NCBI GenBank assembly: GCA_964035545.1
Contig: OZ037766.1
Coordinates: forward strand, 32,371,773 to 32,435,772
Source: Bugula neritina
Taxonomy: Eukaryota > Bryozoa > Gymnolaemata > Cheilostomatida > Bugulidae
Direction: 5' to 3'
Length of the DNA stretch: 64,000 nt
The translations under genes were made by a program, and so were the position numbers. A model generated the notes under the pieces. The model made no database searches, was not told the DNA's origin, and saw only the letters and a list, made by a program, of their open reading frames with translations. Positions 1 to 64,000 of the stretch are shown one piece after another (position 1 is the first letter of the stretch; each line of letters opens with the position of its first letter).

Positions 1-522
1 TAAAGACCTCAGCCTCATACTATCAGCATATAGAATGGCAGCTATCTAAACCCTATTATATCTGCTGTAAAGATAGTATTGTTGTGAAGCAACTAACTGC
101 TATTGTTCACTGCTTGTACTGATCATACAGTAGTGTTATATATGATGTAAAAGTTAGGGCTGTAGATCTCATGTAGAGTGTGATTTCATGTCAGTATAGT
201 ATGTAAGGTGGGGTTGGAATCACACCCCTCCCCCCATCCAATATGTAGTAAGACTTATACCTACTAGTAAAATATCTCAGAGATGTGGCACTGTTGGCAA
301 CTTGCCTTTACTAACCAGCAAAGAATAAAATATACACCTATTTATTGTCCAGAACTGTTATGATATAGTAGGTCTAGTGTAGCAGTGCAACTTAATACCC
401 CTTTCCTTGTATTGCTATCATATTATAGTTACATTATGATATATTATATTGCTATTATCTTATACTTGCATTTTATTGTAATATTATATTGTTTAAACCT
501 GACTCTTCTGTTGAATATTCAG
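1..522. other. No gene recognised; AT-rich leader or intron upstream of ARAP exon 1
   Basis: I see no coding exon here. The stretch is AT-rich and ends in an acceptor-like attcag directly before the first supported ARAP exon at 523. ARAP proteins of other animals start with a SAM domain; nothing here reads as one, so the true 5' end of the gene may lie outside the window or translation may start at the ATG at 566. Confidence 0.5.
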
Positions 523-833
523 TGAGGAGGTCGTTGCTCAAGCAGCCAATCAGGTTACAGTCGCAATGAGCTCTACAAGTGAAGAGAACATGACTCACAG
601 CATGGTGGACAGCATAGCCTCAGTTCCCTCCCACCAGTCAGCTGGTGTCAGTGGCGGGGAGACAGCGGATCTAATGACTACCAGCCTGCCTTCCCTCCCC
701 AGTCAGCTGACCTCCAAGCCGACCCCTAAACCAAGGCCCTCTGTACGCAGACTTGCACCCACCCCGTCTGTGAGGAGGGTGGCTCCAGCTCCAGTACCCA
801 GGCCAAGGGAACCTTTGCAGACGTCAATCTCAG
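523..833 (+). CDS. ARAP: ARAP exon 1: Pro-rich N-terminal segment
   Basis: The reading frame enters at 523 after attcag and leaves at 833 before the donor gtgggt in phase 1. The protein is Ser/Thr-rich, then carries Pro-Arg stretches such as KPTPKPRPSVRRL and APVPRPREP, which resemble SH3-domain ligands. An in-frame ATG at 566 could be the start codon, but the frame stays open upstream to the acceptor, so both an internal exon and a first exon are possible. The frame also continues open past the donor through a repeat array to a stop near 1222. Confidence 0.7.
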
Positions 834-3800
834 GTGGGTTTGTCTATACTCTATATCAACACTACAGTAGTGTTAGTCAATGTGATAGTAATAACTACAG
901 TGTTGTTAGTCAATGTCATAGTAATAACTACAGTAGTGTTGTTAGTCAATGTGATAGTACTAACTACAGTAGTGTTGTTATTCAATGTGATAGTAATAAC
1001 TACAGTAGTGTTAGTCAATGTGATAGTAATAACTACAGTGTTGTTAGTCAATGTGATAGTACTAACTACAGTAGTGTTGTTATTCAATGTGATAGTAATA
1101 ACTGCAGTAGTGTTCGTCAATGTGATAGTAATAACTACAGTAGTGTTAGTCAATGTGATAGTAATCACTACAGAAGTGTTGTTAGTAGTCAAGTACGGCA
1201 CATCTACCTCATGGCCTCATAAGTAACGCTGACTCACTCACTTCTCACTAACATGAGATAATATAATGCCATAGACTAGCAGCATAGTATATAGAACTAG
1301 TAGTATATAGTATCAGTATCATACTAAGCATATAAGTATATCATAGCATATATATTTCTCAGATAAATAGTATGCTAAATGTAGCTTGACATTCCTTTCA
1401 TTGAATGGTTACATTATTTTGGCTTTTAATTTCCTGATTTCCATAAATTTTATTGGTTTTATGGTGAGCCATTAATTTATTACTACCAACTCACTTTAGT
1501 GACACTCACCATCAGCTTAGTGATGAATTACTGCACCTATCAAACTGACCTCTTACTGGGTTACTGAAGGTGAAGGTCAAACTCATTGTGATGGTTATGG
1601 GCAGACTAATACCAAGATAGCCTCTTTGGTGTAGCTCAGTATGAGTCACGCGGTGGTGTCGGCTGCACCCATATTTCACGTCTTCTGCACTCACACAGTG
1701 TATATTCATAGCCCCCATGTACTGGTTCACTCCTTCTGCGTGCCATCAAGTACTTATCTTACTGTCACAGAATTATCACTCCCTCAGTTACTATTTCTAA
1801 GGAACTGAACTTCTAAAAGAAGGCATGGAGTGAGTCAATCGAGTGTATACCCGTATTATCCACCCACCATGCCCACCAATTCACTTGCCCACCATTTCAC
1901 TTGCCCACCATTTGACTTGTCCACCAATTCACATACTCACCATTTCTGCTAGAGTTTCAGCAACCACCCCTGCTTGACTGTAATTGTTCTGTATATTATA
2001 TTCATATGATGTGTGCAATAAAGTCGTATCTGATGCATCATATTTGCAGGTAAAATAAATCACTTGAAGCTTAAAACTCTTCACAGAGTAAGGAGTTTGA
2101 ATAAAGGGAATCATTTGATTTCAGTTTTCTTTCACTACATGTTGTAAAGTAAATATATTGCCAATCAAAGCCTTGACTTATCACAATCCAAATGTTTCTC
2201 TATGCACTAGCAGATAAGATGTAACATGGCCATTACTTCCTTCTTCTCCTTGGCATTTCCTTAGACACGAATTATTCCATGTTTTGGTTACAATTAAACA
2301 TAATGAGAACAAGTCACCATTTCCACAGGATCAGTGTATGACTGCTAATATAGCTTGCGTTTTTGTCATAAGGCTAACATGGTGGGGGCGGCCTCCACCC
2401 CCTTCCCACATGGTCACAAGTATGAGAAACTTGTAGCTCTACTCTGCTGGTTCCCTAAACGGTTTAGAACTTAGTCTACCATCTAGTGTTGCTTGTTATT
2501 TGATCTTTTCAACAGTTGCTTCAACAGTTGCTATCTAATAAGCTGTAATTACCCAACCTAAAAGTGGGAATAACCCAGTCAGGCATGCCTAACTATAACC
2601 TTCTCTTGTAGACCAAGCAGTCTCAGCAGAGGATAGTTTAGCAGAATCCCCTCCCCAGGACAGTGTTGGGGTGAACCTTCCAGCTGCCCAACTTTCTAAC
2701 TCACCCCAAGAAAACTCTGATGCACCTGAAACCCCAGTTTTACCAGAAGATCCCCCGTCGTACAATCAGCTGGAGGAAGAAGAACTGTATATGAACATAT
2801 TAGTGTCGAGTAAACTGGACTCTAATGCTACCCCTCCACCGGAAGTACCACAGAGGCCTGCTGTTACACAGTGCACTAAGTCACCTTCCCAACCCTCCAT
2901 TAGTTTGCCTTCAGTTTCATCTCAACTTCTCAGTGAATCAGCACACAGTCACACAGTATCCGGTACTGCGTTACCTGACAATGTCGTGTTACCTGACAAT
3001 GTCGTGTCACCTGACAATGTCGTGTTACCTGACAATGTCGTGTTACCTGACAATGCCCCTCCTGGACTAGTTGTAGATACCAGTGTTGCCCCTCCTACAA
3101 ACAGCAGTTCATCAGTTAAGGATATCAGTCTGGCAGCGGGTGATGCTGACCTAGCTAAAGTTCTCCCTGAAGACATATATGTTAATACACTCGACAACGA
3201 CCCTACTCCACCTGCTGTCTTCCCGCCCTCAGATGTTTCCTCTGCTTCGACTGCTGCCGTAACTCCCTCATCTACTTCTACTATACCTGCTGCTGCCGTA
3301 ACCCCCTCAGCTGCCTCTACTATTGCTGCTGCTACCCCCTCACTGGCCTCTAGTATATCTGCTGCCGCTCCACCAGCCTCTCTCTCATCACCAACAGCAG
3401 AGACAGACGCTGTGTATGGGAATATAACTCCTACAGACTCAACTCTCAATTCTCTTCACCAAAGTAAGATACTATATAGTATATATTACTGTATAATATG
3501 CTAAGAGTAAGATACTATATAGTATATATTACTATATAGTATGCTAAAAGTAAGATACTATATAGTATATATTACTATATAGTATGCTAAAAGTAAGATA
3601 CTATATAGTATATATTACTATATAATATGCTAAGAGTAAGATACTATATAATATATATTACTGTATAATATGCTAAGAGTAAGATACTATATAGTATATA
3701 TTACTATATAGTATGCTAAAAGTAAGATACTATATAGTATATATTACTATATAATATGCTAAGAGTAAGATACTATATAATATATATTACTGTATAATAT

Positions 3801-6800
3801 GCTAAGAGTAAGATACTATATAGTATATATTACTATATAGTATGCTAAAAGTAAGATACTATATAGTATATATTACTATATAATATGCTAAGAGTAAGAT
3901 ACTATATAGTATATATTACTATATAGTATGCTAAAAGTAAGATACTATATAGTATATATTACTATATAATATGCTAAGAGTAAGATACTATATAATATAT
4001 ATTACTGTATAATATGCTAAGAGTAAGATACTATATAGTATATATTACTATATAGTATGCTAAAAGTAAGATACTATATAGTATATATTACTATATAATA
4101 TGCTAAGAGTAAGATACTATATAATATATATTACTGTATAATATGCTAAGAGTAAGATACTATATAGTATATATTACTATATAGTATGCTAAAAGTAAGA
4201 TACTATATAGTATATATTACTATATAATATGCTAAGAGTAAGATACTATATAATATATATTACTGTATAATATGCTAAGAGTAAGATACTATATAGTATA
4301 TATTACTATATAGTATGCTAAAAGTAAGATACTATATAGTATATATTACTATATAATATGCTAAGAGTAAGATACTATATAATATATATTACTGTATAAT
4401 ATGCTAAGAGTAAGATACTATATAGTATATATTACTATATAGTATGCTAAAAGTAAGATACTATATAGTATATATTACTATATAATATGCTAAGAGTAAG
4501 ATACTATATAGTATATATTACTATATAATATGCTAAGAGTAAGATCCTATAAAGTATATATACTATACTATATATTATGTTGCTATTAGATGTTCCTCCA
4601 GTTAAAGAAGTGGTAGAAAGTTAATGGTAAAATATACCAGACATGAAACTAGCTCTGTGATTGGTGAATAGAAAGCTTTAGATGCATGAAAATAGACACA
4701 TTATTGTGGAGCATCCAGTGATTGTAGACCAGAAGGATATGATTTTAGTTTTAGAGTGTATATTGATAGTATATTAGGGCATGTGCTCTACACTGTTGTA
4801 CTTACTCTACACTGTTATACTGTAGCTGTAGTACTGTACTGTACACCGTTGTACTCTACACTGTTATACTTACTCTACACTGTTATACTGTAGCTGTAGT
4901 ACTGTACTGTACACCGTTGTACTCTACACTGTTATACTTACTCTACACTGTTATACTGTAGCTGTAGTACTGTACTGTACACCGTTGTACTCTACACTGT
5001 TATACTTACTCTACACTGTTATACTGTAGCTGTAGTACTGTACTGTACACCGTTGTACTGTATCATAGATATGAGAGGATTCCCTATACCGCCAGTGCCG
5101 AGTGACCCTGTGACACCCCTCACCCCCCTCTCTAGGGAGTCACTGACGCTGCTCGACCCTACAGAGTACATGTCGCTGTGGGAACTCCAGTCAGCCTCTG
5201 GAAGCATGTCTACTGCTAGCATTGGTGACGTTTCTAGTTAGCTATAACTACTGTGTGCTGTATGCCCCCCCCCCCTTGTGGGGTGTAGCACCAGGGTACC
5301 CTAAAGTACCCTGGTGCTAGGGTCCTATCTCTGTGAAGTACCCTAGCATCGGGTTTTTATTTCTATTGATCAGTGTTTATCATTTGCTTTTATAAGCTCA
5401 ACCTGTTGATTCATTGAAAGTTGAACTTGACAAAAACTCAAAGAAGCTGAGCTAATTAAACTATTTAATTAGCAGTTTTTGGTTGGTATGTTAGTGACTG
5501 ACCATGTGTTTTCATTAAAACAGGAAATGGTGTCAGTACTAGCGCCCCCTCTAACCTGCAGTCTGTATCAACTGACTCGCCAAACACTTCTACAAGTTCC
5601 AAGAGAGTTGGACCACCCATACCACCCCGTCTAGCCGAGACCACGCCCACTGTTGAGAAGATACCTCCCCCAAGGGTTGCAGAAGACAGACCATCTGCTA
5701 TTGAATTTACATTCCCAACTGGTGAGTCTGGTGAAGATCATAGCAGCTTTTACTTATAAGTGAATTTCATATTCGCATTCTAGATTATAATCGCCTGCAA
5801 TGATTTATTTGCAGTGTAATTTTTGGCTATGAAAATAATTTATATTTTGTTATCTCATTTCACGTGATATTTTCTCTGATGACAATGCCAAGAAAATTAA
5901 ATGTGAATATTGGAGCAATTACAAGCGTGAGTGAGTGAGTGGGTGAGTGAGTGAGTGAGTGAGTGAGTGAGTGAGTGAGTGAGCGAGTGAGCGAGTGAGT
6001 GAGTGAGCGAGCGAGTGAGTGAGTGAGCGAGTGAGTGTGTGAGTGAGCAAGCCAGTGAGTGAGAGTGAGTCAGAGTGAGTGAGTTAGTGAGTGATAGAGT
6101 GAGTGAGTCAGAGTGAGTGAGTCAGAATGAGTGAGTGAGTGAGTTAGTGAGTGAGTGAGTGAGTGAGTGTGTGAGCGAGTGAGTGAGTGAGCGAGTGAGT
6201 GAGCGAGTGAGTGAGTGAGTGAGTGAACGGGCATATTTCTGATCAGCACAGCAATTTGCTGCTACTGCCGCTGTCTGTCTGTCTGTCCATGCTACTTCCT
6301 GCCACAGATAAACAGATCAATCAATATTAGAGTGCAGTTTGTGAAACTTCTTATCTATTTCATAATGTAACAGCTTTGAAAACTTATCAGCCATATTAGC
6401 TCTATAACGTAATATTTTTGTTATGTAAAGCTGTAAGTGATAGACATGAATCAATAGTATATTTTAACAAAAACAATGTAGAAACAGTCTTATAAATATC
6501 ATGAATAGCTGAATTCAACTCTGTTTCATTCTTATTTTTCTTTCGTTGGTTTAAATAAAAAAGTTTCAATTTAAAAAAATGTCTTCAAAAACCTAGTCGG
6601 TCGTAGGAGTTATGTTTTCAGAAAATGCACTATAAAGTAATATAGTAGTAGTAACTGAAATGTGCAGGTATATATTGATATTCAGTTTCACTATTGTCAT
6701 ACTGTTGGGCCTATTGTCACACAATAACCACAACATAAAATAATTAGCTAGTCCGGAGTTTTATTTGAAAATTGTGAATTTGCCTTCCCTGGATAGTTGT

Positions 6801-9800
6801 AAGAAAATGTTGACAATAGCTTGTAGTTAAATGAAAAAATCAAATACTAGTGATTAACTATAAAACACTTCTGTGGCTACACTTGGTTATCGTTGTAACC
6901 GAAAGGCTTTAGTTAGGGACGTGTAGCCTACACCTCCAACCGATGCTAAATATGAATGCTAACAACTTGGGCAATATTGAAACTACAAGTAGTAGACCTT
7001 CTTCTATTTGTTACTTGTTAGACCTTGACACGTGTGCCCTGACAATAGTTGACTGCAGGACAGTTTTACTTCCTTGTACATCTCAGTCGGTCTATTGATG
7101 CAGCAGCGTTTAGTTATGACACAATAGCAGCCGTATTCAGTATGAGTCATGCAATGCTATTAGTATTGTTATCAGTATCACTTCTGTATGCTGTATTAGT
7201 ACAATGCAAATTGTGTAACTTCTATAGTCTATACAATATAATATAATATACCTACTAGGTCATTCTATGGAAATGCTCACCCTCTAGTAGCAAGTATTGT
7301 CTATAGAGTACCTTATTCAGTAAATTCAGAGTTATCTTTCTTTAATTTTTTTAATCGGCTCAGAATATAAATTATCATTTTACAATTTTAGCAATCTTAG
7401 TTTCATTTTTCAAGTAATTTTAATTTTCTCTGCCTGAAAGCGTGTTCTGTACGATTTTTACAGTTGGAGAAAGTGTCTTCTTGCAGCACTCGATTGGGAA
7501 TTTTAAAACTGCATTATCGGTTGCCCCCAACCAAGAACCATAAATGGAATATAAGAAACAACGCTAAAACTGCTAAGGCTATCAACATGATTTGTGTTGT
7601 ACATGTCCAGATAGCTGTAACTTACTCACTCTTATCTCATTACTTACTCTGTTATTTATACTCTTGTAGTTGAGAACTGGTATTCAGCCCCTGAGATGGT
7701 ATGTTATTCCCATTATATTACTTTATCAGCTCTCTACTCTAGCTAATAGATGAAAACTAACTTCCCTTTCTTCTGAGTGTTCAATTCAGTGTTCAAACTC
7801 CAACTGTCAACTTAACTTAGCTCATGCAAACTTCTAAAACTGTCTTGTATTTGCCAATGTACTGTACTACAATGCAATGTACTGCAATGTAATGTACTGC
7901 ACTACAATACAATGTACTGCAATACAATACAATGTACTGCACTACAATACAATGTACTGCAATACAATGTACTGCAATACAATACACTAAAATGCAATAG
8001 GTAGCAGATGTATGTCCATAAAAATACTTTTTGATGAATGTGATAGCATAGCTACACGTACTTGTACTGTGCACTTGTTCAATTCTCTTGTTTTATTTTT
8101 ATATCCTTCAAATATTGTTCTTCACCTAATCTTTCGTATTGGGAGTTATTTGCTCTTATTAATTCAATATTAGAAGTTGTGTTCACTTTCGTACATCTCG
8201 GTATTTCAGATTTGAAAATACTTTTAGTAACTATTCATAATTCTTCCACGTCTTCACTGCCCTATAAATCTTTTTGTCCATCTCATTGAGTGATGATACA
8301 TTTCTATTTCATATTCAAATGCCAACATAATGGAATTGAGATATTTTGTTTCTTGTTAGTTTTAGAATGCATGTGCTAGTCTAGAATAACCTCTGCTATT
8401 TATAGAATAACCTCTGTTATTTATAGAATAACTTCTGCTATTTTTAGCGCCACTTCTGCTATTTTTAGAACACTGACTCTGTGAGACTGAGAGGTGATAT
8501 GCCTACTGCCAACGAGTTTAGAAACTCTTACATTATGCCCTTACCCAAAGACCCATTTGCTGATCACTCTAGCGTAGACATGTTTTCTGAAGACAATCCT
8601 GTAACAAATGACAATCCCGCAGTGAATGATAATCCTGCATTTACTGACTACCCCGCTTCTACTGTAGCCGACACATCTCTCTATAGCATGGCTGATGAAC
8701 CTTCCACTAAGGTACAGTTTGTGGTGAGGGACATCACCCCACCCCTCTCTCTCATCACCTTATTCCTCTCACCTTATTCCTCTCACCTTATTCCTCTCAC
8801 CGTATTCCTCTCACCTTATTCCTCTCACCTTATTCCTCTCACCTTATTCCTCTCACCTTATTCCTCTCACCTTATTCATTTCACCTTATTCCTCTCACCT
8901 TATTCCTCTCACCTTATTCCTCTCACCTTATTCCTCTCACCTTATTCCTCTCACCTTATTCCTCTCACCTCATTCCTCTCACCTTACTCCCTTCACCTTA
9001 TTCATTTCACCTTATTCCTCTCACCTTATTCCTCTCACCTTATTCCTCTCACCTTATTCCTCTCACCTTATTCCTCTCACCTCATTCCTCTCACCTTACT
9101 CCCTTCACCTTATTCATTTCACCTTATTCCTCTCACCTTATTCCTTTCACCTTATTCCTCTCACCTTATTCCTCTCACCTTATTCCTCTCACCTCATTCC
9201 TCTCACCTTACTCCCTTCACCTTATTCATTTCACCTTATTCCTCTCACCTTATTCCTTTCACCTTATTCCTTTCACCTCATTCCTCTCACCTCATTCCTC
9301 TCACCTTACTCCCTTCACCTTATTCCTCTCACCTTATTCCTCTCACCTTACTCCTCTCACCTTATTCCTCTCACCTTATTCCTCTCACCTTATTCCTCTC
9401 ACCTTACTCAATGGCTTTAGTTATGACAATGTCTATGTCTTTTAGTATTCCATGTATTCCTATCTCGCTGCTTTATCCGATGTCATCTTAGTTTTCCATT
9501 GTACATCAATACTGCAAAATCATTACTCAATTGGATTTGCCTTCCCATTTAAATGCCGTGTTGCAGATACTTGAGATTAGGTTGGTTTATGCAGACGTAG
9601 AAATGAAAATCTCTTCCAACTGCTACTTTATTGAGTAGTTGTTGAATAAAAAGTTCCCAGTTACTTATTATCAGCTGTTCCTTCCAGCTTCATGCCATTC
9701 CATCTTTACTCCCCTTGTTTGTACAGCCATTCCACCTTTACTCCCTTACACAGCTACTTTTATTTCATTTTTAAACTTCAATTATATTTTACGACTTCCA

Positions 9801-12800
9801 CATTCAAGTTAAGCTCCTAATCAAACTCAATTCTGCATAATTTGGGGTAAAACTCACACTGCCGTGCAATTGTCTGCATGGCTGGTCAAGCACCGGGTAT
9901 AACACGAGATATGCTGGCACGCTCGCTGAGGGTTGATTAATAGAGGCTTTAAACGTCATCTCCATGGAGAGGATTTTAATAATAATTCAGGAAGAGTTAA
10001 AATATAATGCGTTATTAGTGGCTACTTGCATGTGGTGGATATGCGTGGGGAGAGAGTTTCTAGTCATTCTCAATAGCAGTGTAGTTTAGTGTAGAGGAGA
10101 CTTGAGTGGTTACAGTGATTACTTGTGTAGCTTCAACCATGACTTGAGTAGGTTGAAATGACTTGAGTAGCTGTAAGAGATTGACTTGGTGTAGTAGAGA
10201 CTTGCCATGCAGTGTGATAACATTTCCTCTCCGACGGCAACTTTGCGTAGACCAGTTCGCACTCGTCGTGCACTGAGTGACCGAAGTTACTCCCTGCGCG
10301 CCGTCTTGACGTGCCGTCCTCACACCTGGTCTGGTATATTTCAGAAGCTGATCCCCAGTCGACCCGCACCTCAAGTACCACCCAGTAGACATTTGGAGTC
10401 ATCTACTCTTCCTCTAACTGAGTTATACACGCAGATTAGTAAACCTCAACCTTCGAACTTTGACGATGGAGCAAACCTTTATTCTTTAGCCGAAGAAATT
10501 CCAAACTCTTTCGTCAATCTTGCAGGTAAAAATATTTTTCTCTTTACATTTGCAAGAATTATTAAAACTTTAGGGGCTGTAAAACTTTCAATTCAAAGAG
10601 AAGATTAGAAATAGAGATAATATCTAAATTGCTGTTCAGTAAACCTGAATCTCTTGAACTAGTTTGTTATTCTCCGTGTATAACTTTATTAGTTAATCTC
10701 AGTTGAAATGTTTTCAAAATTAAAGAATAATATTCAAATCGTATCACTGACAAGTTAAAGTGAAAAGAACTATAATAAGTTACATAATTGTGTGTTTGTG
10801 GTATTAGTAGGTATAACAGCCTAAAGTTTCCTACAGTTTACATTCATTCACTTGAAGCAGAAGGTGGTTCATTTTATTTATTTTAGTACACACTGGAAAT
10901 CTCCAGTTTTTAGCTATTTTTCACAAATTAACTGCTAATGAACATGGGCTTTTGCCCAAAACTAGTAAAATATGAATGAACACACCTAAATAATCAAGGT
11001 TCTTCTTAAACTTGCTTGATTTCCCATATTTTTCCTAATTATTCAGCTACTTTTGATTTCGGAGAGTTATGTTTTTTCATAACACTCTGCAAATAATGAA
11101 AAATAGCTAAAAACTGGAGATTTCCAGCGTGTACTAAATTAGGTAAAATGACCCAGGTCTGTTAGCTTGGGTACTTTATTTTGCTTCTAGCTAAATCTGC
11201 TGGTACTGTATAGTTTATATTAAACTCTATTTTATGTACTTAATTTCGCCTTTCCTGGCCATTGACTTTGACACGTACACTACTTGTACGCAGTTACTAG
11301 TCTTATTTGTTCTATGAGCTCTAACTCTCTAACTTGTTAAGGGAGGTCATTGTGGGAGACATGTCAAGAGAGGTCGTTGGTTTGGGTTATTTAGTGTATT
11401 GAAGTTGTATTACCATTGATACTTCTGTATTCTACTCCTTGTTCAACAGTTTTAGTTTGATTTTAATTCAAATTTATGAAGCAGAAATTGAAATATCATT
11501 AAAAAGTTTTACATTTGTTTCATATGCTTTAATGAAGCACTTCTTTCTCCAAAAGCGCAATATAAGTGTTTTTGTTTTCAATAAAACTATGACTTTATAT
11601 CTCTATTTTTTTCTAATAAGGAAAAGTCTTTGCTAGCCTGTTTGTGGGCTTTTGAGTTTCAAAAGTAGTTGCTATGACAACAAGTTTACCAACCCTGGAT
11701 CAATAGTTACAATAACTGTAGAATCAGCTGTAGCCAATAAAATTACTGTTGAATTATGTTGTAATATTTTATATTGCATTACATTATGCTATTGTTTGAT
11801 TTCAAGTCCATAAATGAATAACACAGCTAGTTTCTCTCAGCACAGAACTAACTACATGTGGGTGGTTTTGTAGTTCTGTTGTGTTATTTGAGAAGAATAA
11901 TAAATGCAGTAAATTCTATCTTAGAAAACCCTATGTGATGAAATCACTTATCAGTAGTTACAGTTAGTAGTTACAGTCACTAGTTACTAGTAACAGTATT
12001 CACAGTTACTAGTTACTAGTGACAGCAGTTACAGGTATTATTTTTCTCATTCACTGGTAATTCTTGCTAGTTTGGATTTTAAGTATTGATTTAGTCAATT
12101 AATTTATTTATTTATAGTAAATCATTAATAAACAATCTGCAAGAGTGTGATAAAATCTGTTTTGATCCCAAACTTACATAATTATGGTTTTTAAGGTTGA
12201 AAGTAATTCAAAGTAAGTTTTTCTTAAGAATACTTGACCATACTGTACTGTTACTTAGCAATTCCATTTTCTTTGGAAGTAAAGATTTTATCAGATAGCA
12301 ACACGGGTTACCTTCAGGTGTCTCACCTGCTTGTTCTGTATCAACACAAAAAGATGCTCTAAGCTTCATCTTAATTAAAGAATCCCTGACACACTTCATT
12401 TATGCAGTATTAAAATGTTCATATACATCTTAGCTATCATCTGCATACTGTTTAAAGGTTGAGTGCTCAAACAATTTTGTCTTGCAATACATTTTCGGCA
12501 AACATGTCTTAAATTAATTTGGAATGTTTGTTAATGTAATGAGCTACCCGGTTGGTTAAAGTCTTACACCGCTTAAAACATTTCTTGCTGAGTTTACTTC
12601 TGGGTATCCAGGGGTGAGAAAATCATTTTTCCTTTGTCTGTTTTCATTGGCTAAGTGGTAAAATGAACCATAGATATACCAACTCTTCCAACTTCAGCAC
12701 TATTCTCAAGTTTCTATCAACTGCCACATGCCAAGTTCTGATAGTCACGTGATTTTCCTGATGAACAGCTTATAGCTTTGGACAGAGTACTTTTCTGCTA

Positions 12801-15800
12801 CTGAGCAGTCACCTGCTCCACCCTGCCTGTTCATTTATTGTTTGTTTTTCTGCTTGTTGTGTTTACATGTTGGTGAACCCAATTTCCTGGTTGCCAAGGT
12901 GACAGTGTAGACAGGACCTGTTGCTAAGCCACTTTTCTTGCGATATCTTAGAACTGGTTGACATTGGGTGGTCTCTTGATAACTCTACTTCCTTCGGTAG
13001 TTTCCTTGTCATACTTGGCACACATTGCTTAGCTTCTGTCAAACTCTCTAAGTAGAGTACTCACTACTCACAGTCACTGCTGTACTCTCTACTCACTACT
13101 GACAGTCACTGCTGTATTCTCTACTCACTACTTACAGTCCCTGCTGTACTCTTTACTCACTACTTACAGTCACTGCTGCACTCTCTACTCACTACTCACA
13201 GGCACTGCTGTACTCTCTACTCAGTCACTGACAATTGCACTATACGTAAGGGGAATACACATTGTGCAGACAACTACGTGCACTATACTCTTGGGTTAAT
13301 AGACAGGCTTGGGTTTTGTTAGGCAATTGTTTGATGAACAAGAGAAGAATGTTGTCAGTGTATCAGTCATACTAGTCAACTGTAGTTGTGGAGGTACTCT
13401 AGTCTGTATTTCCTCTGTGGAGCCAGACTTGGTCTACTCTAGTCTGTATTTCCTCTGTGGAGCAATACTGGAAATATGGGAAGTTTAATTAACTGAAGAT
13501 TAGTTTGACTTGCAGCAGGCATGAGCTTGTAACTACAGTACCTGTCGCAGGCTGTCACTACAACTACCTGTCATGTACTGTCACTAACTAACTGTCACAC
13601 TTTGTCACTACAACTACCTGTCACAAGCTGTCACTGGCCTGGTTAATCCTATGTAATTTAGAGTTATCATAACATGCTAAAGAACAGCGTTCATACTAAT
13701 AGTAGCGCGACGTTCACTGTACCACGGATGTATTGCTTGTAGTGTCGTATGACAGTGAGGACACTGTAGATGAGGATAGTGACCCAGATAACCTTGACCT
13801 TCCAGATATCCCCCAAAAGAGGCTTCCTATTGCCGCCTCTCCGGTAAGTACGGCTATGCTGGTGAAATTATATAAATGTAGTGTAGTATACTGTAATACA
13901 ATGTAGTGTAGTATACTGTAATACAATGTAATGTAGTATAGTATACAATGTAGTGTAGTATACTGTAATACAATGTAGTGTAGTATACTGTAATACAATG
14001 TAGTGTAGTATAGTATACAATGTAGTGTAGTATACTGTAATACACTGTAGTGTAGTATACTGTAATACAATGTAGTGTAGTATACTGTAATACAATGTAA
14101 TGTAATGTAGTATATTGTAATGTAGTGTAATATAATGCGGTGTAATAGCCTACAGTAAATGCTCAACTGGAAAGAACATATATTGTAGAGAACTGCACAA
14201 AGAGAACGGCAAGGATATTTGTACAAGCAGGGAGGAAAACAGAACAACAAAGGCTGGCGGAAGAGATACGTCACTTTCGACGGTCAGAGATTGAAATACT
14301 TTAGCAGCGAAAAAAGTCGAATATCTAAACGTATTATTCCAGTAGAGGTGAGTCATATTTATTAGTTTTAACGTAGGTAATTAGTATTTATTAGTTTTAG
14401 CGTAGGTAGGTAGTATTTGATTTCATCTAATGTAAGCTAGTCAAGGGGGGACAACTGATTTTGTCTTTTGAAAAAAGCTTCAGTAGTTGACTTATTTTTT
14501 GGAATATTTTATGGGAGTTTTGAAGTTATTGGAGCAAATAAAATCAAGTAGAGTTTATTCTTCAGGATTTGCTTTCCCTTGCAGGTCATAAGGCATGTGG
14601 AAAATGACGTGAAAGACTTGGATTCCGGGAAGTTTAGGTTTCGAGTTGTCACTTTGAATCGAGAGTACTTGTTTGCGGCTGAAACGCTAGGTACGTACCT
14701 ACTCTGTCTTAATGTACTATTGCACGTACTTACTGTGTCGTACTATTGCATGTATGTACTTACTGTGTCGTACTATTGTATGTACTTACTGTGTCTTAAC
14801 GTACTATTGCATGTATGTACTATTGTTACTATTGTAATTGCCATGTTATAAAAAAGTAGCAATTATCTGAAAAGAATGTAAGTCTTGTAAGCATTTGTGA
14901 GGAAATTTTCTGATTAGTGCTCCGCAGTAAGTGTTACGTTGCTTGTCAATACCTACGACGTTGCGTCACGTGTTAACTCATAGATATCATGTTGCAGAAG
15001 ACCACCACTTCTGGACTCACATCCTGATGGAGGCAGTAATCAACTTGGACAGAAGTAGTCAGGGTTTCAAGGGTCTGGGCATCATGAGAGGGGGGAGTAT
15101 GCACACGCCCGACTTGGAAGGTGTTGTTAGACTCGATGACAACAAGAAATACATGGCTGTCAAAAATGGCCATGCCTGTTACTATAACAACGAGAATGTA
15201 AGTCTAAACTTCCTGTTTCTCTACTCTCTCTGCTTTCATCTGTGCTGAGATGAAGAGTGAATGTAACGTTGTACAGTGTTTATACTCCGTGTCCTTCGAA
15301 TGCCACGGTTGGTTTTGTTGTCCTTTTCAGGACTTCCAGTTTGGTACTCCAATACACGAGATTAACCTAGAAACCTCGTCTGTCAAAGATATCGGGAAAT
15401 GTAGGCTTCAGCTGACCACCCCGTACCACACATATGTGTAGGTATTCTCTGGAGCTAAGGCTATGGACTTGTACACTGCACACTCTTCAACTTGTTCTAA
15501 ATACTTTGGTGAACCTGTGAAGGTTTAATATTGGACTGTGTTGTTTGTTTCAGCTAGTCACCTGCTAAATGGTAGAGAGTTGGTGGAATGTTGTGTTGTG
15601 TAGTTAGCAGTGTGTATGTTTTGAGAGTGTTTTATCAGTTGTTTTGTTTTGTTGTTTGAATAGAGTGGTGCTTTTGGTTTAATTTATTTTATGGTTTGGT
15701 GTTGCACTTTATTTAGGCAGATGTTGTTGGAATGATTTGAGATATGAACTACATGCATATTCTCTGCTAGTGTTTACTGAAAAGATGGTAACTCAGATTT

Positions 15801-18800
15801 GACTGTGTTTTTCTTCAGTAAACTTGTGTGTTATCTTATCTTAGTTTGGGGTTATCTTTCTAGACTACATGTTGATTCTGAACATGACTTAGAAAAATGG
15901 AAAATTTCATTAGAAGATAGTATTGCTGCAGCTCTATCAGATGATAATGTGAGTATATATAGTATTGCTGCAGCTCTATCAGATGATAATGTGAGTATAT
16001 ATAGTATTGCTGCAGCTCTATCAGATGATAATGTGAGTATATATAGTATTGCTGCAGCTCTATCAGATGATAATGTGAGTATATATAGTATTGCTGCAGC
16101 TCTATCAGATGATAATGTGAGTATATATAGTATTGCTGCAGCTCTATCAGATGATAATGTGAGTATATATAGTATTGCTGCAGCTCTATCAGATGATAAT
16201 GTGAGTATATCTAGTATTGCTGCAGCTCTATCAGATGATAATGTGAGTATATCTAGTATTGCTGCAGCTCTATCAGATGATAATGTGAGTATATCTAGTA
16301 TTGCTGCAGCTCTATCAGATGATAATGTGAGTATATATAGTATTGCTGCAGCTCTATCAGATGATAATGTGAGTATATATAGTATTGCTGCAGCTCTATC
16401 AGATGATAGTGTGAGTATATATAGTATTGCTGCAGCTCTACCCCTACTGTGTACATACTGCATACATTGCCGCTCATTCCTATGTACGCAGGTACTAAAT
16501 GAAGTGTATGAGAATGCATCCAACACTACCTGCGCAGACTGTTCCTGTAGCAAGCCACACTGGGCCGTCCTACACCTGACGTCGGTGGTGTGCAGTCATT
16601 GCGCCGGTGTGCACAGGCAATACTGGCCTTCCAAAGTCAAGTCTCTAAGAATGGATGTAAAAGTGTGGAACAAGCAGCTGGTAGACGTGAGTCATGTTTA
16701 GAAATATGATACGTGATACGATGTCACAATACCAACCGACCAATCAGCGATGCCGTAGTATATATAGTCACTGTACCTTCTCCATATTGTGTGTTGTAGC
16801 TGTATGTAGCCGTGGGTAATGGGACAATCAACTCGGTATGGGAGGCCAACTTGAGTTCTACAGATAAAATCAACTCTACAGCAACTTCGTAAGCTATATA
16901 TATATATATATATATGTGCGTGTGTGTGCGTGCGCGCGCGTGTGTGTATTTTTGCATTTTATATACTCATTGCTTATCTGTAGCTTACTTCTAAATTTCG
17001 AAGTTTATAAAATTAAACACTTGAGTTATGTAAAGTTCCCAAAAAAAGTTCAACCTAAATTAAATTTTCTTCTATCTACTTTAATCTAAAATCCCTCGCT
17101 GTCTCTAATCAAACGAAGCAGCAACAGCTTTTCATCACGTCAGCTCAAATATTTGCAGATCGCAGCGGCAGACGTACATTCTAAAGAAATATCTCAGGAA
17201 AGCATTCTTCCCTCTTTCTATCCGGAATCTTCCGGTAAAACCTTCTCTTGGACACCTTAATCAGGTGAGGCTAGTTTGGGACATAGTTTACTTTGCTGTG
17301 TAATATTTGGGATATAGTTTACTTCGCTGTGTAATATTTGGGACATAGTTTACTTCGCCGTGTAATATTAGGGATATAGTTTACTTCGCTGTGTAATATT
17401 TGGGATATAGTTTACTTCGCTGTGTAATATTTGGGACATAGTTTACTTCGCCGTGTAATATTAGGGATATAGTTTACTTCGCTGTGTAATATTTGGGATA
17501 TAGTTTACTTCGCTGTGTAATATTTGGGACATAGTTTACTTCGCCGTGTAATATTAGGGATATAGTTTACTTCGCTGTGTAATATTTGGGACATAGTTTA
17601 CTTTGGTGTGTGATATTTGGGACATAGTTTACTTTGGTGTGTGATATTTGGGACATAGTTTACTTCGCCGTGTAATATTAGGGATATAGTTTACTTCGCC
17701 GTGTAATATTTGGAATATAGTGCCATGATTTACAGTGGAGTGTGAAATTTAACTAGTGTTTATAATCTACCAGTGAAATTCTCTCCCTAATGTTACACTA
17801 GACTATGGAGTTGTCTGTCCCACATGTGTGTGAGAGTTGGGTAGTGTGCAGCAGGTACATTATACAGCGTAACCTGATGTGCTGCTTTACCTGTAGGAAC
17901 TCTCCAACTCCATCAAACAGGGACAGTTGCCAGATATTATCTTCCTAATAAACAGAGGTGCTAGTGTCCGCCAGCCCATTCCACCTTCACAACAAACTCG
18001 TAGGTTACTCAGGCTAACCACAGTATTTCTCAGTCTATTCTATTTGATAACATTGCCAGCTCTATCAACATTTACTTGTTTTAATTTACATCAAATTTAA
18101 TGTTTTTTAAAGATATATTGTTAGCTGCTATTTCAGTGTTTTTTGAAACAAGGTTATGTTATGAAAACCATACAATGTTTTTGCATGTTGTTTCTGCAAA
18201 AGCGACAACTCCTCATTCGTAATATGCTAACTGATGACTGTTGCAGCTCTACAACTCGCGGAGTCTTACAATCATTCTAATATTGCTCAATATTTAAAGC
18301 TCAACGGGGCGGAACATGAAAGTTATGATGATATCTGGGCTGTGATGGTAAGTGTCCTGTCGTTTCTCTCAATATTATATATATATATATGGCATAGTTT
18401 ATATATTTTATTTATAACATTCTATATGTATAATATGTTATATATAACATTCTATATGTATAATATGTTATATAACATTATATAATTAACTTTAAACGTT
18501 TTATTCATTTGTAAATATTTTATGTTGTAGAAGGTATTAAATTGTATATATTCAAGCTTTGAGTTTTCAATGTCGTCAAACTATTACAAAGAAATATGAG
18601 TGCCAATTCTTATGCTGCGTTTATCCAATCATGAATTGGAATATTCTGCTTTCCTTGTAAATTGTAGAGAGAACAACTCCCTGAGGATGAAGACAACAAC
18701 AATATTCTCAAGTCCGGGTATCTGTTTAAAGTTCAAAACAATAAAAAAGGTAGATGGTGTTTTCGGTAGTTAAAAAGGAATTATATTTGTTGTGTCTGTT

Positions 18801-21800
18801 TGTCTTGTGGAAGGTTGTAGAATCTTTAATTTAAAAATGTTATACAGACGTGTATACTCTGTGATATTTGTATTGTTTATAGGCTTTAATATTTGTATTA
18901 TTTTTCTACTCGATATTATCTATGGGTCTGTTTTTTCATCTTCTACGAATTTTCTTCAAACTGTTGGAGGAGATAACTTTAAAGATGTTGTAAATTGGGA
19001 GTTATCACAACTCGTGCTCTCAATATTTCAGACCTCTACCCACGTCATTGGATAGTTCTTACTACTAAATCTATCAAAGTATACGAGCATGAAGTCGACC
19101 CGGAGCCAAAGCTTCTCATTCCTTGTAAAAGTATTATCAACCTGTGCTATCTAACTGAAAGGTTAGTTTAAGTACTTCTCAAGACTTAGTTTAAGTGCCT
19201 CTTCTCAAGACTTAGTTTAAGTGCCTCTTCTCAGGACTTAGTTTTAAGTGCCTCTTCTCAGGACTCAGTTTTAAGTACTTCTCAAGACTTAGTTTAAGTA
19301 CTTTTTGCATATTAGTATGAAAAAGGGGACAAATCTAATATTTTCATCACATGTTTTAGAATATTTTGTTTTAACATGTCATTTTTGTGTGACTTGAATA
19401 CTTTGTGTTTTGTGTTATCTGCAATAATATTATATAATGTATATGCCATCCCATTGGCTTGCGATGATAGTTTCATGGTGGCATTTATGCAGGTATAAAA
19501 TGCACATGGCTGTTTCTATGTTAGTTATTATGTCCTCCTTCATATGCGTAGAGACGAGCCTTGCTTTGAGTTGGTGTGTAATGGCGGGGGAGGTACGCAT
19601 GTCTATGGGGCTGAGCTCAAGGAGGAGATATATCATTGGATGAGTCAGATCCACAAGGTGGGTTTCTTAGCCTCCGTCTACCACGTTACGTAACACTGAT
19701 ACTTGCTGGTGTTATGTCTTATCCACTACTTGTTTTGTAGTTTCAACTGTCAATAGTTGAACATCTAAAAACACTAACTTAGCAGTCTTTTTCGTTTAAA
19801 TTTGCTTGTTTTGTAGTTTTAGCATCTTTAAACACAAGTTGTCGGTCGTTCCCATTTCTTGTTTTAATGCATTTCCTGTCGTTTGTATTGTAGCTGGTCG
19901 CAGCCAATCCCCAAGTCCAAAATCTAGGCCTGAACTTCACGAAGGCCGGGCATGTGCATTGTAAGCGCGGCTCACTGGGTGTAAGTCTTCCTTTACTCAC
20001 CTTCCTTTTTGTTATTCAAGTTGGTGTTCTACGTTGGTATAACGATCACTAGCATGGGGTGTATGGTACCCGTATCTTCTCCTAACCTACAATGTATCTA
20101 CATCAAACAACCCACTTTGTTTTCTGTCATGTAAATTAAGTGAAATCATTCTTTTGGTGCATCCTTCTCTCTACTGAACATACAGAATGGTGCTCCTGTT
20201 ACCATGGTAACAAATGACAACAAGTAGATATACATATTGCTTTTTACCCTGAGAAGGCTTGCATTTGTGTAGAATAGTTAATATTTTCAGCACTCATTCA
20301 TGAATTTATTCAAGGATTAACCCTGAAGATCCTAAACTGGTTGTATCTGAAACATATCTTCAGATTATCTAATCTCCTTTTCTAGGGTAAATCTCCTTTG
20401 TGTTTGCTCTTATTTTAGACATCACAACAATCTAAGGTATTTGTCATTTCTAGTGATGCTGCTTTAGTTACTATTTGCACATTCTGGCATTTCATACTGT
20501 GAATGCAGCATTTACTTAGATTTTGACAGAAACAGCTGTTGATTACACTTGTGTGAAGGGAGGGAATCTGCAGACATTCTGGGTGTTTCATTCTCACGTA
20601 AATTTCCCAATTAGATTTATGATTAATTTATGCTCTTGTTCCAAATGAATTACATTTAACAAGTTGTAGTCTTCGCTTGGTTTTATTCCTTTCTCTGATG
20701 ACACATCACATGGTGCTACAAGGTCCTGCTGCCGCTCTGTCTGCTGCCTGTGCATGTCACTGAGTCTGTTCAACTTTGCTCATTCTCTTCCTACATGATT
20801 GTACTATTATATAGATCTGCACGTTCTACACAATATTCTAAGCACCATTATACTATCCAACATCTTACAGATTTGTGCTAAAAGCTTAGAAATCCAAACT
20901 AATTGAAAATCAATTATTTTAAAATGTATTCAACTTTCTGTTGCTGAAGATAGAAGTTTTTATGTTCCGAAGGTTTGGAAATGGTGTTGGCTTCAGAATA
21001 CTAAGAAGAAACTTTATTTGATTGACTCGAGTAGCAACTGGCACGAGGAGATTGATTTGCGTAAAGTACTCAAGTTGACTCTGGGTAGGTTTACCTGCAA
21101 CTACACTTGGTCTAACTCTAGGTATACTTGGTCTAACTCTAGATATACTTGGTCTAACTCTAGATATACTTGGTCTAACTCTAGGTATACTTGGTCTAAC
21201 TCTAGGTATACTTGGTCTAACTCTAGGTATACTTGGTCTAACTCTAGGTATACTTGGTCTAACTCTAGGTATACTTGGTCTAACTCTAGGTATACTTGGT
21301 CTAACTTTCTTCAAGGTAAGGGCTTCAACAAACTTTGCGAAAGTGAAAGTCTTGACTAAATAAACATTTTATTCCAAGTGTTGAAAGACTAAAGTCTAAT
21401 TGTAATGCACTTTGCTTCAACTTGATGGTGGCACTTATATCAACTTGGAGCAAAGTAGTCATGATAACCTGTAATGTGGGTTGAATAGTGTATCCACACA
21501 TAGCAGAGTGTATCTAGTGTTCCCGCATGTGCATCTCTATGTATGTATATACATTACTATGGTTTGTTGAAGTGTTTCCTGACGAGACGACCAGCGCAGG
21601 TATGGGGGAAGAGGGAGGCCCCCTGCTCGTCCTATGTCTGTCTGACCACTACGTCTATATTCAGAGTGATTTGAAACACGAAACTGATAGATGGCACAAA
21701 GTACTGGAGGCTGCTTGCATGGTGAGACAACTTCTACCTGTATACTACCATGTAACCTTCTACCTGTATACTACCATGTAACCTTTTACTTGTATACTAC

Positions 21801-24800
21801 CACCATGTATCTTTCTACCTGTATACCACCACTATGTACTGCTCCACTCATTTGCTACTATTCTATTACAGGAAGTGTCTCATAATCTGGAAGATCAGCA
21901 GCTGAACAAAGACAATGTACCTGTTCTGGTAGAGAAATGCGTGGAGTTTATTTCTTTACATGGTAAATGTTAACTTGTAAATCACTGTAGTATTTATAGT
22001 ACTGACACTAACACACTATTCTACTGCTACATTATGTTCTTTTCATTTAAATGATGCAAATATGTTTCCAGAATTGTTGTTAATATAAAATTTTAATTTG
22101 CGAACCACTCATATCGGCGCTATAATAACTTATAATTTAATTCATATTACTTCGTTGTGTAATTTAGTATATTATTTTAAAAATGTAACAACCATGTGTT
22201 AATACACATTTATGTTGTGACCCAGTTGCAGGTATGAATAGTTGTGACACTCTATTGCAGGTGTCACTAGTTATGACACTCTGTTGCAGGTATCACTAGT
22301 TATGACACTGTATAACAGGTGTGACTAGTTATGACACTTTATAACAGGTGTCACTAGTTATGACACTCTGTTGCAGGTGTCACTAGTTATGACACTATAT
22401 AACAGGTGTGACTAGTTATGACACTGTATAACAGGTATGACTAGTTATGACACTCTGTTGCAGGTATGACTAGTCATGACACTCTGTTGCAGGTATGACT
22501 AGTTATGACACTCTATTGCAGGTATGACATCTGAAGGGATATACAGGCTCAGTGGCACTCATTCTAAAGTGACAGGACTCCTCAATGATTTTATCAATGG
22601 TAAATATTTCCAAAGTTATCCTCATCTGTTGTACTCATCTGTTATACTCATCTGTTATACTCATCTGTTGTACTCATCTGTTATACTCATCTGTTATACT
22701 CATCTGTTATACTCATCTGTTATATTCATCTGTTATACTCATCTGTTATACTCATCTGTTATATTCATCTGTTATATTCATCTGTTATACTCATCTGTTA
22801 TACTCATCTGTTATACTCATCTGTTATACTCATCTGTTATACTTATCTGTTATACTCATCTGTTATTTGCTGTGTCATGTCCTTGTCATATCCTTGCAGG
22901 TGCTCGCTCAGTGCACATAAAGCAGGAAGACTACACTGTGCACGATGTAGCCAATGTTCTTAAGCGATATCTCAGGAATCTGAAGGAGCCCGTCATGAGC
23001 TCCCTTCTCTATGGCCAGTGGTTAAGTGCTGCAAGTATGTATCTATTTCTGTACTTCATCTCTGCATGTTTCTGCCTTTCCTTGCATTGTGTCCTCTCTC
23101 TCTCTCTCTCACTCTGTTCACACTTCTCTTATGCATGGTGTTGTCACATGATGTTGTCACATGATGTCATCACATGATGTCGTCACATGATGTCGTCACA
23201 TGATGTCGTCACATAATGTTGTCACATGATGTCGTCACATAATGTTGTCACATGATCTATACATACTTTGTCTTATATAATTTATGAAACTCTTGACTCA
23301 TTCTGTGATAGAATACAATATATAGTTATGATATACAGTGGCAGGTATTACTGTACATTGTACCGTGTACTAGAGTTGATAGCAACACATACTAGCTGTG
23401 AAGGTTCGTCCACGTTAAGACGTTGCAATAAGCAGTTGTTGCAGGTCATCACTGCTGTCGTCTTTAACCAGATTCATAAATATTTTGATAAAATCGGCAA
23501 TTTTCAAAATCCATGTACTCCAATTGGCTGGTCAGAATCTATACTCCAATACACCATTTTCTCTGCACGCACTGTGAATATGATTTAACTAGTTTTGTGC
23601 AAAACGACAGCCGTGTTTTGCCTTGGAAATGTCCCAACGTGGACAGACTTTAATACTAGTACATGTGCACTATAGAGGTGAATTCCCAGTGGATGGTTAC
23701 TGTAACTAGAATACTATTAACTATGGAAACACATCAGTTAGACGGCAAAAATATAATCTTTTCACATCTCTTGTAAGTCCTAAATCGATAATCATAGCAT
23801 ATTTTATGTATATGACACATGCCCACCCTTGTTCTGCTCTGTTAGTAATATTCTAGTGTTTGCTATTTGTATTGATGTCTATTTTATTAGTGCTGACTCC
23901 GTCCAACACGACAGCTCCCATTGGTAAGTGCTGCCCCAACTCACCCGCCTTTTCTTCCGAGTTTTCGTCTCTTATATTACTGACCGCCTCTTGTGTTCTT
24001 TCCTGCACACTAGTTATGGCTTGCAGTAGATGTTCTGTACTGTCTTACCTTCTTCTTGCACCGTGAAAGATCTCTTGAACCTTCTATTAACTCCAACCCA
24101 GATCTTTCTTCAAACATTATGAGACGTGATTCAACCGGAAATTATTCACCTACTAATAATTTATATGTAGAATTATAGCAATGGCTTGTGATTAACACTC
24201 ACTGCGTATAGATAGCTTACTTTGGCTATTAATAGTACACTATTTCTATTAATAGTACACTTCTGACTAAAAATAGCACACTTGGTATATAATTTCAATT
24301 GCAACACTAAATATGTATAGGTGTAACTATAAAGAGTATGGTGCTTATAATATTTGTTTTGAAGTACAAACCGATCACGATAGAAAGTTGAACCGATACA
24401 AAGAGCTGCTAGAAAGTCTTCCTGACGTTAACTTTGCAACTCTGAAAATGATCATCGGACACCTGCTCAGGTATATCACTGTCACATCTGCTCAGGGTTG
24501 TGTGTTTCACTGTAGAGTTGTGTGTTTCACTGTAGAGTTGTGTGTTTCACTGTAGAGTTGTGTGTTTCACTGTAGAGTTGTGTGTTTCACTGTAGAGTTG
24601 TGTGTTTCACTGTAGAGTTGTGTGTTTCACTGTAGAGTTGTGTGTTTCACTGTAGAGTTGTGTGTTTCACTGTAGAGTTGTGTGTTTCACTGTAGAGTTG
24701 TGTGTTTCACTGTAGAGTTGTGTGTTTCACTGTAGAGTGGCGGCCAATCATGGTCAGAATAAGATGTCGCAGCTTAACCTGGCTACCTTGTTTGGGCCTG

Positions 24801-27800
24801 TGTTGTTGTCGGGCAGCTCCACGGAGAACCCAACTCAGAACTCATTTGTGAACACCAACTACGAGATACAGCTGGCTGATGACATCATGACTTACTACCA
24901 GTGGCTCTTCTCTGTAAGTGTAGGGGTTGTGTAAGTGGTGGGAGGGGGGTTGTGTTCGTCGTGGGAGGGGTCCTGTAAGGGGTGGGAGGGGTTATGTTAG
25001 TAGTGGGAGGGTTGTATAAGTAGTGGGAGGGGTTATGTAAGTGGTGGGAGGGGTTCTGTTAGTAGTGGGAGGGGTTCTGTTAGTAGTGGGAGGGGTTCTG
25101 TTAGTAGTGGGAGGGGTTCTGTTAGTAGTGGGAGGGGTTCTGTTAGTAGTGGGAGGGGTTCTGTTAGTAGTGGGAGGGGTTCTGTTAGTAGTGGGAGGGG
25201 TTCTGTTAGTAGTGGGAGGGGTTCTGTTAGTAGTGGGAGGGGTTCTGTTAGTAGTGGAAGGGGTTCTGTTAGTAGTGGAAGGGGTTCTGTTAGTAGTGGT
25301 GGCAGGGGTTCTGTAAGGGGGCGGTTCCGGTCATGAACTCTTTCAAGAAATCTGCTAGCTGAGTTCATCACTGTCTTATTTTCCTTGGCCTTAGTTTTAG
25401 TAACTCAATTTTTCCATTTAGATGTTGGTTAATTTTTGCTTCAAGTTCTCTAATAGTCGGCTAGCGAATGTTGATAAAGAAATTATTATTATAGAGATCA
25501 TTGGCTAATGAGTCATTTTACTTCCTTAACCTCTGCTGTTAGTCACATGACCTCTGGTAGTAGTCACATGACCTCTGGTAGTAGTCACACGGTCTGTGGT
25601 TTTGTGTGTACTGAAATACCCAGCGAAGAGTTACAGATGCCGAGGTGTTGGTCATGTGATCATGTCTTGTAGATTGAAGAAGAGGAACTGGAAAAAGAAA
25701 ACAAAATCCAGGCTAAAATAGAAGAGATCAAAAGCCTGGCACCCCAGACAGCTGCACCGTGTGAAGAGTTCATATTAGGGATATACGTGTTCAACAATAT
25801 GGGGGAGCCTATCAATGCAAAGGTCTGTTTTATTTTCACTAGTTTGTGTGAAGGTGGTATAAATCTAAAAATAGACAGACAAATATAATTATAGTATTGC
25901 GTATCAGGTTTCTTGTATCTTTTCATGGTAATATTTAGGCTATTTAGTAATGTAACTTCAGAGGTCTATGAGATAATTTTGTCTTTCTAAAGGTCTCGGC
26001 GCAGAAGACGGCCTCTGAGATTGTTGCAGACGTGGCGAGTGCCCAGCGAATCCCTCGAGCCGATGGATATTCTCTGTTTGAAATTGTCTGCTCAGGGGAA
26101 TTGGAGCGTCCCCTGAGTGAGAGAGAAAAGGTGCTTACTATACGTTCTCTGAGTTTCATATATTGTTTATACATGCGTGTGTGTTACTATAGTTGTGTGA
26201 AGTAGATATCGCAGAATAATATAGTAACTATCGTCACTATAATACTCTAGTAGATGTCTTATAAAATCATATAAGCAATTAGGTTTTCTTTTTAAATCAT
26301 TTCCAGATTTTGTGCTGTAATAGTCTTTGAGCACACTAATTTTTGTGGCGGCAGCAGTTACTACGGTTACGTCAGTTACTATGGTTACAGCAGTTACTTT
26401 CTGTTGCATATAGGTTTTGTCAACTACGCTAGCTCAAACAAGCTGGAGTGTGGAACATACGAAGGGAAATTATCTTTGTGTAAAAGAAGACGCACTCAGA
26501 CACTGTATAGAGCATACGGTAACGTAGTACAATATACGGCATAGTGCAGCGTAGTACAATATACGATATAGTGTTACGTAGTACAATATAAGGATTATTG
26601 CACAAATAATTTGGTCAGGTATTACATTGTAATGTATATCACAATATATTATATTACATATATCACAATATATTATATTACATATATCACAATATATTAT
26701 ATTACATGTATCACAATATATTATATTACATATATCACAATATATTATATTACATATATCACAATATATATTACATATATCACAATATATTATATTACAT
26801 ATATCACAATATATTATATTACATATATCACAATATATTATATTACATGTATCACAATATATTATATTACATATATCACAATATATTATATTACATATAT
26901 CACAATATATATTACATATATCACAATATATTATATTACATATATCACAATATATTATATTACATGTATCACAATATATTATATTACATATATCACAATA
27001 TATTATATTACATATATCACAATGTATATTACATATATCACAATATATTATATTACATATATCACAATGTATTATATTACATATATCACAATATATTATA
27101 TTACATATATCACAATATATATTACAGTCAGGTCCAGATATATCTCGGTTCACTGAGCTACAATTTAGTGACAAAAGAAGTTGGAAGAAAATGTACTTTG
27201 AGTTAAGCTCGTCACAACTCATATGTTATAAAGACAGAAACAATAACAAGGTCTACGAGTGGAACATCACCGATATCTCCATATACATTGGTGTGGAGAA
27301 GAAGCGCAAACCTCCCACTCTGTACGTCCAACACCATTTCCTGTTGTACTGTCTTTAAAACCATTCAGACTGTTTGACATATTTCCGTGTAGTAAGTTAT
27401 ATGTTCCAGTGTTCCAACACATGTCTTCTATATTCTAGTTATGGCATCACATTCCTGTCGTCTACTGATGATAAGTCAAAGTACAAGGATTCCCCGTTCT
27501 TTGGAAAGAGCATCTGCTTTGCAACAGACGAGGATATGTTTACATGGCTCTCCTCTATTTACTACACCCAGGTTTGCTCTCTCTCTCTCCTCTATTTACT
27601 ACACCCAGGTTTGCTCTCTCTCTCTCCTCTATTTACTACACCCAGGTTTGCTCTCTCTCTCTCCTCTATTTACTACACCCAGGTTTGCTCTCTCTCTCTC
27701 CTCTATTTACTACACCCAGGTTTGCTCTCTCTCCTCTATTTGCTACACCCAGGTTTGCTCTCTCTCCTCTATTTGCTACACCCAGGTTTGCTCTCTCTCC

Positions 27801-30800
27801 TCTATTTACTACACCCAGGTTTGCTCTCTCTCTCTCCTCTATTTACTACACCCAGGTTTGCTCTCTCTCCTCTATTTACTACACCCAGGTTTGCTCTCTC
27901 TCCTCTATTTACTACACCCAGGTTTGCTCTCTCTCTCTCCTCTATTTACTACACCCAGGTTTGCTCTCTCTCTCTCCTCTATTTACTACACCCAGGTTTG
28001 CTCTCTCTCCTCTATTTGCTACACCCAGGTTTGCTCTCTCTCCTCTATTTACTACACCCAGGTTTGCTCTCTCTCTCTCCTCTATTTACTACACCCAGGT
28101 TTGCTCTCTCTCCTCTATTTACTACACCCAGGTTTGCTCTCTCTCCTCTATTTGCTACACCCAGGTTTGCTCTCTCTCTCCTCCTTTACTCGAGATTCAA
28201 CACTCTCTATTTATTCTAGTCTAATATCTACTTGTCTAATATTATCTACTTGTCTAATATTATCTACTTGTCTAATATTATCTACTTGTCTAATATTATC
28301 TACTTGTCTAATAATATCTACATGTCTAATATTATCTACTTGTCTAATATCTACTTGTCTAATAATATCTACTTGTCTAATATCTACTTGTCTAATATTA
28401 TCTACTTGTCTAATACCTACTTGTCTAATATCTACTTGTCTAATATCTACTTGTCTAATATTATCTACTTGTCTAATAATATCTACATGTCTAATATTAT
28501 CTACTTGTCTAATATTATCTACTTGTCTAATAATATCTACATGTCTAATATTATCTACTTGTCTAATATCTACTTGTCTAATAATATCTACTTGTCTAAT
28601 ATCTACTTGTCTAATATTATCTACTTGTCTAATATCTACTTGTCTAATATTATCTACATGTCTAATATTATCTACTTGTCTAATATCTACTTGTCTAATA
28701 TTATCTACTTGTCTAATACCTACTTGTCTAATAATATCTACTTGTCTAATATCTACTTGTCTAATATTATCTACTTGTCTAATATCTACTTGTCTAATAT
28801 CTACTTGTCTAATATTATCTACTTGTCTAATAATATCTACATGTCTAATAATATCTACTTGTCTAATATTATCTACTTGTCTAATATTATCTACTTGTCT
28901 AATATTATCTACTTGTCTATTGAACTGTTGATTCTATTCTCACATCACGTTTCTCTAGTAAAACTAAACCTACTTTGCTGATTGTTTAGGAATGTTTCAT
29001 GGCTGGGAATTTGGTAATTATGAGACTTCAACTATTTGCTAATTATAAGCTTGTTTCAGTTGCACTTATTCACTGATTTAGTATTTGATTGTTTTATTCA
29101 GCTTTCTGTCAACAAATTGAGTATTTTCTCTTTACTTAATCATCTAATAAGACACTTGACAGTTCTAACACATGGCAGGTTGATGAGTGAAAGTAATTTC
29201 TCTTCTTCCATCGTTTGATCAACTACCTTGTCACTCCACTACTCAGTCACTTACTTAACTACCTAATTACTCCTAACTACTTTTATCACTCTTAACTACT
29301 CACTCTCCTTCAGCTTATCACTTACACAAGTTTATTCACTTTTTACTGAGTAAAATAAACTCATCCGCACTAAACAATGCGCTCTTGTGTAAAGATCGCT
29401 CTGTCTACTCACACCTGTACAGTATATAGTATATAGTACAGTATACTGTATACAGTATATAGTATATAGTATACAGTATATAGTATATAGTGTAGTTATA
29501 ATACAGTATATAGTATAGTTATAGTACAGTATATAGTATAGTTATAGTACAGTATATAGTATAGTTATAGTATACAGTATATAGTATATAGTATAGTATA
29601 CAGTGCATAGTACAGTCTATAGTACAGTATATAGTATACAGTATATAATACAGTATATAGTACAGTATATAGTATACAGTATATAGTATACAGTATATAG
29701 TACAGTATACAGTATATAGTACAGTATATAGTATATATATAGTACAGTTATAGTATAGTTATAGTATAGTTATAGTATAGTTATAGTATAGTCTTGTAAC
29801 TAATTACAGAGTCACGACAGAACACCCCCACAGACGTTACTTCCTTCCTCACAGATCGCCATGTCTTCCAGCGCATCCGAACGGGTAAGTTCTTATTCCT
29901 CCACTTTTGGTTTCTGTTTTCAAATGAGTTCTACAGAAATATCTCAGTTTCTTCCAGTTAAAACTTTTTATTAAGGGCACATCGAGAATGGCGAAGCTTG
30001 TTAAGTTTGTTCGCCCTCGTTCAGGGGCGTATAAACTCTGTAAGTGTTTGAGTAGTGTACAGTGCACCCTAATGTACTTTAGATGCATTTACATCTGTGT
30101 AGCTTTAGAGTTAGTGCACAACACCCTGTGTGGTCTTGGAGTGGTATTAGTGTAAACACTACCTACATGTGTGGTGTTAGTGTAAACACTACCTACATGT
30201 GTGGTATTAGTGTGAACACTACCTACATGTGTGGTCTTGTAGTAAGTGCACTGTAGTATTATATACTGTAGGGTCCCATAGCACTGTTCAAGGTAAACCC
30301 TTCAACTCTATGTTTGTTCCTCAGCAACTTTTTATTAATTTATTTCTGTTCGTTTTTTACTTCTTCAGTCTCTCCTGAATTCCTTATTGCTTCCCCTTGC
30401 ATTTTCATCTCGCAAATTGTGTATACATTTATACCTAATCATATTCTACTGTTTATTGCATGGGTGAATGGGGCCTACTTGATGTTTTATGCATGACTGT
30501 AAATTGTGAAACATAATTTGTTTAAACTTTGCTATGAAAAATCCGCTCAGTTTTAATCTGAATTCCAATTTAACATTTTGTGAAGGCGAGCACTTAACTG
30601 GAATGAGATAACTCCCATTTAAGTTGAGGCACCTCTGTGTTATAGTTTCACTTAGTAATAAACGAGTGTAGACACTCCACGTCGATGTTTATAATGTTTT
30701 ATAAAGTTATATTTGTGAGTGAATATTTACTGCAATCTATTAGTGTGATTTTTTATTTACTCAGAATTACTGGAGATAAAGTACAGTAGTTTGATGGATT

Positions 30801-30965
30801 AATAGATTAGAAACTGTTAGCTCTCTCGTTTATCTGTGCTGGGCAGACAACCCCTAGTCTGCTCCTTGTTTATGGAATCTGTAACTTTTGTAGAAAGGGT
30901 CCGGTTCCAAACTGCGGTTGCCGTCTTCTATCAGGAAGCCCTTCAAGAGCTTCAAGCATGTTTAG
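523..30965 (+). CDS. ARAP: ARAP-like ArfGAP/RhoGAP protein with five PH domains, ankyrin and RA domains (36 inferred exons, 5' end not certain)
   Basis: Family knowledge: ARAP proteins bind PIP3 through PH domains, stimulate GTP hydrolysis on Arf and Rho-type GTPases and link membrane lipids to actin at the cell cortex. Seen here, in order: Pro/Ser-rich region, PH1, PH2, ArfGAP zinc finger, ankyrin, PH3, PH4, RhoGAP, RA, PH5, basic tail. Exons: 523-833, 2612-3463, 5069-5224, 5524-5721, 7670-7698, 8469-8711, 10345-10525, 13743-13843, 14189-14347, 14585-14690, 14998-15197, 15331-15437, 15864-15948, 16492-16686, 16800-16888, 17159-17264, 17897-17999, 18247-18347, 18668-18749, 19032-19161, 19552-19657, 19894-19980 (or 19978), 20950-21084, 21573-21721, 21872-21962, 22522-22599, 22900-23034, 24365-24470, 24736-24913, 25673-25822, 25993-26130, 26414-26518, 27128-27321, 27439-27571, 29855-29884, 30894-30965. 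Introns are GT-AG and phases agree except for doubt at exons 22-24. A homologue of ARAP1, 2 or 3 cannot be chosen from sequence alone. Confidence 0.93.
862..1195 (+). repeat. 33/36-bp tandem array in ARAP intron 1
   Basis: About ten copies of a unit around agtgttagtcaatgtgatag followed by taataactac, starting about 30 bases after the exon 1 donor. Unit lengths are multiples of three and the exon 1 frame stays open across them, giving a Tyr-Ser-Val-Ser-Gln-Cys-Asp-Ser repeat. Confidence 0.9.
1196..2611. other. Rest of ARAP intron 1, no gene seen
   Basis: AT-rich intron sequence. The only clear structure is a short array of a 17-base unit like cccaccatttcacttg at about 1855-1945. It ends in the acceptor ttctcttgtag at 2611. 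Open frames here are short and look like chance. Confidence 0.6.
2612..3463 (+). CDS. ARAP: ARAP exon 2: long disordered Pro/Ser/Ala-rich region with YxN motifs
   Basis: 852 bases joining exon 1 in phase 1 and ending CACCAAA before gtaaga, also phase 1. The 284 or so residues are low in complexity and probably disordered. They contain three tyrosines in acidic settings with Asn two residues later (EELYMNI, EDIYVNT, DAVYGNI), the YxN form that Grb2-type SH2 domains bind when phosphorylated. A coding tandem repeat of VLPDNV lies in the middle, and Ala/Pro/Ser repeats follow. No folded domain is recognised. The assignment to ARAP rests on phase continuity and position. Confidence 0.75.
2971..3056 (+). 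repeat. 18-bp coding tandem repeat inside ARAP exon 2
   Basis: Five near-perfect copies of ttacctgacaatgtcgtg, in frame, encoding Leu-Pro-Asp-Asn-Val-Val repeats. It shows that repeat expansion also touches coding sequence in this gene. Confidence 0.92.
3463..4551 (+). repeat. 43-bp tandem array (about 25 copies) beginning at the exon 2 donor
   Basis: Units start agtaagatactatatagtat and recur every 43 bases (3463, 3506, 3549 and so on). The first unit holds the real exon 2 donor A|gtaaga, so nearly every unit repeats a GTAAGA donor hexamer. Variant units alternate gtatgctaaa and atatgctaag, suggesting higher-order units. Confidence 0.95.
4788..5060 (+). repeat. 68-bp tandem array abutting the acceptor of ARAP exon 3
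   Basis: About four copies of a unit beginning cttactctacactgttatac and ending acaccgttgtactctacactg, with starts 68 bases apart (4801, 4869). The final copy runs into the sequence gtactgtatcatag that serves as acceptor for exon 3. Confidence 0.9.
5069..5224 (+). CDS. ARAP: ARAP exon 3: Pro-rich segment with YMSL motif
   Basis: Enters in phase 1 after tatcatag and leaves in phase 1 as AGCATTG before gtgacg. The product is Pro/Thr-rich (FPIPPVPSDPVTPLTPLSR) and contains the acidic-flanked tyrosine DPTEYMSLWEL. The donor gtgacg is weaker than gtaagt-type sites; it was chosen because it alone gives the phase needed by exon 4. Confidence 0.68.
5286..5319. repeat. Inverted repeat, 14-bp arms, 6-base loop
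   Basis: TAGCACCAGGGTAC at 5286-5299 and its exact complement GTACCCTGGTGCTA at 5306-5319 flank the loop cctaaa in intron 3. A related copy of part of the arm (gtaccctagcatcggg) follows. Possibly part of a decayed mobile element; no terminal duplications are seen. Confidence 0.85.
5524..5721 (+). CDS. ARAP: ARAP exon 4: Pro-rich linker
   Basis: Acceptor ttaaaacag, phase 1 in; donor ACTG|gtgagt, phase 1 out. 198 bases. The product is Ser/Thr-rich, then carries RVGPPIPPRLAE and KIPPPRVAEDR, both proline-rich ligands of SH3 type. No folded domain. Confidence 0.75.
5925..6230 (+). repeat. (GTGA)n microsatellite, about 300 bases, in ARAP intron 4
   Basis: Tetranucleotide gtga/gagt repeated dozens of times with scattered gagc and gagtcagagt variants. 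On the sense strand each junction reads GTGAGT, the same hexamer as the exon 4 donor about 200 bases upstream. Confidence 0.95.
6231..7669. other. Remainder of ARAP intron 4, no gene seen
   Basis: AT-rich, no convincing exon. A frame at about 7050-7150 after gactgcag is open but hydrophobic and has no good donor, so it is not called. Confidence 0.55.
7670..7698 (+). CDS. ARAP: ARAP microexon 5 (29 bases)
   Basis: Flanked by acceptor ctcttgtag and donor gtatgt. It reads ENWYSAPEM after completing the split codon from exon 4, and it converts phase 1 (exon 4) to the phase 0 needed by exon 6. Without it exons 4 and 6 cannot be joined in frame. It is short, so it could be a coincidence, but both splice signals and both phases fit. 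Confidence 0.65.
7856..7985 (+). repeat. Tandem array of tactgcaatacaatacaatg-type units in intron 5
   Basis: Imperfect 15 to 20-base units made of atgtactgca and ctacaataca. No splice-site copies. Confidence 0.85.
8469..8711 (+). CDS. ARAP: ARAP exon 6: acidic linker with DNP repeats
   Basis: Acceptor ctatttttag, donor AAG|gtacag, phase 0 at both ends, 81 codons. The product carries a short repeat (DNPVTNDNPAVNDNPAF) and the tyrosine motif TSLYSMADEP. No folded domain. The frame continues open past the donor through the following 14-bp array. Confidence 0.75.
8747..9408 (+). repeat. 14-bp tandem array (about 47 copies) after ARAP exon 6
   Basis: Unit ctcaccttattcct with variants ctcattcct, ttactccctt and ttattcattt. 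It starts about 35 bases after the exon 6 donor. The unit has no stop in any forward frame, so exon 6's frame stays open to a stop at about 9489. Confidence 0.95.
9409..10344. other. Rest of ARAP intron 6, with a possible in-frame upstream extension of exon 7
   Basis: Mostly featureless. From 10207 a frame opens that runs without a stop into exon 7 in the correct phase. Its GC content is higher than the flanks. Confidence 0.5.
10345..10525 (+). CDS. ARAP: ARAP exon 7 (alternative longer start at 10213)
   Basis: Short form: acceptor ggtatatttcag, phase 0 in; donor GCAG|gtaaaa, phase 1 out, 181 bases. The product holds RPAPQVPPSR, ELYTQIS and NLYSLAEE. A second acceptor, gccatgcag at 10212, would add 44 codons in frame, including the basic stretch RRPVRTRRALSDRSYSLR. 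I prefer the short form because its polypyrimidine tract is better; the long form is possible. Confidence 0.72.
10882..11138. mobile_element. MITE-like element with 42-bp terminal inverted repeats
   Basis: The left end (10882-10923, starting TTTAGTACACACTGGAAATC) and the right end (11097-11138) are inverted copies differing at one of 42 positions. The 173-base interior has no coding capacity. The structure is that of a non-autonomous DNA transposon. No clean target-site duplication was found, so the superfamily is not assigned. Confidence 0.75.
13047..13230 (+). repeat. Imperfect 30-bp tandem array in intron 7
   Basis: About six copies of actcactactcacagtcact followed by gctgtactctct. Confidence 0.85.
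13743..13843 (+). CDS. ARAP: ARAP exon 8: acidic linker before PH1
   Basis: Acceptor attgcttgtag, phase 1 in; donor CCG|gtaagt, phase 0 out. Product is strongly acidic (SEDTVDEDSDPDNLDLPDIP) followed by QKRLPIAASP. It directly precedes PH1, as acidic linkers do in ARAP-like proteins. Confidence 0.82.
13870..14145 (+). repeat. Tandem array of tgtagtgtagtatactgtaa units filling intron 8
   Basis: Roughly 24-base units occupy most of the 345-base intron between exons 8 and 9 and end about 40 bases before the PH1 exon. Units contain tactgtaa, a plausible branch-point-like string. Confidence 0.9.
14189..15080 (+). CDS. ARAP: ARAP PH1 domain (exons 9, 10 and the start of 11)
   Basis: Exon 9 opens with GYLYKQGGKQNNKGWRKRYV, the first two strands of a PH domain, with the basic pattern K-x(n)-R-x-R-x-hydrophobic that family knowledge links to PIP3 binding. 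Exon 10 continues through FRFRVVTLNREYLFAAET, and exon 11 starts with the C-terminal helix DHHFWTHILMEAV, whose Trp is the hallmark residue of PH domains. Phases 0, 0 and 1 agree. Acceptors atattgtag, cccttgcag and gttgcag; donors gtgagt, gtacgt and gtaagt. Confidence 0.92.
15081..15948 (+). CDS. ARAP: ARAP PH2 domain (rest of exon 11, exons 12 and 13)
   Basis: The domain starts in exon 11 (LEGVVRLDDNKKYMAVKNGH) and continues in exon 12 (15331-15437, DFQFGTPIHEINLETSS, then RLQLTTPYHTYV). Exon 13 (15864-15948) gives the last strand and helix, LHVDSEHDLEKWKISLED, with the conserved Trp. The phase 2 split Val codon joins exons 12 and 13. Exon 13 then ends SIAAALSDDN at the first of twelve near-identical donors, so the length of the linker to ArfGAP is uncertain. 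Confidence 0.9.
15919..16440 (+). repeat. 42-bp tandem array duplicating the exon 13 end and its donor (12 copies plus a part copy)
   Basis: Units start at 15919, 15961 and every 42 bases to 16381, with a partial unit at 16423. Each unit has the last 30 bases of exon 13 (ending gatgataat) followed by gtgagtatat. Unit length is 14 codons and no unit contains a stop in the exon frame. Variants: three units read atatcta in place of atatata, and the last full unit reads gatagt. Confidence 0.98.
16492..17264 (+). CDS. ARAP: ARAP ArfGAP domain (exons 14, 15, 16)
   Basis: Exon 14 (16492-16686) carries the zinc finger CADC, 16 residues, CSHC, and then GVHRQYWPSKVKSLRMD. The His-Arg after the finger supplies the arginine finger known to be needed for Arf GTP hydrolysis, so the catalytic arginine is present. 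Exon 15 (16800-16888) matches the family's region after the finger (YVAVGNGTINSVWEANL), and exon 16 (17159-17264) gives RQTYILKKYLRKAF. Phases are 0, 0, 2, 0. The usual LG after HR is replaced by QYW, a mild departure. Confidence 0.95.
16889..16948 (+). repeat. (TA)n(TG)n(CG)n microsatellite
   Basis: A compound dinucleotide run starting within ten bases of the exon 15 donor. Confidence 0.95.
17270..17712 (+). repeat. 31-bp tandem array in ARAP intron 16 (about 14 copies)
   Basis: Unit gggatatagtttacttcgct gtgtaatattt, with variants alternating in groups of three (gctgtg, gctgtg, gccgtg), which points to a higher-order unit. It begins within ten bases of the exon 16 donor gtgagg but contains no donor copy. 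Confidence 0.95.
17897..18347 (+). CDS. ARAP: ARAP ankyrin-repeat region (exons 17, 18)
   Basis: Exon 17 (17897-17999) reads ELSNSIKQGQLPDIIFLINR then GASVRQP, and exon 18 (18247-18347) reads PLQLAESYNHSNIAQYLKLN then GAEHESYDD. These match ankyrin helices (xPLxLAxxxxxxxxxxxLxxxGA) that follow the ArfGAP fold in ARAP and ASAP proteins, where they pack against it. Splice signals gctttacctgtag and gttgcag; phases 1 and 0. Confidence 0.9.
18668..19657 (+). CDS. ARAP: ARAP PH3 domain (exons 19, 20, 21)
   Basis: Exon 19 (18668-18749) gives an acidic linker and the first strand, LKSGYLFKVQNNKKG. Exon 20 (19032-19161) gives RHWIVLTTKSIKVYEHEVDP and the following strands. Exon 21 (19552-19657) ends with GAELKEEIYHWMSQIHK, the PH helix with its Trp. 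Phases 1, 2, 0 agree. The PH3 fold is short but complete. Confidence 0.88.
19165..19305 (+). repeat. 25-bp tandem array starting at the exon 20 donor
   Basis: About five copies of ttagtttaagtgcctcttct followed by caagac. The first copy overlaps the donor gttagtttaag itself. Confidence 0.88.
19894..21721 (+). CDS. ARAP: ARAP PH4 domain (exons 22, 23, 24; some boundaries uncertain)
   Basis: Exon 22 (19894-19980) reads LVAANPQVQNLGLNFTKAGH, giving the strand before a variable loop. Exon 23 (about 20950-21084) reads VPKVWKWCWLQNTKKKLYLI, a PH strand pair. Exon 24 (to 21721) reads PLLVLCLSDHYVYIQSD and ends with the helix HETDRWHKVLEAACM. Doubts: exon 22 may end at 19978 (donor gtgtaa), which fits an exon 23 start at 20950; exon 24 may start at 21573 or 21600. 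A small exon between 22 and 23 is not excluded. Confidence 0.75.
19981..20949. other. ARAP intron 22, no exon seen
   Basis: AT-rich with no tandem array. A small missing exon is possible because the phase of exon 22's best donor does not match the best frame of exon 23. Confidence 0.45.
21105..21305 (+). repeat. 21-bp tandem array (about ten copies) after ARAP exon 23
   Basis: Unit tctaactctaggtatacttg g, beginning 20 bases after the exon 23 donor. Eight of ten units carry tag|gtata, which could serve as acceptor or donor. The unit is seven codons and open in the frame of exon 23 (Tyr-Thr-Trp-Ser-Asn-Ser-Arg). Confidence 0.95.
21726..21830 (+). repeat. 25 to 29-bp array after ARAP exon 24
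   Basis: About four imperfect copies of cttctacctgtatactacca, starting within ten bases of the exon 24 donor gtgaga. Confidence 0.85.
21872..24913 (+). CDS. ARAP: ARAP RhoGAP domain (exons 25 to 29)
   Basis: Exon 25 (21872-21962): VPVLVEKCVEFISLH, the first helix. Exon 26 (22522-22599): TSEGIYRLSGTHSKV, carrying the arginine finger in GIYR. Exon 27 (22900-23034): DVANVLKRYLRNLKEPVM, the conserved Lys/Arg helix. Exon 28 (24365-24470): LLESLPDVNFATLKMIIGHL. Exon 29 (24736-24913): LNLATLFGPVLLSG, the Asn-containing loop, then DDIMTYYQWLF. All catalytic landmarks are present, so GAP activity on Rho-type GTPases is expected. Phases 1, 1, 1, 2, 0 agree. The exon 28 acceptor tttgaag is less typical. 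Confidence 0.93.
22230..22521 (+). repeat. 29-bp tandem array duplicating the acceptor of ARAP exon 26 (ten extra copies)
   Basis: Units such as ttgcaggtatgactagttat followed by gacactctg recur every 29 bases and end at the real acceptor attgcag|gtatgacatc. Ten upstream copies carry cag|gtrtsac. Some units read aacag. The same CAGGTATG string also resembles a donor. Confidence 0.97.
22617..22870 (+). repeat. 13-bp tandem array (about 19 copies) in ARAP intron 26
   Basis: Unit actcatctgttat with variants attcatctgttat and actcatctgttgt. It lacks stops in all forward frames. The full intron, 22600-22899, is 300 bases. Confidence 0.95.
23146..23252 (+). repeat. 13-bp array cacatgatgtcgt (about eight copies) in intron 27
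   Basis: Copies of gatgtcgtcacat with a gttgtcacat variant, about 110 bases after the exon 27 donor. Confidence 0.9.
23253..24364. other. Rest of ARAP intron 27, no exon seen
   Basis: Exons 27 and 28 join in phase 1 and leave no gap in the RhoGAP fold, so no exon is needed. Short frames here are AT-biased and lack splice signals. Confidence 0.6.
24496..24737 (+). repeat. 20-bp tandem array: twelve copies of the exon 29 acceptor
   Basis: Unit ttgtgtgtttcactgtagag, perfect apart from the last copy, whose tgtag is the acceptor of exon 29. Each copy holds a pyrimidine-containing tract and tgtag|AG. The array fills nearly all of the 265-base intron 28. Confidence 0.98.
24914..25320 (+). repeat. 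21-bp tandem array after ARAP exon 29
   Basis: Unit ggttctgttagtagtgggagg. The first, irregular units read gtaagtg, matching the real donor tct|gtaagtg; later units read gttagtag, as if the donor string had decayed while the array grew. Confidence 0.93.
25673..26518 (+). CDS. ARAP: ARAP Ras-associating (RA) domain (exons 30, 31, 32)
   Basis: Exon 30 (25673-25822) begins with an acidic helix (IEEEELEKENKIQAKIEEIK) and enters the RA fold with FILGIYVFNNMGEPINAK. Exon 31 (25993-26130) reads KTASEIVADVASAQRIP then GYSLFEIVCSGELERPLSER, the typical ubiquitin-like core. Exon 32 (26414-26518) reads LAQTSWSVEHTKGNYLCVKE. RA domains bind Ras or Rap GTPases; in ARAPs Rap binding can stimulate RhoGAP activity. 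Phase 0 throughout. The exon 30 donor gtctgt is weak. Confidence 0.88.
26630..27126 (+). repeat. 24-bp AT-rich tandem array ending at the exon 33 acceptor
   Basis: Units of tattacatatatcacaata tatta with 19-base variants and tgtatc variants. The last unit's attaca is directly followed by g, forming the acceptor attacag used for exon 33, so the splice site seems built from the array edge. Confidence 0.95.
27128..29884 (+). CDS. ARAP: ARAP PH5 domain (exons 33, 34 and microexon 35)
   Basis: Exon 33 (27128-27321) has a PH start: FSDKRSWKKMYFELSSSQLI then YKDRNNNKVYEWNI. Exon 34 (27439-27571) gives YGITFLSSTDD, SICFATDEDMFTWLSSIYYT with the helix Trp, and ends in CAG|gtttgc. Exon 35 (29855-29884), ten codons reading IAMSSSASER, finishes the helix after a 2.3-kb intron full of repeats. 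Phases 2, 0, 0. Exon 35's signals ttcctcacag and gtaagt are strong. Confidence 0.88.
27548..28185 (+). repeat. 34/38-bp tandem array: eighteen copies of the exon 34 end and donor
   Basis: Each unit is ctcctctatttactacaccc ag|gtttgctctctct; the first is the real exon end. Lengths alternate with the number of ct dinucleotides, and tttgctac variants occur. Every unit runs from GT through a pyrimidine tract and a tactac string to CAG, so each resembles a miniature intron. Confidence 0.97.
28220..28920 (+). repeat. 14/17-bp tandem array atctacttgtctaatatt in ARAP intron 34
   Basis: About 45 units of 14 or 17 bases, directly downstream of the exon 34 donor array. No splice-site copies. Confidence 0.96.
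29420..29790 (+). repeat. Degenerate array of agtatatagtacagtatac units before exon 35
   Basis: Irregular repeats of agtatatagt, acagtata and agttatagtat fill the stretch upstream of microexon 35. Confidence 0.9.
29885..30893. other. ARAP intron 35, one short array, no exon seen
   Basis: Contains about four copies of a 30-base unit, gtggtattagtgtaaacact acctacatgt, at roughly 30130-30240. Exons 35 and 36 join in phase 0. Confidence 0.6.
30894..30965 (+). CDS. ARAP: ARAP exon 36: basic C-terminal tail and stop
   Basis: Acceptor taacttttgtag, phase 0, 23 codons and a TAG stop. The tail GSGSKLRLPSSIRKPFKSFK then HV is highly basic, which could help membrane binding. Phase and position support it as the last exon; a short terminal exon remains less certain than the domain exons. 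Confidence 0.75.
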   Translation, partial: KGSGSKLRLPSSIRKPFKSFKHV

Positions 30966-31692
30966 TTGAGCCAACCTCCTTCTGTTCGTCTCCAAACTCG
31001 GTCTCATATCCTTTACCAATATGATTTTATCTTTTATTGTTAATTATGTGTTAATTTATATAAATAATATAAATTTATTGATCATATCCCATTCTGTATT
31101 TTTGTAAATTATAGCTCTTCACACGTAACTGTTTAGGTTTTGTATTTTTATATCATTCGTCTAGTAATATTACTGGGCTATGGTTTACTACTCATAATAT
31201 TTTTTAGTTTTATGTAATATTATTTAATTTATTCATCAAATAAAAATAAATATACGTCTTTGGTTATATTAACAAAATACTGGCATACTTATAATATAAA
31301 AATATAAATGCCAATGATGAATTATTTCAGCGAACACAATTTTGATTGACTTAAAACTGCAGATTGTTCCTTCATTCACAACACAGCAATGCAATGACAA
31401 AGTATGTACAGGAAATGTGACATTTCAAAATGGCCGATATCATTTACAAGTGCTAAAATATGATGTTTAAAAACACAGCCACAATTTTTCCATTATTTAA
31501 AAAATCAAAACAAATTAAAATTTGTTCTCATAGATAAAAGTTGAGACTCGGCTATAAATTGCAGGAATGTGCTGAGGAGTCTAACATTTAGCAAATACCA
31601 AAATATCACTTATTATAGTTTTAAATACTTCATATGTCACTCATATAGCACTGAATTTAATGTAGGTTGTCTGGAGTAAAGACTATTTACAA
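30966..31692. other. Tail-to-tail 3' untranslated region between ARAP (+) and the GABA-B-like gene (-)
   Basis: The 727 bases between the two stop codons hold AATAAA at 31239 and 31245 on the + strand and its complement tttatt at 31228 on the - strand. These could be polyadenylation signals of the two convergent genes with overlapping 3' ends. Confidence 0.5.
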
Positions 31693-34009
31693 TCAGACTT
31701 GGCTGGATGGCGTGAGGACAATTTCCATTTCTACTTCGTCTCCTACTATTGGATTTAGCTGTGATCTGGAGGGGATAGTATAAACATTTGGGGTGACTCT
31801 GTCTAACCCCTTACTACTTGCAGATCTGGATCTATGTGATCTAGCGGCTAGCCTTTCCAACACTATTGGAGACTTATTCGTATCACATTTCTTGTCTGTA
31901 GTTATGTCCTCTCTTCTGCTTGTAATCGCATCGTCTTTTCTGTTAGTGATTGTCCTCTCTTGTCTGTCTAGAGTATGCTGTAAGTTCTCCATAGTGACTA
32001 CAGGTTCCTCTGTAGGTGTAGTAGAGGTCAACACGGTGCAGCTGGAATGCAGAGTCTGGTCAGAAGAACTGCAGTTGGAGTGGAAAGATTCCTCGTCTCC
32101 TGCCTTCAAAATAATTTGACTGATTCGATCAGCAACTTCATAGATACTTGGCGTTTGGTTTCTAGGCTTGTGAGAATTTGACTCGTCTTCGGAGCTGCTG
32201 ACGCTGCGAGACATGTTGATGGCGCTGTCGGTTGTCGGCGTCATACTTCGCTCGACTTCGTTATGACTTTTATAGGCATCTTCAAAGCTATTGTGGCTAG
32301 ATAAGTCAGTTGCACTGAGCTCCCTGATTGGTGGAAGGGTATTGGATGTAATACTCGTTTCTCTATTCAATCGATATTTGTCAGTCATTGATCCATCTAT
32401 TGTGAAACACGCTGAGTTTCCGTAGGATTTCCATTGCCCTCGAGTAGAGAGGATATCTTCACCAGTACCGGAGTCAACTGAGCTCACAGGGGAACATTGA
32501 GAGTGCGGGTTGAGGCGTTGTTGGTGCCGATGTTGTCTACAAGTACCAAAGTTCTTCTGGTTTTACTACTTGATATAGACACAAAAGTACATGAAGGTCA
32601 CACTGTGAACAAAGTAGTTATTTTCCTCATTTACAGATCTGTCTCACATAATCAGATATAACATAGAGTCTATTAGAGTAGATGATATTATTGTTAATGC
32701 ACAGAGCTTACTACTATTTTATATGTACTATGTGTCAGTTACTAGCGCTATATACTACTGAGCTAGCGGATTTTTACAGGAAATACACAAGCCAGCTACA
32801 CAATTTATGCTTGTGCTGAACTAGCAGTTATGACTCACCTATTTCTATAATCTCTTCGAGTGTTCTCTTGCAAGCTTCTAGAAAAATTTTTACCATCTTC
32901 GGGCAAAGTCATATGATAGCTTTCCTCGACTGGCGCATTCGTTTGGTAAGCATCAATTTTATGCCTGCTAGTCTTGTAGTTGTCCTCCCATGTTGGACTA
33001 GTGTCTATGTTTATGCTCTGTAGGTTGGCTGGATGACTCGTCACTCGTCTGTATGAACTCGTCTTCTGATTGACATACGCCTTGAACCTGTCGGCTCCAA
33101 AGAACAACCGATCTGTTAACTCGCGGATAGTTTCGTCTTTCTGTAGAAAATAATTCAAATAAAAATAATTATTAGACATCATCTACTGCAATATTATTTT
33201 CTGAACTCTCTTACCTAAATGACTGTAGTCCAGCACAGACTAAAGTGTGTCCTAAATAATGATATATTATGTATATATGTTATATATTTAGTATACCTTA
33301 TACATAGTTGCTTATCTAGTTTGTCATATTTTCAGTTATATTCAGGATTCCTAAAGAGTTGTCACACCAACCCGGTTATTAAATTTATCAAAGTTACAGG
33401 CAAATATTTATTTTCTCATTTTAAAAAACTTTGGCAATTTTCATTCTTACTACTTGAAACTAAATAATTGACATTAAGATGCAACAACTTTTTTATTGAC
33501 CTATCTAAGAGCTATTAATTTTATACTTTGAGATCTAAAAATGGCAAGGCAAGAAGTTCACAAGTTGTTGACAACTTTAAATTTAATTGCGGTATCTTTC
33601 CCCCAATCAGTTGAGGTATTATTAGTGTAACTTCTTGACAATTTCTCCAAGACTTGAGATCATCTGAAGCTAGTAATGCCAATTTGGAAACTGTAAGTAA
33701 GGCTTTTTTCTAAACTGGCATAAATTTAGACACTCTTGAGGTGGCAACGCTTACGCATCAAAGCAAAAAATTGCTTTCAGTTGCGTGATGTGACCATTCT
33801 TTACCTACCTCTTTAACTAGTTGCTTCAGGGTCTCTATTTCCTGGCACAAGACCGAGTCCCCCATATTGCTCTCTGATTGGTTGCTACAGTGTTTTAACT
33901 TTGCCCAGCAACTATTTCCGGAATCTTCTCTCTGCTTGACTGACTCACGGAAGAGGAACTTAGCTGCTGACTTAGAGTTTGAGTCATCCCTGTTTCTCAT
34001 CAACATAAC
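31693..34009 (-). CDS. Coiled coil and long cytoplasmic tail of the GABA-B-like receptor (exons 15 to 17)
   Basis: Exon 15 ends QEIETLKQLVKE and exon 16 starts KDETIRELTDRLF, together a heptad coiled coil placed as in GABA-B receptors, where it drives heterodimer formation. The remaining 370 or so residues are Ser/Thr-rich, acidic and basic by turns, without a known fold. The last four residues, SSQV, fit a class I PDZ ligand (S-x-V). Exon 17 is the last, with a TGA stop at 31693-31695. Confidence 0.9.
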
Positions 34010-37000
34010 CTAAACATAGATATACTCGAATAAAAGGATAAGTTAAATGTTTATACTTACAGAGTGTTGTACACAACTATAGGTGGTAATACAATTAGTA
34101 AAAGTTGTAATACAAATAGTATGAATTGTTCAAGTGATGATACAAATGATGCAAGTTGTAATACAAATAGTATGAGATGTAATACGAAAATTCCAAGTGA
34201 TAATAAAAAAATTTCAAGTTGTAATACAAAAAATTCAAGTAGTAATACAAATAGTTACAGAGATGATAATTAATACAATTAGCATATTACAAATAGTTTA
34301 GGTAGTATTACAAAGTGGTAGCAAGTAATACCTTTGGTGCCAACAGCAGACTAAGGGTTGAAAACACCATCATGAGGATGCACAAGGAAAGGGTAGAAAA
34401 TCTAGTAGAGTTTATAGTCCCAGTGCATGCTAGTGCAGGTAAACTAGTCAGCAAAATAGTTACCAACACCAGACTATTGGTAAATATAAAACTACAAAAA
34501 TAAAAATAGTCAACCATAAATGCATCGTGTCAACAAAAATATATGGTATGTACTCTTATAATATTCGTTTATACACATAAAATCTAAAACACTGTCTGGA
34601 TTAACACAAATAAGGTAGAATAACATTTTACTTATGTCCTGAAAATCAAGTGGTTTGAATTTCAAGCTAGTAGCTATATGACTATGAGCGTATTGACTGA
34701 ATAGTTAGGACTCAATGTGAGTGTCATGTCTACTAATAAGACCTACTGAGAATCTTGAAGACTGGGAAGTTTCACTTGTCTGATATGCCACGCGTAGAAA
34801 AGAGTCGGAGCTGTGAGGAGTAACTTGTAGGTAGTAAGTAAACTCATCCACAGGATATGGTAGGAGCTACTGCACACCAACTGCCGACTCTAAGTGAAAA
34901 CAGAGACTCGGGTTATACAATACTTCTATCTGCCAGTGATGCAGAACAAGTTCATCACATGCTGAAGAGGTGCCAGCATCGATTTAATATTTATAGCTTA
35001 GTTAAGAATTTATCTTTAACCGGATGTCTAACTTAAACTCAAAACCAAGACAAATTTATTTAATAAATGAATTAATACATAGTAATTGGGCATAGATTTG
35101 ATTTGAACTGATTTTAAAAATTTTATCCACACTGCTTTACAGGGTGCAAGAATTCAAGAACTTCAACATGGTAGAAACTTTTTTGGTAAAAACATTATGT
35201 AACGCTTAAAGTGGGTATTACTTGTTTAAACTCACATTGTTAGGCAGGACACATTGTATTCTATCAACTTTACTCCACACCGTGTTTATAGCCATGTCTA
35301 TTACAGCTAGTCCAACTATGCTCAATATGAGATGCTCATCCTTCGACCCCTGAAAGCATAAATTGTAAATACAGAAGATGATCTTGAACCATAAGTTTGT
35401 GGTTCAAACCTCAAATAAACAACACTTGCTTAAAGCCAGTTCCACTTTAATTAAATCCCAGCATTGGGAAGGCTAAATAGGTGTTACCAAATGATGGATG
35501 CTACAGCATTAAGGATGTTGCTCAGCTAATTTTATGGATTAAGTTATTATATCTAAAAGGTATTTCACACCATTAATATAATTTTAATAAAACTTGTAAT
35601 ATAATCTTCACACCTGTAGGTTAGTACATTAATAATCCTAATCAGTCAAATTACTAATCTAAATAAAATTAGAAACCTCTTAAAATGATAGTTTCTACCG
35701 CATAAAGTCGCTATAATTAGTTCCATGAGTTGTATAAGCAGAGTATATCATGTCAAGTCATGAGACTTTTCCTGCTCTCAACAGCGAACCTTATGGGTTT
35801 GAGCTCTGGAATTTCCTGGACTACACACCCTAGTCTGATAACAAGTCATTGTCAAGTCATGGCAAGTTGTTGCCAGGTCATGGCAGGTCCTTGTTAACTC
35901 ATTATCAAGTAAGCTAATACCTTGCTATTCAAATGCATCTTCTTAAAGATTCTGTAAACTCGCCAAGTCTTGACAAGTATGCTGGAGTAGATCACAGTGA
36001 TGCCAACATTCACGGTGAACAAGCCCGCCTGGAACATTGCCAAATTTTACATCAGCTAATTTTACTCTTAATTCTCTTTTGGGCATATTTTATTTTAGTT
36101 TTCCTTTTCCTGAAATGCCGTCAGTCTACTGTTTTTCTACCTTTACAGCTCAAAAAAATATATGTCACTTTAAACGTTTTAGCAAAAAAAACTTAAATGA
36201 GAGACATAATGTCAATAACTTTCAGTATTTAATTAAATTGATATATAATTTTACTTCTTCTGCAGCAGTAAAAAACATTTCTTTTAATAGTTGCTATGTT
36301 ACCAGCTAACAAAATCATTTTCAATATAATAATATTCTATGCGGACTAAAGTATCAGAGATACATACACAGAGAGAAGCATATTATGCACACAGAACAAG
36401 TTGTCTCCACTATATCAACAATAACCAACCTGTTGCATTTGAGCTATAATTCTTAGGTCATCAGTGATTGGACGCTCAATACCCAACAGAGGAATAGAAA
36501 AGAGTGTTAGAAGACTGCCAGAGCATGTCATTATGTTTATATTTGGGCTCGTCAGCTTTATGATTCTAAAAATACAAAATTTGAAAATATAGAATCGTGA
36601 GCTAAAAATAAGTTACCATTGAAGCTGATATTTGCATATCTGTAAAACCGGTATATAGTAAGGTGATTCATAACTTCGTAAGTTGTCTAATTAAACATAA
36701 CAAAATAAAACCAAGTCCTGTACAAAACCAGTGTGCCTGTAAACAAAACATGATTGACTCTGTCTTTATCTGGTTTTTATACTGATTTTTATCATGACGC
36801 TTTATCTCATAATAACTTTGGTATTGCATAAAAATTTTAAGATCATTCATTCATGTTGTGATTGAAGCTTAAAACGAATAAACGAAAAGGTTTTTTAGAT
36901 TCAGCCAATAAGATTGCCGCTTTTATAAAACCTCCACACTTGTAACTGTGGTGTAAACAGCATAATATATAAGTCATTATTGTAACCACACCATTATTAT

Positions 37001-40000
37001 ACTGAGTGATGAATTGCTACCATCAAATAAGTTTCTACAAGAATTGTGCAAAACCCACAGTTGTTGCTGTAAACATGTTGACAAGATAAGAGAGATTGCA
37101 AGCTAGTATGCATATTGTTTATATCCCTAATCCTCCATGTCAAACCATTGACTTTTGCTAACATCCAAATCTTTATTTATCTGAGTACTATGCCATTACA
37201 TAATCTGTTTACGGAAGGATTTGGTAAGAACCTGTCAATACAACTCAAGTAGGCTCTGAATAACCAGAATTTACCATTCAAACCACTCAGCTTGAAGACA
37301 TTAATGAGCCAACCAGATGTTCAGCATTGCATGAGTGGCTACAGCTATTAGCCCTACAAACACTACAAGCATTTAGTCACAAACCTGCTCTAATTTAAAT
37401 ACTAAATTCAGTTCCAGTAGAGTTCTGAATCTAAGGAATAGTTTTATACAAACTATTATCTAAAGAAAACTGCTATATAAAACACATTTCAGACCAAAAA
37501 CATTTCTAGCAGTAAATCTTAAAAGTTTAAGAATGATAGCTAATGTTCTTACAATCTCTGTGAAACTGGATAATGAGGACGTTACGAACTTTGCCCTTAA
37601 CTTTCTAGCAACTCTGCTAGGAGGATGTGCAAAAAGGTGTTACTGTCTATAGCAGCTGTAAAGTGCTGTCATCTTGCCAGACTAAGAGACTTGGATTAAT
37701 CTCAGGAAAAAGTGAGAACAGCTTTTTCCTTTTGTCTGTGTTTATCAACTAATTTCAAAATTAACTTCCCAGGGTCATCTTACAGTATGCACAATCTAGC
37801 AGGAAGTACAATGTGAATATTAAAAGCAAATTGGGAGCAGTATTTTAAGATTTGTCCTTCACTTACCAAATTAGCAAATAAATTTCTTCCTATATCAAAA
37901 ACATTTTGATATACATATATTTTTAGGAATAAGTAAAGAAAAATTGAAAAGCACTAACGGAGACATTGGCCCCCAATCGACTCTGTCTAGTATCAGTTTT
38001 GACAAAAGTTGAATGATAGCCTGAGGTTGGCGAAACTAGAAATATTTTTACCTGTCTTTACTTTTAGAGCAGTTGAAGGCTATGAGAGCAACAGAGTATA
38101 TAGCTCCAAGTAAAGCAAATGAGCACATGACTCCTAACACTGCTAATGACGTATCATAATCCATTGTAACTGGCTCTGGAGTAGCAGGAGTAGTGGATGT
38201 TAAATTCTCTACAAAAACAGGTAGCAATAAGGTAAGCTCATTGTTTTGTTTCATTGAAAATGAAAACTCAAACTGGAAAATGAAAAAATATTTTTATTAA
38301 ACTTATTTTTATGCATATGTTGTAGTATGTTATATTTTTATTCTTTATGATAGCTTTCCCATAAAAAACAAACTCATGTAATCTCACAAATCAAAGAAAA
38401 TATACAATGTATACAATGGTCAAACCATTTTTTAATGAACATATAATATGTCTACTGTTGAACAAACTATATAGAATGATCATTCAACAGTATAGTTTAA
38501 CTATAAATAGTACACTATGACATAAATAATTATTGCCAAATAGGTATATATGTAACAAAAAGTAGCACATTAATAATACTATCTAAATATAAAATACAGC
38601 GAATAGCAATTAAGGTACATGTAATGCTGTAAACATTGGGTACTAAATTATGCAAAATTCGTCAAAATATCAGTCATCTATAAAATTAAACATCAATAAT
38701 TTTCCAGTTAGACTTCAAAAGACTTTGAATGACTCATCATCCTGCAGGTGAACTCAGATTGAGGCATAAAATTGGGTGATTTAAGCAAAAAACTATTTGC
38801 TTACAAATAAATGATACTATATAAAATGTTTTTTCATCATTCAACCAGAACTAACTTACAAGAATAATTTGTGTTATTTATAATTAAACTGTAGAACTGT
38901 TAATATGATTTTAATGAAGATGTATCAAATATCTGTTTGTGTACAAATTTTTAAAATTTAGGAATGTTTAAACTGAAAAATGAATTGATTTAGACTGTTC
39001 TTGTTGGCTGGAGGGTGGAACTGAGACCATCACCACATTCCTTCATCAACGCCACCTCAAAAATTATTGGCAAGAGCCAGACAGCTGAGAATTAGTACAA
39101 ATACTACAGCCAGCCACGAGAGAAGAATTTCAAGAATGTTTTCATATTTGGGAACTAAGAATAGCAGAAAACTGTTTGCGTTGAGACGGTAAATAATGCA
39201 GGTATTTCAAGCCTTTGCATGTTTCCTGGTAACTATAGTTACGGGCTGGTTCCTCCACATTAAAGGAAATACAGGTGTGCATTATTCTAGCTGTGTAAGC
39301 GTGGATTGGCATATCATTAGATATTTCCCTCCCAAACTTACCTGTCGTGTCTTACAGGTAAATGTGAAAACGGTATTAAAACTAGATCCAAATAAAATGA
39401 TATGCACCTTGCAACTTTTTCAGACACATCTATAAATATTCTATTATGGCTATGACGTAAGTTTAAATCACCTATTGGTTAAAAAAACCTTATGTTTTGG
39501 AAGACTGGTTTAAGCAACTAATGGCTCAGTAAAATATAATCTGTTTACTGAGTGGAATGGAGCTATTCAGAGATAGCAAACATAATAATATGTGCTATGA
39601 AATAGAATATTATATATAAATAATTTATGTTAATATATTCTTGAAATGTAGATTCACGTAGATTGTGCTATGAATTGTAACATTATTTAATTTAATTGAT
39701 GCAATTCTACATAATGTCTGCATGCAAACTCCTGGTTAATTAAAATTCAAATAGCCACAAATCTACTAAAATATTTCAGTAATTAAAAACTGATATCTAT
39801 ACTGAAAAAGCTCAGATTTTAAAGCCCCGAGAAACATAATGTCGTGATTAAATGAACAGCCTGCCAAAATTCTTTATTTGACCTCAAAACGGCCTTGAAT
39901 ACATCCTAGTAACGATTGGACACAAATTCAGCCATTTGTATTGCAGTTGTTGTAAACAAGAAGAGTATTTTTAAACAAAAGTTAGTAAATTTTCTACATA

Positions 40001-43000
40001 TGCATTTAATCAAAATATCTAGTGATGACAAATTAATGTTGAATTTATAATGTGTTGTTGATTCAGCTGAACACAACCGTTGAATCATCCCCTGCTCTTC
40101 CCAAGTTGATTGCAACCTGCACCTTGCCAACTCTAAGCTATGTAGCTGTAAACATTAGCTATAATTATTTATAATGAAATAAATATAACCAAATAATTAC
40201 AATATAGACTAATAGTGAAAGTTGCATTATAAAACTGCTGTAACGCATATTTTTCCTTTCGATTTATTGCAACAGTTATCATTGTGATATGCTGTGACTG
40301 TAATCTGCTGGGACTTTGAATTGCTCTGTGACTATTTGTGTCACTCACTTCCTTAATTGGTAAATTTTTAAACTTACAATCTAGTAATTTCAACTTTAAT
40401 CTGGTAATACAAGTTTTTAGACAGCCTAATATTGGAAATACTGCTCACTGTCTTATATTTAATACAGTCAAGCAGCAGATAGATTATAATAAATATACAC
40501 AGCCTTTTCAATTGACCTTTTTCGAGGGTATTCTCCCCCCCCCCCTCACCCTGAGTGGCTCAGAACTCATGTTTAGCTCCAAGTAATAATTTCTGCAACT
40601 GTGTGATTTATTTTATAAAATGCCACTTCAAAATGCACCCTCTGTTTACCTTCATGTTGCAATGCTCTGGTAAATACGAATTGTTAGAAGTTGACATTCT
40701 ATTTCATGGTACTGCACAATTCCCTGCTACCATCTCAATAAACCCATTTATCTGAATGAATTATTCTAAGCCTTTTATCTTCCAATAAAGCAATTTGTTA
40801 ACTTACTTTCCATTGAGAAAAAGCAATTTGTATCTTTGATTTATTACTCATTTATGCTATAATCAAATATAATTGGAATGCAATAAAACGGTTTCAGTAT
40901 TTTGAGTTTACTGACTGCTAAACTCAAAGGGGTCCCATTTTCACACAGTTTTGAGATGCCATGCGTGAAATTATTTTACTTCAACCTAACTCTTACCGCT
41001 GCACCCACAACAATGCAGTGAGCAATGTCACGGTTCCATCAACTTGAGTCACGTTGAATTAATTCATACAAGTCTTATTCAGATGTTTTGAAGGAAACTG
41101 AATAAATAAATTGCAGGTAATATTTATAGATATGGGCGCATCATTTTGTGTATAGCTAAGACTTCTACGTAGAACCTAAATACACGTAGATCAGATTCTG
41201 GCACGTGGCAAGTTGTTATTCACAACTTTACAACTACAGAACTCCAAACTAGCGTAATATTGCCACTTTCTTCATTTTGTCTCTTAAAACAGCTATTGGA
41301 TACTTTTAAACATTGTTAGGTTAGGATTTAAATATATATGCTTACAATTGGCTCTATTCAGCAAAATTTACTTTTTGAAATGTCAAAAATTTACATAAAT
41401 TAATGTTCATGCTGCCATAGAATTGATAGTATAGACAAGAAACTTGCACCATCTCGTTGGAACTCTAGTTCATTCTCTCCAAATTTTGTCGAGTAAATCA
41501 GACTTTTGCCTACAGCTATTAAATGTTTGCCTGCCCTCTCCACAAGCTTGGCACACTTGTTTGAAGCTAAGCATACTGAGCTAGTATTTCTGGTGGGTGT
41601 TTAGATATTTCAATGACCTATATAATTTTAATCTGACAGAACTAACCTCATATATCAGTCATGTTATTATCTTCACATTTTGATTTATATTTCGAAAGAT
41701 GTTTATACTGAAGTTTTTATAATAAATGTTTTTCTAGTGTTAGAATCAATAAGCTAGTATATCCTTAAACTGTGAGTTATTTTTCCATGTTATTAGGAGT
41801 GCCAAAGTTGTGGGCAATGATGTCTTAGAAGTCAGAGATGATAGGGTGATTGAATAGAAGAAGCTGTACAAAGAATTGAAGTTTAAAGCAAATTGAAATG
41901 TTTTCATGCGTGACTTTCAATCTTCTGTTAGATTCTAGTCAATTTAGATCAAACTGAGGGAAAGCGTTCAACTATCTATGAGATAAAACGAGAAAGCTTT
42001 ACAAAACTATGCAAATAGAAGTGAAAGTATCGGTTGTTATTTTTACTGACAGTCTGGCTGCAGAACAATCAAACAAGAACCTGCAGCAACCTGCCACTAG
42101 ACATGAAACTCAAACGTTTATAACACAAACTCAAGTTGCAAGGGGGTAAAGCAACACAACAGAAACTGGAACAACCTGCACACACCTGTCATATTGAGAC
42201 CCATATCTTCTGTCCACTCAGCTATTATAGCGTCTTGTGATTCATAGTGATGACTCAAAACTATTGATCTTACTCTCGTGTGAAAATTCACACTTTGAGT
42301 TTCAACTTCTTTCTAAAACAAAAAAGTGTGGATGCATAAAACACAGAAAACTCTAAACTTTCTTCTGGTAATTGTCTTTCTTGGTTTGAGTCTATCACTT
42401 CTCAGGAACAATCATACAATAGATGAGAGAAAGAAAAAAAATAGCAGCTATTATGCAATGGCAAGTTTTCCTAGTGAATGGAATTTGATGGAATGTTTTC
42501 ACCACCATTGAATATGATAGATAAGTTATAGAATACTATGAATGCATTGTTTTTGGATCCCAACAGTTTGCCATGGGTATGTCAACAATGTTCATACTAT
42601 TGTCAGATTATAAAAAGGGAAGTCATGTGTATAAAGCTATGTACAGATGGCTATTTAATAGCTTATCTAAAGGATTTATACTAATGCGTAACACTAGAAG
42701 GCAAGTTAGTATTAAATTAGATGAAAAATAATCAGTTTTCTTTAGTAAACAGGTTGGTTTCAGTTTCACTAATATTATCGTGCTTTCTGTACAATTATTA
42801 CGCTGTTTCTTTTTCAGTTTTATACAAATAACTCAACTAGTTTTAACAGAAGAAAAGCCAGTATCAGCTGCTTTTGTTGTAAAATAAACAAAAGCAACAA
42901 TTAATGTCTTTCTTTTTGTAAGCTTTAGCTTGTTTTCTTTTAACATTTACCATTAAAAGCACGGTTTGGGTGAACATAAAAAACTAAGGGAACCTCGTGC

Positions 43001-46000
43001 CAGAATTAACTCCTTAAACTGGAGTAAATGTAAAAAGTGTCACATATAAAGTGTATCACATGTGAAGTGTATCACATGTGAAGTGTATCACATGTAAAGT
43101 GTCACATGTAAAGTGTATTACATGTAAAGTGCATGTGTCACATGTAAAGTGTGTCACATGTAAAGTGTGTCACATGTAAAGTGTGTCACATGTAAAGTGT
43201 GTCACATGTAAAGTGTGTCACATGTAAAGTGTGTCACATGTAAAGTGTGTCACATGTAAAGTGTGTCACATGTAAAGTGTATCACATGTAAAGTGTGTCA
43301 CATGTAAAGTGTGTCAGATGAGCTCTAAACAATAGTAATAACTGTTTAATCTTAGAGTATCCTTTAAATATTGGCAAAGAATCAATTTCAATATCTTTCA
43401 AAAAAATTTGAATTCAATTTTTTTCTTTTTTTCGTTATGCAGTTATTATGAAAACCCTACACCGGCCTTAGCCTTAGCAATACAAATAGGATATATATTA
43501 TATCTATTACTTTCAATTTTCTCACGAGATAATAATCTTAAATTACATAAGAGCTGGGAGAATGAATAAATATCCTTTGATGTTAGGATGTAGGGTTCCA
43601 TAAAACCAACTGGTAACTTCCCATTCAAGATTTCAGAAAAAAAGTAAATAATGTTTAAAAAAACAATTAAGAGCAGAAAGATAGCTTTTTCTAGAAACTT
43701 CTGACAACAGTTTATATTATCGCAGACGTGACTTTGAAATAAGACAGTATCAGTGGCTCCAGATGTAATGATTTCAGTGACAATTGTAATGCTATAAAGA
43801 AGAACCTTGTCATCAAATAATAGGATGTACTTGAGAATGATGAACATAACACTTGAGCTAAGACTACCTGAGTTACCTTACCTAAGTGCAGGTAGAACAC
43901 ACACGAAGCCATTTATATCAGTTTAATCTCTTAAATATTAAATTAGACATTAACATAAATAATGCAGAAGATGAAATACATAATTTAAAGTCATGGTGGC
44001 AGAAAACACCATGCAGGTTCTGTACTACAGCTAGTAGAACGGACAAGAAATGTATCTCAACTCTATCCCCCATTTGTTGGTTTTTACTTAATATCTGCGA
44101 AATAGCCACAAACACTCGTATGCAACAGTAAATTTCATCAAAATGCAAGCAGATAGTTGAAGCAAGGTTACAAGGTAGCCACTTGGTCCACTGCAGACAA
44201 AACATGAAGTTCCATCAGAAAATTGCTAATTTAAATCCCTGCAGACTACCACTGCAGACATTAATTCAATAAAAAGCAGACACTATGCAGTATAAAGGAG
44301 TATGGAGTATGGAGTATGGAGCCTATATAACCTCTTGCCCAGTACGTGGGACCAAATTAAAGTTTAAACTAAATTTTAAATCGCTTTACAATAAGAAATA
44401 GAAAATTACTAAATTACGGTGTTTGCTTCAATTCTAGCTCAACTAATGACTATGAAATTGTTTATCATTTCTAGCTGATCTGATAACTGGGACAGCTAGA
44501 TTCTTCTCCTTTCATGACATCATACTTATATAAAAGCTGCAAAATGGGTAGAATTCTTCAAATTAAAAACTAAGAATGCAAACTTGTTTATTTCAAGAAT
44601 AAAAACAGACTATAGGCTCAAAATTAAAAAGCTGGTTGACTTACAAAACTCTTAAAGCTATGCAATCTCACGGTAGGCCGAACGTCTATTTTAAGTTCCA
44701 AACACTTATATAAATACATTCTACAGTAAATGCTCTCCCCAATAAATAGATGTTTGTAAGAATCACTACCCTTACCTTAGCTGGTTAGCACCTGTCTGAT
44801 AACCCAACATTAACTGGACAAGTATTTATAAAGTGTTGACAGAAACCATTAAATATAAAATGCAATTTGAAGCGAAAACAAAGGAGCAGTGAGTTGAAGT
44901 GTCGAGTTTTTGAGCAAGCTGAGTTGCGAGTGAATAGTTGAGTTGGAACGGGTTCGAAGTCAAGTGCTTAGCCTAAGGACTTCAGCTGTGAATGGTTGCG
45001 GGAGTGTTCTCTCCGTCACGGTGCTTTAGCTAGTTGCTAATGGATTGGTAATAGTTACGGTTCAATGGTTTGAGAGGGAAGTTATAATTTTCTCAAATTG
45101 AAGTACTGGAATACGTCATAGTATGAGTGAAAGCTGAGAAGAGTTCACTTGTCAATTACCTCTTGGATAAAATAAACATGCGAAAAAATTGATAGATTTT
45201 AAAGTTAAAGTAATATAGGTTTTTGAAATAGTTTAGGAAGCAAATTGACTGGCTTTCTTGTAAATTAAGCTTAATTAATAAATTTTCTACCGTATCTAAA
45301 TATTTGGGCCATGAAAGCAGTGATTTTAGTTCATTTGAATTAAATTGAACAGCGTATTCTGGTAGTTAATTTTTATAACACAAAACTAACTTCCAAATAC
45401 TGTTATTCTTATACAAGGAATTTCAGAAGCAGAAACAAGATTTTTGGATCTATAATTTCATGCCCTCTGCTCATAATGAAACTCAAGACTGACCAGTGCA
45501 ATGGTACCTAAACATCCACTAGCTAAGCCTGAGTTGCTATTACCACCAGTGGACTACTGCACTAATGTCTCAACTCTGAAGTTGACTACTGCATTGATGT
45601 CTAAACTCAGTAGATATGCCTGGTTAATGACCAACCCATGGTAAAATATTTATATATTTTGTACCAGTCAGTGCAACAGGACTGCTCCTAAGGTTTTCAC
45701 ACTTTAATTAGTAGGCTATTAATTTTGTTATTTATTGCAGCAGTTACTGTTTGTTTGGTCCGTCAATTAAATTTAATCCGTATATTTCTTAGAAAGGAAT
45801 TAGTTTTAAATACAATGGCAACATGAGAAGGCATTTAAACACCAAGTAGACTACAGCTATATCTACTCAGTTGTCACGTGACTTTGAGCTGTTTAAACTG
45901 AAGCTGCAGTTAATCCTGATAAATGTAGCTAATACGAAGGAGTGTGGAGCTCTTATCAAAAGCACAATTCTTACAGTAGCTAACATCCTAACACTTCAGT

Positions 46001-49000
46001 TACTTTATAAAATATCCACACAAATTTAAACTGTGGCTTTAAACTTATAGCTTCAAAGATTATGCTTTTAAAAAAGCCAAAGCAAATTGAAATTCAAATA
46101 AGAAGAAACTAGGTTAGTAAATATATCTTCTGTTGAAACTCAAAGCATTGATTCCTTACCTAGTAACAGACACCAAATCTAAGGTAATACTGAGACTTCT
46201 GGAAATCGATCTTACTACAGGAATGCATTGACCTTAGGCTATGTTTTGCTGAAGAATAGAACAACTAACCAAGCAAACCACATATCTATTATATAGCTAG
46301 ATTTTGGGGGATAAAAGCTGCAACAAATACTGGTACCAATTCTACCTCCACGTCGTTGAGAATTTAGTTACTGCGTGTTATAGGCTGTTAGATTTCACAC
46401 CATTGCAAATAAGAAATGGATACTGATTGATTTCAACTATGAGGTTAAGTTTTCTTTTCTAGTTTTTTCTTCATTACTTATAATATAATACAATATATAT
46501 GATATATGCACAAGGGCTGAAAGTCTTTCAATTTGAAATACTTAAATAAAACTCTTTTTGCTTTCAAATCTGAATTACAATAACTATAATAATAATTCAA
46601 ATAAAGCTGTTGTGAAATTTTACTAAAAAAAGTCCTTGAATCAAAACACAGATGTTATCCTCTAATTTTGCTTAATTTATTCCGAGCTGTCAAATATAAT
46701 GGCTAGCTGTGCCAATTCCAGAGTTGCAAAACCTTCATCTTTACGAATTTGTAAACTTTGTACATTACGTCTACTAGGGAGAGGTAAAAGCCACAATCAA
46801 TCATATCTAACAAGTTTCTATTCTGATAGGTTCATTTTGAATTGAGATTAATTCACAAACAGGTTGCAAACTCTTTAGAGAGAAGTTGTTTAAATGTTAT
46901 CTGATAGTATATATTTGTATGTGATATTTTATGTGTCAGATTGACTCCTGAATCAATATAGCAGTTTGACAAAACTACCTGTTGCCATCCTACAAAAAAC
47001 CTATATAGACTTTATTTTCTGCCACCAAGAGTACAATACAATACAATACATATATAGCAAAGTGTCCCTCTGCAATACCACACTTACTCAGTAAGATTGC
47101 GGCTTCTAGTTCTGTATAACAATTCAAAGCTTGATCTCCTAACATGCAGAGATAGCATTTACACTTCACTGTGTGTAAAGATATAAATATAATGTTGATG
47201 AATTAAAATCCGTATTATTAAGATTAATGGGTAGATTATTCCTACCAGAAGAACTATTGGTTACAATTATCTGTTAAGTTACACACTCGATGGTTTAGCT
47301 CCACTTATTTTCAGTTTTTTAATTAGAATATCAACCAATCAAAGCTGTGAAATTGAAAGTGCGATTGTACCGCACTTTGGCGAGTAAATGTTAACCAAAC
47401 TCCGAGAATTGTGATTAAATTTTAAGTTGGAGGTGCTTCACATTCTGAAGTGACTATTCTAAAGTCCAAACCCTGATGAGACTTTTCCTTCAACTAAGTC
47501 GCAAAGGCACCACTGCGACAAGGAAAAGTTTAATTATTGTTAAGCAGTGAATCATAGGTTACCAGTGCAAATCAATGGATGCTGTGATTGATGGAAGGCA
47601 TATGGCACTATAAGATCTAGAATGAAGTATGAGAAGTAGTATTTCTGTTGCCAAAGTCCCTGGACACTATAGGAAGGGCTAGCCCTACTTCCTGACAGAG
47701 TTATGTTGGTTCTTCAGAGCTGTTGTTTATCACAACAATATGTTTACACTTGACAGAAACTGATTACAAACATTATATTCTTTACAAAACTTTCATTACT
47801 TACTAGATATAGTACAAATAACTTTCATTACTTTGTAATAAAGGCTTACGTATTATTTAGACCTCAGGTGTATTATAAAACTATCTAAAATTCAAATGAC
47901 TAGCATATGATGTTTGTTTACAGCTACAGGATAGAATGCAAATCGAGTAATTGCTACTCGACTCCGTGAAATAATTTTGGCCCTAGCTAGAAATTATGAA
48001 GCTGCACAAATCAACAATCTAGTTATAAAAGTAAAGTCCTATATATATAAGGCTTTTAAAAGCCAAGTTTCAAGGCTGTTAGAAGTTAAGTTCCCTGATG
48101 CTGATATTTTTTTGAGCCAGTTGGAATAATATTTAGTTTAGTTAATAAATAGGATAAAAGAACTTCTAAGTCAAGAAATTATTGTTAATTTAATAGTAAA
48201 AACAGAACAATTTTAATGCACTTTTGACGTCAAACACCTCTTGATTGCCAAAGTGCAGCCTGACACTATAAGTTGATTGCCAAGAGTTTTGAATTTTGCT
48301 GTGTCAGTTTGAATTAAAGAATAAATGTGACTGAAAATAGGCTATAGAAATATAATATATAGCCAATGCACGTAAGCTACAGTTGAAACAGCTTTGTGGC
48401 CGTAAACTCAAGACTATACAGAGCGCAAAATGCTATCATAAACCAAAATTATAAACTAGTACAGAGTGTAGAATATAGACTGTAGACAGTGAAATCCCGG
48501 TGTAGAGCGTAGAATATAATGTGTTAAAGTGTTGAGTGTAGAATATAGCTTACAAGGTACTACAAATGCAGGACGTAGAATCCTAAAATATGTAATTCAG
48601 AAAAAAGAATATTGTGTATTGCATTAAACTTTGATATGCCAAGTACTTTAATGTAAATATAGCTAAAGTTACCTCCAGCTGTGACAGTGTTTCAAGGGAA
48701 AGAGATTTCTTGGCAAGGGCGGATAACACCAACTTCATTGAGTCGTAACTACACAGCGCTGAGTCTAGGTTAGTCAGGTCTGTGTTTAAGTTGGCTAGAA
48801 AGTGATAGCCCAGCTTTCTACTGACCTAAAAGTAAGAATATGCAACATATATAGACTGGACAACTCCAAAGTTCAATCATTTTCCGTGTATATATCATTG
48901 AAAAGAAAACACAACTTAAATGTAAAGACAAGAAATGTGTAACAAAAATTTGGAAAATGTTTTTTTATCTGACCAAAAAACTAAACCGTAGTCACTGGAA

Positions 49001-52000
49001 TATTGGTTGTGTATAGCTAAAACAATTGTAGAATAGCAATATAATAGCAATAGGATAGCAATAGAGTAGCAATAGAATAGCGATAGAATAGCAATATAAT
49101 AGCAGTATAATAGCAATATTAATCACTGCTGCAAAATAATAGCAGTTGATCTTTTGCTGAATGAAGTTGAAAGATGCGAGAAATATTTAACAAAAAATAT
49201 TGTAAACAGGATGCAATGCTTAAACTGACATCAAAAATATCACTACAAATTGCTACAAAACTAGTTTGTAGTGCAACTGAATGAACTGATACAATGATTT
49301 AATAGCTACAATACCTGTGTATCTACTATATATTTTCTGGAAGACAGGGAGTATGTGTGAGAGTCCTTATACGCGCTGTCACTATTACACAGAATCTCAG
49401 GCTTTTCTAAAGCTAATAATAGTTTTGGTAACTGAGTGGAAGCAGAGCAAATCATTCTCTCTTCAAACAGAATAACAACCTGAAAACAGAAATAGTTTAG
49501 AATAGCAAAACAAATAATGTAATTAAATAACAGCTAAATTTATTTATAAAAATATTTTATGTACATGTAAACAAAATTATACTATTTGATTACCTGCTAA
49601 AAATTTAATAGCTGCTAGAGATTTGTCACTAGCCTTGTGTTTACAAACTATTTATAAGTTGTGACAGCGTAGGTGCCCTTAACGTTATCAGTGCAAGGGC
49701 CACATTGGGAAATTTAGCTTGAACTGGGGGGGACTGGGTCACAGCATCAGTAATTTTCAAATTACTTTATTCCAACTTCCTATGAAGCATTTCACAATAA
49801 AGTTTCAATAATTATTGCAGGCTGCATTTTTTGTAGCACGTATATAAATAATATATCTAAAAGATGGTTTTTTCTACTCTAATTCGTATACGTGTGCAGA
49901 AAAATATTTTTTTTTTGCTTTCAAGGGCCACATAAGTGTAGATTAACATAGCGTAGCCCATAACTAAAACGTTTAGTTGTGCCTTGCAATAAAAACTTAT
50001 TGCCTACATGTAAATAAAATGTATTGAAAAGTCAACATAGCAGATGAAAAACCAACACAAGTAGTTATATAACAACCTTAGACATCATGGTGCATGATTT
50101 GCTCTCTATGTCTAAGCTCCGTATAGTCGTTACTTTTCTCTTTGATAGTATATCAGTAAGTCTTTCAATTTCCTGTAAAAAACCCCATTGAAAATAATTA
50201 GTTTTAGAGTGATTTGAGAGAACTTTAGTAAGATGCTTTGTGCAAATTGAAGAGTGGGCAACTCCATCAACTGTTGATGCAAATAGTAATGTTGACATAG
50301 CAATATGATTTAGCACTGATGAGATATTTCTAAGAATTCCTGACACAGAGTTATCACTGAGCTGGATTACAACCTTTCAAGTCGACTCAGTGATTAGAGT
50401 GTGTGTTGCAGAAGCTAGGAATAACATGCAATGAAAATTAGCAATAATTATTATTAGTTCTATTATACAATAATCAGCCAAAGCAAAAAACTTATTATAA
50501 AACAATCTTTTGAGAATACAACCCTCAAGTAGTCTGTAGAAGATAGCTAAGAATATTTTAATATTGCATACATAAAATGGGCCATGTGGATTCTTTAACA
50601 TTCCACAAATTTATTGAAGCATTCAACAATTCAAAATGGAAAAGGTTGAAAATACAGGCATAGCCTTCAATTCCTACCTGTGCATGTTCTTCAGAGTGGG
50701 GGATGCATACAGTGTCCCATCTCATTTCCTCTAAAATAGCTACAAGTGCTGGATACAAGGACTCCAATGTCTGCATGATGTTGAACACATTAGGCTGCGG
50801 CTTCACCATCTTTCTACTGCATATAATCTGCAAACATGGTATGCATGTGTATAATATTATAGTATGTGTAATGTAGTAGAGTAATATAAGAATATGTGTA
50901 ATATAACTGAGTAATATTATAGTATGTGTGATGTAACTGAGTATCATTAAAAATCAGACTGTAAACTTGGCTTTTTCAATATTTAAATGAATATCTTCAA
51001 TAAAATTTTGCATGCAACCTCGTCAACTTATTTTATAATAATGATACTTCACGTAAAATTCTGTTAGTTTGGTGGTTAGAGTACTGTTTCCTCATTAATC
51101 ACTTAAGAGTACTCGTTACTACTAACACTTTACTCACCTAAGGATACCTGCCAATACTGACACTTTACTCACCTGGGGGTACCTGCAGCTCTGGCAGCAT
51201 CCTCCCACCACTATGACATCATCCAATGAACTGTTTTTAACGTACTCCTTGATTTCACCATCTCTACACTGAGCGCAAGCATACTGTATTACATTGCGAG
51301 TAAAAGCTTAAATTGGAAAATTAATTTATCAAATTGTTTGTGAATAGGCAATTAATAAAATTTCAGCTATATTTTAAAGTAAGTAGCAATTAAGAAAAAT
51401 AAAGATTGCATAAAAATGCTGCTACTTTTAGTTTACGAAATGCAATTACGACAGACTACCAAATGTTTAAAAAACCATTTATTATTTTGTATTTTAGTAA
51501 AATAGTGATATTAGTTATAGCACGCGCTAGGCTGCAAGATCAAAATAAAAGCAGATAATTCAACAATTCTCACATACCGTACAACTTCTTGCCTATTCTA
51601 CTGGAAGACCATTATTAACACATGAGCCTGCCTATATATCTAGTGAGTAAATGAATAAAAGTTGTAAAACTAACTCATACAACCTATTATTTATATTATT
51701 CTTTTGATTAAACTTTGTGATATTTAAAAAGAAACTCAAAAATGTTTAGCCTGAATTATATAACATTTCTGTGGTTTACACTCTTCTAATAAATATAACA
51801 CCGCAAAGTAAAGAATAGACAACAAGACATAGTTAGTTAAAAGCACTAGGCCTGCTGATAGTCCTAAGTATCAATAAAACTCATCAGCTGCTGGTAAACA
51901 AACAGGTACAAAGGTAAATATTAAGATATTTATTTTTTCATTGATTTGTGATTTGCGCTGTAACATGATTGATAGTCACACCCACTTTATTTACCATTTA

Positions 52001-53091
52001 ACTTATGCACACGTAAGTTATATAGGTAGAATGTAGGGCAGCATTTATTGCTATATGCTGCCAACTGCTAGCTTATACTACCACCAGCAGAGCCAATTTA
52101 TAAACATCATTGATTTTGTATTTCAATTTATCATTTAGAATCACACGACATGCTAGATATTCCTCTGAATGCTGATATTGTAATTAGTTTGTTAGACTAG
52201 CCTTAGATCTGAGACAACAATTACCTGTATTACAATAAGAACTGGAGATTAGATGCAAATTTGTTTCTGCATATTATTTAATGTAGCATGAGCTTTACAT
52301 ATTAGCGTCAAAGACTAGGTTGTGTGATTTTCATTTAAGTAAGCAACAGCTTTTAGGTAAATACGTTAAATTAGTCCAAGAAGGAAAATTTCATCTCGAT
52401 CTCTTACTATCTATACTAAAATTTTCAAAGCAATAAAATAGTAACTGAAACGAAGTACTTTTGATGCAAGCAGTTTAGCTGGTTACAAATTTCGATATTG
52501 AGTTTTATTTAACTGGCAGAAACCAAGTGAGCAAGCTTGGAAACTATATTTTCATTTTTTTATATTTATTTTCTTTTTTGGCAGAAAGTTTATCTATAAA
52601 CAGCTCCGCTACAGTGCAGTGCATGGTTATGCAATATTGGAATTGAAGTTATATTATATATAAATGAACTGTAGTTATAATAATATAGCCAATTTTAAAG
52701 AGTATAAACTTATTTATCTGCATGCACTGCAAATGTTGGTATGTGACATATTGTACAGCACTACATATAACCCTATTAATAAACTATAGAGCTATAATTG
52801 TATGCTGCAGCAAAAGAACTTTTCTCCAGCTATCTGTATAGAATAATATATATTGCTGAACTGGTTGGTCTAGCAGAGCATGTTATAGTAAGCTGAGAAA
52901 TAGACTGAGAGTACAGAGATTACGTATGTTACCTGGTAAAGTTGGTAGACTATCCGTGTCTCATTAGACAGCTCCTGAACTGCTAAATCATAGGCTAGTT
53001 GTTGGGGAGAATCATCGTATAAAGCCAATATAGAAGTTGCGTCAGCAGCAGCAAAAGCAACTAAGATTAGCAGAGCAACCCCGGCAGCCAT
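31693..53091 (-). CDS. GABA-B-receptor-like class C GPCR, 17 coding exons, 1,063 residues
   Basis: Family knowledge: class C receptors bind ligands in an extracellular bilobed domain and signal through seven membrane segments to G proteins. Coding order is 53091-52933, 51283-51173, 50827-50678, 50172-50077, 49479-49315, 48825-48673, 42312-42186, 41509-41444, 38208-38052, 36565-36430, 36028-35921, 35349-35236, 34889-34747, 34491-34332, 34009-33809, 33140-32839, 32536-31693. Lengths sum to 3,192 bases, and every junction is GT-AG with matching phase. Start: ATG in aaaagATGG followed by a hydrophobic signal (AAGVALLILVAFAAADA). The membrane region follows GABA-B receptors (SPNIN in the first loop, KTWRVYRIF after TM3, KDEHLILSIVGLAVIDM in TM4), then a coiled coil. 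No Cys-rich domain as in mGlu receptors. Paralogue and ligand unknown. Confidence 0.93.
34332..38208 (-). CDS. Seven-transmembrane region of the GABA-B-like receptor (exons 9 to 14)
   Basis: TM1: DTSLAVLGVMCSFALLGAIY. Loop and TM2: IIKLTSPNINIMTCSGSLLT. TM3: FTVNVGITVIYSSILVKTWR. TM4: LILSIVGLAVIDMAINTVW. Second extracellular loop and TM5: SRQLVCSSSYHILWMSLLTT. TM6: FIFTNSLVLVTILLTSLPAL. TM7: FSTLSLCILMMVFSTLSLLL then APK. The Cys of the second extracellular loop, eight residues before Trp as in GABA-B receptors, is kept. Its usual partner at the top of TM3 is Gln here. The phases of exons 9 to 14 (1, 2, 0, 0, 0, 2 in) all agree. Confidence 0.93.
35350..35920. other. Intron 11 of the GABA-B-like gene, with a B-box-like string
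   Basis: Contains gtggttcaaacctc at about 35399 with a SINE-like tail (cccagcattgggaaggc). No A box or duplications were found, so it is at most an old SINE fragment. Confidence 0.35.
36566..38051. other. Intron 9 of the GABA-B-like gene, nothing recognised
   Basis: AT-rich, without exon-like frames, tandem arrays or inverted repeats that I can see. Confidence 0.6.
38209..41443. other. Intron 8 of the GABA-B-like gene, nothing recognised
   Basis: 3.2 kb, AT-rich. Short frames near 39196-39435 and 40338-40755 lack splice signals on either strand. A C-homopolymer of about ten bases lies near 40538. Exons 8 and 9 join in phase 1, so no exon is needed. Confidence 0.6.
41444..53091 (-). CDS. Signal peptide and Venus-flytrap ligand domain of the GABA-B-like receptor (exons 1 to 8)
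   Basis: After the signal peptide come TSILALYDDSPQQLAYDLAV, a Cys-bearing strand (DDVIVVGGCCQSC), the lobe helix MQTLESLYPALVAILEEMRW, TVCIPHSEEHAQEIERL, MMSKVVILFEERM, CSYDSMKLVLSALAK (the YDAVWALA-type helix) and MTGKSLIYSTKFGENELEF at the end. This is the order of the ANF-receptor/GABA-B ligand fold. It is only about 340 residues, shorter than usual; the stretch between the GC strand and the EEMRW helix is about 16 residues shorter than in GABA-B1, where serine ligands sit. GABA binding is therefore doubtful. The exon 8 donor gtttct is weak; all other signals are good. Confidence 0.85.
42313..48672. other. Intron 6 of the GABA-B-like gene (6.4 kb), one minisatellite
   Basis: No exon is required, because exons 6 and 7 join in phase 0 and the ligand domain is continuous. 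A frame on the - strand at about 43446-43850 is open for 133 codons but was not accepted. The one clear feature is the 16-bp array at 43030-43318. Confidence 0.6.
43030..43318. repeat. 16-bp tandem array gtgtcacatgtaaagt (about 17 copies)
   Basis: Units such as gtgtcacatgtaaagt with early atcacatgtg variants, deep in an intron and far from any splice site. Confidence 0.95.
49020..49120. repeat. Array of atagcaatagaatagcaata units in intron 5 of the GABA-B-like gene
   Basis: Ten to thirteen-base units of agcaataga and agcaatata. Confidence 0.88.
51126..51195 (-). repeat. Two-copy 35-bp duplication across the exon 2 donor of the GABA-B-like gene
   Basis: cactttactcacctaaggat acctgc at 51126 and cactttactcacctgggggt acctgc at 51161 are copies 35 bases apart. 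The second contains the real donor (on the - strand CCCAG|gtgagt), the first a spare CTTAG|gtgagt. Confidence 0.88.
51284..52932. other. Intron 1 of the GABA-B-like gene, nothing recognised
   Basis: AT-rich sequence with no exon, array or inverted repeat that I could identify. Confidence 0.6.
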
Positions 53092-53382
53092 CTTTTCTAA
53101 CATAAAATAAAAATAGATATAAAACAACTATATTATATTCGCTGTGTTTTAAGTATTATTCTATGAACACCTGGATGTGGTTTAGTAATAATAGTCAGTT
53201 CATGTGATGGCAATAGTTGAAATATTATTTTAGCAGAGTTTTCTTGCCTCTTTTTCCCAGAATGGGTAAATGAATTTCTAACAAATTATATTTAAATTTT
53301 CTGTGCACACAACGTTTACCACAACTATCCAATAAATTTTAAAAACTTTCCAATTTTGATAATTTATGTTTATAGTTATTAT

Positions 53383-53452
53383 ATATTATACAGAATTTTA
53401 CATTATATTATATAACATGAGTTATATAATATAATGTAAAATTCTGTATAAT
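53383..53452. repeat. Perfect inverted repeat, 33-bp arms, 4-base loop
   Basis: The left arm 53383-53415 (starting TATTATACAGAATTTTACAT) and the right arm 53420-53452 are exact complements around the loop ATGA. Transcription of either strand would give a perfect 70-base hairpin. Perfect arms suggest recent origin or gene conversion. Confidence 0.97.
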
Positions 53453-53493
53453 AGTATTGCATTGTGTAACTCATTGGGAAAACATCAAATAAT

Positions 53494-53510
53494 TGGACAC
53501 TCCAACATTA
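53494..53510. repeat. Target-site duplication, SINE 3' side
   Basis: TGGACACTCCAACATTA, matching 53726-53742 (TGGACATTTCAACATTA) at 15 of 17 positions and placed exactly at the ends of the SINE. Confidence 0.85.
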
Positions 53511-53725
53511 AAAACTCACGCAAGTTTATAGTCGCTATCCCTGTGAGAAACCCCTGATAGAAAGGGGTTTTTATTAGAACGCGCTAAGGACATGTTCAAA
53601 TGAGGCACAGGAGCAATTAAGACTGGATGCTCTTCCTAACATCACCAATGGCCTTTGTCGGGTTTGAACCCACAACTTCGTGTTCACAAAGCGAACGCTC
53701 TAACCCCTAGACCACGGCTGCTCCC
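53511..53725 (-). mobile_element. tRNA-derived SINE with an RTE-like 3' tail
   Basis: Read on the - strand the element starts GGGAGCAGCCGTGGTCTAGG with an A-box-like TGGTCTAGGGG and has a B box GGTTCAAACC about 45 bases later, as in tRNA-type RNA polymerase III promoters. The stems do not pair well and the element is 215 bases long, so it is not a working tRNA gene. The body carries GGAAGAGCATCCAGTCTTAA then CTCCTGTGCC, resembling the 3' ends of RTE-clade LINEs and their SINEs. A hairpin (AAACCCC / GGGGTTT) lies near the 3' end. Target-site duplications of 17 bases flank it. The nearest tRNA species is not clear; the anticodon region could read GTG (His). Confidence 0.88.
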
Positions 53726-53742
53726 TGGACATTTCAACATTA
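53726..53742. repeat. Target-site duplication, SINE 5' side
   Basis: TGGACATTTCAACATTA, the partner of 53494-53510. Confidence 0.85.
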
Positions 53743-54151
53743 CATAACCAAATATTATAATATGATTCAACACAGTCATACAATATTAAATAAAACAATA
53801 ATTAGCTGTGCCATTACACCATGCATAGCTTTTCCCTAACAGAAAAATATTATAGCAGTTGCTATATTTATAGAATATTATTTTACTAAACTATACTTTA
53901 TTGAAGAAATTATTGTAATAATATTTTGGTTGCCCTTTTGTGAAGTTGAAAACTCTTTGTGATTAAAGGACAATGCTAATTAGCTCATATTTTATGTTGT
54001 CCCAAAAGTCTCTCACAACTCCTGTTATTATATACTAGAAAAGCAAATCATTCTATTGTTATCTTACTTTAATAGTTACTAAAATTATAAAAATTGAAAA
54101 ATTATAAAAATTGAAAAATTATATAAATTGAAAAAGTCTAAACTTGCTTAC

Positions 54152-54330
54152 CTGAAGCTCGTATGAGAAAATTGCCATTCACAGAAAAAACACTAACTTT
54201 AGAGCTACATTTGGTGAGAATCTGTGTCACAGTACACTACGACACGCAGCAACACTTCATGTTCAAATATAATTCATTTCTCTTGAGATTTTGCTCTACT
54301 AACTGTTTGTGAATTATTCTCTATTTTGTA
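54152..54330 (-). promoter_or_regulatory. Probable 5' untranslated exon and promoter region of the GABA-B-like gene
   Basis: A strong - strand donor, GAGCTTCAG|gtaagc, ends at 54152. With the acceptor-like gttag just before the start codon at 53091 it would splice a leader over the SINE-bearing intron. The 5' limit is a guess; no TATA box is evident. Confidence 0.45.
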
Positions 54331-55575
54331 TTGAAACCTATCAAGGAGGAGCTAAAGTGGCAACACTGTACCAATATTCAACTTATTAATAATTGATCTG
54401 TACTCAAACTGCTGTCAGGATGTGCTGTCACTGCAAGGAGTGGATCCAAGTTTAGTTGCTGCTTTTAGGGGCTTAATGTTTCTATATTGATGATTTGTTT
54501 AGAAATTTAATTCAACTTGAAAACCTTTTGTCAAACTACCATTAAACATACTATTTTCCTATTAGTTTTTAAATTGTTTAATTGATTTGCAACTAACATG
54601 TTGAAAATTATTTTAGATAGTGCCCAGTGATAATTAATATAAGTAGAATCAGTAGTCATGGAATACAAGCTATAAACTATTACTATACATATATGAATAT
54701 TATGAATATTTACTATATATGAAACTATATATTATACAAACTATTTTATCATATTCTGCTAAATAACCAGTTATTGAGAGTAAGCCACTAATTTGCTAAA
54801 TCTGTTAATATTAATGAAAAACAAACAGCACACGGAATTTTTCAATAAATTTGGTTTCACAAACTTATTGATTTTCCCAGAGAAAAGTATAAACTAAGCA
54901 AAGTATAATATTTGACTCATTAAATTTCTATGCTTAGCAAATATAGTTTTATGATGGTGAATTCTTACGGCTTATAAAACTTTCCTGTAACGTTATACTA
55001 GCTATGATATGGAGAAGAATAACTATCTTTGAGTAGAAAAGCTATGAAAGCCTGTTTGATTTAATTAATCTGCCAATGCATAGGAAATCTTATATTTTTG
55101 AACTCTGGAAATATTATATAAGAAAATGCAGTCATATTTATATGCTATTTCCAATTTTTTTCTGAATTTCAAAAACTTATGATTTTGATTATAATCTCAT
55201 TTCTTGTTAGCAGCTAAAAGCTGATGCTTAGAAAAAGCTTTATAAAATCAAGTTTTGTTCAATCTTCACAGGCATTTTAAAAAAAAGCCCATTGCAATTT
55301 TCAAAAAACCTGCGTAATGATGAAGCTAGCGTTAAATACAGAGAAATATATAAGCAGTGATAGTTTAAGACTCAAATGTTGTTATCGATGTTTTAAAGTT
55401 ACATTCTTAGTTTTAAAATATTTAAATAGAGCTTGCAATTTGCTAGTTAGGATTAGAAATGTTCATTTTGTAAATAAGGGCATTCGAAAATTACAAAAAT
55501 AATGTTTATCTTTTCACAATTAGGATTATCTAGGTAAAAGCTGCACCTGTCCTAGTAAAATGCTAGTAGAAACTA
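54331..55575. other. Intergenic or leader-intron sequence, nothing recognised
   Basis: AT-rich with only short, biased open frames. Confidence 0.55.
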
Positions 55576-55581
55576 GACTTA

Positions 55582-55962
55582 TGCACAGTGTACTTACCTC
55601 TACTTATACACAGTGTACTTACCTCTACTTATACACAGTGTACTTACCTCTACTTATACATAATGTACTTACCTCTACTTATACACAGTGTACTTACCTC
55701 TACTTATACACAGTGTACTTACCTCTACTTATACACAGTGTACTTACCTCTACTTATACACAGTGTACTTATCTCTACTTATACACAGTGTACTTACCTC
55801 TACTTATACACAGTGTACTTACCTCTACTTATACACAGTGTACTTACCTCTACTTATACACAGTGTACTTACCTCTACTTATTCACAGTGTACTTACCTC
55901 TACTTATACACAGTGTACTTACCTCTACTTATACACAGTGTACTTACCTCTACTTATTTCAC
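55582..55962 (-). repeat. 25-bp tandem array (15 copies) with a consensus donor in each unit on the - strand
   Basis: Unit on the + strand: tacttacctctacttataca cagtg. Its complement reads tagag|gtaagtaca, so 14 of 15 units carry a perfect AG|GTAAGT; one is mutated (atctc). The + strand of each unit also has cttatacacag, an acceptor-like string. No host exon was identified with confidence. Confidence 0.95.
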
Positions 55963-56042
55963 GTTATGCAGTCTGAAGCATGTGGTACTCTATCAAACAT
56001 CATCTTGTAATTCTCAACTCATCTCTTACAGTGCTGCTGGCT

Positions 56043-56120
56043 CTATATTCTAGTAGCTGCGCTGCCTCTGCGTACAAACCCCTGCAGTGTCTTATCAACC
56101 AGTGATAGCTGCTGCTCCAG
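56043..56120 (-). CDS. Candidate terminal coding exon, identity unknown
   Basis: On the - strand, after the acceptor aatagtaacag, a 25-codon frame LEQQLSLVDKTLQGFVRRGS then AATRI ends in TAG. It is relatively GC-rich and protein-like. Other frames of the same stretch are also open, including on the + strand behind a strong acceptor ctcatctcttacag. It could be a last exon of an unseen gene or chance. Confidence 0.25.
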   Translation of the reverse strand: MEQQLSLVDKTLQGFVRRGSAATRI

Positions 56121-56511
56121 CTGTTACTATTATTGTACACGCATTGTATAAATTCAATGTAGACCAAAGACCATACAGATCATTCGCTTATACTGCGTAG
56201 CTTTCCCATCAAAGACTATAATGTTTACTATTGACAATGTATGCATTCTATTTTGATATGCCAATAATATTTTTACTACCTTAATCCGCATGTCAATCAA
56301 CCACTTTAATCCTTCAAGTTGTCTTGTTATAATATTATTTTATTGCATAGTTTTATTACTCCATAAGTAAAACATGGGGCTATAATCTGTAAGCAAATAT
56401 TTGTCAAAAGGTAAATTGATAATACGAAACACCTAAAGGCGTCAGGTGAAATAAATAGTAGTGAATCGTGTGCTGCCATTTGTCTGCTTTACTGCTGCCA
56501 AAAATTCAGCT

Positions 56512-56625
56512 ACTACCTCTAGCTGTCTAGCTACTACCTATAGCTGTCTAGCTACTACCTATAGCTGTCTAGCTACTACCTATAGCTGTCTAGCTACTAC
56601 CTCTAGCTGTCTAGCTACTACCAGC
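56512..56625. repeat. 21-bp tandem array agctgtctagctactaccta (five to six copies)
   Basis: Nearly perfect units of agctgtctagctactaccta t with a tctagc variant. Confidence 0.92.
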
Positions 56626-58144
56626 TATAATGAATAATTAAATTGAACATAAACAGAGTGAGATTGGAAAGCATATAAAGTATGTTTAGTTTATGTTAGG
56701 TGAATGTGCAGCTACAACTTTGACTCTATCACCTTTAACTGAAATATTTCAAGGTTTTAATGGTGTTATCTTAGATAGACGCTATTTATTTATTTTGGTA
56801 CCATTACATATAGTAATATACCTATAATATATTTTACCATTCGTCTAGATTATTTTGCAAGCATATTTTTAAATAATAACTCTAGCTAGAATAACTTAAT
56901 TACATCTGAACGTAAAACGTAATTTTAACAGCTTAACAACAACCATTAATTTGAATACTGCAGATGAAAACCAAAATTATTCAATTTAGCTAAGCTATTT
57001 TGCATTATTTTATTTGTGTTAGCTTTTGTAACAATCGCAGAATTTAATTTGTAGGCAAAATGAATTTTATTAACTTTGTAGTTTAAAATTTATGAATGGG
57101 CTGCATGCTGTCTTTTCAGAGGCTTCTTAACCCTTCCTCTCTTCAATTCTTATTACATAACTGAGTAAATATTCTTTACCGGCAGCAAACAACCGCTGAA
57201 ACTATAATTAGCCGTTTTCTTGGAACATATTTTACCAACAAGCAGAAAAGATTAGGCAGCTTTTTGTAAAAGCAAAATATCCTGAAATAACAAACACAGT
57301 GCAGGTGCATGCAGAATAAAATGAGTAACGTAAAACTAGAAGCAATAACCTGTCAGTTTAATTAAAGTTGTGTTGTCTTTGGTCAGGATCAATAATGTAG
57401 TGTGATTGCAGCACAAACCAGATTGACTATGTCAATAATACTGTTATATTTGCTACATTGTTGTCTTTAGACACTTGGTATATGTGAGTACACAAAGCCT
57501 TCGTGACTATCAATGTACTGGCAATATTTTCTAGGATGAATTTGTATTGAAATTTCTCCATTATTGTATATTGAAAGGTGTCGCACAACTTTATATATTG
57601 TTACAACCAAGGTGAGGTAAGGTATAAGGAGAAAATGATGTTGCAATATTTTGGAGTATAAAGCTGGAGATCCTCACTGGGGGGAAAATTAACAAATTAC
57701 CAACAGCTCCAGTCCATTGATAAAATGAAGCTAGCTTGTAACCTTTAACCTTCCATAGTCAAACAGTATTGAGTCCCTGATACAGTCTCGTCTTCTGTAA
57801 TCAGCCCCCTGGTGGTGGGCCCAAGTCATATCTCAGCATGCATTCACTATAATAGTCTGAGTTATGCACTTGCTTTGTCTACTTCATTGCCTTATCACAG
57901 ACTAGAACTCTTAGAATGTAAAGGTTTAATGGCTGGTTATATCAGCTTTAAAGAGAGAAAAATCAGAACTATATAAAAATATTATTTCCCTGCCTTGGCT
58001 TGTGTGTCTACAATTTCATATAAACACTAAGTATAGTTATCAAAGTTTTTTCATAGCAGTAGATCTAAAAACTGTTTTTCTCACAAATATAACAGTTGAA
58101 AGGTCAAGGTTAGCTTCAATTCACTAAGTAATTTATTTTGACAG
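56626..58144. other. Intergenic sequence, nothing recognised
   Basis: AT-rich, no convincing exon. If the candidate exons at 58145 and 58347 are real, their upstream exons should lie here, but I could not identify them. Confidence 0.5.
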
Positions 58145-58526
58145 TCATTGAGTTTAGTTAGCCGTGATGATAGGGGAAGCTGTAGTATTGATTGTTTAGA
58201 CAACCATTTGAGTCCTACAATAGACATCAGCCAGTCAGTTGAGCCAGTGAGTAGACAAACTCAATTGAATATTAATTTGATTGTCAACAAGCTGTCAATG
58301 AATTAATTAACCACAACGAGTACAATACTGAGTTATTTTGACACAGCATCTATCTGCCATTCAAAAGTACAAAGGAGAGCAACCTATGAAATACTCTTGG
58401 GAAATGTTACAGCATGTTACTAGCATTGATCAGAATATATACAGAGTGTTATGTAATTATATGAACAGTAATGTACTGTTATATGACTGCAATTATTTCA
58501 ACCAATATTGCTGTAAGACTCCATGA
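58145..58526 (+). CDS. Candidate last two exons of an unidentified + strand gene
   Basis: Exon a (58145-58246) lies between the acceptor ttattttgacag and the donor gtgagt, phase 0 at both ends, 34 codons: SLSLVSRDDRGSCSIDCLDN then HLSPTIDISQSVEP. Exon b (58347-58526) follows the acceptor gacacag, phase 0, with 59 codons beginning HLSAIQKYKGEQPMKYSWEM and a TGA stop. Both splice signals and phases fit a 100-base intron. No family is recognised. Exon b might instead leave at a donor gtaaga near 58513. Confidence 0.4.
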
Positions 58527-58936
58527 AGCATTTCCTTTTTCAGAAACAGATGAATAATTAGAGCAGCAAACATATTTCATAGAGGTACAAACAGCAGAAA
58601 ATTGCTGGATAGAGAAACGTGGTGGAAATGAAATTATTATTGTTGCTAAAATTCTATTGACCAATCAAATGGTACTTATCGTTGATTGTGATTTTTCGTC
58701 CATAAGCATCATTGTGTACACTCAACGAAAAAGATTTCGTTTGAAGTCTCTCTAATTTCCTCGTATGAATGTTTTTTTCGTGTTAAATAGACGATTTCGT
58801 GTGAGGCCAGGCCTTTTGTCGCATACTAATTAAAGGATTACATAGAACTATAGATACTATGATATATTCATTCAGCCCTCCCACTTGCAGTGAAACACTT
58901 GGACTAGACACAATACAGGAGTGCTAGTGCAGACAG

Positions 58937-59577
58937 TTTATTGACTATTAAGAGCAGTATTCTACCAAAATATAAAACTACAAGTAAATACACATAAAAA
59001 TATGACATAGTAAAATATGACAACTATATTATGTTTACAAGCTACAGTCAATATCAACACATGGCCGCCGTCTGGTCGGCTACTAACAAATATATTATAT
59101 ATCAGAGAAAATACTATTTCAACAATATATTATCTATCAGTTACATCAGAAAATAGAATATTAAGTTGACGAGTTTAAAGGAGGGGATACAATAAGTAGC
59201 TTCAAGAGCAAAACAACACAACATGAGGATATTAATACTAACAGGAACAAGTGAAGATATAACATGCAGTATGTCCTCTGATACATTAGTTAAGTGACGC
59301 AATGTAGGTTACCATTGGTAACGCATATAATGTAGCAGTGAGATTGTATTGCCACAAATAAGTACAAGCCTATACAGCCGTTGACATAAGTTTAGTATTG
59401 TTTTGGCACACAGTTAATAGGCAGTCTATACGATAGGTTAGAGCGAAGGCAGTAGAGTAGTTAGAGTAATGCTATAGTATGGTGGAGATGTCATTGTGGG
59501 AGTTGTCAGATACTGGTAAGATAGCATGACGTGAGAATTGCCTACTCCTGCACGTACGGTGACCTACATAGAGCTAG
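58937..59577 (-). terminator. 3' untranslated region and poly(A) signal of the Na,K-ATPase beta gene
   Basis: Downstream of the stop codon the - strand has AATAAA (tttatt at 58937-58942), about 640 bases from the stop. No tandem repeats are seen in between. Confidence 0.5.
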
Positions 59578-60807
59578 TTATTCCGTCCCGATGTAGAACT
59601 CAAAGTGAACAGTTCCTTTCTTCTCCTTGCCGTCAGTACTGTCAATATTCTTGGCCCACAACATGCAACGAACCTACAAAACAGACCAGTTGAATGCATG
59701 ACTTTTTTCTACAGTGCAAACTAAAAGATCATACCAGAAGGCAATTGAAGACATGGCGGTGCGGTGAGGGGATTCCCTGCGCAGAAACCTACCTGAACGG
59801 TGCTTCCCTTCTCGATGTCTTCAAACTTGGCCAGGATGATAGGCGACCTGTAGCCCACCTGGTTGAGGTATGGGAAGAATTTCTGAAAGTAGAAAAGGTA
59901 ACAACTGTACATATACGAGAATGCGGTGGGTGGAAAATATGTGGTGTCACAGCGTTACTTGGTCACACACAGTGCTACATGGTCACACACAGTGCTACAT
60001 AGTCACACACAGAGTTACATAGTCACACACAGAGTTACATGGTCACACACAGAGTTACTTGGTCACACACAGAACTACATAGTCACATCATTACCTTGTC
60101 ATAGCCGTCGGTGGGGAAGAAGGTGATGTTTCTAAGGTACATGGCATCCACTGCATTCTGCCCGTCACAGCTCACTCCAACGTTGCCTACAAGGAGATAC
60201 CACTGAGTCATTGAGAGAACAACTCCGAAACACTCGACACAGAGAGAAGACAAATCTTGGTGAGAGACAAGAGATAATAATGGAGCTCATATATTGAGCC
60301 AAAGAATTTCCAACCAATCAGAAGTCACGTACCTGGCACAAAGGAATAGTATCTGAACTTCTCATCATCGTTGAGGTCAGCTATTATCTCTGCTTTAGAG
60401 TCATAAGCTTTGGGCTCAAATCCATACAACTAAAAAGGAGGCAACTCTTATTGAAAATAGAGTAGGAAATTGTATTCCCATTGATAATTTGAAAATTGAT
60501 GGACATCACAACCTACATTTTTAAAGTGATGTCTAATTCTCGTTAGCAACAAGCTAGCTGTAAGCAAAAAATGCAGAGAAATACAGAGCAGCACACTGTT
60601 TAAGCCAACACCACTTGATATAGAGTTGCCTCCCCACCTTGTTCATCTTGAGCACCACACACGGCTTGTTCTCCTTGAATCCATAGTCAGTGTCCCTACC
60701 ACAGCCTGCGCTCTCCAAGTAGCCGTCGACATCAAAGTTGCAGCCCTCAGTCTCACTGATTGGACTACTTTCATTGCACATGGGGAGATTGGGTGTTGGA
60801 GCATAGG
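59578..60807 (-). CDS. ATP1B: Beta-subunit ectodomain exons with six cysteines
   Basis: Five exons. Cysteines occur in PMCNES, EGCNFD, SAGCGRD, NKPCVVL, VSCDGQ and VRCMLW, six in total, the number needed for the three conserved disulfides. N-glycosylation sequons include NES and NIT. The C-terminal strand ends GTVHFEFYIGTE. Confidence 0.93.
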
Positions 60808-62802
60808 CTACAATATACAGAGAACACAGGCTAGAATAGGCAGAGAAAATAGGCTAGAATAGACAGAGAACACAAGCTAGAATATACAGAGAACACAAGC
60901 TAGAATAGACAGAGGAACGAACACAGGCTAGAATATACAGAGATCAGTGAGCTTGGCCTGAATAAGACTTCAACAGAAGTTCAGTTGACAGTGTCATAAA
61001 GAGTTTATACTGCTGAATACAGAGTGAACAGTTAGAGTAGTAACACTGCAGGGTATTGACCAGGTAGATATGTAACCAGCTAAGAGAAGGTGTATTATAC
61101 TCTAGTTGATGGATTATATTCCTTCAAGTCATTGATACCAGCTTTTCTTAGCTCTTACATCAATTTAATCAATCATAGAAGGTGCATGCCCTAGCCGTAG
61201 ACCCCCTGAAACAAGGCTAGCTTATCAAGTCAGACGGCACCCCCCCACAACCCTAACTACCAGTTGCCAGGAAACCAGCTACCAACCAACTGCAAGTGTA
61301 ATTCTCTCTAGTCAGCTAGGACATTGACCTTCACCTTTGAATAAGCTGACAGACTAACTACCCTATGTTGAAGTCCGGTATTTCTGTTGTAAGTTTATGT
61401 AATGTAAAAGTCCATGATATTCAGTGAAATTATACGCTATTCCTAAACCCCAACACAAGTGCTTTATATCCACAGTAAACACTAAGCAGGGACTGACAAT
61501 TCTGATTGTGAAACCCCATCCTCCTTACAATATTATAAAACTGCACTAATCTCTAAACCACACAATGTTATTATTGTTGACATATTTGCCAATTATTCAT
61601 GATGTTGCAAGAAAGTAACTTATTTCGAAACTGTCACAGTAGAGCTGGTGTTTAGTGGTTACTAGAAGGCAGGGTGAACTAACTGTACTTATTTTCTAAT
61701 TAATTTGTCTCAGTCACTTCCACTCTGATTTTGTGGCTGGTTCCAGAGAAGCTGGCCTGGATGTTCAGGTAAGGAGCAGGTTACACAGACTTGATAACTA
61801 CAGAACATTTCTTTCATGAGGAGATAACTGATCAATCGTTTTGCAAAGTTGAAGACAAAATAAAGGTGGGCTGAGAAGAAGCCCCGGTAACTGGCATCTT
61901 CACCTTCTCAGCTGGGTTTTAGCTCAACAAACTTACTTTTGGAAAGAGAAACTTACTTTTGAAGAAGGCTTCGAGGTGGTCAGTGTAAGGCTGGTAGCTG
62001 CTTCTCCTCCCAGAGGTGTAGCGGATGAGAGTGGAGTCGATGAGGGGCATGGGCCTGACACCGATGGCTGCAACAGGGACTCAATTATTGTACTCTTTAC
62101 ACAGTGTACTTACTATATAGTGTACTCTTTACACAGTGTACTTACTATATAATGTACTCTTTACACACTGTACTTACTATATAGTGTACTCTTTACACAC
62201 TGTACTTACTATATAGTATACTCTTTACACACTGTACTTACTATATAATGTACTCTTTACACACTGTACTTACTATATAGTATACTCTTTACACACTGTA
62301 CTTACTATATAGTATACTCTTTACACACTGTACTTACTATATAGTATACTCTTTACACAGTGTACTTACTATATAGTATACTCTTTACACACTGTACTTA
62401 CTATATAGTATACTCATTACACAGTGTACTTACTATATAGTATACTCTTTACACACTGTACTTACTATATAGTATACTCTTTACACACTGTACTTACTAT
62501 ATAGTATACTCTTTACACACTGTACTTACTATATAGTATACTCTTTACACACTGTACTTACTATATAATGTACTCATAGCCGTTAACATTTCACAGTCCA
62601 ATATGACGCAGGTATTGCTGGTTGATGTAGGTCAGCCAGCTGACAGGAAGTCAGCACTCACCTGGGTTATCCTGGAGCAGCGAGTTAACTCCATAGTATT
62701 TAGGAGCTATTTCGTCCAGAGTGGAATAGAAGGCGTGTAACAGACCGGCAAACCAACCCACCAAACAGGCATAGAAGATGAGATAGAAGACCCCAATCTT
62801 CA
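59578..62802 (-). CDS. ATP1B: Na+/K+-ATPase beta subunit, seven exons, N-terminal exon not found
   Basis: The beta subunit is a single-pass type II glycoprotein that carries the catalytic alpha subunit to the plasma membrane and helps K+ occlusion. Coding order: 62802-62662, 62067-61957, 60807-60638, 60429-60333, 60186-60095, 59882-59793, 59673-59578, with phases 1, 1, 1, 0, 1, 0, 0 agreeing at every junction. The first exon here has the membrane helix KIGVFYLIFYACLVGWFAGL. Next come PMPLIDSTLIRYTSG, TDYGFKENKPCVVLKMNKLY (the family's GYKEGKPC block), GFEPKAYDSK, CDGQNAVDAM, FFPYLNQVGYRSPIILAKF, VRCMLWAKNI and FEFYIGTE then stop. About 265 residues. The cytoplasmic start is missing; it should be one short upstream exon, perhaps beyond 64000. 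A H,K-ATPase beta is less likely by similarity but not excluded. Confidence 0.95.
59955..60090. repeat. 20-bp tandem array (about seven copies) beside a beta-subunit donor
   Basis: Unit acatggtcacacacagagtt, lying within five bases of the donor of exon 60186-60095 on the - strand. The true donor reads gtaatgatgtgact, overlapping the last unit's agtcac. Confidence 0.92.
60808..60945. repeat. 23-bp tandem array directly upstream of a beta-subunit acceptor
   Basis: About five copies of agaacacaagctagaataga cag starting within 20 bases of the acceptor at 60808 (- strand). Confidence 0.88.
60946..61956. other. Beta-subunit intron, no exon seen
   Basis: No frame of interest; the flanking exons join in phase 1. 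The donor duplication at 61930-61970 is at its end. Confidence 0.6.
61929..61970 (-). repeat. Two-copy 20-bp duplication of a beta-subunit donor
   Basis: aaacttacttttggaaagag and aaacttacttttgaagaagg are adjacent. On the - strand both read aaaa|gtaagttt; the one at 61951 is the real donor of exon 62067-61957, the other a spare 20 bases into the intron. Confidence 0.9.
62096..62578. repeat. 32-bp tandem array (about 15 copies) upstream of a beta-subunit acceptor
   Basis: Unit actctttacacactgtactt actatatagtat, repeated every 32 bases and filling most of the intron between 62068 and 62661. Confidence 0.95.
62662..62802 (-). CDS. ATP1B: Beta-subunit exon with the transmembrane helix
   Basis: 141 bases, acceptor ccctttgcag and donor gtgagt, two split codons. 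The helix is rich in Gly, Phe and Tyr as in other beta subunits, where aromatic residues contact M7 and M10 of the alpha subunit. It is followed by the juxtamembrane DEIAPKYYG. Confidence 0.95.
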
Positions 62803-64000
62803 CTGCAAAGGGAAAATATTCATAATGAAGAAAATAAACATTACCACATATTACATCACCAGTACACAAGTTTATGACAAGTTATTAGCTACAAGTTGCA
62901 CTCTACAAGAACTATGGGGAGGAGTAAGCTTGAATGTAACTGATGGAAAAGGTCAACAGCTGTACGCAGTATGCCCGGGCACTGTCATACAGTAGCATGG
63001 GATTGCCGGCATTTGTTATGATAGGGCATAGCATCTGTATCTGCGCATAGTTGATGTGTTTTACATGCGGTAAGCTAGAATTACTGTTTGAATAAACAGA
63101 GTGGAGTAATAAAATGATAAGCCGAGACCACATTCCCATGACCTGGATAAACGACTGGTGCCTTACTGGGTAGAATAACTAGTTGACAAATAATGTGACA
63201 CTGCCTTGAAGAGCCGGCAATATTCAGCTGTTTTCTGGTCCTGTATGATTGTCTAGTATGTTTATGATTACGTAACAACATATGCTTATTATATAACACA
63301 GCCTGTTTGCATTAAAATAATGGTACAGATTATTGTAGTTGAATTCCAGTGACCAAACATGCATTGGGTAGTGAATATTCAAGGAAAGGGGTTCACAAGT
63401 TTGTGGGTGTCAGAAGCTAACAATCCTAGCAATTACTCTCATTATAGTCTATATAATATGGACACCTTTTAGACTAGGAGACTGATTAACAATAATTGGT
63501 CAAATCTATAAATGTTATGCTATAAATCCTGAAGGATTTACTAATTAAACTTGGCATTATAGCTTCTAATACCGGTAAACCGCAGCAGCTTTACGCTTTA
63601 TATTAGAATATTAGCCAACAAGTTATTGTTGGCTTGTCTCTAACTCATTCCCAAGCTTTAAAATTAATATTTTAAAATCAATTTAGAAACACTTCAACTT
63701 TTACACAATTCAATTTCATGTTGGCATAAACAAGTTGACAATATTTGACATGTTTCAGTTTATGGCCAAATAATACAACAGAAAACTACGCTGTTCTGAT
63801 TACTTAGAAGAAATTAAAAAAACAACTTCATAAAGTGAGTTGGAGTTTGCTTTAGGGTCGATCATTTTATAACTGAAAGACAAGACCAAGTTGTGTGTCA
63901 AGTTGAACTAAATATCGAATCCCTAAGTCTAATGGCATGCTAGCATGGAGCCGTAACATCGAATGCAATACGTGTAACTGCAAAATAAACAAATATTGCT
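62803..64000. other. Upstream of the beta-subunit exons; no first exon identified
   Basis: The first coding exon should end in phase 1 and encode a short basic cytoplasmic segment. I found no such frame before a - strand donor. The open frames near 62912-63299 are on the right strand but lack the expected features. Confidence 0.5.

Follow-up and report, generated by a model that had tools for sequence, protein, structure and literature searches.

An ARAP-like gene in the 64,000-nucleotide stretch of Bugula neritina DNA analysed here (the window) carries a 42-bp minisatellite that crosses an exon–intron junction, thereby repeating the end of the PH2 exon and its splice donor twelve times before the ArfGAP exon. 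With a probability of roughly two in three, we consider this array to be a boundary-spanning minisatellite of the amphioxus 'mirage' type, which is probably neutral, spliced past and without a linker function. A tandem duplication across the junction, followed by amplification in a region rich in minisatellites close to the end of a contig, would have generated the array. It could be tolerated because the exon-side copy of a duplication that spans a donor still provides a complete exon and donor. This exon-side copy (donor 1) is probably used by most transcripts, thereby yielding the conserved PH2–ArfGAP junction, and the other copies would be removed within the 543-nt intron. The inner donors may be used occasionally; that the frame would then be preserved is owed only to chance.

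Anatomy of the array and its gene

Exons were built from the reading frame and splice signals, and a homologue was used for the last ones. The gene model comprises 28 exons and 1110 residues, contains no stop and is incomplete at both ends; Pfam detected PH, ArfGap and RhoGAP stretches on the + strand. In a protein search with a 966-residue query, the best of 21 matches was an ARAP1-like protein (55% identity, 100% query coverage), whose organism was read from the partial name '[Wat' as Watersipora, described in the available part of PMC13326412 as a bryozoan with an annotated assembly. A sponge origin, considered at first, was rejected after this search. Judged by sequence, the gene is ARAP-like: a single protein combines PH domains, ArfGAP and RhoGAP and has a full-length homologue. 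One copy of the locus was found in the one assembly, and no protein assignable to the species' own ARAP was found in two protein searches.

The array was reported by TRF with a period of 42, 12.5 copies, 99% matches and 0% indels, and the unit-by-unit listing resolved it from 15919 into twelve complete units followed by 18 nt of a thirteenth. Each unit consists of 30 exonic nt (SIAAALSDDN) and 12 intronic nt (gtgagtatatat), and the array starts in the last 30 nt of the 85-nt exon. The donor AAT/GTGAGTATAT (a slash marks the junction) thus recurs twelve times at 15949+42k, with a spacing of exactly 42. The original prediction had described the last ten codons plus gtgagtatat, repeated 12 times at 42 bases; this description was accurate apart from the two final bases of the unit, which it omitted. 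Copies 1–6, 10 and 11 are identical to one another, copies 7–9 have a common Y to S change of the last codon, and copy 12 has a single N to S change directly before the junction. Scored with a matrix built from 28 donors of the ARAP-like gene, the donors of copies 1–11 reached 9.2 bits and that of copy 12 (AGT/GTGAGT) reached 7.9. The spliced model is open and in frame for all twelve donors and for full retention, and the intron length is divisible by three, thereby confirming the earlier claim of a stop-free 543-base intron whose retention joins PH2 to ArfGAP in frame.

Table 1. Features of the 42-bp array and of sister arrays in the same gene (positions in the window)
Feature	Position	Strand	Basis
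42-bp minisatellite crossing the exon–intron junction	15917..16440	+	TRF; unit-by-unit listing
Twelve donors GTGAGTATAT	15949..16420	+	Sequence listing; matrix scoring
Donor starts	15949, 15991, 16033, 16075, 16117, 16159, 16201, 16243, 16285, 16327, 16369, 16411	+	
Exon coding the PH2 end (..LHVDSEHDLEKWKISLEDSIAAALSDDN), with the exonic part of the unit as its last 30 nt	15864..15948	+	Open frame, CTAG/A acceptor, AAT/GTGAGT donor, homologue alignment
Intron, 543 nt with donor 1, 81 nt with donor 12 (minus 11 x 42)	15949..16491	+	
Next exon, ArfGAP domain start (VLNEVYENASNTTCADC..)	16492..16686	+	Pfam ArfGap 2.7e-15; alignment; acceptor placed by reading frame, splice signals and homologue alignment
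Acceptor array, 29 bp, 11 acceptors AG/GT, last joins RhoGAP exon at 22522	22226..22529	+	TRF
20-bp array with 12 acceptors TGTAG, the final one joining the RhoGAP exon at 24736	24497..24738	+	TRF
21-bp array beginning 8 nt past a donor, early copies with GTAAGT variants	24922..25314	+	TRF
Donor array, PH-domain exon end plus CAG/GTTTGC, 18 donors, spacing 33 or 37	27548..28185	+	TRF

The donor 1 product ALSDDNVLNEVY (ALSDDN/VLNEVY) corresponds, in the alignment with four homologues, to the homologue-type junction without an insertion. The junction reads SLSDDKVLTQVY, ALSDDTVLEQVY, GLGDKTVLNKIR and SLSCDGVCESIW in P0001, P0002, P0003 and P0006, respectively, and no linker or insertion was present at this position in these four aligned homologues (of 21 found). 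P0022, a match from another source, resembles the ArfGAP exon by eye from (Q)VLNEVY onward and not before, which suggests that another species has its intron at this position. The junction lies at residue 91, and the matches to solved structures begin at residue 88 or beyond, so that PH2 is not covered.

Arrays elsewhere in the gene

TRF detected 18 arrays with units of at least 7 bp in 16 of the 27 modelled introns, and these occupy 37% of the intronic and 2% of the exonic sequence in the gene model. The hypothesis of a donor bias was formed on ARAP, and the following figures are a description of this gene and not an independent test: 13 of the 18 arrays cross a donor or start no more than 30 nt from it, where uniform placement predicts 4.8, and none of 100,000 shuffles was as extreme. 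The count was 12/14 against 4.9 expected when the last 33 nt were barred to arrays, and 8/10 against 1.3 (p 1e-5) for those arrays with room to lie elsewhere. At the other intron end, 4/18 arrays end within 30 nt of an acceptor or cross it, which is not above the 4.8 expected. Judged by TRF limits, 3 of the 18 arrays cross a boundary, as does a further array beyond the last modelled exon.

The consequences that freely used inner sites would have for the protein can be read from the sister arrays. In the donor array at 27548–28185, two of the 17 extra donors remain in frame and 15 shift the frame; among the effects tested, the harm of its inner donors is confined to frame shifts, with no stops of their own. 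All non-final acceptors lead to a stop in both acceptor arrays (11/11 at 24497–24738 and 10/10 at 22226–22529; 21/21 together), and these arrays therefore need the exon-side outermost site. The protein would be prevented if their inner sites were freely used, so an exon-side outermost rule keeps it intact. Extended from the acceptor arrays to the 42-bp array, the same rule would choose donor 1. One gene with 12- and 18-donor arrays and 12- and 11-acceptor arrays, whose copies are alike, in which the protein needs the exon-side outermost acceptor, is thus a natural setting in which ordinary RNA sequencing could tell exon definition from proximity rules. The twelve acceptor copies at 24497–24738 are 100% identical (TRF), suggesting an array that is probably of very recent origin or has been homogenised. 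By eye, the unit of the array at 24922–25314 looks donor-derived.

Reading frame and choice of donor

The 42-bp array itself is far beyond chance, and its frame-keeping is within chance. A unit length is divisible by three with a chance of 1/3. At the stop-triplet rate measured in the introns of the gene (0.063), the four new codons of the 42-bp unit would be open with a probability of ~0.77 and the tail of ~23 codons with a probability of ~0.23. Among 14 junction-spanning arrays collected by eye, with units of 42, 33/37, 29, 20, 43, 21, 35, 23, 20, 26, 27, 20, 16 and 51, four units are divisible by three and one more is mixed, against ~4.7 by chance. The collection comprised four arrays of ARAP (15917, 27548, 22226 and 24497), four in the rest of the window (3463, 8382, 51120 and 60805) and six outside it (L011:3623, L021:994, L028:2085, L036:2039, L036:2653 and L038:3207). 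For the non-ARAP arrays, the exons were placed solely by open frames and splice signals, and in some cases the array reaches just 1–3 bases across the junction. L002 and L004:4740, which are similar and less clear, and the array at 24922 (unit 21, without exon) were left out. Keeping the frame is thus no general feature of such arrays, as its frequency is close to chance, and the open frame of the 42-bp array is best read as luck, the expected lucky share.

Two features are nevertheless counterpoints to the mirage reading: all twelve donors are alike, and the frame is open at every choice and upon retention, as for a tolerated or used linker. The original prediction proposed that these donors make a length-variable linker; several or all of them would be used, in a leaky or regulated manner, producing a ladder of ARAP isoforms with 0–11 extra SIAAALSDDNVSIY between PH2 and ArfGAP. 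The anatomy, the frame and the absence of stops on which this proposal was built hold for twelve near-equal donors, every one in frame, but no positive evidence was found for the donor choice that would make the linker. The four aligned homologues without an insertion, the damaging inner sites of the sister arrays, which are incompatible with free use, and the chance-level share of units with a length divisible by three all argue against it, and we regard the ladder as unlikely. Equally doubtful is its full form, in which all twelve donors are spliced appreciably and the PH2–ArfGAP spacing changes in steps of 14 residues over a range set by the copy number of the allele. If true, the ladder would be an evolvable, minisatellite-driven linker produced by splicing. 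The peptide DDNVSIYSIAAAL would mark the use of inner donors, against DDNVLNEVY for donor 1.

The choice of donor is the main doubt about the mirage reading, given that the intron-proximal site is reportedly favoured among equal donors. In the available part of PMC5585400, SRSF1 is described as activating intron-proximal donors. If donor 12 (or 11) were the main site, the array would be mostly coding, the exon would gain up to 462 nt (154 residues) and an 81-nt intron would remain, and the reading frame would stay open. However, copy 12 is the weakest donor (7.9 vs 9.2 bits), 81 nt is shorter than all the other 26 model introns (shortest 113), and intron-proximal choice in the acceptor arrays leads to stops. 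Both types of substitution in the array alter the amino acid, which, in these tiny numbers, gives no sign of purifying selection. Main use of an intron-proximal donor is thus improbable. The many identical donors, and arrays near donors in other introns, would also fit RNA decoys or recursive splicing that regulate the gene; the sister arrays vary in sequence, in the type of site and in the length of the unit, and such a role is very improbable. Near-identical tandem copies are hard to assemble, and the copy number of the 42-bp array may be inexact. An assembly artefact with a wrong copy number or a wrong array is still the least probable of these explanations, as the 33.6 Mb contig contains many arrays of differing units and the variant copies 7–9 and 12 lie in ordered places.

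Known systems and genomic context

In the available passages of PMC3087553, amphioxus mirages are tandem repeats across exon–intron boundaries at either intron end, RT-PCR suggests that regular splicing is undisturbed, and copy number varies between haplotypes. The genes involved are Adh3, the globins BflGb6 and BflGb9, PGBD5 and troponin C (PMC3087553, PMC3902484); the part of PMC3902484 that was available likens PGBD5 to the same boundary repeats in Adh and troponin C. By anatomy, the 42-bp array belongs to the mirages, with the junction inside the unit and near-identical copies; that its splicing would be undisturbed is suggested indirectly by the homologues and the sister arrays. The likeness to the mirages as described in these passages lies in junction-containing tandem units at donors or acceptors, with AG/GT in many copies. 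The differences are another phylum, 18 arrays in the 27 introns of one gene and a fully in-frame case. Intron gain by tandem duplication of AG/GT segments, which the available part of PMC3087553 discusses for mirages, likewise supplies new splice sites by tandem duplication; here, however, an existing boundary is amplified inside an intron, with no sign of a newly formed one, and P0022 shares the exon start (by eye). Coding minisatellites (exonic VNTRs) have in common with the array an in-frame, stop-free unit of 14 codons, but the array would be three quarters exonic only if inner donors were used. Arrays denser near contig ends resemble the human subtelomeric VNTR clusters (PMC7608644), although here the contig ends are only presumed to be chromosome ends.

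No report of boundary minisatellites in bryozoans was found among the literature matches listed, and the terms 'tandem repeat', 'satellite' and 'intron' do not occur in the main text of PMC13326412. The phylum, the density in one gene, the donor bias (13/18 arrays within 30 nt) and the array-rich contig ends are apparently new. The case would extend the range of boundary minisatellites beyond amphioxus to a further phylum and link them to array-rich contig ends.

The genome assembly comprises 215.8 Mb in 295 contigs, and the window lies 1.1–1.2 Mb from the end of a 33.6 Mb contig (C2). Twenty spaced 10-kb samples were taken (two all-N samples were dropped and one was half N) together with seven near contig ends, and 25 were counted. 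In eight samples within 1.3 Mb of a contig end, whose near-end sites were picked after the array richness of the window had been seen, 70–150 arrays per 100 kb were found, against 0–77 in the 17 samples farther in (rank test p 5e-5). The near-end samples include L003, at 1.0 Mb from a contig end; the difference persisted when the two flanks of the window were left out (6 vs 17 samples, p 2e-4). Minisatellites were several-fold denser at contig ends (L033–L039 vs L003–L022).

Splice-site anchoring of arrays outside ARAP is uncertain, with weak or null signals. In a motif test of array edges, none of the four sets showed a signal; for ARAP itself, 5 inward and 4 outward cases compared with 2.1 expected. 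An exon-plus-site predictor trained on ARAP was applied to five sets and two site types, with uncorrected p values; it is weak, placing one ARAP array at an acceptor against four in the model. For ARAP, the training set, donors were found for 10/23 arrays vs 2.5 expected and acceptors for 1 vs 2.4. No enrichment was obtained in 18 interior samples (donors 3/35 vs 2.7, acceptors 2 vs 1.6) or in the rest of the window (donors 1/30 vs 1.4, acceptors 3 vs 1.1). Ten RhoGAP loci gave donors for 3/11 arrays vs 0.7 (p 0.012) and acceptors for 0 vs 0.5, and seven end samples gave acceptors for 7/39 vs 3.1 (p 0.022) and donors for 6/39 vs 4.1 (p 0.24). A genome-wide anchoring of arrays at donors was considered and rejected as too strong: anchoring is strong with the ARAP exons, but the motif test was null and the signals of the predictor were weak or null outside ARAP. 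Clear single cases were seen by eye, with twelve donors after ..DVSFSTISS (L036:2039) and twenty after ..VYLASS (L011:3623).

Several minor observations were made on other repeats. A 16-bp array at L036:2653–2877 begins ~15 nt past a donor-like site and extends over an acceptor-like site at its far end, which makes the apparent intron almost wholly array. In the window, a (GTGA)n array at 5927–6226 (~74 copies) forms a run of donor-like GTGAGT words. On contigs C9 and C3, numerous weak RhoGAP matches fall on one stretch of the profile (~3–61), suggesting a repeated family or element. An 18-bp array of 4.8 copies at 2970–3055 of the window is open in the frame PDNVVL and may be a coding minisatellite of an upstream gene.
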